Origin: Ischnura elegans
Lineage: Eukaryota; Arthropoda; Insecta; Odonata; Coenagrionidae
Direction: 5' to 3'
DNA: 64,000 nt
Assembly: GCF_921293095.1 (NCBI RefSeq)
Contig: NC_060253.1
Location: 77,537,992 to 77,601,991, forward strand
The notes under the pieces are model-generated. The model was not told the DNA's origin. It made no database searches and worked only from the letters and a program-made list of their open reading frames with translations. The position numbers were made by a program, and so were the translations under genes. Every line of letters begins with the position of its first letter. Position 1 is the first letter of the stretch. Below are positions 1 through 64,000 of this stretch, piece by piece.

Positions 1-231
1 TATTTCTTCGTCCTATCATTTTCTGTACAATCTGGGTGAGTATTAAATTGGGTGAACAAATTTATGCATCCTAAATATGAATCAATGCTTGCACTTTACT
101 TTACATAGATAGCTTTACAATTCATATTACAAATTTTGTACTTCGTGAAAGGTCACTTCAGTCAAACGCATAGTTTAGTCATTGTTTAGTATGCTGGCGC
201 ATTAACTTACATGAGAAAGATATCTTGTAAT

Positions 232-488
232 TAGTGGTGTCATAGTGCCGGAACGCGCCGGAACTCCGTTCGGGTACTGGTTAACAAAAGATATAATAGT
301 CAAATAACACTTAAATCAATTTTGTTGCCTCAAAATTTGTAATATGTACATTCATTCCCAAAAGAAAAAAATTGTAATAAAATGTAAATAATAACTTGCA
401 AAACGAAAACAGATACAGTAATATTTCACTTCTAAAAAACGTTTAGTAAAGTGCGTTCCGGCACTGCTAATTTTTGCCGAGATCACTG
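232..488. mobile_element. hAT-like MITE, family A copy 1
   Basis: Non-coding element of about 257 bp. Its left part reads AGTGGTGTCATAGTGCCGGA and its right part is the inverted counterpart, with GTTCCGGCACTG and a terminal GATCACTG. The flanking octamers CTTGTAAT (224-231) and CTAGTAAT (489-496) match at 7 of 8 positions, as expected for an aged 8-bp hAT target duplication. The internal sequence aligns with a second copy at 49267-49493, sharing for example AATAGTCAAATAACACTT and TAATATTTCACTTCTAAAAA. That pairing supports a real family rather than a chance inverted repeat. It has no coding capacity, so a hAT transposase elsewhere would have to move it. Confidence 0.75.
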
Positions 489-1765
489 CTAGTAATATAA
501 TGCGTTAATGACAAAATTCCAACCAAACACTTTAAGCTGGCTTTTATGGTATTATGTATATTTACATGAGCCATGAAATAGATCCAAAAAAAAGAAGTTC
601 CAACATTACAAATGTTATAATAAGTTTCATGATTATCGGAAAATATTAAAATGCAACCTAAAATGACAATCAGGAGCATTTTTAATGCAGTCGTCAAGGT
701 CGACAAGGTCAAAGCCGAGAGGAGGTATTAGGTAAAGCTTAGGAAGTTCTTGACCCACCCAAGCCAAAATTTGATTCCAATAAAATAAAAATGTATTGCC
801 CTTCTTTTCATGTTGTGACATCATCTGGAAATCTGTCAACAAAAATCTGATTCATTTGCATTTTTACATATTCTTCACAGAGGTTTTGGAGAAATAATTG
901 CACCTCCAAATGCATTAGTTTTTGTTGTTCCAATCGTAAAATAGATTAAAATTGAAATAACAGGCATGTTAATCATTTAATATGGATCTTAATTATTTTT
1001 CAGGATTCCTGAACAGCTAAGGAACAAAGAAAAGAGACTGGTGCTTCTATTTTTGGGATAAAATTAGTGCGCGTTCTTATATAATTACAGATTTTCGTAA
1101 CGCGCAATTAATTCATCAATTTTGAAGCATATTTACCACGGCATACTGGTTCTATACTCTCATTTATAAATTTAAAGGAACCTACTGTAATTGGGTTGAC
1201 CAAAATTGCTCAAAGTATTTACTTGCAAGAGCAAAAATCAAAGCAAAGAGCTTATTTCTCCTCATGAAAAAATATAATATTATGGAATTTTTGCCAGAGA
1301 GAAATGAGTGATAAAATCAGATATTTGAAAATTCTATGCTCTGAGGTAAAGCTTAAAAACTTGTAAAATATTATATTTATTTATATTTTGTACAGGTATG
1401 ATTCCACTCCGGATATAATATAGATTCATATATTTCTACGGACTCCGGAGTCGTATAATTCGTGCTTTTGAATTGTAGCTTGCCATGCAGTTTAACTGTA
1501 CCATATGATCATTAAACGGGCTAGGAAATTATATTTACAGCTATTATTTCTAAGGAGGATATATATATTCATCGGTTACTGCCTAGATGAACTCTCATAC
1601 GACATTGCACATAATTTTGCCTTTAGTCCTCTCGCATGGATTATGAAACGATTCTGTAGCGCATGCTTCCAGAATGATTGCGGGTATATTCAGAAGAACG
1701 TGTATCTCGTTTGTGGACTTGTGGAGGCTGAGGGCTAAATACATTCCAAAGAGCACTTGAGCGGA
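489..1765. other. Gene-free AT-rich sequence
   Basis: No ORF with recognisable protein features. Short minus-strand ORFs of 69-81 codons at 467-842 have low-complexity AT-driven composition and no domain. A 12-bp perfect palindrome GACTCCGGAGTC lies near 1440-1453. Confidence 0.5.
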
Positions 1766-2085
1766 ACGTTCGCCGTGACGGAGTCAACGCAGTGTTTCTA
1801 ATTGCGAGAGCAAAAGTGAAATATTTTTTTCCAAAGGAACTTCCAATCCCGAGTTAAAAATAAACTGGCAATGCTTTACCAGAAGAACGCCTAGGAACTT
1901 TAAAGGTGACTACACCACGACTCGGAAACAGAGAAATCACGTAGACACGAAAATAAAGATATATTCGCTCTTTAAAATAAAATATTCTTTGTTTCTAACA
2001 TCTAAATATTATTTTATTATATCATCATTTATCTGATGAACATGATGACTAACAAATTTTATATTTGCACACCAATTATACTGGA
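1766..2085. repeat. Direct repeat pair, upstream copy
   Basis: A 320-bp segment starting ACGTTCGCCGTGACGGAGTC and ending in ACCAATTATACTGGA. It is nearly identical to 3428-3693. This copy keeps a 53-bp stretch (about 1902-1954) that is missing from the downstream copy. The junction of the missing stretch is flanked by the pentamer TAAAG on both sides. It is non-coding, and neither copy has an obvious terminal inverted repeat. It could be a segmental duplication or two copies of an unknown repeat. Confidence 0.85.
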
Positions 2086-3427
2086 GCCGGATATACGATT
2101 TTCAGAGTTAATTTTGCTTTAAAATGTTTAATATTTGTTTGAAAGCTCTCCATTGTATGACTAGAGCAATGTAATCATGCAATATAAATTACTAGAACGT
2201 AACCTAATTAGTTACTTACTAATTTTGGTAATTATAAATTCTAGTTAGTAACATGCAACAGTATTTATGAATGCTGTCTAAAATTTGAGTGAAAACTGTG
2301 CCTGGGGGAAATTAAAAGGCTTGTTATGGTATTATGTTGTTATGTTCATCATACATGACATGAATTCTAGATTTATAAACAAAAGCCCATACTTGGAACA
2401 GATTTTATGTTCCAACGTACCTATTGTGCGATAATCCACTGAGAAAAAAAATCATTCATACATATATACCGTTTATAGCCATAGCCTAACATAAATAAAA
2501 ATACTGTAGGAAATATCCTCAAACTGTAAAGGTTATTACGAAAATTATTAAGAGCACTTTGAAAATGAGGAATTGTTAACCCATCATAATTTTTTTCCAA
2601 GTTAGGGATTCCTCCCCCTTACTTAGGACATCTATGTTTTCTTATGCCTGTACCCTGTTAAAATTAAAATACTCTAACTGGAGACACTGTAGTAGGTATT
2701 CTAATTAAATTTAACAGTAAATTATAAAACTCCAATAGCATAAATTGCAGGTTAATAGAAGAACATAAATTCAAGCGGTGAAAGTTTTTTTTCAACGTGA
2801 GGATATTTTAAAGTGTAAAAACATTACTGAAATTTTACCCGTATATTTATAGCTCGTGCTAAAGCATATTCCAGTGAAATAATATTCCTTAGGTCGCACA
2901 TGCTGCTTCTCCCGTGGGGAAACGAAATGGACGTACTTTGCAAATTTACAAAAAATGGGAAAGACAAATAAAACACCTGTTATCGCTCTTTAGCTGGAGG
3001 CAGAAGTTTTTATCCTCTGCAAATTGCAAGCAGCAAAAGAGGCAGCAAAAGCGCTGGGGAAGATACTTTTAGAGGTCAACCATTTTCTTTGTCTTTAGTT
3101 TGCCATGAAGCTTTTTTATTGTTATCGTACTAAATTTTATACATTCGAAAGAGGAAAATTTTAAGCTTTCCCATCCAAGCAGAGAATTTTCAGATATCTG
3201 GTTTTATCGCTCATATCTCGGTGGAAAAAATTCGATAAAGTCATATTTTTATTAGGAAAAATAAGCTCTAGACATCAACGTAGAAAAAATTAAAAGAACC
3301 TCTTAAAATTTTTAGAGATTGTTTAGAAAGATAGTTTACAGTATAGTTTATCACTTTCACCGCCAATATAATCGCTGCGCGATTGAATTAATTTAATCAT
3401 ACTGAACATTTTTCGCGGTCTTCGAGG
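2086..3427. other. Spacer between direct repeats, no gene seen
   Basis: AT-rich sequence separating the two copies of the 1766-2085 repeat. No ORF, tRNA or transposon end was recognised. Confidence 0.5.
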
Positions 3428-3693
3428 ACGTTCGCTGTGACGGAGTCAACGCAGTGTTTCTAATTGCGAGAGCTAAAGTGAAATATTTTTTCCAAAGGAA
3501 CTTCCAATCCCGAGTTAAAAATAAACTGGCAATGCTTTACCAGAAGAACGCCTAGAAACTTTAAAGATATATTCGCTCTTTAAAATAAAATATTCTTTGT
3601 TTCTAACATCTAAATATTATTTTATTCTATAATCATTTATCTGATGAACATGATAATTAACAAATTTTATATTTGCACACCAATTATATTGGA
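3428..3693. repeat. Direct repeat pair, downstream copy with 53-bp deletion
   Basis: A 266-bp copy of 1766-2085 in the same orientation, with only a few substitutions. It lacks 53 bp. The surviving junction CTTTAAAGATATATTCG keeps one TAAAG where the upstream copy has two, which is the footprint of a deletion between short direct repeats. Confidence 0.85.
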
Positions 3694-6600
3694 TGTAGGC
3701 AGAAATTTTTTGGAAAAACTTATGTGCTTTTCAGGGGACCGAGGTTGTTGGGTAGAGCTTTTAGCCACAGACTGAAGGGTGCTTTTGAGCTCTACCCATA
3801 CATGGGCAAGCCATCTCTCGCGTTTAATGGATGACTGAGTATGGTTATCAGCAAATATTCAAACTTTCAGAGCTGTTTTTGACTGAAAAAAAATATTTTC
3901 ACGGTCAATTCAAGCGTTATGTAACCAACTTATTTTTCTCCTGACAGTCTATCATAGACATTAGGTTAATACATATTAAAATTTTGAGTTTCAAGTAAAC
4001 TCCTGGGGTTGAAAATGGCCCATTGATATTGTATTTTCTCACATATATATTTGTCATACATGGCAGAAGATATTGGTGCTCACAGCAGTTCCTATAATCT
4101 AATGACTTTGCACATTGAATTGCCATATCTTATACCATAATAATAGGGAACTTCGCGATCTCAATCTAATTACCTAAGTCTGTGCCATTTATTTCATAAT
4201 TTACAATATTTTTGCCATTGTAACAAACCTTGAAACAAACAATGATTTACTTGCCCATTATATGAACATCACTTAATGTTTTATAAATTAAGCTATAGAC
4301 GCTTGAATGAATATTAGCACGAGTATAAATTACTGCAATGTTGCACTTCAAAGACACGCTGCAATTATGAGTATCAGGCGTTGATCGATAAATATATATC
4401 CTCTGATCAAAACCTTTTTCTTCATGCATTGCCTCCATGTCCTAACCAGCGATAACGAAATGAGTATTCGCGCTCCACGTTGAAATGTAAGTTAGCAGTG
4501 GAAAAAATTTGGCCTGTTTTTAATGAAAGAAACAATAGCTATGACGTACGAATGTCCACATAAACTGTTTCCTACATCTTAAATGGTTGAGAAACTCTGT
4601 CCTGCAAGAGGGGTGCTGTAATTCGACAGTTAAGTATTGGTAAGTTTGGTATTTTATCCCTAATAACAATATTTTATTCCACAAGAATGTTCTCCCCATC
4701 TTCTTGGAAAATATTTGCCTCTTAACAAAATTAACTGAAAAATAATTGAGGTTAACCAACCAGCAGTAGAAAAAAGGGAGTTAGAACAGTCATTGAGGAA
4801 ACAACGACAAAGACTATTTGTCCACGTTAGCGATCACCCGGAAAGAACTGTGAAACTATGCCCTGAAAAAATGGGGACGGTATCATTCTGTAGCACATGT
4901 TAAATTCAAGTAAGTACATTCTTCTTTAATAATACCTCAGCATTCCCTCTCCATCCCAGCAAGCTATTATGGATATAAATTCAAAATAACTGAATATAAG
5001 TATTTAGCGTTGGAGTATCGGTGAAAAGAGGAAAAAATGCTCCAACGTAAATGTGAAGGAAAGTACAGCTATGACGTAACCATTTTAACGTGAACCATCA
5101 CCTCCAAAGCGTCTGTGAAATCTTAACATGAAACCCTTAACATGCCCACTGTGATTTAAGAAATGCGTCATTTTTATATCATTCCTAATAAAAACGCCCC
5201 AATCTCCATGTTTTCTCACTCTGCCTTCATTGGACAATCATTTCATAAAATTAAATTAAATTACCTAAAAGTGAATATATAACAATCCGTAAACGGCGGA
5301 AAAAATTCTGGTGGAAATGGTTTTAAAAACGAACGACAGCTGCGATGCGCCATGCCCACATGAATCGCCATCAACTTGAGAAGATCTGCGAGGCCCTGTT
5401 GCACCGTTGGTAACTGAGGTTGCATACAAACAGGAAAGTGACCTCTTTTCCGTTTCAAAAGGGAGAAAGAGGCTCTGGCTGGTTGAATACTTGAACCACG
5501 TTCCTTCACGGCAATCAAGAGAGCGAAACCCGAAGAGAGTGCTCCCAACGGAGGAAAAATGAAAGGTCACGAGGGGAAACCCTCGCATGAATGCATATGA
5601 GCATCCATTCCCACGGTCACGTGACCTCTACATCGCCGCTCCGGGGCACACCGTGAGACTTGCAGGTACTAGGAGTGTCGTGAAAAAAAAATTATTTCTG
5701 GTTGGCGGAATTTTTATACTAGCAGCTGCGACATAGCAAATGCAAATCCTATGGACGTTCGACAGTGGTTGCGAGCGGCAAGAACTCATCACAGTGCGCA
5801 CATGTAGTGGCAGCTCCACAGGGAGGAAAGTATTTTTGGCCAAAACAAATATGAATTATACTGGATATATGTTCTTCTCTGTTACACTATTTCAAGGTTC
5901 CCATGATTTACTGTCTCAAATGTTAATTTTAAAATATATTATTTTGATATTGCGAAAAGTTTTGGGTTAACCCGCGTCTTATGGCTTAAAACTCGTTAAT
6001 CTTTCTTCCTCTCTGCCGGGGACCTCTGAAGGACTAGTAAGCATGTGACACACTATTCCTGAAGAGATAAGTTGACTCAAAATTTTTATCGATTGACAGT
6101 ATATTGTCCGCTCAAGTATTGACAACTTTATATATTATGTTTTTATTATCGATATTCTGCATTAACTCCGTATCTCATTTAATATGGTTTTTTTCTCGTA
6201 ACCTCGGTGGTTTCAGTGAGATACAGGTGACGCTGAGATAGATTCAATTTCTTATAGTGTCGTGCACATCAATGGCAATAGGTTTTTATTGACCTAGCTG
6301 CTCAGGCACTAGTATTATTCAAGTACTTTGAAAACACTATTTCATATGCAAAATAAATTACGTAGTACCGGGCTGTATCTTCTGTGTGCTGTATCTTCGG
6401 TAAGTTTCTATGAAGATACACAAGGACCATAGGAAACAAATACTGCAATATAAGATCGTATTAAAGTTAGTCCAATCATAAATTTGAACAAATAGAAAAT
6501 AATAGTGAGAAAAAAGGGTATCAGTAGGCAAGAATCCGATTTTCAGGCAGGCTTATTGCAATTTTACCAGACAAATACGCTATGCTTAGCAGAGGCAGAT

Positions 6601-6961
6601 TGTGGCATTTCTTATTCACTAAGATGATAGGGTTTCATTAAAGGAAGTGTCCATTAAATATTTCAACTGCATCCCATGACCTTCGTTGTCTTTGATTTTA
6701 CATAGGTTTCATGTGAGAAAGTATTAGAATCAGAGTGCTTTCAAATGAAGGTTTAAATCAGTTACAGATAAGAAATATGCTTTCTATTTGTCCTACTCTT
6801 CGGGCATCAAAGTTTCTGACAACCCACTTAAATTTCGGTATTAGAAATAGCATTTTGCTATGTGTTCTCCATACCAATCGATGCAGGGGAGGCAAGACTA
6901 CGTGGATTAATTTTAACGGAAGGGAATTTGCGACCGATACCATAAGGTGAAAAGACAAAAG
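3694..6961. other. Gene-free stretch with a GC-richer block at about 5265-5640
   Basis: Mostly AT-rich sequence without recognisable features. Between about 5265 and 5640 the base composition is more balanced, and two overlapping minus-strand ORFs of 95 and 107 codons occur in different frames. Neither has a recognisable domain, and their overlap suggests composition rather than coding. An exon or promoter in this block cannot be excluded. Confidence 0.4.
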
Positions 6962-7347
6962 TTATTCTCACATATGGCGGTGTGGATATTAATGACTCAT
7001 GGTATCGATCGTCCTTGAAAATTGAATCCAAAAGTATTCTACAAATATGAAGAGTTTCGAGTTTGTCGGGCGAGGTTCATGGGTTCGGCGACATATTTGC
7101 AGAGATAATCATGCACCAGTAGATTAAATTTTCCCGTCAGTAAATAAGTTACAAAACATTGATAATTTTCTCGCTCAAGTTCACTTTGCAATCAATAATG
7201 ATGTCTTTAAGCGACACTGTCACAGTAAAGCTACCCTTTCCTATCTTACACTAGCTATATCTGCCGCGACAATGGTGATGATATTTCTTTCGACAGGAAT
7301 AGTAAATGTTTAGGCACGAGTAAAAAGTATATTCAAAACTTGAAAGA
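6962..7347 (+). repeat. Large inverted repeat, left arm
   Basis: About 385 bp beginning TTCTCACATATGGCGGTGT. The reverse complement of 9113-9492 aligns along the whole length, with matching blocks such as CGATCGTCCTTGAAAATTGA, TTGATAATTTTCTCGCTC and AGTATATTCAAAACTT. The arms are about 1.77 kb apart. This arm is interrupted by stops in the frame that is open in the right arm (minus 9007-9270), so it is the more decayed copy. It could be two opposed copies of an unrecognised repeat, or the long terminal inverted repeats of one element. Confidence 0.85.
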
Positions 7348-9112
7348 GATTTCATCATTTATTCATTCATCACCATTTCTTCATTTATTTTTGCAGAAAA
7401 AAACTCGGGACAGGCTTTCTGGAGCCATGGCGACACTGCGAAAAATGACGTCTCGGTAAAAGGGAATGCAAGCAGGTGTATTTCTATTTGGACGAGAAGT
7501 TTACTACGATGTTGGTTTGCAGATGTCTCCATCGCTCCGGAGGCCATCTACGAGTTTCTATTTTTTACAGTTAAAACGCTTACTAAAGTATTTATTTTTT
7601 TCAAATTTGAGTTATATTGTTGTATTTCCTTATTTATTTTCCATTCGTTTTTTTTAGCCAAGAATACACGGTTTTTTTTATATGCATCGGATCGGGCTTG
7701 GTGTATAATGTAAGAACGGTATGCGGTGAGCGTTGCAGCTCTTAATTTCCTGTTACTACCGCGTCGGTTGCTGTGGCGATAACAACAGTTTGATGCTCTG
7801 GCTAGATGTATTACTCCTTTTGCCTTTTTTAAGTAGAAACTTACATTTGTTATGTTATGAAATGGGAAGGCATTACAAACAGACATTTCAAAAAATGAGA
7901 AGTTCGTTTGTTTCTGTAATTATCGATGTACCTGCAAACTAAATTATTACTATTTTTGTTCCCATGGATTTTACCTGATAAATAAATATTTCTCTATCAA
8001 TCTATATTACATTAGATACTGGAAATTAACGCACGTATCAGGATAAATCTTGAATACCATTTTCTATAGTTTACCGAATCAAATCCATTCATTTTTTCAT
8101 AGAAGTCTCACAGAAATGTCTTCAAAACTCCAAATAGAGCGCCAACATTACTCAAATAAAGCGGTCAGCATCGCCAAACGTGAGCTGAATCTCCAACGCC
8201 CTTTTTCCCTCCGTTACGAAGAAGTCTCTTCGTGGTAGTACTGGGGTCGACAAGAAAGCAACCCGAGCCCCGGAGGCCAGACGTAGGTTCGCTTTTTTCG
8301 GTTACCTTTCCACAATTTCGCTGAATTCGGAATTTGCGACATCAAATGTCGAAACGGCTCTTCTGGTCACGCAGAAGTATAGTTTGGCTCTGCCCACTGG
8401 AACTGGAGACTACGGTGAAGGGAGTATCGATAACTCTACCTGGCCTTCTCCACTTCCCTAATGTGTTGTTGACAGATCGCTTTTAATTGATAGCTTAAAG
8501 AGTACTTCTGAAAGGCTTTATTTCTTTAATTAGACAAAGAAGTTTATTTAAAAAAATGTCGTAATAAGTAGTGTAAAAGATGTATTTGGGATTCCACCTT
8601 TTTGCGCAATACCTTTACCAACTTTATATATAACTTTGCATTCAAAGGTTCAAGAAAATATATAACTCTCCTGAAAAGGCTACACATCACTTAGCATATC
8701 CTTCCGCTTGAATAAAACGGTTATATCTACTTAAGACGCCTTTATTATGAGGTTTAAAGCTTAACTAATAGAAATAGCCCAGTAATCAAGCAGAAACCTC
8801 ATATTATCCATCAAAAATGAAACTTCACAGCTTCGGAAGCAGGAGTCACGGCTTCTGCGCACAGCATAATGGGCAATGATAATATGACGAGGCAATGTGC
8901 GATTATTCCTTTGCCTGACCACTTGATTCTTGGCGAGATATACTTCACAGCGCATAAGTTTATAACAATTTAATGGCAAATTCTTGCAAAATTTCAGCCT
9001 AAAAAGTTATGACTCCGTAGTCTTGAGGTTTATTAAGATATTTGCCTCCGTGATAAGGCTCGCCATACTCCTGACCCATCTGATTTCTTTTTTAAGCTCT
9101 GAATTAAGAAAT
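7348..9112. other. Interior between the inverted arms, no gene recognised
   Basis: This holds several short ORFs (up to 112 codons at 7548-7886, minus) with no transposase or other domain visible. A good-looking 3' splice site (pyrimidine-rich tract ending TTTATTTTTGCAG near 7395) is followed by a short open segment, but nothing connects it to a gene. The sequence at 8160-8470 is less AT-rich and unexplained. Confidence 0.4.
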
Positions 9113-9492
9113 TGTTGCTCTTCGAAGTTTTGAATATACATATTACTTGTGCCTAAATATGTACTTTCCCAGTCGAATCGCCATTGCTGCGGCAGGTATA
9201 GGTTGTGTAAGATATGGAAGGGTAGCTTTACTTTGACATTGCCGCTTAAAGACATCATTATTGATTTCAAAGTGAACTAGAGCGAGAAAATTATCAATGT
9301 TTTGTAACTAATTCACTGATGAGAAAATTTGATCTACTGGTGCCTGAGTATCTCTGTAAATATGTCGCTGAACCCACGAACCTCGCCCGATAAACTAGAA
9401 ACTCTTCATATTTGTGGAATACTTTTGGATTCAATTTTCAAGGACGATCGATACCATGCGTCTCTAATATCGACACCGCCATATGTGAGAAA
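9113..9492 (-). repeat. Large inverted repeat, right arm, with partly open frame
   Basis: Inverted partner of 6962-7347. On the minus strand an 87-codon frame (9007-9270) crosses the inner edge of the arm. It contains the stretch VKLPFHILHNLYLPQQW, whose counterpart in the left arm is recognisable but broken by stops. Retention of a similar peptide in two copies hints at an ancestral coding segment of a repeat family. The protein family was not recognised. Confidence 0.75.
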
Positions 9493-10561
9493 CTTCATGA
9501 AAAGCACAATTCGGCACAATCAAAAGTCTTGGCCAAAATTGACAAAATTATCTGAATACTCAGCATTGATTTCTAGATACTAAGTACTCTATCAAAGCCA
9601 GAAAAAAATCCGTACTTTGGGTCCATTGACTTCTATTAATTGACTTCAAAGCCAAGATTTACAATAAAACGTAAACTACTTCACACGCAAAAATTAGTAA
9701 AAGAAAGCACTCAATTTTTAGGGCCTATCACACAACATTCTTCATATTTCGTAAGTGTATAACCGTTTTGAAGCCTTTATCGTTATTTCACCTTAGGGTT
9801 TACTCTTCCCTCCACATAAAACTCTAACGACAGCACCAAGAATGAATTTCAAGAGATAGCACTCTACATGTTCCCAAGCTCAATACCGTATTATTAATAT
9901 TTTCATTTCATCTAAATGAAAATTTTCACTGACATTATTATACATAAATAGTACCTTGGGCATTGTTACAGTCAAGTGACTTATGTCTTTCCAAAGTCGG
10001 ACACAATCGCTAACATGCTAACCGGTTCTTAAGGGAAGCGACTACCAGAAAAAGTACGATAACATCATTTCCAAAAATTTGCATCTTTGGGCTAAAATGG
10101 AGACCGAGTGTGTACCAGGAACGGCGAAGTTATCAAAAAACGAAGTTTTCCTAGATGATACTGCGCTGAGGAAAAGGCAATTTTATTCCTATTAGGCACC
10201 GTAACGGAGTAATGATAGTCAATTAAGATTGCTAGAGGAACCATGGAAGATATTACACTAAATATTTTAAGAACAAATGATAGGATCGGTAGACATTCAT
10301 CAATGAACGAGTAAGGCTAATGGTTTTCGCTCTCATGCCCAAGATAATCAAAACGCTCATTTTAAAGCACGAAATATTCAGCTGGAGCATCGAACTATTT
10401 TTCTTTCCTTGTAGAATAAATATCAAACGTTAAATTGTCTCATCACTCGCTATAAATACAGCAAAAGAACTGACCGCGAACAAACCTACTATATGAAGAA
10501 ATTTGGTGATCACCGAAAATTCATAGTAGCGAGCGACACTTTGTGGAAATCCTTAATCCAC
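9493..10561. other. Nothing recognised
   Basis: AT-rich non-coding sequence. No ORF of note, no repeat partner and no RNA gene seen. Confidence 0.5.
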
Positions 10562-10701
10562 GTGGTGATTTATTGAGATCGACCATGCTTTCATTACAGC
10601 GTAGCATTATCAAGGTGACTTGATCTTGATAATCAACTTGATATCATCTTGATAATGTTACGCTGTAACTAAACCATGGTCGGTCACAATAAATCACAAC
10701 G
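10562..10701. mobile_element. Foldback or MITE-like inverted repeat
   Basis: The left arm, GTGATTTATTGAGATCGACC then ATTACAGCGTAGCATTATCA, is mirrored at the right by TGATAATGTTACGCTGTAAC then GGTCGGTCACAATAAATCAC. The arms are about 60 bp with a few mismatches, around a short centre made of variations on CTTGAT. It is non-coding and would fold into one long hairpin. No clear target duplication was found, so the family is unassigned. Confidence 0.65.
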
Positions 10702-11314
10702 AGTAAATAGCTAAGTTTTTATTTCTTCAATCCCTATGTTTGAAAATTTATTTTTAAAAGGAGCCAAACGCTTTCCAGTAGCTCACATGTATTATATAAA
10801 CTCCGATAAATAAATCATAAAGTGACAAAACTCTACGAGACTAACTTCGACCGGAAATTGTGATGAAAAACCAAGCTTATAAATTTAAAATATACCAACT
10901 TTTAAAATACTTGTACGTCAAATAAAAGAAAGAAAAAGTCAAGAAAACAAAAGTCAAAAGCTGACCGCTATTTTTCAATGAGTAAATGAAACAAAAAAAA
11001 CCTTCCCGGGGAAATCCTCTTTTATTCTTCGACATGTGAGCATTAGCTGTAGAAATTTCCAGGAAAGCATGGATCCTTATTGAAAACGTTATAATTTTAG
11101 GCTTTTATCATAATATGATTTTCAGATTTACTGAAAGCTCCTTTTTGAATAAAAACATGTGTTTACTAAGTTTAATTAATTTCTAATTGTTTGTTACTTT
11201 TCCATGTTCTATCAGTTAAGGTGATGAATAATTTGTTTCTCTCACAAAATTCTGCTGCTTTCTCTCCCCTGTCGTTTCGTATTCCTAGACCAAAATCTCC
11301 TATTTCGTGTTCAT
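10702..11314. other. Nothing recognised
   Basis: AT-rich sequence without coding or repeat structure that could be identified. Confidence 0.5.
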
Positions 11315-11566
11315 CGAGTGTGAAGGTATGGATGGAGTTAGTGCTTAGCGGGGAGGGGATGTTGAAAATGGTGTTAGAGGGTAGAATGTTAGAAAAACGA
11401 GGGAGGGGAAGGAAAAGAATAGGATTTTTAGATAGATTGAAAGAGAGTAGGCCTTAAAGTGAATTAAAGAAGGCAATGCTGGAAGGAAAGGGAGGCTCCC
11501 AGATCACTTCTTTAGTATTCCATGGAAACCTACCTTAATCGGTGGAATACCGTAATAATAATAATC
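11315..11566 (+). pseudogene. LINE 3'-end relic (reverse-transcriptase C-terminal tail)
   Basis: The plus-strand frame ending at 11457 carries GMLKMVLEGRMLEKRGRGRK. This is the basic tail that follows the RT domain in many arthropod RTE-like non-LTR retrotransposons (general form: G..LK..LEGR..GKRGRGR). Coding similarity then decays with stops, and the relic ends in a TAATAATAATAAT run at about 11553-11565, the simple-repeat 3' tail typical of such elements. The RT core is absent, so it is a 5'-truncated, dead copy. The tail differs from that of the LINE at 13564-14513, so it probably belongs to another subfamily. Confidence 0.65.
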
Positions 11567-12873
11567 AGTTAAGGCTACATAACCGCCAGTAATGCATGCA
11601 ATATTCCAAAGTAGGTACCAGTTCCAGATATAAGTGTGATATACTTCATAATAGCATTACAGGCTAAAATACGATTAATTTCGTTATAGAAACTGCAAAT
11701 TGGCGCAGCACTGGCTCCTCATTATCCCGAGAATAATGATATCTCGAAAGCAGCGATAGATATTTTTATGCCAAACATAATATTTAAATCGTGATACTTG
11801 AATTTAAATATTCGCTGTAAACATCGATGTAAAAATTTTGTAAGCTCTCTTAGCCTCCAGGTGAATGAAATGCTTTACTTCGCCCGAAGGTGCAATTCTA
11901 AAATTTTCAACCCTTTGAAAGTTAAATGTACACTATACAAATATATAATACATGCATAAAATCGTCTGCTAACCTAGAGCTCAGATGCTCACTCCCAAAA
12001 TTTTAGATACCTACTACATTGTAAATAGCAAGTTGATATTTCACTCGGATTACGTGGATGGATTACACGCTGAAATGTAAAAATTTAAGGTCTCGTATAA
12101 TATATTATCCGATTATAACTCATTATTGACAACTAAATTTTTTTAAATCATACACAACCAAATTTACCAATAATGTCAGTTCATGCGAGTATTATAATTT
12201 GCCGTTTATCATATCATATCCACTTTTCGTGCTACTTAAAGTTAGTGAGGATTATTCTAAGAAAAGTAATTAAAAAGGTAGTCACATTTCGAGAGCTGAT
12301 TTATTCCAAATTTTAATTTCGATCATTTTCGACTGAGACATAATTACACTTACAAAAAATCGTACTACTTAAGCGGCCAGGAGCGTTAATGAGGATATAA
12401 TTAATACACTGCTAATGGTGAAAGCCTCAAAAGTTGTACTCAGAAGAGAAAAAAATTAAATAAGTTCGGTGAAGATATGCGGGCGCCTTTTAAGTCCAAG
12501 AGAGCTTTTTGAAGAAGCAAAAGAATCCCATCTTTTGGTCATTATCGTGTAATTTTTCGCACCAAAAGACGGAAAAATAAAAAGGGAAGCCGACACTTTC
12601 CGAAACTTTTCTTTGAGGTTTTTTATCCCCATTCCTGGCTTACCTCACCATCTTAATCCTTAAGACTTCTTTTATCACCACTAAAGAGGCTCGCTTTCAT
12701 AGGGATTTTCCTCATCATAAAATAATTCCGTCTTTTCCCTTTGTTTTTTTTTCCTTTCTCCAAGCAGTGTAAACAAGGGAAAAATATATCCATGATGTTT
12801 TTTGGGTTTTCCCCGCGTTCTTATTGGGTTTCTTGCCCGACGTTTCATGGCCGTTATTGGTTACTTTTTCTAA
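11567..12873. other. Nothing recognised
   Basis: AT-rich intergenic sequence. A run of T-rich, CCTC-containing sequence at 12600-12760 has no identifiable function. Confidence 0.5.
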
Positions 12874-13107
12874 AGGCCGTTTTACACGTGGCACGGAATT
12901 GCGCAGGTTACAGCTGCATTAATTTCTATAATGGCGCGGAATTGAGTGAATGCATGAACGAAATAAGAACAGGGGGTATTTTGCCGTCTCGCATCCACGC
13001 ATTCTCGCATGTGTTCTTGCAATTCACCGCTTTAAACGACACAATTTTGATTCCACCTTCGCACGTATGTCAGATTGCGCAATTCCGTGTACCGTGTAAA
13101 ACGGCCT
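12874..13107. mobile_element. MITE with TAA target duplication (PIF/Harbinger-like)
   Basis: A 234-bp element that begins AGGCCGTTTTACACGTGGCA and ends with the inverted form GTACCGTGTAAAACGGCCT. The terminal inverted repeats are about 35 bp, including GGAATTGCGCA. TAA flanks it on both sides (12871-12873 and 13108-13110), a 3-bp duplication typical of the PIF/Harbinger superfamily. A 125-codon ORF spans it but is just read-through of non-coding DNA. The superfamily call rests on TSD length only. Confidence 0.8.
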
Positions 13108-13563
13108 TAATGGAATGAGTTTTTCGTGAAGGGTATTTTTGAGGGTCCGTGGAGGAAAGTCGGTTGAAAGGGGATGGGACGAAGGAGCTGTATTTTTATA
13201 TCATTTCAAAGCAGGATCCCAGCGGTTGCTGATTTTTTATCCACAGCACGCGAAGTATACCCGAAAATCAACATCAACCGATGTGATGACCCGCGAAAAC
13301 TTCAACGAAAAAATAACAAGGTCAAAATGTTCAATATATCAGAGCAAAGGTTTTAGAGGATTTTTCGCAATTAGCCGTCAATAATTACCTGGGACAAAGC
13401 GAAAGCAAAATCCTTCTCACTATTTTCAATTCGGCGTTAACAATAAATTGACAAACAACAACAAACTATGAGGCCGGTCTTCACTCAAAATTGCCTTATG
13501 ACGTCATCTACTAATCGGGCGTTGATTTTTGCCCGCGAGGAGTTTGGAAAAACGGAAAAATAA

Positions 13564-14457
13564 TGTGGACCAAACGGTGCAGAAGCAAGAATAAGAAAAT
13601 GGGTGAGACAAGGTTGTGCGCTTTCCCCCTTAATTTTTAATGTTTACATAAAGAAAGCCATCAATGAAATCAAGGAAAAAGCTTCGGGTGTCAATATCCA
13701 CGGAGAAAAAATTAACATGCTGCGATTTGCTGACGACATAGCAGTCACAGCCGAGACAGAGAAGGATTTGAAGAAGACGTTGACAAAGATGGAAAGGACA
13801 ATGGCCAGATATCAGCTGAGTATCAACAAAAAGAAGACTAAGATATTAGTTTGCAGCAAAAGAGAGGAGGCTAAAACAAATATCAACCTAGGAAAGCATA
13901 AGCTTGAAGAGGTGAACGAGTTCTCTTACCTGGGAAGCCGAATTACCAGCGATGGACGGAGCAAGAAAGAAATACACAGTAGAATAGCGCAGGCTAAGAG
14001 GGCTTTCTACAAAAAGAAGAATCTTCTTACAGCTGAAAATACCAGCATAGAAGTAAGGAAACAGTTCATCAGATGCCACATATGGAGTATGTTTCTCTAT
14101 GGAAGCGAGGCTTGGGCGTTGACAGCAGCAGAGAAGTCAAGAGTGGAAGCATTCGAAATGTGGTGCTACCGAAGAATGATGAAGATAAAATGGATTCACC
14201 GTGTGAGAAACGAGGAAGTGCTAAGAAGAGTGGGAGAAAAGAGAAACCTCCTAAAAACCTTATGCAGAAGAAGGGACAACTTAGTTGGACACATTTTAAG
14301 GCACGATGGTCTGATGAAGACAATCGTTGAAGGACTAGTGGAAGGGAAAAAGGGCAAGGGACGGCCCCGAATGAGTTATACAGGACAGGTTATAAAGGAT
14401 GTAAAAGAGAAGAAATATGTAGCTATGAAAATATTAGCGGATAGGAGAGAGAAATGA
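13564..14457 (+). pseudogene. 5'-truncated non-LTR retrotransposon reverse transcriptase (RTE-like)
   Basis: This encodes the C-terminal part of a LINE polyprotein. The frame is open from 13564, right after an in-frame TAA, to 14457. The first visible RT motif is VRQGCALSP, followed by FADDIAVTAETEKD, which holds the catalytic Asp pair. The thumb contains FSYLGSRITSDGR and YGSEAWAL, and the basic tail runs GLVEGKKGKGRPRM. The endonuclease and the N-terminal half of RT are missing, so the copy is dead on arrival but little decayed. The stop after RREK looks like a small frameshift, because the next bases in another frame continue the family tail (RATSNQS-like). No ATG fits a real start, and the first in-frame candidate at 13603 is GTG. 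The element lies inside the satellite, which continues on both sides. Confidence 0.85.
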
Positions 14458-14513
14458 AGAGCTACGTCAAACCAATCTTAGGATCTTTGACTAATGATGA
14501 TGATGATGATGTG
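14458..14513 (+). repeat. LINE 3' tail with (ATG)n
   Basis: Short 3' end of the LINE: AACCAATCTTAGGATCTTTG, then a GATGATGATGATGATG run, after which satellite sequence resumes at TTTTAAATGAAGAG. Similar ends occur at 40815-40878 and, on the minus strand, at 56512-56560. They mark copies of the same family. Confidence 0.75.
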
Positions 14514-15487
14514 TTTTAAATGAAGAGAAAAATTTCAAACTCTACCAAAATTGAAATTTTTAAAATACTTTAAGCGAGCTCTCTCACTTTCTCATCTTCA
14601 ACTCGCCTTTTCGGCTTGCCACCCTCTACTTTTAAGCCTCATCGTCATCATTTTTGGAAGAAACGCTATATGGCTTAAAAAACTACTCCAAACCACGCGA
14701 GCCCGAGGCCATTCACCGTCCGAAAATAGCCCATGACGTCATCAACTTATATGGAATCCATTGGGAGTCGATTTTTCATGGGAAATATCCGGAGGTGGAT
14801 CGAAAATACGGCAAATGCTCGTCTATGAATAAAATGATACGGAAAATGTTTCAAACTCTACCACAATTGACAATTTTTAAAAAACCTTTGATCGAAGTCA
14901 TGCACTTTCCAATCCTCAACTCGCCTTTTCCGTAACAACCCTTTACCTTTTAGTGTCATCGTGAATAATTTGGGAAGGAATCTCTAAATGGATTGAAAAA
15001 CAGCAACAAAGCACGAAGAACCGAGGCGGATCACCGCTCAGAAATTAGCTCATGACGTCATCGACTTATGTGAAATCGATCTGGAGTCGATTTCACGTCA
15101 TTTATTTCTGGATGCGCACCGAAAAATGGAAAAATACGGGTTTTTAAATAAAAAATACGGAAAATATTTCGACAATTTTTAAAAAAGCAGTAGTGAGCTC
15201 ATTCACTTTCCCATCTTCAACTCACCTTTTCTGTTGCCACCCTTTACTTTTAGGTCTCATCATCAATATTTTATTAAGAAATTGCTTAATAGGTTGAAAA
15301 ATAACAATAAACCATGCGATACCGAGGCGGTTAACTTCTAGAAATTAGCCCGTGACGTCATCATTGTATGTTGAATCAATTTGGAGTCGATTTTTCGTCG
15401 TAAATAACTGGAGGCGAACCGAGAAACAGAAACATACGGGTATTTAAATAAAAATACGTTAAAAATTTCATACTCTGTCATAATTGA

Positions 15488-16022
15488 GGATCCTACAGGG
15501 TCAAGGGGGAACGGTGCATTTTTTTATTTTTAGAGATTAGTTCAGATAATGGTTGGTGGGGTACAAAATAGGCGGATTTAGGTGGGGCATGGGGGAACTT
15601 ACCCCCCCAGATGCTTAAAAAGTAGACAAAATTTTTATACGGTTAACATTACGCTCATTATGTTTTGTGTATTAAGTAATCACTTAATTTCATTAGCACT
15701 ACGTATTATGCAATAATTTAATTTCATTTAAATGACTTTAATGCTAAAATAAATAGAATATATCGTACGGTAATTGTTGTATCTTGTTTTCCCCATAAAA
15801 AATCCTGGATTCGCCCCTTGGGTACAAAATAATGCTGTGGCAAAGGAATATGAGTGAATCACTGATACATATAGATTCAGTGATTTACATGTATCTATTT
15901 GTTATTACAGTACTGTGTCCCCAAACAACCATTATCGGTACTTACCTCACAAAAATAAAAAGTTTCAAAAATAAAAAGAAAAGTAAAAGTACCTACTTTT
16001 CCCCTTGACTTCTTAGGTCCCC
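15488..16022. mobile_element. TIR-MITE family B copy 1, with nested insertion
   Basis: Outer ends are GGATCCTACAGGG at the left and the inverse CTTCTTAGGTCCCC at the right. Inside, AGATAATGGTTGGTGGGGTA is mirrored near 15920-15950 by CCCCAAACAACCATTATCGG. AATTGA flanks it at 15482-15487 and 16023-16028, which fits a target duplication within the satellite. Removing the nested element leaves about 284 bp, matching the other copies at 32364-32612 and 53981-54252. Non-coding. Confidence 0.8.
15571..15821. mobile_element. MITE nested inside the family B MITE
   Basis: The decamer GTACAAAATA occurs at 15561-15570 and again at 15822-15831, bracketing a segment that starts GGCGGATTTAGGTGGGG and ends with the rough inverse CCTGGATTCGCCCCTTGG. 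That arrangement indicates insertion into the MITE with a target duplication of 8-10 bp. It is non-coding and AT-rich inside. The superfamily is probably hAT, judging by duplication length. Confidence 0.7.
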
Positions 16023-16099
16023 AATTGACTTTTTTATTTAAGAGCGAGTACATTCACATTCCCATCTCGATTTGCGGTTGCCACCCTTTACTTTTAAGC

Positions 16100-16420
16100 T
16101 TTATCATCATCGTCATCATTCTTCTCATTTGCTCTCATCGTCCCAGCCAAGCTCTTCACCTTCTTCCTCCTCTGAATCAGCACCACCAAACTATTCCATT
16201 AATTTTCCATTCCTCCATCTCCTTCCTCATTCTCCCTTTTCCCTTCAACCTCTCCACGACAAACATTTTCCACCCTTCTTCACTTCAAAGACGCTCCCTC
16301 CTTCTACCCTCTAAAACCCACCCCCAACTCCTCCATTCCCCATCCTCTCAAATTCCCACTCTGCGTAAACAACACCATTAAACTCCCTTATAATAACCCT
16401 CCAAGGCTCCCCTTGATCGA
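16100..16420 (+). repeat. Polypyrimidine (C+T)-rich strand-asymmetric block
   Basis: The plus strand is strongly depleted in G, with long C/T runs such as CTTCTTCCTCCTCTGAATC. Two overlapping ORFs (118 and 80 codons) here contain only Ser/Pro/Leu/His-rich low-complexity peptide, so coding is not supported. It lies directly after the last partial satellite monomer. Confidence 0.6.
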
Positions 16421-17212
16421 TTCACGTGGATCCCCAAAGACACGGCCTTATTCCATCACCGCTGGAATAACGCCCTGAAGTTCAGCGCTCAAGTGACACG
16501 CTATGGCTTTATCTCACGCGCCCTCATAAACTGATTTCTTTTTTGTTAACAGTACTCGGCTTTCACTCGATCCCTTATGGAGGCTTTAAACGTATGTCGA
16601 TGTTCTTATCTTCTATATTATTTCCACCGTATAGATACCTTTTTCTCAACTTATACGCAACCACACTCTACAAATGAGGTACCAAAATGCACAGAATTTA
16701 TAAGAGAATATGCGACGGCATATCTTACTTCCTAAATATTGCTATTGTTTCCTAAAATTGGCTTTTAAATAATTTAAAAAAAACAAAAGCCAGTAAATAT
16801 TCCTGACGTTAACGCGCACAAACTGATACATTTGTTCATTTGCAACAATATCTCGCATTCATTAAATAACTTTTATCAAAATGCGGCTGATTCCACATTC
16901 AAGTCTCCTGTTGATACGTAAACATGAGTCATCATGTGCGTTTGACAGAGGATAGTGTAATTATTTCCAATGTTGTGTTTAAAGAGGTCCTCTGACCTCA
17001 ATTTGTACATGAACATTCCAATTAAATTTGTACATAAGACCCTGCCTTTTTTTTCTACGTTTTAAAATTAGAAACGCGCCTATCCCTCTGTGGACCTGCA
17101 TTGAAAAGAGCGGGGGAAGCCTGCTGGGAGCGGGTGCAGCACGCTCGTCAAGCTAAATTAAAGCTAAGGAGAACATGGTTTGGTTGTTTATCACCAACTC
17201 ATAACTCTTAAC
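16421..17212. other. Nothing recognised
   Basis: Mixed sequence. A short GC-balanced patch at 16430-16510 has no identifiable coding frame. Confidence 0.45.
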
Positions 17213-17590
17213 ATGTCATAACTTTTTGATTTACCATATAAAACTCGTGAAGTAATAATTAAAGGTTTATAAACATATCACATTCAAAACAGTTGAACTA
17301 ATTTAACTCGTAGCATTCAACGATTAAGTATGATGTACCTATTTTCCACTAGTAACGGTACCTGTGGCGACAATTTTAAAGCATAAGAGAGCATTTCTCT
17401 ATTATCCATCATCAAGTTATGACTTTTATTGCTACCCATATAAACCTCGTGAAGTGAGAATTAAAGGTTTAGAAAAAATTCAAATGCAAAATAATTGAAC
17501 TAATTCAACTAGTAGCATTCAACAAATTACTATTATATCTCTGTTTTGAACAAGGAGAATTACCATAGTTGACGATATTTTTTGTCAACG
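17213..17590. repeat. Two-copy tandem repeat, 203-bp period
   Basis: ACTCGTGAAGTAATAATTAA near 17243 recurs as CCTCGTGAAGTGAGAATTAA near 17446, followed in both copies by AGGTTTA and GAACTAATT-AACT-GTAGCATTCAAC. The copies are clearly diverged. Non-coding. Confidence 0.75.
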
Positions 17591-18053
17591 AGGATAAAAT
17601 AATACTCAAAGCCAACATTTTTTTAAACTTTGGACCGCAATAACAACATACACTTGTCTACCGAGTAAAATCAATTTCATAACAGCTTAAAAATAACAAT
17701 TAGGCGAACCCCGGGCAGAATGGGATATCAAGTTCATAACATTAAGAAAACAAGCACAAAACGGTTTAATAAATTTACCTCACATTTTTAATAGACATAT
17801 AAAAATGTAGTGAACACAAAAATACAATAGTAGAGTAGAAAAAAATCTTAATTTTATATTTTTCACAAAGGCAAAAAATTATGTCATTTGCCCCGTTATG
17901 CCCCTGGTATGAGGCGGAATATGGTAGTGTAAAATGAATGGTAAAAACAAATTAAGTGGATAAAACAAAAAAAAACTCTAATAGTATGTTCTTGTCTCTT
18001 GATTTGAATGAATTCTTAGGTGCAATACACGTTTACCTAGTCTGTTTTGAAGC
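17591..18053. other. Probable 3' flank of the zinc-finger exon
   Basis: AT-rich sequence just downstream (minus-strand sense) of the stop at 18054. It includes GGGGCATAACGGGGCAAATG on the minus strand near 17885-17905. No clear polyadenylation signal was fixed. Confidence 0.35.
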
Positions 18054-18293
18054 CTAATCACAACATTCACATTCAAGCATATAATCATCTGCTTCGCTAT
18101 TCACTCCTGCACACAAATTGTGAGCCCACTTCTTGCAAATGGAACATGCGTTCAACTGATTTTGAGAGGAAATCGCCGCAGTATAAACATGGAGTTGCCT
18201 CTTCATCCCATCATTCTTTTTTCCATTTATTCTTAATTCCGCGTTCCTTCCCACCCATTTTTCCTCAAGAACACGTTTAGGCTTACCTAGCAA
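18054..18293 (-). CDS. Terminal exon with C-terminal PHD-like zinc finger, transposase-derived type
   Basis: An 80-codon open segment ending in TAG. The last 30 residues hold Cys50-x2-Cys53, Trp56-Ala-His58, Cys61 and Cys75-x2-Cys78, a compact C2-HC-C2 zinc-binding pattern (ACSICKKWAHNLC, then ECECC). Such fingers occur at the extreme C-terminus of pogo/Tigger-type and related DDE transposases, and of host genes derived from them. The preceding 45 residues are basic, including LGKPKRVLEEKW. The open segment starts exactly after a convincing 3' splice site on the minus strand (branch-like TGACTAATC, then TTTTTGGTCCTCAG at 18294). Reading as an exon therefore fits phase 0, and there is no Met at the start. 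Upstream exons were not found. It may be a relic of a transposon or the last exon of a domesticated gene. Zinc binding is inferred from residue spacing. Confidence 0.55.
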   Translation of the reverse strand: MLGKPKRVLEEKWVGRNAELRINGKKNDGMKRQLHVYTAAISSQNQLNACSICKKWAHNLCAGVNSEADDYMLECECCD

Positions 18294-19340
18294 CTGAGGA
18301 CCAAAAATAATGATTAGTCAGATGTTCGATGATAAGAAAAGAACGATGATTGGACATACTTCAAATACATACATACAATCGCTGTAATTTAAACACATAC
18401 ATATGACTTACCATGATTACAAAATCGTCCGAAGTTTAAAAGCAACAGATAAAATTCATTCAACTCACAGTTCGCGTGTTAACACTCAATGGACTAAATA
18501 AACATATCTACAGAAGATGAGTACTAATAAGTTATGTATTTTCAATACTCTCTAATAGTAAAGAGGACCTCCTAAACGCGAAAAAACCCGATTCACATTC
18601 TCCGGCCCCAGCCCCGGCCCCCGTTCCACCCCGCGATTAGACCAACTCCAAACACCCCAACGAACCATTTGAACAAAATAATCCATTAACGCTTACAAAT
18701 TCTGTCACTCACGATATATTTTTTGGGAATGATTTTCATATTTTTACACAACAAAATTTCTATCATAACGGAATTTTTACTGTATTAATTAAAAATCCAG
18801 AATGATGATGAAACTTGAGCAATTATTTGCTGGCATAAAATGAAGGATCATAGATAACCACAGACAAGAAACGCACTACGGAATGGGACTGGAAGATATA
18901 TTGCAATGAATTGCAGGGATCCAGGACTTGAAAGGTTACCACGCCTCCTATAGGATTTACGAAAGCTGTATGTCATCCATTCTCCCGGGAAAATTCATAA
19001 AAAGTAATTTTCTCACCCGATTTGGGTCAAAAATCAGACGCATCCTATTGCCGCAAAATACTTAACGAGGATCAACGGGTGTTGAGAAGAAAGAAACTGG
19101 TCATTTATCTTTTGGACATAAAAAGCTGGAGAAATGTAAGTAATAATAACTCACTCAATGTTATTCGATCCAAGGGTTGGTTTGGATGGGTGAGGGTAGA
19201 GGTACTCCAAACATAGTCACACGTAAATCACTTTTAGGATAGGGCTATATCTTTTCCCTAAGCCACCTAGAACTTTGAGGATTGCAAATAAAGTATGCAT
19301 TCTGAAAAAGGCCACTCCAGAGATTTGAATCATTCGATAG
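18294..19340. other. Possible upstream intron, otherwise nothing recognised
   Basis: If 18054-18293 is an exon, the minus-strand intron begins here. A small G+C patch (CGGCCCCAGCCCCGGCCCCC near 18601) stands out. No DDE transposase core was seen. Confidence 0.4.
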
Positions 19341-19590
19341 CCCAACGCTCTACCTACTTGGATACCATAATCCCCATGAACGATCGGCAATTCACAAATA
19401 TAATATTGGTAAATAGAAACTTAGCGGCAAAAGAACTATTCAAATTCAAACACTCAGAATAATGTACATTAGTCTGAGTGTTAGAATTTGAATAGTTCTT
19501 TTCCCGCTAAGTTTCTATTTACGAATATTATATTTGTGAATTGCCGATCGTTCATGGGGATTATGGTATCCAAGTATCTAAGCGTTAGGT
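19341..19590. mobile_element. 250-bp near-perfect foldback with tRNA-like ends
   Basis: Left arm 19341-19457 and right arm 19474-19590 are reverse complements with only a few mismatches, for example GAACGATCGGCAATTCACAA against TTGTGAATTGCCGATCGTTC. The 16-bp centre contains the palindrome AATGTACATT. On the minus strand the left end reads AAGTAGGTAGAGCGTTGGG, which resembles a tRNA A-box region. GATTCAAATCTC just outside it (about 19320-19332) resembles a weak B box. The right end carries the mutated mirror copy. It may therefore be two opposed halves of a tRNA-derived SINE, or a foldback MITE. Non-coding. Confidence 0.8.
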
Positions 19591-20744
19591 ATATTTACTA
19601 ATTTTAGACAAAAGGAATAGCCTAAGCAATATACCTATATGTCTAATACAGACACGAGTTCCAGGCGAAAAAACGACGATTCATTTACACGCAAACCCAA
19701 ATAATTAACGTAAATTATTCCGAAATTTTAAAAATTCTTAATCAGTCTCAAAAAAACGAGTCAATGGAAATTCAACTTCGCTGAGAGGCAAAGGGTCTAT
19801 CTATTAAAATGTTGAGCTCGAGAGGTAAATCCCGAATCAATTGGCAATATGTTCCATCTAATGAAATATCTTATATGACAGAGGAATTTCACACGTTAAA
19901 TATCGCAGCTCCACAAAGTGTCTTTTTAAAGTGCAGCAATGGGACCTCACGGATATCTTTAGTATTATGTGACACTGAATGCATAAATCTTGGAGAATTA
20001 TAAGAATTTATAAGAAGAGAATTATATTATATGTCAGACAATAAGGCGACCACATAGAAGTCCCACGGCGCTATCATCAAATACAGTTAAGTAAAGGTGA
20101 AAAAAATTAGATTTTCGTTCACATTCTATTGTCATTTTTAATAGCTCATTAATCATGAGGATAGATAATTTAATAAAATACCATTTCATTGAAATCAACT
20201 AATCCGTTTCAATCCGAAATATTCTTCCCACGACAATTGTAGTGAAACTAGGCAGGTCGTTTTTCATAATAAGATCAGTCTTTTAAGAGAAGAATAAAAA
20301 TGATAAAAATTATTCACCACTTATTCAAGGCCTTGATCACAGCAAGAACTTTTAAAGGCAAAGTTAAAAAGGAAAGCTCCAGTCTTCCAGGCCGTTCTTT
20401 CAGAAAACTTAAGAAACCAATCGCCCACAAAGTTTTTAGCGGTCTTCTTTTCTATTTCCATATCAGCTATCTTCTATAGATAAACATATATCATTCACCC
20501 ATTCAACATATAACAATATGGACTAATAAGATGCGATAGAAATCTTTACTGCGATTGCCTCTCTTATTCCAGATGTCTTCGCAACCTTAAGTGTGACGCA
20601 TGCATACATTTTTTAACGTTTTGGCATTAACATTTTTAACGTTTACTCGAAGTTTAACGTGTCTCGAAGTTGGATCTGATATCCGCTATTATGTACGTTC
20701 AGACCCTGCCGGCCCTCCATAGGAGCAGCATAAAGATGTTTAAA
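19591..20744. other. Nothing recognised
   Basis: AT-rich sequence. A 64-codon plus-strand ORF at 19809 has no domain. No RNA gene seen. Confidence 0.5.
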
Positions 20745-20790
20745 TAATAAATAAAATCGAACAAACTATGTATAATCCACCAATTTATTT
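20745..20790 (+). repeat. 46-bp inverted repeat, left of the LINE
   Basis: It contains CGAACAAACTATGTATAATC and CCACCAATTTATTT. It is the reverse complement of 24178-24223 at 45 of 46 positions. It abuts the T run (20788-20796) that marks the polyadenylated 3' end of the minus-strand LINE. Confidence 0.9.
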
Positions 20791-21113
20791 TTTTTTAATA
20801 ATAATATATAATTTATTCCATTTACAATCAAATATTACATTTTAGAACATACTTAAATATTTTGGAATATATAGGTACCCCTTTTAGTAGTTTTGGGGCT
20901 ACCATCATAAACTTTTTACATAGGTCTGGTGCTAGCACACATGAGAAGTAAAATTTCTTTGTATTCAGTTATTTGTTCTATTGCCGATTGCATTCATTAT
21001 TACGAAACGTATTTCAAATATTTGGACAAGGATAACTATTTTTCTTATTTTTCTTATATAAACGCATAATTACATACATAGAATATACAATATACCTTTT
21101 ATTGTAAACTTTT
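20788..21113 (-). other. LINE 3' UTR and poly(A) end
   Basis: Downstream of the LINE stop codon. On the minus strand an AATAAA (20812-20817) is followed about 20 nt later by an A run (T run at 20788-20796). That is the expected polyadenylated 3' end of a jockey/CR1-like retrotransposon. No other ORF. Confidence 0.7.
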
Positions 21114-24017
21114 TTAACCCACCTTTCTTAGTAGAAACTCTACTTCCTCACACATCATAAGCCATTTTTTAACGGCGGATTTAAATCCCCATCTTTTTTC
21201 CGAGTTTGCTACATTACTCGGCAACATGCTAAACAATTTAGGCCCTAAGTAATTGTATGACTGTCGATAAATTTCGGTCGTCGGCCTAGGTATATGGAAG
21301 TTTCTCCAAGCTCTAATGTCATAGTTTTGTGGTCGGGCCTTTTCACCACTACGGTTATAGAATATTCTAAGGACTTTATAAATGAATAAATGCCTTAGTG
21401 GGAGGACATCTAATTTTTTGAATAGAGGAAATGAGTGGCTTTTCCTATACGATCGTGTTATAACCCTGATAACCCTTTTTTGCGCCACTATCAATGGTTT
21501 AATGTTGATAAAATATGCTCCACCCCAGCAGGCCATTCCGTATTGCAATCTTGAATTAACGAGAGCATAATATACCATTTTTAACACTGATTCAGGGCAT
21601 ATGTATCTGAGGAAGTAGAATTTTCTTACAATAGTAATCATTTCTGATTTTAATTTATTTATGTGAGACTTCCATTTACAATTTTGGTCAAAATATATAC
21701 CTAAATATTTTATGTGACTAGCCTGTTCGATCAAAATACATTTATCACAGGAAGTAACATTATCTTTTATACAATTTGCACATTGATAGTATAGTTTACT
21801 TTTGTTTGAGGTAGATTTACTCATGCTAAACATAATATATTTCGTTTTTTCACTTAACAACATATAATTAGCCGAAAACCACATATTGAGTGTTAATAGA
21901 TCACTTTGTATGTGTTCATATAGATCATCAACACTATTAACAGAGTAACTTAGTGCAGTGTCATCTGCGAATGACGTTAATTGACCTTTAAACCTGCCAG
22001 CAAATAAATTGTTTACATATATTAAAAACAGTATGGGTCCCAACACAGAACCCTGTGGGACACCACAGGTGAGTCGAATCTTTTCACTGTAGCAATTTTT
22101 GAGACGCACACATTGATCTCGATCACAAAGATAACTTTGAAACCAATCATATGCGGTTCCACGTATACCCGCTTCCCATAATCGATTCATTAGTATGTTA
22201 TGATTAATGGAGTCGAAGGCTTTGGTAATGTCTACAAATAAGCCAGCAACTCTACAGTTCTTATTCAGTCCGTCGTTCAGCTCTGAACAGAATTTTAATA
22301 ATGCATCCTCTGTACTCTTACCACTCATAAATCCAAATTGGTTTTTATTGAAAAAACTATGCTGATTTAGAAATTTAAGAAGTCTGACTTTAACAACTTT
22401 TTCTATTATTTTAGCAAATACAGATAATAGGGATATTGGTCTGTAATTATTTACGTTCATTTTATCACCTTTTTTAAAAATTGGTATCACTATTGCAGTT
22501 TTTAATTGTTTAGGAAATATTCCAGTATACATACTTAGATTAGCAATATGGGCAAGGACCTCCGAAATATTTGCATTTACTTCTTTTATAACTTGTGTGG
22601 AAATATTATCAACACCTTTAGATTTTTTAGACTTTAATTCCTTAATAATGCTGCTAATTTCTTTCGCATCAGTAGGAACAAAAAACAGTGAGTCAATTGA
22701 ATTGGAGGTTGGGAATATTTCTTTGTATTTATTCGTATTACTTTCAAAATAATTGTTCTGGGTCAATTCTTGAATTACTTTACCATAATGTGAACTAAAT
22801 TCGTTTACAATGTCCTGGCACTTAGTGACAACGATACCATTACTAGTTCTAATTTTTACACAATTCTCATTTCCTTGCTTTCCTCCCGTGAGTGAATCTA
22901 AAATGCGCCATTGAGCAGCGGTATTATTGACATTACTATCAAATAGGTCCCTGTAATACTTTTCTTTGCGCTTTTTAATATCATATTCTAATCTTTGCGT
23001 GTACGATACGTAGTACCTATTTAGCTTTTCATTTTCAGGGTGTTTCCTCATTTTTTTATACAGAAAATTTCGCCTAGAAATTCTCCCGCACAAAGCGTAA
23101 GTCATCCATGGCCTCTTCATTCCTCCCGATCTGTTACTGTCTGACACGTATTCAGCTTTTTCAATGCAGCATTTCAGTTTATTTATAAATATTTCATAGG
23201 CTTCATTGACATTTTGTTGTGAATAAACATCATTCCAGTCACATCTTAGCAAACTATTATTTAGATGGTTAAAGTTTATCCGGCAATGGCTTCGATAAAC
23301 TCGTTCGTATATATTAATGGGTACATTAATATTTAAAGAACATGATACAGCATGATGGTCTGTTAAACCCCAATCGTCCGCTCTTCCCTCATACTTATAG
23401 TTATCTCTACTTCTGCAAAAAATGTGATCTATACATGTACTACCCGTTTTGCTAATTCTAGTTGGTACTCGAATAAGCTGGTCCAGTCCATGACTAGCCA
23501 TAAGGGTTTGATATTCAAAGGAAATATCGTTGGGTTGTAATAAACATAAATTAATATCACCAATTACAATTAAATTCCTCTCACTAGAGATGGTTAATAC
23601 ATTCTCCAATTCACTCAAAAAATGTTCAACAGGATTAAAATTAAGTCTATATACACCAATAATGCTTATCCAAGAAGAATCATTTATCCCTACTGATATT
23701 TTAACCATATCAGCAGTTTTTAATTCACCCAGATCAATAGAAGAACACTCATAAGTATCTGCTACATATGCAATAACTCCTCCAGCCCTATAGTTATTGT
23801 TACACACATCAAAACTCCGATAGCCAGTTATTTGATACATAGATACTTCAGTGTCATTGACCCAAATTTCTGTTAAAACAATTACAGCGGGTTTTATATC
23901 GAGATTAATTAGTTGAAATACAAATTTATCAAAATTAGCTCTTAGACTTCTTATATTTTGATGCAAGACAAGGAACCTGCCACCATTAAATCCATTATCA
24001 TTAACAGTACTCTGCAT
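21114..24017 (-). CDS. Intact non-LTR retrotransposon polyprotein (endonuclease + reverse transcriptase)
   Basis: The protein nicks target DNA and copies its own RNA there. The frame is open back to 24056, bounded by TGA and beginning with GTG. The first ATG is at 24017, giving 967 residues. Numbering below is for the 980-codon frame. The APE-type endonuclease spans about 28-240: LHQN (N34), LTEIW (E63), GVYR (Y136), GDIN (D167), IDH (210) and LTDHHA (D233, H234). RT spans about 460-740: NNYRPISLLS, FVDITKAFDSI (D609), CGVPQGSVLGP and FADDT (catalytic Asp pair 698-699). A C-x2-C-x7-C-x2-C cluster at 759-773 precedes SHIKYLGI. The C-terminal tail includes LQYGMACWGG. It has no frameshift or stop, unlike every other retroelement here, so it is young. 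No ORF1 (gag-like) lies upstream; only about 120 bp separates the frame from the inverted repeat. It belongs to the jockey/CR1 supergroup, but the exact clade (for example Daphne or Kiri-like) cannot be fixed by eye. Confidence 0.95.
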   Translation of the reverse strand: MQSTVNDNGFNGGRFLVLHQNIRSLRANFDKFVFQLINLDIKPAVIVLTEIWVNDTEVSMYQITGYRSFDVCNNNYRAGGVIAYVADTYECSSIDLGELKTADMVKISVGINDSSWISIIGVYRLNFNPVEHFLSELENVLTISSERNLIVIGDINLCLLQPNDISFEYQTLMASHGLDQLIRVPTRISKTGSTCIDHIFCRSRDNYKYEGRADDWGLTDHHAVSCSLNINVPINIYERVYRSHCRINFNHLNNSLLRCDWNDVYSQQNVNEAYEIFINKLKCCIEKAEYVSDSNRSGGMKRPWMTYALCGRISRRNFLYKKMRKHPENEKLNRYYVSYTQRLEYDIKKRKEKYYRDLFDSNVNNTAAQWRILDSLTGGKQGNENCVKIRTSNGIVVTKCQDIVNEFSSHYGKVIQELTQNNYFESNTNKYKEIFPTSNSIDSLFFVPTDAKEISSIIKELKSKKSKGVDNISTQVIKEVNANISEVLAHIANLSMYTGIFPKQLKTAIVIPIFKKGDKMNVNNYRPISLLSVFAKIIEKVVKVRLLKFLNQHSFFNKNQFGFMSGKSTEDALLKFCSELNDGLNKNCRVAGLFVDITKAFDSINHNILMNRLWEAGIRGTAYDWFQSYLCDRDQCVRLKNCYSEKIRLTCGVPQGSVLGPILFLIYVNNLFAGRFKGQLTSFADDTALSYSVNSVDDLYEHIQSDLLTLNMWFSANYMLLSEKTKYIMFSMSKSTSNKSKLYYQCANCIKDNVTSCDKCILIEQASHIKYLGIYFDQNCKWKSHINKLKSEMITIVRKFYFLRYICPESVLKMVYYALVNSRLQYGMACWGGAYFINIKPLIVAQKRVIRVITRSYRKSHSFPLFKKLDVLPLRHLFIYKVLRIFYNRSGEKARPQNYDIRAWRNFHIPRPTTEIYRQSYNYLGPKLFSMLPSNVANSEKRWGFKSAVKKWLMMCEEVEFLLRKVG

Positions 24018-24056
24018 TTTGTTAGTAAAGATAGGTTGAAGACATACATAACTCAC

Positions 24057-24177
24057 TCACAGAATGCTTACAGTTTCTCCAGGTCATCAGAGGATTTCAG
24101 AGTGATTACTTGATCATTCCTGGCACTCCGAGGTACCTGATGGTGACGCCGCTGCGTCGAAACTAGTAGTACCACAT
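24057..24177 (-). other. LINE 5' leader
   Basis: About 120 bp between the endonuclease-RT frame and the right inverted repeat. It is too short for an ORF1. It includes, in antisense, the hammerhead-like motif at 24132-24173. Either this LINE has a very short 5' leader, or the 5' part was lost on insertion. Confidence 0.5.
24132..24173 (+). ncRNA. Hammerhead-ribozyme-like motif (imperfect)
   Basis: On the plus strand: outer strand GGTAC, then CTGATGG, a helix GACGC-CGCT-GCGTC, then GAAAC, a short loop TAGTA, and GTACC closing on the first strand. The order CTGATG, stem, GAAA and a GTA cleavage-type triplet follows the hammerhead core. However, the core has G where A is expected after CTGATG, plus one extra base before the helix, so self-cleavage is doubtful. 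Hammerheads are known in Penelope-like elements and other retroelements of arthropods. It is antisense to the LINE and next to the inverted repeat. Confidence 0.35.
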
Positions 24178-24223
24178 AAATAAATTGGTGGATTATACAT
24201 AGTTTGTTCGCTTTTATTTATTA
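24178..24223 (-). repeat. 46-bp inverted repeat, right of the LINE
   Basis: The sequence reads AAATAAATTGGTGGATTATA, then CATAGTTTGTTCGC. It is the inverse of 20745-20790 with one mismatch. Together the two repeats enclose the LINE. They are inverted, so they are not the direct target duplication expected from target-primed reverse transcription. Confidence 0.9.
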
Positions 24224-25390
24224 GAATGAACCACCACAAAGTTGAGCCTGTTACGATAGAGATTATGTTTAAATAAGTTTTTTATTTAAAAATCCAGGAA
24301 ACAAAAAGAAATATACAGTGAATTCTTTTGAAAATTTTTATCGGTATCGTAATCCGCAAAATATCAAAAGGGTGGTAAGCCTCCTCGATTATTTATGCTC
24401 ATTTAAAATCGTAACCTGGTTTAGATCATGATACATCGAAATAATCCGTTAGCACCCGTTTCTCCACGCACTCAGCTTTCATTTCTTATCAGATCTAGTT
24501 CAAGGCCACCTCTCTTTAGCTAACGATGTTATAATTGTACCCACGTTCCTTAATGATGATTCACTGAGCTTATCGCTACAATTACTTGGCCTAGGGCGCT
24601 AATTAAAGTACTCTTTAAGTGTTTTTGAGTAGAACTTGAGCAATATTCTTTGCACGCTCGTCTATTCTCTGGTGCACGCTTTGCATGGTGTTAGTTGCAC
24701 TCTTTTTTCTATACTACTTGGCATGCTGTTGCGATCCTTAACACTAGAGGAAGCGAAGTGTTGAAAACTTCCAACTATTCCACCCTCCGCAATAACTCCC
24801 TATACTTCGGTCTAAGCAGCCAAGCACATTCCTCAGAAAAAAACACAAACAGAGCAAAAAACGTGTTCAACTTAATTAGCCTAGCACGTATTTGCTCGCG
24901 TTCTAGGCGTACTACTAAGCATTCAACAACTCATGGAAATTTAAACTTTTTTATGCATCTATCACTAAAACGATCACGAGCAAAATTGGTACTAGCAAAA
25001 TATTCGGGATAGGCAATAAAATGTTATTTTTGTCATTAATAAATTTCCAAAGGTAGATGTCCTGCATTTCTCTGCGTCAAAGACGCAACTCCTTAGCTAT
25101 CCGAAATAGTGGCACTTCTTTCGACTTCCGAGTCATCACAAAACATTTTCCCTGATGCCCTAGACGAGATTCCCTCAATTTATCCTGATTTTCCAAACAT
25201 TTCAAATTCCCTAACATTTTTCCTGTTTCCCTAACCTTTGAAAACACTGTGCTTGAGGACCTTCGTACGGTATGAATTAAAAATATAAATAATCATGAAA
25301 TTGCTACGATTGATAATGAACGACAAGAGCATACTATTTCTCAAAACAGCTAATTGTAATTATGAGACAGAATTTATTAATAATAAGATG
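24224..25390. other. Nothing recognised
   Basis: A 105-codon plus-strand ORF at 24695-25012 has no domain and a composition typical of random AT-rich frames. The sequence at 25383-25390 is the left target duplication of the following MITE. Confidence 0.45.
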
Positions 25391-25649
25391 CAGTCGCGTA
25401 ACTATGGGGGGATGAGGGAATAGCTACCCCCTAGGCCTCAGACAAATAAAAAAATATTTAAAACTTTTGTCTAGTTTTGACATATAATAACTGCATCCGC
25501 TTAAAGTTAAATTTTAAGGGCAAATTGATGTAAAATTTATTTCTAGGCATGCCGTATTTCAAAAATATTCCTGTAAACCCTGTTGCCAGGGGGGGGCTAC
25601 CCCAGGCCATCCCATCCCCCCCCAAAGCAGATGCCTAGTTACGCCACTG
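25391..25649. mobile_element. hAT-like MITE, family C copy 1
   Basis: A 259-bp element starting CAGTCGCGTAACTATGGGGG and ending with the inverse AGTTACGCCACTG. It is flanked by the perfect 8-bp direct repeat ATAAGATG (25383-25390 and 25650-25657). The G-run and C-run next to the ends are also shared with 47922-48215. The ends CAGTGGCGTA and the 8-bp duplication are hAT hallmarks. Non-coding. Confidence 0.9.
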
Positions 25650-27299
25650 ATAAGATGTAATTACTGCATTAGGGCTGACAGTTCAAACTATTTATAGCAG
25701 CCATCAACACCATGCATCGCCTGCTCGCACAGATTTCTGGTGCCAACATTTCACTCTATCTTATGCTCTTCCCTTTAACCGCAGATTTTTCACGTCCTAT
25801 GCACCATCAATAACCTCCCATCCTTCTCGTTTTTTGCTGTCTTTCCATCAGTTATGCTAAGGTATCTCGTAAAAAAATTTCTTCTGTGCTCAATTCCTAT
25901 GTGCTACGCAGTGCCTCTCCTTCTGTTCGAGTTTTTTTGTCTTTTCCCCATGGCTGCTTTCCTTATTCACATCATCATCTTCTCTTTAGTGTAGCATTTT
26001 CTCATAATTTTAGCATCACCTTCACAGACCTACTTCGTATATATTTACGTTTAAGCTTTAAATAGTTATTTTTTCATTTCTCCTCGCCATCTCCACGTTT
26101 CCCATCCCGTACAAATGAATACCACAGTTTCAGCATTTCAAAAAATTTCTTTCAGGTCCTAACTTCATTTTACATCCGTAATGTTCTTTCAAAAAAATCG
26201 CTGAAACGGTTTCATCGATAAAATTAGAAAAAAGCGGGATGTGAGATGTTAAAAATCATTATTAGAGCAATGCCTTATTCAATCACAGACGTAAATGGTA
26301 TCCAAGGGGAAATTGAAACGGATATGGTTCAAGTTTTTTGTGGCTTAGCCCCATTTGATGAATTCCTTAATTTGTACAATTTCCAAACTAAATAGCATAT
26401 TGGGAATTTATGAATTCGAAAATAGAAAATGTTTACCTCACGATAAATGAACACAAAACTAACACCCTGTAATTTTAATATATACATCTAACTACTTAAA
26501 TACATTTATTTCAGCAGTAGCTAAACGAGACTGGCAACAATTAATTAACTGTAACACCTATTAGCCACAAAAACTACTTGTCAAATAAAAAAACATATTC
26601 ATTCACATCATGTTTGCGTCGACGAGATGATGTGGGATACAAAAATGTTTCCAAAAAGATAAAGGTATAATTTCTCCTTATATTAAAACTATTTCTCAGG
26701 GTGACATGTCTAAACAAGGCATTTCTATACCACAAATTATAACGTTTAAATCAATTTATCAAACTATTTTTCATTCAAACCAAGTATACTCATAAAAAAC
26801 GTAAGCGAGTAGTGCTGGTGTTAGGTAGTTTTTTCCTATCCATTACGAATTTTTACTTACTTCATTTTTTATAGCTTGCTTGTTGACTAAAACAATATCA
26901 ACATCTTTCGCACGGTAAAAAACGTTAATGTTGAAAAAAGTGGTTGATACTTAAACTTGCGGGAAATCGGACGTTTTGTACTATTCACTTCGTTTTTCCG
27001 TCGAATAATTCTTTTATTAACCGCTTTTTAAATACCAAATACATTTTTCTAAGTAAAGCCAATTTTTTATCTCAACATAGACGGTACCACTTCCATCGCT
27101 CGATAATTATGACTTCAATTCAGTCTTTTCTTAGGGTAACTAAACCTTTTCATGCAATGAAAAATTGTTACATTCATCCAGGCAATAGATAAAAAATATT
27201 CCCGAGAGCAAATCGCTATGGCTCATAAATTCGTGATGCGCATAACACATAAATGTCACATTTTACATATGCATAGTTATTGATGCTATCAATGGATCT
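25650..27299. other. Nothing recognised
   Basis: AT-rich sequence. Short ORFs (up to 82 codons at 26944) lack domains. Confidence 0.5.
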
Positions 27300-27424
27300 C
27301 AAAATTAATATTTCAAGTGAACAGCATTAATACGGAGACCTCTCATTGTAAGCAGATCAGCTTTAAGGAAAAGCCTGTAATTTAAGCTTCTCTAATGCGT
27401 AAAGAGATTGCGTCCCTATCAGGG
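27300..27424 (+). repeat. Unknown dispersed repeat, inverted copy 1
   Basis: ATTTCAAGTGAACAGCATTA and CAGCTTTAAGGAAAAGCCTG, followed by GCTTCTCTAATGCGTAA, are mirrored on the other strand at 28805-28930 with moderate divergence. Non-coding and of unassigned type. Confidence 0.7.
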
Positions 27425-27589
27425 CTTAATTTGGTAACGGAAATTACGTTTGGAAAATGTAAACTGGGATAATGAATACTGCCTAATGAATAGCGCCTCA
27501 GACTTCTAATTAGTTTATGTTTATGGAGTATAGGTCTGAGAATCATATGCAAAATTGTTTCCTGACAACTCTATATATTTCTTATATCT

Positions 27590-27800
27590 TCTCAGGACAA
27601 TGAATCATGATGATTTCAATAAATTAATACATGAACGCATGAAAGATTGTGGCAATTCTTTTTTGCAATAATACAATAACAAATATGAAAAAATTCAATT
27701 TTACATAAATGAAAAAGAAAAGACAAGAATTTTGACATACTTTATTTGCACAAATTGTTTGCCAACAAATTAAAAATTGACTATAAATAAATTAATAACA
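27590..27800 (+). repeat. Dispersed repeat shared with 57650-57870
   Basis: Collinear similarity with 57650-57870: AATGAATCATGATGATTTCA versus the matching ATGATTACATGAAATTGATA, then ATACATGAA-GCAT-AAA, CAATAATA-AATAA and ATTTTGACATAC. Diverged, AT-rich and non-coding. The sequence at 57650 sits inside a compound MITE, so both may be interiors of the same element family. Confidence 0.55.
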
Positions 27801-28526
27801 AAGTTATTTCAGTACATTTTGTGCACACCACAGTTTTGCATATCATTCTCAGAATTATTTTCCAAGACGTAATTCATCATTAAATAATAGATATCAAGAA
27901 AATAAAATCGATTTATCTCATGTTCAATGCATCCAAGATGCATCTCGCCACCGCAGCTAAAATTACTCGAGGGAACTCCCATCAGGAATCTTCTCTAGTG
28001 GCGTTTATCCATTCCTCTAGCTACCTCAGTCGTGAATTCTCATGGGTCATTAATGTTTCCCATGCCTTCGTTCCACGAGTATCCCTAGCATACACGGCCA
28101 ACAACTCTCTAGAGGCCCTTATCTATAAATATTCTACCTCAATAATTTAAGGATATGGGCCCTTCTATGTTTCTTGATTAGACACATTTACAGCTGTTAA
28201 ACAAAACCTTCTGCGTAAATTTCCCGAACACAATTCGATGCCTTACACGCAAAATAGGTAACTAACGAATTTCTTTGAACATTAAACTACTTTTTTTCCT
28301 TTTGTTGCGTTAAAAGTTCCACGAGGAGTTGAACTAATACTTCAAACTTCATTGACGGTCCAATCGCTAATTTATTAGCATTCGCATTATACGTGACTAA
28401 TACAATAAATATTTTAAAAATTCTGGTAACTCCCGCGATTATCAGTTGTTTCAAATTACATATATTTTTAAAATTCTATTTTGATCCTCCGGCTGATTTC
28501 TTCTTCCGTAAGAAACTATTATTCAG
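27801..28526. other. Nothing recognised
   Basis: AT-rich sequence. A 76-codon ORF at 27920-28150 has no recognisable domain. Confidence 0.45.
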
Positions 28527-28575
28527 AGTTGAGAAAAATTATATCACGAAATTTAACCCCGACCTAGTGGGATAA
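28527..28575 (+). repeat. Short dispersed repeat, 45-bp phrase copy 1
   Basis: GAGAAAAATTATATCACGAA with AACCCCGACCTAGTGGG. Related phrases occur at 28744-28800 and 30736-30792. These copies sit in the same orientation. Confidence 0.5.
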
Positions 28576-28743
28576 AAACTTTGGGGGTGCTGGGAGGGGC
28601 TGGTTTTGTTTCCGAATGGTTTATGCATGCGCAAAATTAGATGTCGTATGTGTCGAAAAATAAAGAGGGTTTGCTTCATTTCTGGAAACCCGGAAATGGT
28701 TAGGGATTAGATCTCTTTGAAAAGTTTAATAAATACAGTATGG

Positions 28744-28930
28744 AGGAAATTTTTGTCACAAAATTATGACCCTGGATAGCTGATGGTAGCAGGAACCAAA
28801 ATTTTATGCCTTTATAGGATGCAATCTCCTTACGCATCAGAGAAGCTGACATTGTAGGCTTTTCCTAAAAGCTGATGTGCTTACAAAATAGGTTTCGGTA
28901 TTAATGTTGTTCTTTTGAAATAACTAATTA
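28744..28930 (-). repeat. Unknown dispersed repeat, inverted copy 2
   Basis: 28805-28930 is the inverse of 27300-27424. Immediately to its left, 28744-28800 carries TGGATAGCTGATGGTAGCAG and GAACCAAAATT. These recur at 30765-30800 as GAGATAGCTGATGCCAGTAA and GAACCAAAATT. The repeat unit is therefore longer than either match alone. Family unknown. Confidence 0.6.
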
Positions 28931-30735
28931 TAAATATAACGGATAACAAAAGTTATTTATTATTTTGAGATGCTTTGTCAGCAGTATTTATTATTAATGT
29001 TTAAAATGTGGCCTTTATGTGTTTTGCGCTTCTCAAACTGATTAACTATTGCGATTTCTTTGGTAATATTGTTTTTATTTATTGCCTGGGTGAAAGCAAT
29101 AATTTGTACCCCATTTAATCTCATTGACACACACATGATGTTAATGAATATGGTATTCATTTTAGGAGTAGTTTTTTATGGCCTATAAATTAACATATGA
29201 TATAAAAGATAATAAAGCGAGGCAAATAAAATCTAACGTAGTCCCTAATGTTCCTTTAAAAATGTTAAATACCTTTCAAATGCTTAACACCGCATAATTA
29301 CTTGAGGTAATGAAGCACTTGAAGTCAAAATAATCTATTTTTTTAAGAGAGGAAATTAATTACAAAATAAATAGGGTAACATATTTTCTCCTGGTTCATT
29401 GCTTAGCTATGAGAGTAATGATCCATATTATTGAGATATCAATTGACTCAAACATTGCGTCTCTCAAAAAAAAACATCTTTAAGTGCACCTACGGATATG
29501 TAAATATCTTACAAAACTTAACAGTTTATCTCCAGTGTTTTCACATATTTTTAAATCAATCATTAGCATTAGGTTTTTCCTCATATCAAGATACATTTTT
29601 TGCTAATTTCATTTTTTACTCCATTCGAAAAGTGTTTGGAGCACGTGAGGATTTTTTCACTACAATAAATAACGATTAAACAATTCTGGACCAAGTTTCT
29701 TCCAATTGACTGCAGATTAGTGACAAAATTTTTACTTTTAAGCCGGTTTAATTAGATTCTCCCTTGGTGAGCACAGTTGGTGGTAAACTGTATTATTGGT
29801 ACGCAATAGCGCTCTTCCATTCTGATGTTGATGCTTCAGTCACGCCCAAATGCGCTTTCATCGTTTCATGCGTAATAAGCACTTCGCAGTGGTGTGAATT
29901 CCTCAAATGCATTGTGATGAAGAGGCAAATAACTGGATTCAGCTGTTATGGTACGCGTAACCGTATGAATCCGAGGTCGAGTATCGACCTTTCATGTTTT
30001 TTTATCACACATCTGCAGCCGCTACATCAAATCAAAACACTCGAGGGTGGAATGGTGCCACTAGAATGGCATTTCATTACAGCCAATGATTCGATATCAT
30101 TAGCCTCGCACCGCCAACGCTCTACATCACCAACTGTCGATGAATATCTTTTGATGCTTATTTTTGTGGTTGACTGAGTCTCACGACTGTGATCTACTAT
30201 AACATGAGTTGGCAGATGATTAATGCTTGATGTAACTAGTAATTTGAAGTTAAATCTTTCTTCGCAATCGGATGCTTTGGTTTGGAGTAATATTTCACTT
30301 TGGCTTACCTGCCGCCTTACCCGTAATTGTTTCGCTGCTTGCATCTTCACTTACGCAGCTCCCATTGCAAAATGAGGCATACCTTACTTCCCTTAATAGA
30401 TAATCTATTTTATGCGTAGATGTTATACATAATTGCAGCAGCTAACTTCGATCCTTTTCTTGTTGCGTCAATTATACTTAAATTACGATGTTTTTATGCC
30501 TAAGAATGGTTTTCACTTTACGAGAAAAATTAGGCATGAAGTTTTGCTATTCATAAATAAATTCCGAAAGTTTCTTCACCTATTGTCCCGGGAAGTGTCA
30601 CAGCTAACGTGAAGGAGTGAGTATTAATCCATGAATATTTTACTTATCGTTTTCATGATAAAATTAGGCCTTACTCAGAAGTACTCTTCATAAATTACAT
30701 CTAATGAATAATGGGATAGTAAGAAATAATATAAA
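28931..30735. other. Nothing recognised
   Basis: Two overlapping ORFs on opposite strands (137 codons at 29764-30177 plus, 107 codons at 30027-30350 minus) lie in a less AT-rich patch. Neither shows a known domain or splice context, so they are not called as genes. Confidence 0.45.
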
Positions 30736-30860
30736 GTGGAGAAAAATTGTGTCTCGAAATTTTAACCCGAGATAGCTGATGCCAGTAAGAACCAAAATTA
30801 CTTATGATTTTTTCGAACTTCGACTTTGATGCTCGATTATGAGCATCAAAGCCCGTCTAA
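30736..30860 (+). repeat. Dispersed repeat copy 3 with hairpin
   Basis: The third copy of the 28527/28744 phrase. It is followed at 30824-30851 by the perfect hairpin CTTTGATGCTC / GAGCATCAAAG with a 6-nt loop. Non-coding. Confidence 0.5.
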
Positions 30861-32363
30861 AAAATATAGAATGAACATTAGAAGTGTTTTGAAAGTTGAA
30901 ATCACGTTTGAAAGTTCGCTGCCTACGACTAAAGTGGTGAATCAATTAGGAGCTCCCATGCGGAGCATAGATAACAGCTACATAGAGCATTGAGAGCGAT
31001 TTTTGGGACTGTTATGGTGGAATATAATACTTTCCGAACTTACGAAATCTGCTATGCATGAATCGGTTTCTTGGTATTGATGTTCGTAGGCGGCGACAGG
31101 CACCAGAGGCAACTATAGTCATGTGTGTCATGAAAACTGAGTAACGAAGGAAGCTAGTAGAAGGCCGATATCGAAATTAGTCCACGATCAAAAAAAAGTT
31201 GCCAAGTCAACCACGCTAAAAATAGCATCCCACGGATGGAGTTTTGAACTTCCATACAGTACCCAAGCTGGGACTTCCTCCACCACTGGGACTGGCTTCC
31301 TCCACCACATTTCCGCAGGCGGCAGGAGTAAAAACTGAGCCCATAATACCCAAAACATATTAACGCCCTCGTTTCAATAGTATATTTCTTATAACGAAAT
31401 CTCACCTACCTTTCAATCAATCTCAAATTCGGAAAACTCATTTCTAATGCAATATATTATTTTGCAGTTCAGTGATAATTAAATCTCTATACAGATGAGC
31501 ATATCCTTAAGGGTATGCAACACAAAAGCTAATAATGTGAGACCTGAAAAGGACATTAAGGGAGATACATCGAAAGAAGCGAACATTTATTACGCCATTA
31601 CCATGCAAGTTATTCCTTGAGAATGCATAATAGTTATGAACACAAAACCACAGAATTCTTCAAACAAACTTAATATTGCTGTAGTAAAATGCAACACGTT
31701 TAAACTTTCGCAAAATTTTGAACTTTTCGGCTCTGGAAGCAGCTGCTAATGTAATCCTATTTTGATTTTAAAAAATCGGATCAGAGACTTCCCACAGCTT
31801 ATCCGCATAGAGAAAATTTAATTCTGAAAAAATGTCATTTTTCGTCCCACCTCACCGAACAATCGTTTCCATTTCATCGCTGGTCGCTAAGTTACAGTTT
31901 TATGAAATCCACCATGCGGAAGTAATATGCACACTTCGCCAGACATAGTCTTACTTTCAGAAAATGAAATTTCCAAGAGTGTAATAGGTAGGGAAAATAT
32001 AAGGCGCGTAAACATTTTAAACAACTGCAATAATTGAAGGTGGTTTCCCAATTGATTTGGAATTCAAGCTTTTTACACCAAATAGTTCTTTCTGGTTACT
32101 GAGGATATTACGATTTGATTAAAAATAAAATTTCGCAAATGAAGTTCTTAAATATGTTCCCGTACAGTAAGCATAATATGCTACATCTACCAGACCCCCT
32201 AATGAGTGCACTCTATTAATTGTAGTGTTGCTCATGGAATTGTGGAACTTGATAAAGTGCTTCAATGGTGAGAACTTACTTTAAATACAGCGAATACAAA
32301 GCGATAATATGACAATAAAATCCATACTTCTGGGCATCACTTAGCCGATAAAAAAGTCTGTAT
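30861..32363. other. Nothing recognised
   Basis: No gene-like features. A GC-balanced patch at 31190-31330 with an 83-codon minus ORF has no identifiable domain. Confidence 0.45.
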
Positions 32364-32612
32364 GAGGAATAGAAGCCTAGGAGTACAAGTACAGTTGTTT
32401 ATAATTTTGAACATAAGTACAGATAATGGTTGGTGGGGTACATACTATTATTTTAGCATAGAGACATTACTACATGTATATTAATTCTTATCACTGATTT
32501 ATTTGCACCCTTTTGGCAAACAAATATTGTGTACTCCTCAATACCATTATCTGCACTTATCTCCAAAATTATAAAACAATTGCACTTGTATCCCTTGCCT
32601 TATAGGGCCCTC
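32364..32612. mobile_element. TIR-MITE family B copy 2
   Basis: Left ACAAGTACAGTTGTTTATAA then AGATAATGGTTGGTGGGGTA. Right inverse ACCATTATCTGCACTTATCT, then CCAAAATTATAAAACAATTG and CACTTGTA. The terminal inverted repeats are about 60 bp or longer. Same family as 15488-16022 and 53981-54252. The left outermost bases are decayed, so the exact left end is uncertain. Non-coding. Confidence 0.8.
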
Positions 32613-34372
32613 GTATAAAAACGACAAACTCTAACCTAGCTGTAATTTAAAGAGGACTTAACCAAAATGCAACCACATAAATCTATATCTGCTTGTTTTT
32701 CGATCGTTTTCCTTAAATTACGCTACCACAGCTACGAATTTACCACCCATATTGCTCGTGAGAGAGAACTCAAAGCAAAGATCGGCGATTTTTGTTCAGA
32801 ATTGGAAGCTTTCAAGCACTGCATTTCTTTTCTATAGCTGACCAGAGTGATTTGGCTTTGCTTTCTGTGTTGAGACAACGGCTAGATTCCCTGCGCTTCC
32901 ACTGCCACTTTTGGGCGCCTGCTGAGCTGGAAAGAGGGGAAGTGGAGAAGAAGTATAAGTACCCATTGAGAGAGACTAGGGTCGAAAGGTCCCTCCCTCT
33001 CTCTTGATTTTTATCCCTTCCTCTTGAAAAGCAGCATTCCGCGGGTTGCCGACGGTATTCCCATTCAATAGCTCATATCTGCTCGCGTTTCCGACGATTT
33101 CGTTGGCCCGACGCTGAATTTCTGGCGAGGCATAAATTACGCAATCATCATCAGCACTTCAGCCTAACGGCCGGAAAACAGCGCCCACGCATTCATTCAC
33201 ACTCATGTCGAATACTATCACTGAAAGGTCGTTTTACATTTCTGGACCTGTTTTCATTTTACCTCGCCTATCTCTGAGCGCTTCTTGAGGGTAATGAAAA
33301 GTTTTTATGGTTAACCAGAGAAATTGTATGTTATTCGCGCCGCTAATAGATTTTCTTTCTATGACCAAAAGAGGGTAGTGAGAGATTTGCGCCTTTTTCC
33401 TGGCACCTGCTGGTATTTTTTTGTTTACCATTGTTTTCCTCGCTTAATGAGGCAACAAACCCGCTCTTAGTTGGTTCAAATTTATCTTTGATCTCTAATA
33501 CATTGAGATATAAAACGCGAATACAAATAAGACGAATAATCGTATTTGATTTCTCTGTTTTCGTTGTTTTGCCCCATGTTTTCTCATGCCAAATAAATTG
33601 TTTATCATTCGCGGATCACTGATGGACTTAATTTCTACGGCCAAAAAAGGGCAGGTGAAAAAGTAAGAAAAAAGTATTAAAAAATAAAAAGTGTATGCAA
33701 AGTTTAAGCATGGTTCAATAATTGTTTTAATATAATTTTTAACAGTTTCATTTCAACGTTCGTGTTGGTAATTCAGTTGATGGAAATGTTGAAGAATTTA
33801 TTTATGTACCTACTTCTTTTCATCACATGTTTTCAGACTTAATTCCTAATACGTTAATTTTGCTCAGCGTTATTGATGTGAAGATTACTTATGTAATTTA
33901 TTGTGAATCATTTCTAACACGCAATGTATAAGAATGTATAAAAATTTGAAACAGGCTTATACAAATTTTTCAAAGGGGACATCTTCAACTACGGGGAGGG
34001 AAGTGTTGTTATTGTCATTTTCAGATGTTCGCTGGTTAGAGACCAAATGAATATATGTTTACTCTGTGCAACAATACTCTTCTGATCTCATGTTAATTAA
34101 ATGAAGTGTCTTGAGTTGAAGTTACATTTTTCACTTACACTAAACCAGAGTCTTATACAGCAACGTGTTAAAGAAACTAACAGAAACAACACTGGGCAAT
34201 AATGGGTTAATCATTATTTGGTGAGAAGTTGCATTCTTGCGAACTTTTCAATGACGAGAATAGTTAACCATTAAAAATGGGTGCATTGGCCCTATTACGT
34301 GTTTTCCCACTGATGAGCTTCCGTTAAGCTTTTGGTGATGTAGGCCAATCGAAAATAAAAAGCATTACTCAC
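32613..34372. other. No gene called; one GC-balanced patch
   Basis: 32790-33210 is less AT-rich and contains a 71-codon plus ORF without a domain. The rest is AT-rich. Confidence 0.4.
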
Positions 34373-34514
34373 CCCAGTGGAGCCATTCATCACGAACGGA
34401 CCAGGCCGCACATAAATCTATCGAAAGTCCTTCTTCTATCAAAGGCCTTTCATCCTCCCGCTGTCCAAGCGGCCTTTCTAGCGTAGAAGCCCTTTCGTGA
34501 CGCCGAAAGTATTC
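34373..34514 (-). CDS. Candidate internal exon of an unknown gene
   Basis: On the minus strand, 142 bp between an AG (GCTTCCTAG at 34515) and a strong 5' splice site (TGGG|GTGAGTAA at 34372). It is open in one frame for 47 codons plus 1 nt. The peptide is hydrophilic and protein-like (for example RPLGQREDERPLIEEG, then CAAWSVRDEWLHW). Base composition is clearly more GC-rich than the surroundings. The acceptor has only a short pyrimidine tract and an in-frame TAG sits exactly at it, so the exon start is plausible but not secure. The protein was not recognised and no partner exon was identified. Confidence 0.3.
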
Positions 34515-36932
34515 CTAGGAAGCTACTTGCGGGCTAATCCCTACGGACGCCCAATCTTTCGTGCCGCCAAAACTTGAGGGAATTCTTCGGATAGTGGTCA
34601 ACAACCTGAAATGACATGCATGGGGGATATGTGTTACGTAAGATACAAAGTAAAAATAGTCATGCTCCTCGCTTTCGCAATAAATTTTTCTTATATAACC
34701 ATTCATTGCGAGACAAGCGTGAATAAATCTTACTTCAAACTTTGTCATCGACTCGCTTTTTATTGCTTCACACAAAACATCAAATAAAGTCATGAACGTA
34801 GCCCATTCGTTTAAATCTGAAAAGTTGACAGTGAATTTGAGTTTACTTAAGAAAAAATTGGAAAACCTGACACATTTTTAGATTTAAGTAAAGATGAGTC
34901 GACGCACTGAGTTCACATACCCAACACTAGATTATGCGAATTTTAGTTTTAATCTGACTGGGAAAAGAACTTATAATTATTCGGGTCTTACCAATTATCT
35001 CGTAGTTTATCATAAAAACCAAACAATTAGGAAGAGAAGCGGTTGGCAAAACTTAACCCATCTCCGATGTGACGAAATGTCCAAAATGATAAAATCTGTT
35101 TCATTAATATATTAAGCTATTAGCCTGAATCAAATGCAACTCTCTTCATGTACTCAAATAAAATAATATAAATTCTCAAAATAAAAATATAAAATAAGAT
35201 GAAATCTGACATCTAGGTTACTTTTTCAGGAAACACATCTGCAAACATACAGACGACATCTCTCGACGACTTTCCCGCGAAGTCTCTTCCAACCTCGCTC
35301 TCAAAATTTTATGCTCACAACTCCATTGATCTCTATTCGTACCGACTAAAAATTTAATCACGACCCTCTTATCTCCTTCATTAGGTATCCTAAACTGCTC
35401 CCCATGATTAATTTCAGACATTCAACTGGAAGTAGGCGAATAGCATGCACATTGCTCCATTTTCCCACTCTCGTGCCATCACATTTCAAGAGCTTACTCT
35501 CTTTCCGTCCTTCCCCTTAATTAATTTACCTTCCACGCAGAACGCATCGCTTCCTTCCATTAGGCAACGCCTTCGCCATCCAAGCGCTAGCATAGCTATA
35601 TAAATATTTATCTCAAATCCTCCCTCTTCGCCCATCCAGGGACGTGTCATTTCAGTTGGATTCCTCACCTGATATTTACCTAACAACGGCCCTTGTTTAT
35701 TTTGGTTGCGCTCGAACATTCACGTTAACATTTCTGCTGCAATGAACAAATATTAATTTTAGGAAAGTATTTCAACACCCAAAAAATCTCTGAAATAGCG
35801 AGAAAAGGATAGGAATCCCTATGTAACTCAGGATAGTGTGTGCATCAAACAGGCAAGAGGTAAAACTTAGTTCAGGATAAAAAAGAAAAAAAGCGAAGTT
35901 CTTCTCAGCAGATCGATGATCGGTACCAATCATAATTTATGATTTCATCACTTAAGTTAACCAGTGAGAGAACCATTTATAATAAATATCTAATCAAATA
36001 ATTCCACTTTCCCACAAATAGAGGATGGGGATATCATGGTCTAGATTCGATCTGCATCTTACATGTGTGCAGTAAATATTTTGTGAATACTCACAAATAA
36101 ATAAATAAGAAGTCTAAGAGTAATAAAGGGTAGAATATTCTTGTCATTCCTCTACAAATAATAACTTCAACCAATATTTTGAAGCAACTGGATAATATTT
36201 TATCTATACCCAAATCAATTTAGGCGAGCAAGGATGAGTAAACTAAGCTTTTAGACAGAAGCTAAGAATAATGAGTTAGGAAAGGAAGGAAATCAAAATT
36301 ATAATTGGCTGCAGTAAATAGCAAATCACTGCCTATAGCAAACCAGGACCGACACAATGCTCGAATGATATTCCGAGGGACCCCGCCGAGGTTATAGCCC
36401 ATTTCTATAGAGCTCATACTTAAATATACGCATACCACAAATAGCCTTCTCACAATATCATAAAAATAATTGCTACTACTACATTACTTTTTTAGGCAAC
36501 TAAATTATCCAATATTACAATGAATTCATTCCCTACTGAATCTTCATAACTTAAAAAATTACAACGCAACAAAAATTCGTAAAGGACTTATTTTCATAAT
36601 AAAAATACATAAATCAAGTCATTTAAAATTTCGTCTCGAGGACAAACATATTCGAAAGGTTTTCTTTGACAATTTCTAAAAAAAAAGAGAGAAGTTACAC
36701 CGTGGGGATTCTATAGCAATGAAAATTACATATCTCTCAAATATCTTATCCTGAAACAGCCGATGTATATAGTAACTCCTGGCAAGCTCTTCATCAACTG
36801 CCAAAATGCGTGGCGATACATCATCATCCCTGAAATAGCAATAATTTAAAGCCCGTTTCATTGGCATCGAATGAATCAAAACTTCAACAAAAAAAAGCAG
36901 CAACACTCCTGAATCTCTACGCTCACAGAAAT
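34515..36932. other. No gene called
   Basis: Minus-strand ORFs of 67 and 77 codons at 35218-35421 and 35486-35719 have balanced composition and protein-like charge patterns, but no domain and no clear splice sites. The remainder is AT-rich. Confidence 0.4.
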
Positions 36933-37133
36933 TTATCGAATGCGACAGCCCTTCATGAAGATCCTTTTCCACTGCGTTTGCTCGTCGGGAGGCACTCCAA
37001 TCTGCCAGAAAGAACGCCGCAACCCGTGCTCGCGAGATAGCGCACACAATTCATCAAAAAGCCTGCGGAGTGCGTCCACTTCGCTCACGCCGGGGTTCTT
37101 TGCAAAGCGGGATACGCCATTTTCTGGTCCGTC
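36933..37133 (-). CDS. Candidate terminal exon of an unknown gene
   Basis: A 66-codon open frame on the minus strand ending in TAA. It encodes an amphipathic, charged peptide (SEVDALRRLFDELCALSREH, then WQIGVPPDEQTQWKRIFMKG). It lies in a GC-rich, CpG-containing island unlike its AT-rich flanks. Upstream on the same strand is a long pyrimidine tract (about 37155-37240) ending CCTGGCAG, a textbook 3' splice site. However, the frame has a TGA between that AG and its start, so a later AG (GTGAG at about 37132) would have to be used. A different frame of 34 codons is open directly after CCTGGCAG. The family was not recognised. Confidence 0.3.
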   Translation of the reverse strand, partial: DGPENGVSRFAKNPGVSEVDALRRLFDELCALSREHGLRRSFWQIGVPPDEQTQWKRIFMKGCRIR

Positions 37134-38149
37134 TCACAGCGATCCTAATGCACTGCGACTGCCAGGAGAGAGAGAAGGAGAAGATGGTGAAGAGGGAAGC
37201 GAGAAGAAGGGAGGAGTAGGAAAGTGCGGAAAAAAATGAAGTGCGCCAAGAGGATCCAGATTCATAGGCAACGGATTCAAATATACGGCCCACTTCGGTC
37301 GAAACAGATGAATAACGGCCGGCGTGGGTTTTTTTTACATCCATTTTATTTCCGTTTTATTCCGGAATAAATATAACTGGCACGGGATGCGAAGGACTTG
37401 GTGTAGGGGGTTGGTACTACGCCGATAGAATGGAAGGAACATGAAGAGCCGAGTTGAGATAGAGGGAGAATGAGGTTTGAGTTGCATTTCGGGAGGAGGA
37501 AATTTTTCCATGGGGTAGACCGCAGCCGTGCCTTTGCATGTTGAGCAGGGAAGAGAACTGAGTGGCGCAGAAGGGTACGCTCTATCTATGTACAACATGT
37601 TGGAAAGGAGAGCGCAGTGGCGAACTAGATGCAGATCCTATGATTAGAGGTGTCAGCATGTGGTGAGGACAGGGGAAAGGGAACACCGCATAAAATTCAA
37701 TAGCGACGAATCTGACCTTCAACGCTAGCTGAAGGTGAGAGTAATGAAGCCGCATAGGTACACTAAAGACTTCATGACGTACATACACATTACAAGATCA
37801 TGATTGCCTAATCAAGTCAAATGAATCACTGCCACACTCCAATGGTAATAATAATACACTCTAATTTCATAACGGATTAATGAGTTAAAATGAAAACTTA
37901 CACCAAGTTAGAATAAAAATCAATGTAAAAATAAAAAATAAAAATGTCGAAATCTGTGAATGACACCTTGAATGACGACACCAATTTTCTTTACCTTCGT
38001 GCGAAAAAACAATGCTGAATTCTTTAGATTAACCCTCATGCCATTTCTCGCAACGCTTGTCCAACGCAACCATTAGAGCTAGCAGTAAATCGCATAATAG
38101 ACCCCTGATCAATTACAAAGTACAATTACCCGTTACAATAAACCCCTGA
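37134..38149. other. Pyrimidine tract and GC-richer sequence, no gene called
   Basis: It contains the minus-strand pyrimidine tract next to 36933-37133 and ORFs of 87-96 codons on the minus strand without domains. AT content rises again after about 37800. Confidence 0.4.
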
Positions 38150-38760
38150 TCAATCGCAAACCCCACTGGTATACACATCATTCCCATCACTTTAACTCAT
38201 GCTTCCAACTGATTCCACGCCTCTCTTACCATCTCCACAGCGTACTCGTTAAAAAGCTTTGACAACAGTGGACAGCCTTGCCTCACTCCTTGTTCACCTG
38301 ATTCTCAATCCATTGCCCTCATCTGCGCAGTCTAGGCCATATACAGATTACGAAGGAGTCGCCTATCGCTCCAATCTACGTCTATTTTCCTAAGAATATC
38401 CACTAATTATTTTCTATCCATTTGATCAAATAATTTTTAAATATCCGTGAAGCAGGCAAACACGTTGTTATACTCTCGTTTCCTCTCCAAAAGGGTCCTC
38501 ATTACCGCTATTGCATCACAGGTTAGCTTCTCTTTTCTAAGACCTAACTGATCCTTGTCCAAATACTCGTTTTCCCTCGCCTCCATTCGTCTACTTATAA
38601 TCCTCAGTACCACTTTTGAAGCATGGGATACTAGGCTAATAATCCTATAGTCTCCGCATTGTACAGCTTTTTCTTTTTCGGTAACGTAATTAGAACTGTC
38701 TTCACAAAATCCTCCAGCCAAGACTCCTCCTCATACAACCAGCGTACTAATTAGAAAGAC
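38150..38760 (-). pseudogene. LINE reverse transcriptase relic (RTE-like)
   Basis: Minus-strand decayed RT. The 94-codon frame at 38437-38721 contains CGDYRIISLVSHASKVVLRI (fingers motif) and EYLDKDQLGLRKEKLTCDAI. Its end, FACFTDI, leads into the palm. Further downstream, in broken frames, are ILRKIDVDWSDRRLLRNLYM and VRQGCPL near 38270-38286. Stops and frameshifts abound, so it is an inactive copy. It continues directly from the endonuclease remnant at 38895-39085. Sequence differs from the LINE at 13564, so it is a separate family. Confidence 0.8.
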
Positions 38761-38894
38761 CTTCTCCGACCACCCTTCCCTAAATTTTTCAAAAGCTCAC
38801 AAATATTTCTCCTGAAAAATTCTATTACTTCCTCATCACAGTCGTTTTGCATACATAATCCAAATTCAGCTATTTCTTTCCCATACCTCACTTC

Positions 38895-39085
38895 CCCGAA
38901 AAAGGAGTTCCAGTCCTCCATCTAAACTAGATTTCTCTTACCCGGGATTTCCCGAATAAATTGACCGAGCTGATCTCATATCCCGTACACTTCATCCTCC
39001 CTGTGGTTGCTAGTAAGCATGTACACTTGAAGCACCTTAAGGTTGGTGGGTCATGCCCCAATTTCTACCACCATTATCCGAGCTA
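38895..39085 (-). pseudogene. LINE endonuclease relic, second copy (contiguous with RT)
   Basis: The minus strand holds an APE-type endonuclease piece: VLQVYM followed after about 35 codons by MEDWNS, a mutated version of the family MGDWNA motif, then a GKEIAEFGL-like segment. It aligns with 39186-39410 over its length, including CCACCAACCT and GAAATTGGGGC-type blocks. This copy leads on into the RT relic at 38150-38760. Confidence 0.75.
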
Positions 39086-39185
39086 TTACTTCCTCTACAA
39101 CTGCCAGTATCTTACCTAGTCCTTCGGCATTCCTAGCCCAAATTCTCCTATTTCGTTTTACATACCTTCCTCCCCTCCACCCCCG

Positions 39186-39410
39186 ACTGAGGCGTTCCAG
39201 TCCCCCATCACTACAAGATTTTCATACCCGGGGTTTCCGTAATTATTACCTCGAGCTTAAAAGACACCTCATCTACTTCTTCCTCCCTATGATTGCCAGT
39301 GGGCATGTAAACTTGAACGACCACCAGGTTGGTGGGTCGCGCCTCAATTTCTACCACCAGAATCCTATCGCTTGACTGGTCTATATCCACCACACGCTCA
39401 CCCATCTTCC
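39186..39410 (-). pseudogene. LINE endonuclease relic, first copy (duplicated)
   Basis: The minus frame at 39211-39405 reads SDRILVVEIEARPTNLVVVQ, then VYMPTGNH. It continues in another frame to MGDWNA near 39192-39208, keeping the GDWN catalytic-site motif. It is a second, better-preserved version of the segment at 38895-39085, placed in tandem 5' of it. A single element carries one endonuclease, so this is a duplication or a nested insertion of a related copy. Confidence 0.75.
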
Positions 39411-40529
39411 CGTTTAATAGTAAGGGTAGCCCTCGTTGATTTTACTCTCCACCACTTTATCAAACCCTTTACACATGACTCCAATAGTTCCCACTGACTG
39501 ATTAATAAGAATTTTTCTTCTTCCATCAAATGACTAAAAATAGAGTTTAATTAAAATAAAATCAGAAAAATTCCTGAACGACTGTATACCGTGTCTAACG
39601 GAAAAATGTCTTACTGACTGCAATGCTATGCAAAAAAAGTCATTTATGATCATAATAAATAGTATTATTAAATATTTAAACAGTTGATTAACTAAAATAA
39701 TCTACAAATTGATGGTAAAATGCAGGTATTTGGTATTTAAGTAGAGTAACTTAAACTTAAGTAACATCATCCTTGGTACGAAAAGATTAATGATACCCCT
39801 CCATTTAGTTGATGCCGACCAAAGTTTTCCCTCAAATCTTCCAATATTTTTCAAGTGGTCCTAATCACGGCCACCATAATCGCCTTTTCTTATTTTCGGA
39901 ATGGGCTGAAGTGTCGACGCCTCTCCTTACAAATAGCTTGTAAAGTTTCGGCGTCCGAACATGGATATCAAAAACACACGGTTAATGCACGCATAAAAAA
40001 TCAAGATAAAGAATGACTCCCATTAAGCTAAGGAAGGTAAATATGGTAACATTGATGCTGCTGACAACATTGGGAAATTTCCTTCATAACATAAGTTGGT
40101 AAATTTTCTTCTCGCATTCGCCGCTGGTTTCGTAAGGCAGGAGGTTTTTATCGCATTCATTTGTTTTTACGATGTGATAAAGTAAATCCTCGTTTTTTGA
40201 AAATGTTAATTCGCTCTATTTATCAGCCGGTGTTAATCCTCCTTCCCCTGCGATAATCACACTTGCCCGAAAGATAAAGTCTCTGTGGAAGCTTCGCTAC
40301 GGACAAGGACCGCGATGGTGGAGTTTCAGTAAATGAGAAGATTAAGCAAATGGGACGGCAGTTAATTTCGTGGGGGAACGAGATGAGAAAAGAGATACAG
40401 GCGAAGGTGAGGACGTAAAGGATGATGGTGTTTAGAACGCGAAACATTGAAGGGAGAAGAAGTTGAGCCATATGCCCATAGATGCTAATTTAAGGTACGA
40501 AGAAAAGTGTCAGAGAAAGCTTGTGCTAG
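39411..40529. other. No gene called
   Basis: AT-rich sequence. An 82-codon minus ORF at 40223-40471 has a hydrophobic stretch but no support as a gene. Confidence 0.45.
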
Positions 40530-40720
40530 TGAGGTAGTTAAAAGGCCAAAAATGGTAGAAAATACGCGGAGAGGTTGTCCAGCAATTGGTTTTCACACTT
40601 ATCATCGCCGTGTTGGGTATTTATTTTCATAAGAACACAGCATTGTTGTACAAGCATTGAATATTATTCATATTTTGAGAATTTATTGCAATAAAATGCC
40701 TTTAAAATAGAGATAAACAG
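40530..40720 (+). repeat. Diverged direct repeat with 41706-41900
   Basis: GGTAGTTAAAAGGCCAAAAA, GGTAGAAAATAC, TTTTCACAC, TTGGGTATTT and AAGCATTGAATATT recur in order at 41706-41900. Moderate similarity. Unknown repeat type. Confidence 0.4.
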
Positions 40721-40814
40721 AGAGTTGGCTGTGCTAAATCCAAATCATCCTTGTTAGCTCCACTAATGGACCAGAGGAGCTATTTTTCAAAGTGTAATAG
40801 CAACAGGTTTCTAT

Positions 40815-40878
40815 TCCGATGGGAGAATTGAGTGGAGAGCTTCCAATCTTAGGATTGTTGACCAATGATGATTATGAG
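40815..40878 (+). pseudogene. LINE 3'-end relic, same family as 13564-14513
   Basis: GAGTGGAGAGCTTCCAATCT, TAGGATTGTTGACCAATGAT and GATTATGA match the end of the 13564-14513 LINE (tail peptide WRA-SN, AATCTTAGGAT, ATGATG run). Only about 65 bp survives. Confidence 0.6.
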
Positions 40879-43800
40879 GTTTCTATACGCGGCGAAGCGA
40901 AACAATTTTGTCCAAGTTAGAGTCCTAATTTGAAAAACAAAAAAATAGTAGAATCCCCTATTGATAAATCAATCAGAAATTTGATTATTTACTATATAAG
41001 ATAAGGCATCTATTCAGTAATACAACTGCAATCCTTCGCCAATTTACTCGTACCTTCGGGGCATAGGAAATTGCCATTTCACCATATATCCTTGACGGCA
41101 ATTTGCTATGGCCCATCTCGCTTGTTGCCGTTTATTTGTTACAATTCTTACTTTTATCCATCATTATTATGTTACTGTTTCACTGTGAATCGGCAAAAAT
41201 GCTTTATCTGATCAACTAATGAAATAAATACATAAATCAGGGGAATAATTTCACAAACTCATCCATTTACTTTTCATTTTCCCTAAAAGTGCCCAAAACT
41301 ATATGCGATACAATTGCATAACAAATTAATATGGAAATAGTTAATATAGGAAAATTATTTTATAAGATTATAGAATATTCCACCATTAATTTATTTCTTT
41401 ACCCAACAAAAAATTAATACTTCTCACAAATCTACCGAAATTTATCCAAAATTTCATTTTAAATTTAAAACGTTCGCAGAAAACAATTTAAAGACCTGAA
41501 AGAGCAATTATACTATTAACTTTATCCTACCCTACGAAATATAACGCTCAATGTTAATTTAAATTACAGATTTGAGATTACTTGAGAGTACATTTGAGAT
41601 GACTTGAGGGAAGAAGAAAATTAGATCATGCATGCATGCATGATCTTGCGCATGTACGTCAATTATTGGTACCAAGATAGGATATCGAAGAATTCTTTAC
41701 TAATGGGGTAGTTTTAAGACCAAGAGAGGTAGAAAATAAGAGCCAAGTGTTTTGATCAAATGAATTTCACACTACTGATCGGAGTTTTGGGTATTTTTTC
41801 TACGGGAAATTCTGCATTAATATCAAATCATTCAATATTACTCTAATTTTGAGCATTTCGGTACAACTAAATACCAAACAAATAATTTATATATGTAATA
41901 CATATGGTAAACAAATTATACTAAATTAAATAAAAGGGCTTAAGGATTTTTTCCCGGCTAGAGGAAAGATCTGGCATAAAAGTAGCCGGATTAAATGCAA
42001 TGCGTATAAATGCAGATATTCAAGTAATCCAAGTTACTCGCAGAGGACTCCATCTATGGTGATATGAAATAGGTACTTACATGGATTGTTCACTCAGCCA
42101 TGTCAAAGAAACGTTTTAAAAGAACAGAAAAATCGTAAGAATGAAGCAACTCAAGTGATAAATGCGCATCGCCTATGCATCCGGTTGCCATTGCTTTTCA
42201 CGAGCGACTGAGCAACAGCGAGACATTATGTAACTTCCCATACCATGCTTAGCATATTTCGTGGAGAGGCCTTAGCGACGCGCCAACTGAAAAAATTCAA
42301 AGGAAATAAGCCTCCGTAAGAATAAAACAGATTAACTAATTCACTACAGCAATGCTTCACTTGAACTTCATGGAGCTAGAGCGACAAATATCTTGCGACG
42401 ATTCAAGTCACGATGAATCAATTTTGCTCGAATGAAAGGTTTAAAAAACTCCAACCTTTGATTCCGACTTTAAGTTTTAGTCTTGGTTTTGAATAGATAT
42501 CTGTTGATTCGCAGTATGGCATTGCGTATCTTAATAAACTCTCACAGAACCTAAAGTCAAAAGTACCAAGAAAGGATACATATAGAGATTATTATATATT
42601 TAAGAAACTTTATAAACCTTCTGAAATTTATTCTACCTATACTTGTTCTCAATACATTGGGAAAACAATATTTATCATAATTCAGTGATTAATTCTCGGG
42701 CGCCACACCGGGCACGACTTTTCATGCCAGTCAATTCATCCGGTGATGAGCTCTACTAGTATGATTGAACACACAATAAAACACCGTACTTTCTTTTAGA
42801 TCATTTTTCATCGATGTAGAGAAAATTGAAAATACATACAATTGCCAATAGTGAAATAAAATTTTAAAATACAAACTTTTCGTGATTAATTTTAAAACAG
42901 TGAATAAAATCCTTCCACATAACTTATAAATATTTGAAAACGAAATATTTGTACATGAATGCCTATAGATATTTCAATACCCCAGGCAGATGAAGCTAGG
43001 GTGTAGCTTGCGAGGAGAGAAGCGGGAATAAAAGTAGCTATCAGTATAAAATTATACGAAGTGTATTTAATCCAGGAATAAACACAGGATAAAGGTCAAA
43101 TTTTGGAGTCGTGCGCGTGTATAAAATTAATTGCGTTATATAACCCATCTTTGAGCATGGAACGCTACCGCCAGGATCCTTCCCTCGGATCAATTTCTTT
43201 CTTCATGATCGCGGGGTCTCAGGAAACTCGAGGTGAAAAGAAATACCAATGGTTTTCCAACATCATCCACAGCAATTTTCCCATCGCAGTAGGCATTATA
43301 CCACTGTCGCAGTGGGATCACGACATGCTACACAACCCCAGTTGGGCCTCAAGCTTTATAGCCAATCGAAGCACATCTATCTACGGAAATCGCTGCGGTG
43401 ATATCCTAAAAATAAGAGACAACGAAAATGGCCGGGTGGGTGGCTGAAAAGCTATAACAGCACGACCGAAGTCACTGCAATCGCACGGCATTGCACCAAA
43501 ATTTTCGAGCTGCTCGCCCCAGGGCGAAGAAAATATAGACTGGCGGGACTCGAAAGCATTCCCTAGCATGCAATTCGACCCCGAGGGTGAAGGATGGACG
43601 ATGGTAATTTTTGTCACGCCCACGGATGAAACTCTGGCCATAGATGACTCAAAAGGGCACACACGGAGTTCATAGACCAGACACTTAGCGGTTGACAGCC
43701 AAAAAAAAGGTCTGCAAGAGGAATCGTGAGGGAACAGCGTGGAATGATGATGAAGCAGCAGACCAACGTTTTTCTGTCCGTAAATATCATGAAAGTTAAG

Positions 43801-43940
43801 GAGGTCTCAGCGAGGAATATAGAAGTGTCATTCCGCGAAAATGTTTTCTCATTCCCATCCGCTAACTATCGCAGAAAATAGTAGGATTTTCCTCGCTTTA
43901 TTCTCTGAATATTGCAATAATCGGGGCGAAGAAAATATAG
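40879..43940. other. No gene called
   Basis: AT-rich sequence, with a GC-balanced block at 43100-43700. In that block a 114-codon plus ORF (43103-43447) and a 93-codon minus ORF (43381-43662) overlap slightly. Neither has a recognisable domain. The plus ORF begins with a good ATG but has no splice or promoter evidence. Confidence 0.4.
41623..41646. repeat. 24-bp perfect palindrome
   Basis: AGATCATGCATG followed by its exact reverse complement CATGCATGATCT, with no spacer. It contains an alternating purine-pyrimidine TGCATGCA core that could extrude as a cruciform. Confidence 0.9.
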
Positions 43941-44145
43941 ACACTATTCATGATTGTAGCTCTTTGCTGAATTTTATTACCCTGGAAATATAGCCGATAC
44001 AAGGCACCGTTGTAGGGAAAATAATCAGCACTAGCTGACATGAATGATGCATCTACATTAAATTCAATTCACAATTTTTTAAATATTGATACCTAAACAA
44101 GTAGAATAACCAAACTATTTTAGCGTATTCACTTGAATTTCAAAT
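43941..44145 (+). repeat. Direct repeat, copy 1
   Basis: ATTCATGATTGTAGCTCTTT through TTTTAGCGTATTCACTTGAA is repeated at 45402-45607 in the same orientation with scattered substitutions and small indels. Non-coding. Confidence 0.85.
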
Positions 44146-44165
44146 TTCGGAAGAGTTGCAATAAA

Positions 44166-44360
44166 GATTCTTGTCTTTACGCGCACAAAATGCAGATTTC
44201 GTTCAGAATTTAATTATTGTCGCTTCGACCAATGACCATTATGAGGCCTGCCATTGCGTTAATTTTAGATAGGTTTCTATAACTATTCTTGCCTTCACGT
44301 GAACAAAATGTAGTTTTCAACCAGGATATAATTTTGGCTACGAACAAAAATATTACAATG
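44166..44360 (+). repeat. Diverged two-copy tandem repeat, about 118 bp
   Basis: TCTTGTCTTTACGCGCACAA recurs as TCTTGCCTTCACGTGAACAA about 118 bp later, with similar following sequence (AAATG-AG-TTTC). Not coding. Confidence 0.55.
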
Positions 44361-45401
44361 TGCGCAATGATTTTCAGAGATGATAAGAGTAACAGAAAAG
44401 TATTTCTTGCGGAGATATTAGTGAATAAACTCTTTTAATGAAGTATATATATTTTAAGTGAGAGGAAATGTTCCGACAGCTGACTTCAAGATTTGGTAAA
44501 ACTGTTTGCTTAAAAATATACTCATTGACTGGTAACACGATTTGTCTTCCCGTCTGAATTTGAGCAGCGAAGGTTACCATATAATGATAGCTTGATTATA
44601 ATATCCATAGGTTAAAATAAATTGACTAAAGTATTAGGATAAAGGTAAGGATAAGGTAAAGAATTAAATTTAGAACAATGTTTCGAATGGGAAAAAACTT
44701 AAGGCATCATTTTCCGGGAAATTTTTCTCAAATAAATTATTGATACATTTTACTAGAAATGAAATATTGAAATTCAAACGGTAATGCTACTTGTAAAACA
44801 TGAAACCTGCAGTATCGAACACTCTTAACTTTCCGTGCTGAAGTATGAAGCGAAACTGGAAAATTGTATAAAATCACATAGGTATTTTAGATTTTACTTC
44901 AAAGCATTCCCACAGCAATAAGAATAGGATCCCTACACAAGTTTGGGCATAGATTTCAAAATTGCTTCTAACTCTAAATATGGTCCTTAAAAAATGTATG
45001 ATTTTAAATCCTGAGCGATATTCGCGATACTTACGCGAGCGAAGTTTTTTTCTCTTCATAGGCCCGATGATAGAATGACGGCGATGGTACTACTGCGATT
45101 TAGCACGTTAACAGTATCATATGTTTCACTGAAACACTGACTGAAATAAATGGAGTGGGCAAAATTATCTTTTCAATACGCTATCGCATAAAGGGAGAAA
45201 ATCGTTGTAATTACCCGTTTCGACTAAATAATTACACCTCCATGTAAATCATATGAGTCTGCTTTCAATAAAGCACTTTTTGGACTAGTATACCTACGCG
45301 TAATTCTGTAATTAATGGAAGATATAATTTGAGTCGGATAACACGTGGAACGATTTAAACCTATTTTTAAACATCCGTTTAGGAGACGAAGTAAAGGAAA
45401 A
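44361..45401. other. Nothing recognised
   Basis: AT-rich sequence between the two copies of the 43941 repeat. Confidence 0.5.
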
Positions 45402-45607
45402 ACACCATTCATGATTGCAGCTGTTTGCTGAATTTAATCATTCTGCAAATATAGCCGATACAAGACACCGCAGTATGGTAAATAATCAACACTATATGAC
45501 ATGATAATGTATCTACATTATTTTCAATTCATATTTTTTTTTATATTGACACCTAAACAAGTAGAAAATGAGCAAACTATTTTAGCGTATTCACTTGAAT
45601 TTCAAAT
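45402..45607 (+). repeat. Direct repeat, copy 2
   Basis: Second copy of 43941-44145, about 1.46 kb downstream. Blocks such as AAATATAGCCGATACAAG, ACACCTAAACAAGTAGAA and TTTTAGCGTATTCACTTGAA are shared. Confidence 0.85.
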
Positions 45608-45743
45608 ATACGCCTTTTCAAACACTTAATTCATAAAAATATTTAAAATCCAATCAATCAAAGCCAGTTATAGAAAAACGGGCTCTCTGCTTTATTCACT
45701 ATATTACAAAGTACCTAAAAAGATATCAGCATTCGATTCCCAA

Positions 45744-46020
45744 AATGATAATTAGCAAGAAAGGAAATTACGTTTTGACCCCGGAAAATCTTATCCATAT
45801 AGATACTTTGCGCTATAAATAATAAATTAAACTTATTGCGGCATTAATCGTTTAAGTAGTCAAAACTCATTTCCACCTAAATGTGCTGGATTCCATAATT
45901 TAGATGACGTTTCGTCAACTCTGAAGTAGTCTGTCATTTCTAATGAAAGAGCCTCAACATGCTATTTCCAAAATTAGCGAGAAACGAAATTTCGCTTTGA
46001 CCCCGGCAAATCTTTTCATG
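45744..46020 (+). repeat. Short direct repeat pair
   Basis: TTAGCAAGAAAGGAAATTAC, GTTTTGACCCCGG and AAAATCTT near 45752-45795 recur as TTAGCGAGAAACGAAATTTC, GCTTTGACCCCGG and CAAATCTT near 45975-46015. Spacing is about 222 bp. Confidence 0.6.
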
Positions 46021-46374
46021 GCAGAAGATTATGTTCAAAATTATGTTTTTTTCCTTCTTTTTTTCCAAGTTTTACACGTGTTACGAGGTATTCAAGGTCG
46101 GCAGACATTCTAAACGTGGGGTACGATTCAGCCGGGCGAGGATCTCTCGTAGTTTCGGGAATAAAGCAGTGTGTAGCGGTGTAGTTACAGGGTGGGGTTG
46201 GCTCGATGAGAGCTGCCGTGACACGGGTTAGTTTGAGGACGGCCATGTGTGCTGTAAACTCCCACGTTACAGAATGGAGTGGTTTTTTTTGCGAACTCTT
46301 GAGGGTGCAAGGCTAAAGGGAGTGAGGGGAATTTAGACAGGGATCACGTGGGTGAGTTGGATGTGAATAGGTCG

Positions 46375-46497
46375 GCATTTCGGTTCATTTTGATGATCCG
46401 GTACTTGATACTTGGTTCACAGTAATATTTTAGCTCATCAACTCGGTTCATTTTGGTAATTCGGTACATAGGATTTGGATCACAACAATATTCATCT
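46375..46497 (+). repeat. Two-copy tandem repeat, about 65 bp
   Basis: CGGTTCATTTTGATGATCCG, GTACTTGATACTTGGTTCAC and AGTAATATT are followed by CGGTTCATTTTGGTAATTCG, GTACATAGGATTTGGATCAC and AACAATATT. Confidence 0.75.
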
Positions 46498-47419
46498 ACT
46501 CTTGTTTTCTATTCTATGACAAAATATAATTCCAAAACAATACCGATTTCTTACCTATAAAATCATTTTTTCCACGCAACGAAACCTTTTATTCATAAAT
46601 TTCAAATTTCTACGCATTTTTAAGTTCATCAAATATTTTAAATTGTACGACCGTGATTTTCTTCATGGTTTAAACACTTACACTTATACTGTTCCATAAG
46701 GTTAGAAACTTAGGGAAATTCAAAATTGGGTTTTGCGTCATATTGTCCTTGGCAAAACGCTAGGGTATTTCTGCAATAATGGTAAAATTTATATGGCACT
46801 TGAATGCAGAGAGAACGGCCAAAAAAACGTTATAGTAACAAACTAATCGGTTTTGCGTGGGGCATTCGCAATCAGTCATAATTATTATGAAATTATCTCC
46901 ATTATTTTGCATTTATCGCAAAACTCAAAAATTACCACTCGAATCTTCTCTACATATAGTCTCTTTTGAACAATTTGAATTTGGGTTGATAATAATTCCC
47001 TACGCCAGAGGACGACCTACAAGCCTGATACGACCCCCGTAGCAATTTTATATGCTAGACGGTTAGCTGTAAATTTAACAAATAAATAAATTTAATAAAT
47101 AATTGGACCGGAAAAGAAGCTACACAATATGGATAATAAATTGCTGAAACATTATTACATTTTCGTGCATTAACCAATTACTTTTTTTTAGACCTTTAGA
47201 AAATATGTAAAGAATTTTCGTTTCCTGTAGTCACCCTAAATAGACAATGCAGCCCGTACGCAACAAAAGCTTTCCGACATCTGCTAGAGAAAAAATAATC
47301 AACTAAGAGCTACACGCTAATCCTTCATTTTTTATGGTTTCATTTGGTGGGTGACTAATCTGATTCTCCAAGAAAATAGCTCGATCTGAAAAATTCCAAT
47401 TTAAGAGCTCACTAAATAT
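46498..47419. other. Nothing recognised
   Basis: AT-rich sequence, no gene or repeat identified. Confidence 0.5.
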
Positions 47420-48505
47420 GATGCAGTGTTTATTGCTTTCCTGACGGATAGAATAAATGATTTTTCCTATGAATGACAACAGGCTTAGGATTTTTAACCT
47501 AAATTTTACGATTGCCTGATCTATCACTGCTAAAACGATTTCCTTTTTTGGATCCAATTCGACGCATGCACATGAATCGTTTGAACGATGAATTGAACGA
47601 TTCATTAATGATCTAAAACTGACGTAATTAGATGCAGGGCCTGTTCCGGCGGATGGAATAAATGATTTTTTCTATGAACGACAGCAGGCTTGGGATTTTT
47701 AACGTAAGTTTTTCAATTTCCCGATCTGTCAATGCTAAAACGAATTCATTTTTTGGATCCAATTCATCCACATGAATCGTTTGGACGATTCATTATTGAT
47801 CTAAAAACTAACTTAATTAAATTCAGGGTCTATTTCTTTTCTGGCAAATAGAATAAATGATTTTTTTTCTATGAACGACACCAGGCTTGGGATGTTTAAC
47901 CTAAATTTTTCGCTTGCCTGACAGTGGCGTAGTCACGGGGGGAGATTTTCCGGGTCACAACCACCCCTCTCCCCTTGAGCTTTCAAAAGAGGCGCCAAAA
48001 ACAAGTAAGATGTCCTCAATATATTTTCAAATCATTTATTTTAATGAATGAAACAAAATTACAGTTTTTTGTTCTAAAAACACGTTTTCAACCTGAAAAA
48101 TCTCAAAAATCCCCAGACCTCCCTTTGCTCTAGGGTGTTTCCATACACCTTCTAATGGCTCCGAAATATCCGGTAAACCCCTCCACCCCGTTTCAAAATC
48201 TTGTCTACGCTACTGTTGCCTGATCTGTCAACGCCAAAACGATTTCATTTTTTTAATTCAAGTTATTTGACTCATACACATACACATGACTCGTTTGAAC
48301 GATAAAGTGAACGACTCATTGATGATATAAAAGTGACTCAATTCGATTCAGGGTCTATTGCTTTCCTGGAAAAAAAGAATATATATTTTCTTCTCTTTGT
48401 AAATCACACAACGCTCAGGATATTTAGCCGAAATTTTTAGATTCCCTGATTTGGCAATTCCGAAACAATTTCATTTGTTTGAGAAAAATTATGTATTCTA
48501 TCCGC
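47420..48505 (+). repeat. Tandem array of about 195-225 bp units
   Basis: GAATAAATGATTTTT plus CTATGAA anchors fall at 47451, 47656 and 47851, and a decayed fourth at about 48378 after removing the nested MITE. Each unit contains CAGGCTTGGGATTTTTAACC, CCTGATCTGTCAATGC, AAAACGA-TTCATTTTTTGGA and ACATGAATCGTTTGAACGAT followed by GAACGATTCATT. The unit thus carries its own imperfect palindrome around TCGTT-GAACGA. An isolated part unit lies at 48745-48800. Confidence 0.85.
47922..48215. mobile_element. hAT-like MITE, family C copy 2, nested in the tandem array
   Basis: A 294-bp element starting CAGTGGCGTAGTCACGGGGG and ending with the inverse TTGTCTACGCTACTG. It is flanked by the perfect octamer TTGCCTGA (47914-47921 and 48216-48223). 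Deleting one octamer and the element restores an array unit exactly. Same end type as 25391-25649. Non-coding. Confidence 0.92.
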
Positions 48506-49258
48506 CAGGCAACCAATAAATCCTGCACCGAATTTAATCCAGTTTTTATAGAAGTTTTTCAGATTGAACCATTTTCTTGGGAATCAAATTATTCAGCCAC
48601 AAAATCATAAAAAAATAACTATTTGCGTGACGTTCTCTATAGACTATTCGCATTTATAGCAGAGGTATTACATTATTATCATTATTACCCTTTGTCGCCT
48701 CCCAGCTGCATTGCCTGATTGGCCTGGCTGCAGTAATCAAATTCATATGAATCATACACATGAATCGTTTGAACGATGAGTTGAACGATTCATTGATGAA
48801 CCGCACAACTGAGTGTCCGTGAGGGTGGAGTGGGCAAAAAAAGCGTGTTAGTTAAAAGTGTTAGTCTCTGTGCAGTGTAAGAAGAGAAGTAAAGAGAGAG
48901 GGAAAGAGAAAAACAGCCAGCCCTCAAGCGGGCGTTGATTTGTGGCTCGCCGTATCTGACGCAATCGCGTGAACGTTTTGGAGGCTTTTTGAGCCTGAGC
49001 CAAGTTTTTCGGAGCATTCCGAAATGCGAATGGTGCACAAAAATTGGGGGTAGGGAAACAGATGTATTATATTTGCAAAGCCGCCTTAATCCAAGTACGG
49101 CGGCCATAAAGATACTTTGGGAGGTTGCTCCTTCATAAGCACAAATATAAGAAGCGATTAGATATATTGTTACTGATGGTTAAAAGCAGCGAAAGGTGAG
49201 CACATGATAAATTTTGATGTCTTGTCCTCGATACCATTATGTCCAGAGATCAATGGAT
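48506..49258. other. Partial array unit, otherwise no gene called
   Basis: 48745-48800 repeats ACATGAATCGTTTGAACGAT from the array. 48790-49140 has a GC-balanced patch with opposed ORFs of 105 and 67 codons, without domains. Confidence 0.45.
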
Positions 49259-49266
49259 GTAAAGAT

Positions 49267-49493
49267 CAGTGGTGTCTGGGGCACATGTTAACAAAAGAAA
49301 TAATAGTCAAATAACACTTTTATCAGTTTAAGTGCCTCGAAATCACAAATTAATGCATTCGTAACCAAAACAAAAAATTGTTATAAAATGTAAATAATAA
49401 TTTGTAAGCAAAAGAATATAACAATAATATTTCACTTCTAAAAAAAAGTTAAAAATGCGTTCCAGCTCTGCCAATTTTGCTATGACGGCACTG
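49267..49493. mobile_element. hAT-like MITE, family A copy 2
   Basis: A 227-bp element starting CAGTGGTGTCTGGGGCACAT and ending TATGACGGCACTG. It is flanked by the perfect octamer GTAAAGAT (49259-49266 and 49494-49501). Its internal sequence matches 232-488. This copy has lost the CCGGAACGC motif near the left end that copy 1 retains. Confidence 0.88.
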
Positions 49494-49589
49494 GTAAAGA
49501 TAATTGCTAATTAATGTGAATATATAAATAAATTAAATTGCCTCAATCAGTTGATCTTTCTAATAAATTTTAGTGAATCCGAATGGTTA

Positions 49590-49872
49590 TGTGGCGCATT
49601 ATCCGCCACAACACAGAATTGGACCGGTGGATAGGTGTTCCATTACCAATCGGACGGCCCGCGTTCGATTCCCAGCGCGCCGGCCGGAATTTTTTCTCTT
49701 TTCAGAGAAAATCCAGAATTTTCGAGGAAGTTCCGACGCGGCTTTCGAGAGAGTTCGCCGCCACTATATAAGCAGCCATCTCGCCCAACAATTGGTCTGT
49801 AGTTTGAAGTGGCAATAAACGTTCCGCTGCAGAAACCTCACAAGTGTATTATTCAGCGTAGCAATCGCTACA
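49590..49872 (+). mobile_element. 5' LTR of a Ty3/gypsy-type retrotransposon
   Basis: It starts TGTGGCGCATTATCCGCCACA, a 7-bp hairpin at the extreme end, and finishes GTAGCAATCGCTACA. The TG...CA boundaries lie one base before a primer binding site. A TATATAA (49765-49771) and AATAAA (49814-49819) sit in promoter and polyadenylation order. The segment at 49622-49685 is tRNA-like (GTTCGATTCCC resembles a B box). No matching 3' LTR was found in the window. Confidence 0.8.
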
Positions 49873-49873
49873 T

Positions 49874-49887
49874 TGGTGACCCCGACG
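49874..49887 (+). promoter_or_regulatory. Primer binding site, tRNA-Trp type
   Basis: TGGTGACCCCGACG begins one base after the LTR. It matches the start of primer binding sites that use tRNA-Trp in other retroelements. It starts with TGG, complementary to the tRNA CCA end. Assignment of the primer tRNA is from recall of that site only. Confidence 0.65.
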
Positions 49888-49898
49888 ACAAACGACGC

Positions 49899-50886
49899 AT
49901 GGCAGACGCAGAGCAACTCGCGAAACTGCAGGCACAAATCGCGGAACTCAAGCAGCAACTCGCCGCACAGCAAACAAACCACAGCCGACAGCTGGCACTT
50001 ATCCGAGAACAGCACCAACAGCAGCAAGCAACGCTCTCATCGCAGCAGGTCCCACCGCCTCAATTATCCTGCTGCCATCCACCGTGTCACTCCGAAACGG
50101 CCTCCTTTCTGGCCAGCTCACCTGAAATATGGTTCGCCCAGGTCGAAGCACAATTTTCTTTGGCCAACATCACCTCGGACAAGACTAAATATAATTACGT
50201 CGTAGGAAACATAGCCCATCGTTTTGCCAGTGAAATAAGCGATCTTATAGTGAATCCACCGGGCGAAAATCTTTATCAAGTACTGAAAAATCTATTCTAA
50301 AAAATCTAAATCTAAAAATCTATATAAATCTGTAAAAATCCCTCTCTCTCCGAGGATCAACGAGTGCGGCAACTCTTCACAGCAGAAGAGCTTGGTGATA
50401 CCAAGCCGACGAATGCAGTCCCTCATCGGCACCACAAATGTGGAGGGCTCTTTCCTCCGCACATTATGGTTGCAACGCCTTCCGGTCAACGCTCAAGCCA
50501 TCCTGCAAGCGCAAGTTACTTCATTTCCCCTTGACGAACTTGCAGATATGGCTGACCGCATCATCGCCGTCGTTCCGCCTCCAACTTCACCCGTCATACA
50601 TGCAGTAAGCCATACCACTGACGATTCGGCATTGGCCCAACGGATTGAGGAAGCCTCGAAGCAGCTGCAAGATGTAGAAGCTCGTCTAAGAAAACATCTC
50701 CACCCACGAACTTGGACTCGCAGCAGCCCTCTACCGCCTCCCGCTCGCTCCACAGATATTTCGCAGCGCCCTGCTCAATCTGTGATGTGTTACTACCATC
50801 GCAAATTTGGGGTCGAAGCAAGACGTTGCATCCAGCCATGCACCGCAAATGCAGTGAATCCGGTAAACTCCAACAGCGACTCGTAA
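49899..50886 (+). pseudogene. Degenerate gag of the Ty3/gypsy element
   Basis: The capsid polyprotein. ATG at 49899 follows the primer binding site and opens MADAEQLAKLQAQIAELKQQ, an N-terminal coiled coil. The capsid-like block that follows contains PEIWFAQVEAQFSLANITSD. The frame stops at 50300 inside an AT-rich run of ATCTA-type repeats (about 50286-50345), where the coding sequence is interrupted. It resumes at about 50392, with a frame change, as EGSFLRTLWLQRLP and ends with CYYHRKFGVEARRCIQPC in place of a classic zinc knuckle. The frame closes at 50886. The breaks make it non-functional. Confidence 0.8.
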
Positions 50887-52311
50887 CGGCGGCTACGAGT
50901 CTTTCTATCATAGGCTGCCGCCTCTTCGTCACTGACCGCCTCTCCCAACGACGTTTCCTCGTAGACACAGGATCGAATCTATCAATCTATCCAGTAAAAT
51001 TATGCCCCGAACAATGGATCTGCACTGACTACAAGCTCTCCGCAGCCAACGACAGCCGGATCCGTACATACGGTACTTTACTTCTACGCCTTCAGTTCGG
51101 CCTCCCTCGTGACTTCTTTTGGAGATTCATCGTTGCTGACGTTACCGAGCCAATCATCGGAGCAGATTTCCTAACCCACTTCCAACTCGTTCCTAACATG
51201 GCCACCAATCAGCTCATTGACAGAATTTCTGGACATTCTACATCGGGTAATAGGGGTCGATCTTCCCAAGACAGCGTTCGCGCTCTGTCGGGCTCTTCAT
51301 CCTACCACGACCTCCTCATCGAGTTTCCTGGTATCACCCAGCCACCAGGCACTCCTCGGGAGATCCACCATCAAACTAAGCAACATATACGCCTACAACC
51401 TGGATCGCCGATCTGCCACCGTGCCCGCCGTCTAGCCCCGGATCGACTTCGAGATGCACAGGCAGAAATTGAGCTACTAGTATGCGAAGGCACTGTTCGT
51501 CGCTCGCACAGCTCTTACGCCTCACCAATTCATATGGTTCGCAAGGAGGATAGTATCTGGCGACCTTGTGGTGACTTAAGGGCCCTCAACGCACGTACAA
51601 TACCGCACCCTACCCCGTCCGCCATCTGAAGGATTTCTCCCACGCTCTTCAGGGATGCACCATCTTCTGTGTTATCGACTGTGCCACGGCTTCACTCAAA
51701 TTCAAATGGCTCCCTAAGACATGGAAAAGACAGCCATAATTACACCTTTCGGCCTTCTTGAATTCCTATTTATGCCATTCGGACTTCGTAAAGCCGCCCA
51801 AACAAGGGAGCGCTTTATCGACGAAGCTCTCGAAGGCCTAAATTTTTGCTTTCCTTACATGGACCACCTACGGATCTTATTCCAGCGCCTTTCTGACAAC
51901 GGCTTCACCGTCAACTCAGCTAAGTGTGTCCAAGGATCTTCCAAGGTCACATTTCTGGGCTTTCACGTGAGCGCTGATGGATGCACGCCGTTACCTGACA
52001 AGGTAGCTGCTAAAACGATTTCCCTCCACCGAAGACCATTAAGGACATTCGGAGATTCCTCGGTATGCTGAATTTCTATCACCAGCACATACCACACGCC
52101 GCATCCACACAATCCCCTCTCAATGCACTGCTTCAAGGTCCTGATATCAAGAGCTCCACTCCAATTTGTTGGACACCAAAACTTCAGCAGAGTTTCGATG
52201 CCTCTAAAGCTGGACTCGCCCAGGCTGCAGCCCTGTCGCATCCAACCAACTCAGCACCTCTGGCTCTCATCGACATTATCCGCCACAGTTACAATGGTCC
52301 AAAGCTAAGAT
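50887..52311 (+). pseudogene. Degenerate pol of the Ty3/gypsy element, 3'-truncated
   Basis: The protease piece shows FLVDTGSNLSIYP (the DTG active site, with Ser where Ala is usual) and PIIGADFL (about 50945-51180). The RT begins near 51380-51610 with RRLAPDRLRDAQAEIE and WRPCGDLRALNA, then loses frame near 51615. It resumes as EKTAIITPFGLLEFLFMPFG, and the catalytic region reads YMDH where an Asp pair is expected. A deletion follows. The connection region LNFYHQHIPHAAS lies at 52065-52200. RNase H and integrase are absent. Similarity ends at about 52311, beyond which the sequence is AT-rich. Dead copy. Confidence 0.8.
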
Positions 52312-53980
52312 ATGCGTGCATTTTTAAATTTTTAATACCAAATATTCAAGCATTCATTCTCAGTAGATTATTTTTAAACAATTCAAATATATATTTAGAG
52401 TGTTTTTCTAATGATGATTAACATTTTTGCAAACTGTATTTTTTTAGACAGAGAACCGTCGATTTTTTCTATTAATAGATATTTTAGTTCAAATTTCGAT
52501 TTTTGTTGAAATTCGAGCTTTTCATTTTGAATTAAAAGTCGATTGCTCAAAAAATCGATTTTGACCGACAGTTTTCCATCACTACCACAAACAAGGGTAT
52601 CATGCTCCTCACTCAGATTTCAAAAAATCAACCGGCAACTAATCTACTTTGATTGGTAATCATCAATATATTTTAATTGGCTTAATGGAGGATCAGAAAA
52701 CAATCATAACAAAAATGCTATCGATTTACTCGCGCACGAGTATTTCTCGTTTCCATAATATGGAAAATTTGAGGTTAAATATCAAAAATGTAATAATGCT
52801 AATAAACTGGTTCAGTAATCAATCCCAGGGGTTGGCAACCAAACGCTCGCGAGCTACAGCCGGCTCTTTCAGTGTCTAATAGCGACCTTGCTGTTCCATG
52901 CGTAATATAATAATTACATTTTTTTATTTTCACCACTCAAAACAATATTGCAAACACGATATAAACCATGAATGTTGGAAGGTAAGATGATAAAGCGTCC
53001 CTGTAATAAATACAATGCCAGAAGTCAAATTAGAAGAAAGTCTACGAATAATGCGTATTTATTAGTTAACCCGGGAAAAGACGCGCGGGGTGTTAATGAC
53101 ACCTCATGGTTCTTCTTTTACCCATTGTACGTACATCGTGGTATCTACAGTGCTGTTAGTTCTTATACCTTCAAGTCTCATATATTTTGACAAAAAACCT
53201 ACACCCCATGCGCCCTTCCACGTATGTACCCCTTCCTAGCCGTAGGTCTTCCCCTGAGCTTTTTCCTTTCATGAGAGCTAATTATTTTTTTTCTTTTAGC
53301 ACGTAAAACATTAAATTCAGCATATATTTAACGCCTTGAAACCCAAAGTTATTAAATTAATATCAAATAAGTTACCGGATGTCAAATAACGTACATAGAA
53401 AACTTCAGTTGAATGCATTTCTCCCATTATGAATTTTATGGTAATAGAGGAAAAGTAAATATTAAGTATCAACGTAATTCGGTGGACCTTTTTAATAAAA
53501 AAAAAACACAACATAACTGTATCATTATAAGTAAAGAGAAACAAATATTTTCTTTGTGGTGACGATGACCACCCACGCGCCTTCTAACGTTACCTTTCGC
53601 CGCGCGCCCTCTCCTGGGTTGAGTATTTTTACATATCTTTGTCAAAATTTACGCCAAAGTGACAACATGAGGGGACGAATTCATAATTTTAAATGCTAGT
53701 TCCATCACTTATACCGTCCCAAATATGATGTGACGCTAATAGTGACACTTACATTACTTTTCACTCAACTTTGGATGCATTCATATAATTTCCTTTAGCA
53801 GATATTACTAAAACTTTCTATAATGAAATTATCGCCTCTAAATCCCAGGGAATAATCAAAAAATGCAGATGTTCCCTCTCGGGTTAAACGTAATGAGGTC
53901 CTCATTCAAATAAACCAGTTACGTATTTTTAGGATGTTTGACAAAATTTTAGTTTTAAATCATAAGGGGTTTCAATTGAG
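52312..53980. other. Nothing recognised beyond the truncation point
   Basis: AT-rich sequence. 52490-52580 has several ATCGATTTT-like words. No integrase or 3' LTR was seen. Confidence 0.5.
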
Positions 53981-54252
53981 GACCCTACAAGCCACTGGGT
54001 ACGAGTGAAATTTTCATAATTTCGGAGATAAGTGCATATAATGGTTGGTGGGGTGCGCACTATTGCTGTGGAAAAGAGGTACAAGTGAATAACTGATAAG
54101 TATATATTATACACATGATATTTTCCCTGATTCAATGTTATTCAGTGACTCACCGGTCTCACTTTGCCACCACAATATCGTGTGCCCAACCTATCATTAT
54201 CTGCACTTATCTCCAAAATTATAAAAAAAACTGCATTTGGGCTTATAGGGTC
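53981..54252. mobile_element. TIR-MITE family B copy 3
   Basis: Left GACCCTACAAGCC, then GGAGATAAGTGCATATAATG and GTTGGTGGGGTGC. Right inverse GCACTTATCTCCAAAATTAT, then GCTTATAGGGTC. About 272 bp, the most complete undisturbed copy of the family at 15488 and 32364. Non-coding. Confidence 0.85.
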
Positions 54253-56511
54253 ATCGATTATAATTAATTGCTTCTCCTTAAGCGCCATCAATGGCAATAC
54301 AAGCAGTAACTGGAGATATACCAAAAAAAAACTCCACGAAACACTTCGAAATATACATTATCTACTTAATAGCAGAGACGCGGACACATAGGTGGGTGTG
54401 TCTTGTTGCTTTAAATATAGTGAAAATGGGTTTTCAATTGAGTACTAAAAAATTGAGTAAAGAACGATGCAGAACATGTGTAATCAACATTTTTTAATGC
54501 AAGGGCTAAAAATCGATTTTACCTTGTCCGGATGGCCACGATGCTGCAATTCACTTAATCATCACATCAATAAAATTTAAAAAATACATAATTTCAAAGT
54601 GCAATAATATAGTTAATTTATCACCGCATTGATAATTTTTTTAATATATAATTTCAAAGTGCATCAATCTATACTGCAAAAAAATTTAATCAATCAATGC
54701 GATTTTTGACATTGCTGTTTTTACGAGTGTGCCGATATTTGTTTCGCGATGCAATATTTTCTTCAGCCTCTAGGAACTGCCGGCGGGCCGCATGTGTTGG
54801 TTTAGGTTGAAGACCCTTGACGTAGAACATCAAGATTTTTAATCAAAAATCAATAATAAAAAATTATAGCGTAACTTTTTGCTTCATTTCATTCTACTTT
54901 CGTTTTTATGCCTCAATGAAGATCTTTATCAAGTAACCTTCCTTTGGAATGTAATCAAGATTAGAGAGCCTTCCAAACCAAAATCTTCGCTAGGGTCGTC
55001 CTCTATTTTGCTCCACTAGTTTGTGGCCTGCATTCCTATTTTTAGCCGGAGATTCTCTATCTCCTGCCACACGCCTCAACCTAGGCCCGCGGTGCATTAC
55101 GTAAATGTAGATTAGATAGATTAGAGTCCCAACTTTGGCGCAGCGCATAGACTCGGATTGGATCGAAGGGGAGTACCGATACCCCCTCTGCGCGACAATC
55201 CCTGTTTTTTCTCTCTCTCTCTCTCTCCCACGGCTGCCTTCACTCTCATCGGAAACACGCGAGTACCAAATCCCATTTTCTCCACCCCGTATCATCACAC
55301 CTGATCACAGAGCCGCCGTGACCTGGCGCGCTGTAGTGCTTCCCTCGTCCCCCTTTGGAGCCGACGATTCCCTCCTACCTTAAGCCCCCTTCGAAGGAAA
55401 GAGGAGCCTAGCACAGGTTCGCCCACAAAGAAACATTGCAAAAAGATTCCCATATGAGGGATCTCTGCCACGCGGCTTATTTTTTCTCCTTAAGGAGGTT
55501 GGCCGAAGAAGCGAAGAGTACGTCGTATTCATGAAAACTTCATAGTATACATTGTCCTTATTGTTCTTGTACCTCCTGTTAAACCTTGTCACATTATTAT
55601 TTTACCTTAAATTAACAAGCTCAACTGGTTAAAACCTATTTCACGACGCCTGCTGCATGTCCTTAGTCTTCTCTATAAAATTTCACAAATAAATACACCA
55701 GCGTACCTCATCGACGAATTTCAAATACTTAGTAGAGTGCACGACTCTAATACGAGGGGAAATGAAAAACTCGTTGTACCTCACCACAGGATAGTCAGCT
55801 GCAATAATTTATTCATTGTGACTGGGTCGCGAGAGGAACAACATTCACTTACCGTTGCATAAATCATCATCACTCGCCTCCTTCAAAAGGGCGCTACACA
55901 TAAAGCCTCTCCAAGCACAACAACAAGACCTGTTACATCATAGTAACAGTAGGAAAGATTCAATACTTATCTCCTACTGCTTCATCTTATTTTTCTTTCT
56001 TTCAAGTAGTGAGTGAAGTCTTCTATTATGTTTATACATCCATGTATATATTAACTCTTTCAAAGTAGGTTTTACCATTAGTTTGACACTTTTTCTAAGT
56101 AGATTTTCGCAGGTTTTTCACTCCCCCCTTCTTGTGTGGGCGTTTTCTTGCAAAGGGTTTTTTTCCATAAGGACGAAAGTCAATGTCCTTCGGTGTTCCC
56201 ACGTTTTTCACATGTTTTTACATGTGGTACGTATATATTTAATTTTGTTCACTTTGCATTTTTGTTGTTTTTTTAAATCAAACTTTTAAGTCTCTTTTTC
56301 ATTTATTTGACTTCATTTAAATTCAAGAGTAACATGACAATGTACTCCTCTGCAAATATTTAATGCATGACGAGGGGTTATAAGGAAGATGGTACTTTCC
56401 AGTCCCAAACGATTAAATCAATCTATTAAGGACGAATTATTATTATCATTATTATTTTTATAACTATTATTAATCGATGAAAGGTCACAATAGTAGGTGC
56501 TAAAATTTCTG
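54253..56511. other. No gene called; GC-rich block with CT microsatellite
   Basis: 54990-55400 is markedly less AT-rich. It contains a CT dinucleotide run at about 55208-55227 and opposed ORFs of 102 and 82 codons without domains. It could be a promoter or first exon. The rest is AT-rich. Confidence 0.4.
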
Positions 56512-56783
56512 GATATCATTATCATTATTCAACAATTCTAAGATTGGTTTGACACAGCTCTCCATTCCTCTCTCCTATACACTAACCTTTTTATAAAAAC
56601 GTATTTATTTTCTTTTACATTCTTTATAACCTGTTCTTTATTACTAATTCGCGGCATTCCCTTGCACTTCTTACTTTCAACCTTTCCCTCCACGATTCCT
56701 TCATCAGGCCACCAAGCCTCATTATGTGTCCAATTAAGTTGACCCGTCTCTTCCTCAAGGTTATTAGAAGACTTCTCACGCAT
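56512..56783 (-). pseudogene. LINE 3'-end relic, same family as 13564-14513
   Basis: The minus 81-codon frame reads QLNWTHNEAWWPDEGIVEGK, then VIKNVKENKYVFIKRLVYRR, then EEWRAVSNQS. It matches the tail of the 13564 LINE (NLVGHILRHDG..., VIKDVKEKKYVAMKILADRR). It is followed by AACCAATCTTAGAATTGTTG and AATAATGATAATG tail repeats. Upstream RT is missing, so the copy is truncated and decayed. Confidence 0.8.
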
Positions 56784-57289
56784 CTCACTTAAATGGATAT
56801 GGATTAAAAAAACGCATTTTCACACAGGTTTCTGTGGCAATATTTTCCTTAGCGTCAGAAAAATAGTTTTTAATGCTTAAATATGCATTCCTCTTTGACA
56901 AAATTTATTTAATATTCGTCTATTAGACATAAAAAATAAAACTTTGAATAACTAGCAACTGAATAGAGCCTTTCGGACGGCAAGACAACCAAACTAATTG
57001 GACAACGTATTTCCGGCGAAGGTTTCCTTCGTGCCCATAGAAGGTAAGTCCGGATCTTTGTACCGCCAGAAAATTATTTCCACATTTTGGAAACCTGCCT
57101 AACCATCTCCGCCGAGTTACCTCTCCGCACTGAGACACCTAAAGAACCTTCCCTCCCAACCGACCCACGATTCACATTTCATTCGGATGTGCACCCATCG
57201 GTGATCACGGAGGCGAAGAATACAAACCCACTCGTCTTCGAACTTGAAGGCGGTACATGCCCGAATGGGACGACGGTGGCATGATGGAT
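56784..57289. other. No gene called
   Basis: A GC-balanced part (57000-57290) contains a minus ORF of 71 codons (56923-57138) and a donor-like GAAGGTAAGT on the plus strand at about 57043. It is not enough to call an exon. Confidence 0.35.
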
Positions 57290-57400
57290 AGTTTTGAAGT
57301 TTCCCGGGGAAAATATCACCGGTGGGCGGTGATCAATTACGCCAACATGCATTCTAGAATGAAGATCTCCCTCGTAGCTCAGTGGTGAGCGCTGTAACTA
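57290..57400 (+). repeat. tRNA-related SINE-like fragment
   Basis: TCCCTCGTAGCTCAGTGGTG AGCGCTG (57369-57395) matches the tRNA D-arm and A-box (TAGCTCAGTGG). No acceptor stem closes it and no B box follows, so it is not a functional tRNA. The preceding CCCGGGGAAAATATCACCGG belongs to the same GC-rich patch. Confidence 0.45.
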
Positions 57401-57649
57401 ATTTTCGCATGAACATATCCATGCCCGGAACTAGGGAGGGGTAGATGAGGCACATGCCCCGGGCGGCAGATCTCATGAGGTGGAAAACATTAAAATTTAT
57501 TTAATAAAGCTAATTATTTTTTCTAATATAATTATTCAACAAAAACCGATTTCTTTTTCTTCTCTTTGACCTTAATTTTTTTTCTGTAGATAAACGTATC
57601 GCATCATATTTCTTAGAATGATATACAAAATTATTTTCCAAAGTTTTTT

Positions 57650-57870
57650 TCTTCTTCTTCAAGGATACGAGTGGACATGATTACATGAAATTGATACATG
57701 AATGCATAAAACATTACTACAGTGTTTTTTTACAATAATAAAATAAAACAAATAATTCAACTGTGCATAATTTAAAGGAAGAGAAAATATTTTGACATAC
57801 ATTTTTGGCAAATATTTGTCTACTGATTGCAACGTAGCCAGTTAGTAAATAATTATTTAATAAACCCAAA
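57650..57870 (+). repeat. Dispersed repeat shared with 27590-27800
   Basis: Same orientation and order of matching blocks as the 27590 copy, ending with ATTTTGACATACATTTTTGG. Diverged and non-coding. Confidence 0.55.
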
Positions 57871-58090
57871 TTAACTTATTAACAATAAATTTATTATGAT
57901 TACCATTATATTGTACTAGTTAAGTTACAATCAGTACATAAATATTTACAATAAAGGTATGTCAAATTTATGTCCCTTCGTTTTCATCTATGTAAAATTG
58001 AATTATTTTTTTTATTTTACTATTGTAAAAAATGTAAAAACCTTTTATGGCCCTATGTATCAATGTAATGTAACCATATTCATTCATAGC

Positions 58091-58126
58091 CCTGAAGAAG
58101 TTATAAAAAATAAATCGAAACGTTGG
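58091..58126 (+). other. CCTGAAGA...GAAACGTTGG motif
   Basis: CCTGAAGAAG, about 14 nt of AT, then TCGAAACGTTGG. This pattern of CTGAAGA plus GAAAC recurs in arthropod retroelement ends and resembles decayed hammerhead cores. No stem II can be drawn here, so it is only a sequence resemblance. Confidence 0.25.
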
Positions 58127-58684
58127 AAAATTACTGTGCACTTCATTTTCAGACCTATACTATGAGATGTTAATCAAAATTTAACAATAATGTTACTTTA
58201 TGAATTAATAAACAAATAATATTTTTTTTCTTAATAAAATTATTTCTCAATTTAAAATATATGGCGAGTAATTTCAATTACCACATCTCAAAAAATAGCT
58301 TACGGATGTATAATAATTTAGGGGTGGGAGAGGGGGAAGGTGTTAGCGAGAGGTGATATTGGGAGGGGAGCGGCAAACTGATCTTTGCCCCCATTAAAAA
58401 AACTCCCTGTTCTGGCCTTGGACATGTCAAGTGAGATCACTAGGACGAATATTCTTTTTTTAAAGTTACTACTTCACTTTTTCATTTTTCTCCTCATCGT
58501 ATGACGAATAATCGATTTTTTAGAGATATAATTCGATGAATTATGGGCATAAAATAGATAAACGGGAAATACAGAAAAGAATGGGAGTACAATCGAAGTC
58601 TCTCGGACTTGGGCTTAGAAAATCTATATAGAAAAGTTATATCGAAATAAATAGAAATATATGAAAAATATAACGACAAGAAGA

Positions 58685-58760
58685 ACACGAAAAAACTTCA
58701 CCAAATATATCTTGAGGCACATTGGTCTGGTGAAGACCATTGACAGCGAAGGAACGTCTC
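58685..58760 (+). pseudogene. Tiny LINE tail relic
   Basis: CTTGAGGCACATTGGTCTGG TGAAGACCATT encodes LRHIGLVKTI. It corresponds to LRHDGLMKTI of the LINE at 13564-14457 and matches it at DNA level (AAGGCAC-ATGGTCTGATGAAGAC). Only about 70 bp is recognisable. Confidence 0.5.
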
Positions 58761-61052
58761 TGATGAAAAATATGAAACAGGCGGTGGAGGATGCAAATGT
58801 TTAAGGGTAATACCCTCAATTGTCAAGCAAATCTCAGAATTGTTGACCATAAACGACCATAAGTTGAATGATAAATTGAGTTTTTCCTTACAAGCATATA
58901 GACTGAATCCCATTCCCTCATCAATAAAGGAGCAATTACTTCAAACATTACCATTCCCATCACTGAATTATGGACGAAAGCCTGGATTATGAGTGATATT
59001 TAGTTTCAATGTGGGTTCTCAGGTTCAAAAGCTGGTTTTAAACATTCCTTTGCTATCATACGATGAAACTTAATTATATTTATTCCACGCCTCTATTTCA
59101 AATATTTTTCAACACAGTGACTGCAAATATTCAATTGAATGTAGCACATTTTTTACTGACTGACTAACAGGCAAAGCTAACTATTGGCTAAGAGTGTGAT
59201 ATGAATTTTGCTTTGTAATGGCTCACTTGCTTAAGGCTGGTCTAGATACTACCATCTATGGGTAATTTAAAAAATTCGATAAATCCAGAGTGAATAACCT
59301 CACACAACATTGTAAGATGGATATATTTATACATTGAAAAAAATCACCTCTTTGACTTATTTCAGTGGATATAAATTTATTTCTCAACGCAAATTCTTAT
59401 AAGAAATGAGATTATTCCTTTATCATTCAAATTTTCTTGTAAAAATTCAATTCATCAAGTATTCATTCATATTATCATATGGTATAATAATCTAGAGAAT
59501 ACTTACAATGATAACTATTCAATATCTAAGTTTTTATCCGAGGCAACTTTCGTAAGCTTTTATTTTTTAACAGTAAAAACTTAATCGCATTATAGAATTT
59601 TTTAAGTTTTGGAGTAATTTCATGAAAAAATAATTAAGTTTCAAGGTGTGAGTCCCAGTCTAATTAGCGTTCCAAGCAAAATAAAGTCCCAGGAGATCTC
59701 ACAATATACTGCCCTCTACAATTCCTACGATATATTTCTATTCGGTTTTACTATATTATTGCTAAGTTAATTCATATTTTACTAAAAGGCAAAAGTAGCA
59801 AAATTAATACCTGTGAAAAAATGAAACGCTGATTTAAGTCAAATTAATATTCGCACTTCAATGCAACGCAACTCCCAAAACTTTCAGATTTTTCGATTAA
59901 TTTCTTTTAAAAGTGCTATGTGATCAAAGATAACCATGCGAGCCTGCACAAATAATAACCAAAGACTTGAAAGAGCTTCTACAAGACAAAACTATCACAT
60001 TTAATTCCTGCCGAACATAAATCACCGAATCTTAACCATTTTATTTTCAAAGTAAAACTTAACATGAGGGAGGAGTATTTTTAAATCCCAAGACGTATTT
60101 CACAGAATCTGCTATCAATGACCCAAGATTACAGCGGGAGTCACCCTAAAATCCTTGCATAAATAAGCTGTGGTAGCTATATTTCTAACACACCTGTGAA
60201 ACAAAAAAAAAACCTGAGCTAATTTTCTCAAGATAGTTTCCAGCGAAATAATGGAGGACGACAATTATTGGAGACGCAAATATTGCCGGAAATAAAAGAG
60301 ACGGCCCAACCCGACGTATTTCGATTGGAGGGACTAATTACAAAAAGGCCCGCGACAGTAGGAAAAGGGCATAGCCACTGCGGACAGCAATAACTCACGA
60401 TCCCAAGGTCCCCGCTGGACAAGCAAAAGGCTTATGGAACATCAATCTCTCCTATATCTCCCCGATCTCGGACCAAGGGTCACCGCTTTCCCCAGTCGCC
60501 TAATTTCTACACCTACCACCACTTTTGTCACTCGAAAATCCACCCCGGTTCGACACCCACATGACCGCTAAACTCCCACGCCATTCAACCCACTTAACTA
60601 GCACTTAACCCATTTTCCCCGAGCTAACGTGCACTCCCAACGTATTTATTCCGTATGGTACAATTCTTCCAGCAAACTACTCGCAGAACTCAATTGATAC
60701 ATGCAGGTAAGCGAATCTGAAGTGGAATGAGTTGGGGATTCGTGATGTTGATAAAAAATTAGGTTCCTCGAAAAAAAATGTTGAAGCGATTTTTCTGTAA
60801 AGGAGAAAAATGAGGTCTGCCCTCTCCCCTCTCTTGGCATGCTTTTGGATCGCGACGTGACCCAGATTTTAATCCCTTCAAATCCACCAGCACCTGAGCC
60901 AACCCCGACTGGAATCATTCCGCCATATCGCATGACATCCACACAAGTCCTCGCCTACGTTTTCCGCCCGTGAGTCACTCCCCATCTGAACCTTTACCAC
61001 CCACTAGTGACTGGAGCATACCGAGCCAAAAGTTGATACTAGACACGAGGAT
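58761..61052. other. No gene called
   Basis: AT-rich until about 60200. 60240-61050 is less AT-rich, with a 98-codon minus ORF (60646-60942) that has a Gly-rich start and no known domain. Confidence 0.4.
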
Positions 61053-61543
61053 GTAACGGTTCTTCATACTGATGCGACGCCCACGTCAAACAGAGCTTTT
61101 TGAGAATGTTATGCTCTAAGTAGTGACGTAGCAATTGTTCATGCAGCTGTTTGTCTGTCCGCCATTCGTTTCCATAAGGCTGCACGGATTGCGACCAAAG
61201 TTAGAACAAAAGTGTATCTCATGCTCCCATACACCGTAGAGCTACCTTCGGTCGCGTTCGACGCGCCTTTTTCGTTTTCTCATAACCATTTGTTACGTAA
61301 CGGTTCTTTATACTGATGCGACGCCCACGTCAAACAGAGCTTTTTGAGAATGTTATGCTCTAAGTAGTGGCGTAGCAATTGTTTATGCAGCTGTTTATCT
61401 GTCCGCCATTCGTTCCCATAAGGCTGCACGAATTGCGACCAAAGTTAGAACAAAAGCGTATCTCATGCTCCCATACACCGTAGAGCTACTTTCGGTCGCG
61501 TTCGACGCGCCTTTTTCATCGTTTTCTCATAACCATTTGTTAC
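61053..61543 (+). repeat. 244-bp tandem duplication
   Basis: Copy 1 spans 61053-61296 and copy 2 spans 61297-61543. Both start GTAACGGTTCTT and run through GATGCGACGCCCACGTCAAA, CGTAGCAATTGTT, CATGCTCCCATACACCGTAG and TTCGACGCGCCTTTTTC to CATAACCATTTGTTACGT. Only a handful of substitutions and a 3-bp insertion (ATC) separate them. More GC-rich than the surroundings. No clear ORF. Confidence 0.9.
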
Positions 61544-64000
61544 GTCACGTCATTTAACTTCTGTGGTTGTAAATCCTGACGGGGAAAAACACACCCAAAT
61601 ACGGTCAATGAGAAAACATAAAAATTTTACATGATCATAAAATCCCAGTTCCAAGTTGCCCACTTTTTTTTGTACTATCCTTCCCGAGCAAAGCCCGGTG
61701 GCCTGCAAGTATCAAATAAACCTCCCTTCCCAAAAGTATAATATGATTCCACTAAAAATATGAAATTTTCAGGCGCAAATATGGTAATAAGCAGCAAAAG
61801 GAGAGTGTAAAAGTATTTCAAACAGCAAAAACAAGATTCGACGACAAAAAATTATTTTCAATCGGCAATGATAATAAACAACCAAGGTTTTTTTTTAGAA
61901 AATAAATCTTCAATCTAAATTGATAAATTGCATATATAAAAAGACGAAATTTCTAGATGGGCAATAAATAGCATCAATAAAAGATTACAATTATTACGTG
62001 CAAAGAAACAAAATTTGACTAAGAAAAAAAATTATCCCGAATAATATTTAATTAACTGAAATAAAAAATTATTATTAGTTTCCTAGAAATTTCTATTATT
62101 CGAAAATTAAAATAATTATTATGACAAGTCCACCACTATTTAAGTCCAGTGTATAAAATGAGTTTCGACATCACCTTTCAATGTAAGAAATATGCATTTT
62201 TCAATTTTCATGATTTATCCGTCCATCGATAAGTGCCACCTGAGGACCCTGCTACGCTACGCCATTGGTCCTAAACCGTTTCACACGAGACTAAACAGGT
62301 ACCGAAAAGCGAGGAGGCTCAAATATGGTTAAAATTGTACGGTGTCAAGGATGTCATCTCTCCCTTGAGTTATTACGGGCAGAGAGATCTTCGGTATGGT
62401 GCCGGGTTACGAGATGGGGTAGGTGTGGAGATTAGTTTTTCCATCCCGTGGGTCCGGATTCAATTACTGGCGGAGGCGCATATTTTTCGGAGGAATACCG
62501 ATCCCCGTGTGGGACATGGGAAATGACGACGTTCGTACTCACTCGTTTACGGGATCAGATAAACCCCTTCCGACCATATAGGGAAGGGCCTCTACCAATG
62601 AGTTTTAAAATGGAGTCATGGGAAATTCGAAAAATAACAAATTAAATTTTAGGGGCATAAATTGCTATGACGGAGGCAAATATCCTTTCCTTCAAATCCT
62701 ACTTCAATGAGAGTTATGAAGTCAATTATGCATATGTAGTAGGTACATATATGCATGAATTTCTTATTTAGTGTAGCCCTAAACACACGTTTCAATGGGG
62801 TATCGTCGTTGTACATAAATAATTCAATAAGGTTCCGTACTTAACACATGACAGACGTAAAAATTACATATGAAATATCCATCCGACTTCTGGATCCAAT
62901 GACAAATCAAATTATGCTTCGTTAGAATACAAGCAGAGGTCCTTGAATACCCTGTACCAACTACGCCTGAATTGCATAACCAAATTAATTTCTAGTCCCC
63001 CCATGATACAAGAAAATACCCCAACCAATAATTCCCAAGTATTTCGCAATGCCATGGCACCACTTAAACATACTTAAACAGCATAGTGCAATTTTTTTCT
63101 TGCTATATGGTCGGTGACGCCTTCAGAGACCCACGTTGGAGTCTCATATTGCGCCGTAGACTTACCTCCAGTAACGGGCATCTCATACGGAACAGCTTAA
63201 ATTCTCCGCAACATAGTAGCCCACAAATGAACTGGCCTGAATATGCTTTTTAATTTAGATGAAGCAAAGTTTATCATTCAGGAAGAATGATACACCAAGC
63301 GAATGATACGAGAGGTCGTTAACTCTTTAGCGCCCAATGTTGCTCATAAGCAACACATATTTCAAAGACCTGAAATTCAGAGGGAATGCATTTTATTTAG
63401 GCAGCTTTAATTTTTCTTGAAACCTTTATGTTCGGAGCTAATATTTACGTCACCAACCAAATGATAAGTGGTTCTAATTAACTAAGCGCAGTTATGATTT
63501 GGCACTTAATTCTAAAAATTGGAGCAATTCTGGACTCGTAATAGTGAAATATAAATATAAAATTAAAGCCTCATCTTAACGGCATGCTAAAATTGCAAAA
63601 TTCTATGCCATGAGAGGAGTCGATCTTTTTTTTTCTTTTACTCATTCGAGAATGGCGGAGAGAAAATTTAATGCCCAATCCTTTTGTTCTACTCCACGTC
63701 TTCTGTGCCCAGATATTGCCCAACGATCCCTCTAAACAAAAAACATGCCTAAACTCAAACCAGTAGATAAAACCGGCAATCTGAAGAACATTCCGTTACC
63801 CTGCAAAAGCAATTGATGCATTCCAATACTTACTGGGTAATCTTTTGCTGGTGAAACGAAGCCAAGAATACAAACAGCAACCAAATCATTTCTTAGCTGA
63901 TGTGCGTGAGATTACAATCAACGCAACAGCCTCAGCTCCATAATAAGAACAACCGCGCAAAATGGCACAGACGAAAGCGATAACGCAGCTAGCAATTGAG
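61544..64000. other. No gene called
   Basis: AT-rich apart from 62220-62640, a GC-balanced patch with two overlapping short ORFs (63 and 65 codons) of unknown nature. No transposon ends recognised. Confidence 0.45.

Follow-up and report, generated by a model that had tools for sequence, protein, structure and literature searches.

A 5'-truncated LINE copy between the inverted arms of a Penelope-like insertion in Ischnura elegans

The window, a stretch of 64,000 nucleotides of Ischnura elegans (NC_060253.1, positions 77,537,992 to 77,601,991 of the forward strand), contains a LINE copy flanked by two inverted sequences (Table 1). Sequence comparison within the window revealed reverse complementarity at 45 of 46 positions between 20745-20790 and 24178-24223, as reported in a preliminary description of the locus. 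A search with a 26-nt arm core at up to 3 mismatches detected only the two arm sites within the window, and none of 100 shuffled controls gave any match. The left repeat abuts the oligo(A) of the LINE and the right one is located 121 bp from the open frame, both in agreement with the earlier account (poly(A) end; about 120 bp upstream). The inverted repeat is real, but the pair that brackets the LINE belongs to a longer Penelope-like element (PLE) unit with a 12-bp duplication, the homology to the PLE family spanning 24132/24133 to 24264 on the right side. The direct flanks expected of a target-primed insertion are present in the form of this duplication, which lies outside the inverted arms; its left copy shares 3 bp with arm B, and a 12-bp match arose by chance in 0.075% of 20,000 draws of two random positions from the window. 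Arm B has no tail, is truncated at the A-rich site ATAAATAAATT and lacks its inner 45 bp. The window copy contains no PLE coding body. The inverted repeats are almost certainly the two arms of a Penelope-type insertion, so that the ends are PLE sequence, and the anatomy of arms, tail and duplication is established.

Table 1. Coordinates of the composite insertion within the window.
Feature	Position	Strand	Remarks
Target-site duplication of the Penelope-like insertion, left copy	20736..20747	.	12 bp ATGTTTAAATAA, exact match to 24265-24276
Arm B	20745..20792	-	terminal 46-48 bp of the PLE pLTR, consensus positions 44-92
Oligo(A) at LINE 3' end	20788..20796	-	9 nt, T on the + strand, merges into arm B
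5'-truncated LINE copy	20796..24119	-	last 16 codons of ORF1, ORF2, 3' UTR, TTA-repeat tail
LINE ORF2 (endonuclease and reverse transcriptase)	21114..24056	-	980 codons from GTG, 967 from ATG at 24017
Filler between LINE and arm A	24120..24132	.	12-13 nt CTGGCACTCCGAG
Arm A	24132..24223	+	full pLTR of the short PLE unit, begins GGTACC; homologous to 42 fetched PLE loci
Type I hammerhead-ribozyme-like motif	24132..24173	+	GGUAC CUGAUGG stem II GAAAC UAGUA GUACC; by pattern and fold
Tail	24224..24264	+	41 bp, first codons of the PLE ORF (ATGAAC...); on one outer arm only
Target-site duplication, right copy	24265..24276	.	12 bp; the two copies enclose the whole unit

The pLTR begins with a motif that is putatively hammerhead-like, judged by its pattern, its fold and the hammerhead consensus. 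In the window copy a G replaces the conserved core A of this motif, which is present in all 73 other core matches at the 42 loci. An Rfam search returned no hammerhead, either at gathering scores or up to E 10, and the Rfam matches listed were all below their gathering scores. The window arms also lack one T that most copies possess (73 matches with and 2 without it, 42 loci).

The arm-bearing PLE is common in the 1.72 Gb genome of I. elegans. Using the core of the 46-mer at up to 3 mismatches, a genome-wide search of the kind proposed in the preliminary description yielded 9 matches; 7 lie outside the window, distributed over 5 loci, and at none of these 5 loci was a match to the LINE present in the 9 kb fetched. 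The 29-bp core search recovers too few family members, as the window arms are without the T that most copies have; the core of the family consensus gave 646 matches genome-wide and a reversed-pattern control gave 0. Among the first 100 of the 646 matches listed we found 33 neighbouring pairs with both arms pointing outward and 31 unpaired entries, and the 4 other neighbour steps represent one tandem array and its surroundings.

To describe the units, 43 were read including the one in the window, and 39 of them are two-armed; four (L050, L055, L058 and L011) show just one arm in the sequence read and do not enter this count. The arms point outward in 39/39 two-armed units. Exactly one outer end carries the tail, again in 39/39, with the limitation that L048-L067 are the best matches to a tail-bearing query, for which the tail was thus selected; L068-L083 were drawn mostly via a pattern of the pLTR only. 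A duplication of at least 10 bp flanks 36 of the 39 (range 10-16 bp, mostly 12-16 bp); when the left flank of one unit was paired with the right flank of another, at least 10 bp were in common in only 1 of 1806 such mismatched pairings. Duplication and tail were scored on the outer arms only, extra inner arms being present in L013, L078, L081 and L083; measured from the outermost arms, the duplications of L013, L081 and L083 amount to 12, 12 and 14 bp, and a cruder scan found none. In one further genome search the best 40 of 1,361 candidates were scored. L081 is a tandem array of 183-bp units and the sole array among the 43 units read, nearly all others being inverted pairs or single arms.

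Longer units contain PLE coding sequence. A relative, L085, encodes a single frame of 885 aa with a reverse transcriptase domain (RVT_1, E 1.1e-12) and a C-terminal GIY-YIG domain that lies slightly below the cut-off (E 2.7e-4; 21.6 bits against 22.6). Downstream of this frame the pLTR consensus is matched at positions 1-99, and a partial match (58-133) overlaps the start of the frame, whose first codons make up the tail. Three features of a PLE are found: a frame with RT and GIY-YIG (L085), a pLTR reaching the ORF start, and inverted arms with one tail and a duplication. For the nature of the ends, the earlier suggestion of a composite with a Penelope-like end was correct. Short palindromic units with direct duplications also resemble foldback MITEs, and a cut-and-paste DNA transposon or MITE, later entered by the LINE, might accordingly have supplied the arms as its terminal inverted repeats. 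This is very improbable: the coding content and the one-sided tail contradict it, since longer units contain PLE coding sequence, the relative encodes RT/GIY-YIG and a single outer tail occurs in 39/39 units; moreover, the arms vary in length and the duplications, detected in 36/39, range from 10 to 16 bp.

Penelope/Poseidon-type PLEs are described in PMC3846280 and PMC11167929 as combining RT and GIY-YIG in one frame with a pLTR that overlaps the ORF start and includes a hammerhead-like motif, an inverted arrangement of the pLTR arms, an optional tail of 30-40 nt at one end and a short target duplication. The Ischnura element resembles Pen2a of Adineta vaga and PAc of Anolis in frame, pLTR, arms, tail and duplication, and by pattern in the putative motif, but differs from both in that many units consist of a pLTR pair alone and that the window unit holds a LINE. 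The duplications, mostly 12-16 bp, are longer than the 8-10 bp quoted there for A. vaga. Metazoan non-LTR retrozymes (PMC7229834) are likewise short and AT-rich, and the Ischnura units share with them, by pattern, a type I hammerhead-like motif. Retrozymes are defined by tandem repeats of about 150-450 bp with a type I hammerhead, to which the 183-bp array of L081 may be compared. In contrast to tandemly repeated retrozymes, most Ischnura units read are head-to-head pairs, and their motif resembles the minimal PLE variant.

The LINE itself is ordinary: it belongs to a young family with two ORFs and is truncated at its 5' end. Its ORF2 contains an RVT_1 domain (E 4e-32) and an Exo_endo_phos domain slightly below the Pfam cut-off (E 3.6e-4), and the domain search found no RNase H in it. 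The preliminary description regarded the LINE as intact; in fact, the first ~1,050 bp are missing, including ORF1 except for its last 16 codons, and this truncation is established. We scored the best 40 of 1,982 first-look candidates, 39 besides the window copy, and read 29 of these 39. The ORF1 of the family shows a weak PHD-finger match and an FP-like C-terminus, some other copies are also 5'-truncated, and other copies terminate in variable TTA/TATATT repeats, in some cases with oligo(A). We presume a CR1/jockey-like two-ORF element, as such LINEs share PHD/FP-like features of ORF1, an EN-RT ORF2, a microsatellite-like 3' tail and 5' truncation in some copies. At the LINE ends in the window there is no own duplication of at least 6 bp, which is normal and does not count as evidence, because 29/29 of the other copies read are also without one of at least 8 bp.

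Of the earlier options, a LINE that carries its own inverted termini and moves by them found no support beyond the arrangement in the window. On the 5' side all 39 other scored copies, from the best 40 of 1,982, stop at window position 24119, and their 3' limits range from 20799 to 20791. Since 0/39 align past 24119 with a query that excluded the 46-mers, they lack the inner right arm, and beyond this limit the sequence is unlike the window in all 29 copies read. No match to the 46-mer was detected in these 29 copies (6.3 kb fetched each), and the family arm gave a single weak match (31 nt, 87%), located in L017 at a distance of about 1.5 kb from the LINE. Together with the 7 matches of the 46-mer at loci without LINE and the unique junction described below, these data leave own inverted termini a negligible probability. 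As far as tested, copies of the LINE are without the 46-mer, and the 46-mer is part of a widespread separate repeat. In Xenopus, Tx1L is a LINE found inside Tx1D, a repeat with inverted ends, and a LINE inserted at an A-rich site of an abundant repeat could be site-specific for the PLE arm in a similar fashion. No arm was detected at the ends of the 29/29 copies read, three of which have a common 3' flank and are not independent, and the junction pattern occurs once in the orientation searched; for that orientation site specificity is contradicted, and we consider it highly unlikely. The LINE of the window differs from Tx1L/Tx1D in that no recurrence was found here and that the ends belong to a retroelement.

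The exact junction between LINE 3' end and arm (0-30 nt between them, one orientation) occurs once genome-wide. At uniform targeting and assumed copy numbers, 0.014-0.12 chance insertions are expected genome-wide at 30 bp or less from an arm junction. The filler on the other side of the LINE has no second copy in the window at up to 2 mismatches; its closest likeness to PLE sequence, 10/13 positions, is with the junction of L046, and by eye it agrees at 9/13 with the arm. The arms and the tail of L046 align with the window unit, and its duplication of 7 bp is unconvincing. The window PLE arm shows 2 changes in 133 nt that are absent from 41 other arms, the one in the tail being unique genome-wide, compared with 5 such changes in 3,310 columns of the LINE (Fisher p 0.027, a test that rests on two changes and on PLE copies chosen for likeness). 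A base change in arm B was left out because it is present once among 81 other matches; with it p would be 0.006. From these private changes (2/133 versus 5/3,310) the PLE part is probably older than the LINE.

Taken as a whole, we moderately favour a chance association, in which the LINE was nested later in a Penelope insertion; an insertion into a pre-existing palindromic element, as already listed among the early options, would then be the most likely history, with capture during insertion also under consideration. The unique junction pattern, the 46-mer loci without LINE and the probably greater age of the PLE part speak for later nesting. We infer the following steps for the strand-by-strand synthesis, the order of events and the loss of the inner arm. 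The PLE ribonucleoprotein would open the target with a 12-bp stagger, and the pLTR/ORF-start region of the PLE RNA would be copied from both target strands, arm A being primed at the tail start site and arm B about 41 nt further in. The two cDNAs would be linked in head-to-head orientation, with duplication of the 12-bp overhang. The A-rich ATAAATAAATT in arm B would later receive an unrelated, probably younger LINE through target-primed reverse transcription, and the inner part of this arm may have been lost at this insertion, or the arm may already have been short beforehand.

The position of the LINE exactly at the arm/arm junction, where so few chance insertions are expected, the missing inner arm B and the unexplained filler argue against later nesting and suit capture during the PLE insertion equally well or better. 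According to this possible but less probable alternative, the short arm-B cDNA came to a halt at the A-rich ATAAATAAATT, a template switch extended it on the 3' end of a LINE transcript, copying proceeded to 24119, and the product was joined to the finished arm A via the 12-13-nt filler, all in one event with one 12-bp duplication. The strand logic agrees, as the + strand reads from the left as arm-B cDNA followed by LINE cDNA from the 3' tail, and arm A stops at the usual GGTACC limit. In L082 the truncation of both arms falls no more than ~6 nt from this A-rich site, and non-PLE filler occurs at the junctions of L066 (30 nt), L061 (37 nt) and L049 (53 nt). At the junction of L074 lie 87 bp that recur without any difference in the flanking DNA, ~185 bp beyond the insertion, but this match to neighbouring DNA gives no hint of an RNA source. 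In A. vaga, Penelope pLTRs are reported to frame a gene of the host and spacers of host DNA (PMC3846280), likewise foreign sequence between pLTRs in one target duplication; that gene is bordered by two pLTRs in direct orientation, and a third pLTR is inverted, whereas the Ischnura LINE lies between two inverted arms. The Ischnura composite is still compatible with later nesting, because its 3' junction is LINE-like. The duplication around the whole unit and the junction position fit both histories. Against capture stand the lack of a second genomic case of the exact junction pattern, the apparently older PLE arm and the generally commoner process of LINE nesting. Among the records listed from the open-licence PMC literature, none matched a LINE within Penelope arms or two-armed units with one tail.

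The puzzle of the inverted bracket dissolves into an ordinary LINE inside a Penelope unit. The lasting value lies in the PLE family with its 646 core matches and 39 two-armed units, each with one tail and mostly with a duplication of 12-16 bp. Published in vitro work with one PLE enzyme described synthesis from both target strands with two start sites bracketing the tail, and the head-to-head signature with one tail and 12-16 bp duplications fits such an initiation. The head-to-head arrangement had earlier been explained by self-priming on antisense RNA; the regular one-tail asymmetry and the unequal 5' truncation of the arms favour two separate priming events. If, as we tentatively allow, the Penelope complex exchanged its template in mid-insertion, leaving the pLTR RNA for the 3' end of a LINE transcript, and thereby placed the 3.3-kb LINE between its arms in one event, one retrotransposon would have been moved in trans by another class, and PLEs could mobilise other retroelements. 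Arm/arm junctions of PLE insertions would then serve as capture points in general, and the 87-bp filler of L074 would be a small example of this.

The two 46-bp inverted repeats that the preliminary description had placed around a LINE in the window were confirmed, both in position and in complementarity (45 of 46 positions). Their 26-nt core matched only the two arm sites within the window (≤3 mismatches), and none of 100 shuffles gave a match. The LINE itself, taken to be intact, is so only in its EN-RT frame; the element is 5'-truncated and about 1,050 bp are missing. The frame shows a Pfam RVT_1 match (E 4e-32) and a sub-threshold match to Exo_endo_phos, and comparison with solved structures returned LINE-1 ORF2 and R2 proteins as top matches.

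Using a 29-bp repeat core, the genome (1.72 Gb, 110 contigs; the window is G000:C8:77537992-77601991) was searched with up to 3 mismatches. Nine matches were obtained, two in the window and seven at five other loci, and a reversed control gave none. The LINE sequence was absent from all five 9-kb stretches around the other matches, so that the core occurs there without the LINE. These loci contain longer or repeated inverted structures, except for L011 with a single arm. At locus L010 the arms (808 bp, 99.75% alike) overlap a stretch of 376 codons free of stops, in which GIY-YIG is matched at E 3.4e-4 (21.3 bits; cut-off 22.6). A search with this protein gave 12,930 first-look candidates, of which 109 matches were scored, and one of these lies in a 915-codon open frame (locus L085). 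From its ATG this frame encodes 885 aa with RVT_1 (E 1.1e-12) and GIY-YIG just below the cut-off (E 2.7e-4); arm sequence is located 3' of it and a partial arm copy overlaps its start. With a reverse transcriptase, GIY-YIG and a pseudo-LTR reaching into the ORF start, L085 is a Penelope-like element (PLE). Traced through the frames of L010 and L085, the inverted ends around the window LINE are Penelope-like, as one of the originally offered options had suggested.

A 31-bp core with the commoner sequence of the family matched the genome 646 times (≤3 mismatches; control 0). The first 100 listed matches comprise 33 neighbouring outward-pointing pairs and 31 unpaired rows; among the matches listed, paired arms are spaced 45 to 1,966 bp apart (mode 125), and one array consists of four arms in the same direction, 183 bp apart. 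We read 43 units (36 units, L046, L010-L014 and the window), 39 of them with two or more arms. All 39, window included, have outward-facing outer arms and a 41-bp tail at exactly one of the two outer ends; the tail sequence overlaps the beginning of the PLE frame. Direct duplications of 10-16 bp bound 36 of the 39, the remaining three having 7, 8 and 9 bp; flanks of different units share 10 bp or more in one of 1806 left/right pairings. The window unit follows the same rules.

Features of the window
Feature	Position	Remarks
Arm B	20745-20792	PLE unit; no tail
Arm A	24132-24223	PLE unit
Tail	24224-24264	outside arm A
Target duplication	20736-20747 and 24265-24276	ATGTTTAAATAA
EN-RT frame	between the 46-bp repeats	minus strand; 980 codons from GTG, 967 from ATG at 24017
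Palindrome	19337-19592	93% self-complementary; foldback repeat
Palindrome	57645-58110	74% self-complementary; foldback repeat
Palindrome	10561-10701	81% self-complementary; foldback repeat
Tandem duplication	14518-15487	unit about 310 bp
Tandem duplication	61053-61549	unit about 244 bp
Another reverse transcriptase, C-terminal part	13603-14457	RVT_1 E 3e-21
Broken LTR-retrotransposon-like frames	49809-51629	DUF7041 and weak aspartyl protease match; region of higher G+C

In longer units (L010 and most of L068-L077) the arms are longer 5'-truncated PLE pieces joined head to head, and some arm/arm junctions contain filler. At L074 (G000:C3:36551130-36551590) 87 bp of the filler recur unchanged in flanking DNA, at a distance of about 185 bp from the insertion end, a pattern that resembles templated end joining; query positions 49-90 of this filler match a high-copy repeat. 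At L081 (G000:C1:98656540-98657500) a single 12-bp duplication encloses four 183-bp pLTR-plus-tail units in tandem together with one inverted arm; this retrozyme-like array apparently stems from one PLE insertion. At G000:C7:43878472-43883543, C12:79172355-79177446 and C10:29907806-29912721, long PLE-like frames (about 56% protein identity) form pairs of opposite orientation separated by a few kb, and perhaps represent long insertions of a related family, joined head to head.

The arm contains GGUAC-CUGAUGA-stem II-GAAAC-UAGUA-GUACC, with the expected stem II in the predicted fold, and reads as a putative minimal type I hammerhead. Since an Rfam search reported no hammerhead for the motif, the assignment rests on this pattern and on the hammerhead consensus. 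The window copy has G in place of the conserved A after CUGAUG, which is A in all 73 other core matches (42 loci). At L012:1-60 a second, different hammerhead-like core is followed by a UUAAAUAAAUUG stretch and perhaps represents another PLE family.

In PMC11167929 the PLE protein of Anolis is reported to cut each of the two target strands and extend it, with reverse transcription beginning at two neighbouring sites; the tail corresponds to the stretch that separates them. From the unit anatomy we infer that arms may arise when both target strands prime synthesis, each strand using one of these start sites; units made in this way would have one tail, arms that face outward and are truncated to different extents, and a duplicated stagger that is mostly 12-16 bp long. 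PMC3846280 describes the same inverted pLTR in A. vaga, with a 31-bp tail and duplications of 8-10 bp (mostly 12-16 bp here), and prefers self-priming on antisense RNA as explanation.

For the LINE, 40 of 1,982 first-look candidates were scored, window included. All 39 other copies align from window position 24119 downward only, with varying 3' ends. The 29 copies read carry LINE sequence of their own upstream of this point; it ends either at a 5' terminus that they have in common, about 1,050 bp away, or at a truncation before it. By this comparison the window copy lacks that part. The family has a length of about 4.4 kb and an ORF1 of 306 aa (Baculo_FP_2nd, E 4e-15; weak PHD match), of which the window copy retains 16 codons. 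The 46-mer matched at none of the 29 loci, which together with the common alignment limit speaks against a LINE carrying inverted termini. No duplication of at least 8 bp was found at the ends of these 29 copies, three of which have the same 3' flank and so do not count independently. These three (L029, L034, L041), two of which also share a 5' flank, represent either duplicated segments or one transduced flank. The window LINE, a truncated copy of ordinary kind, is young, as 5 private differences over 3,310 columns show. A pattern linking the LINE 3' end to the arm, with 0-30 bases of spacing and in one orientation, has its single genomic match in the window; the association of LINE and PLE was found once.

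We consider it rather probable that the LINE was nested later into the PLE insertion, because insertions of LINEs are common, the junction at the 3' end is of the normal type and lies at an A-rich site, and duplication-free ends are the rule among the copies read. The PLE arm also has more private changes per nucleotide (2 in 133 nt versus 5 in 3,310; Fisher p 0.027), in a thin age test with a PLE sample chosen for likeness. Capture during PLE insertion, in which synthesis would have passed from arm-B cDNA to the 3' end of LINE RNA, is a possible though less favoured origin; the strand logic agrees with it. Further points in its favour are the position of the LINE exactly where the two arms meet, the end of arm A at its usual GGTACC limit with just 12-13 nt of filler next to it, the missing inner part of arm B and the foreign sequence at other unit junctions; with uniform targeting and assumed copy numbers, 0.014-0.12 LINEs per genome are expected within 30 bp of a junction. 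Among the options offered originally, insertion into a pre-existing palindromic element is the likeliest course of events. The units collected in this analysis provide, as a collateral use, a data set on PLE integration.
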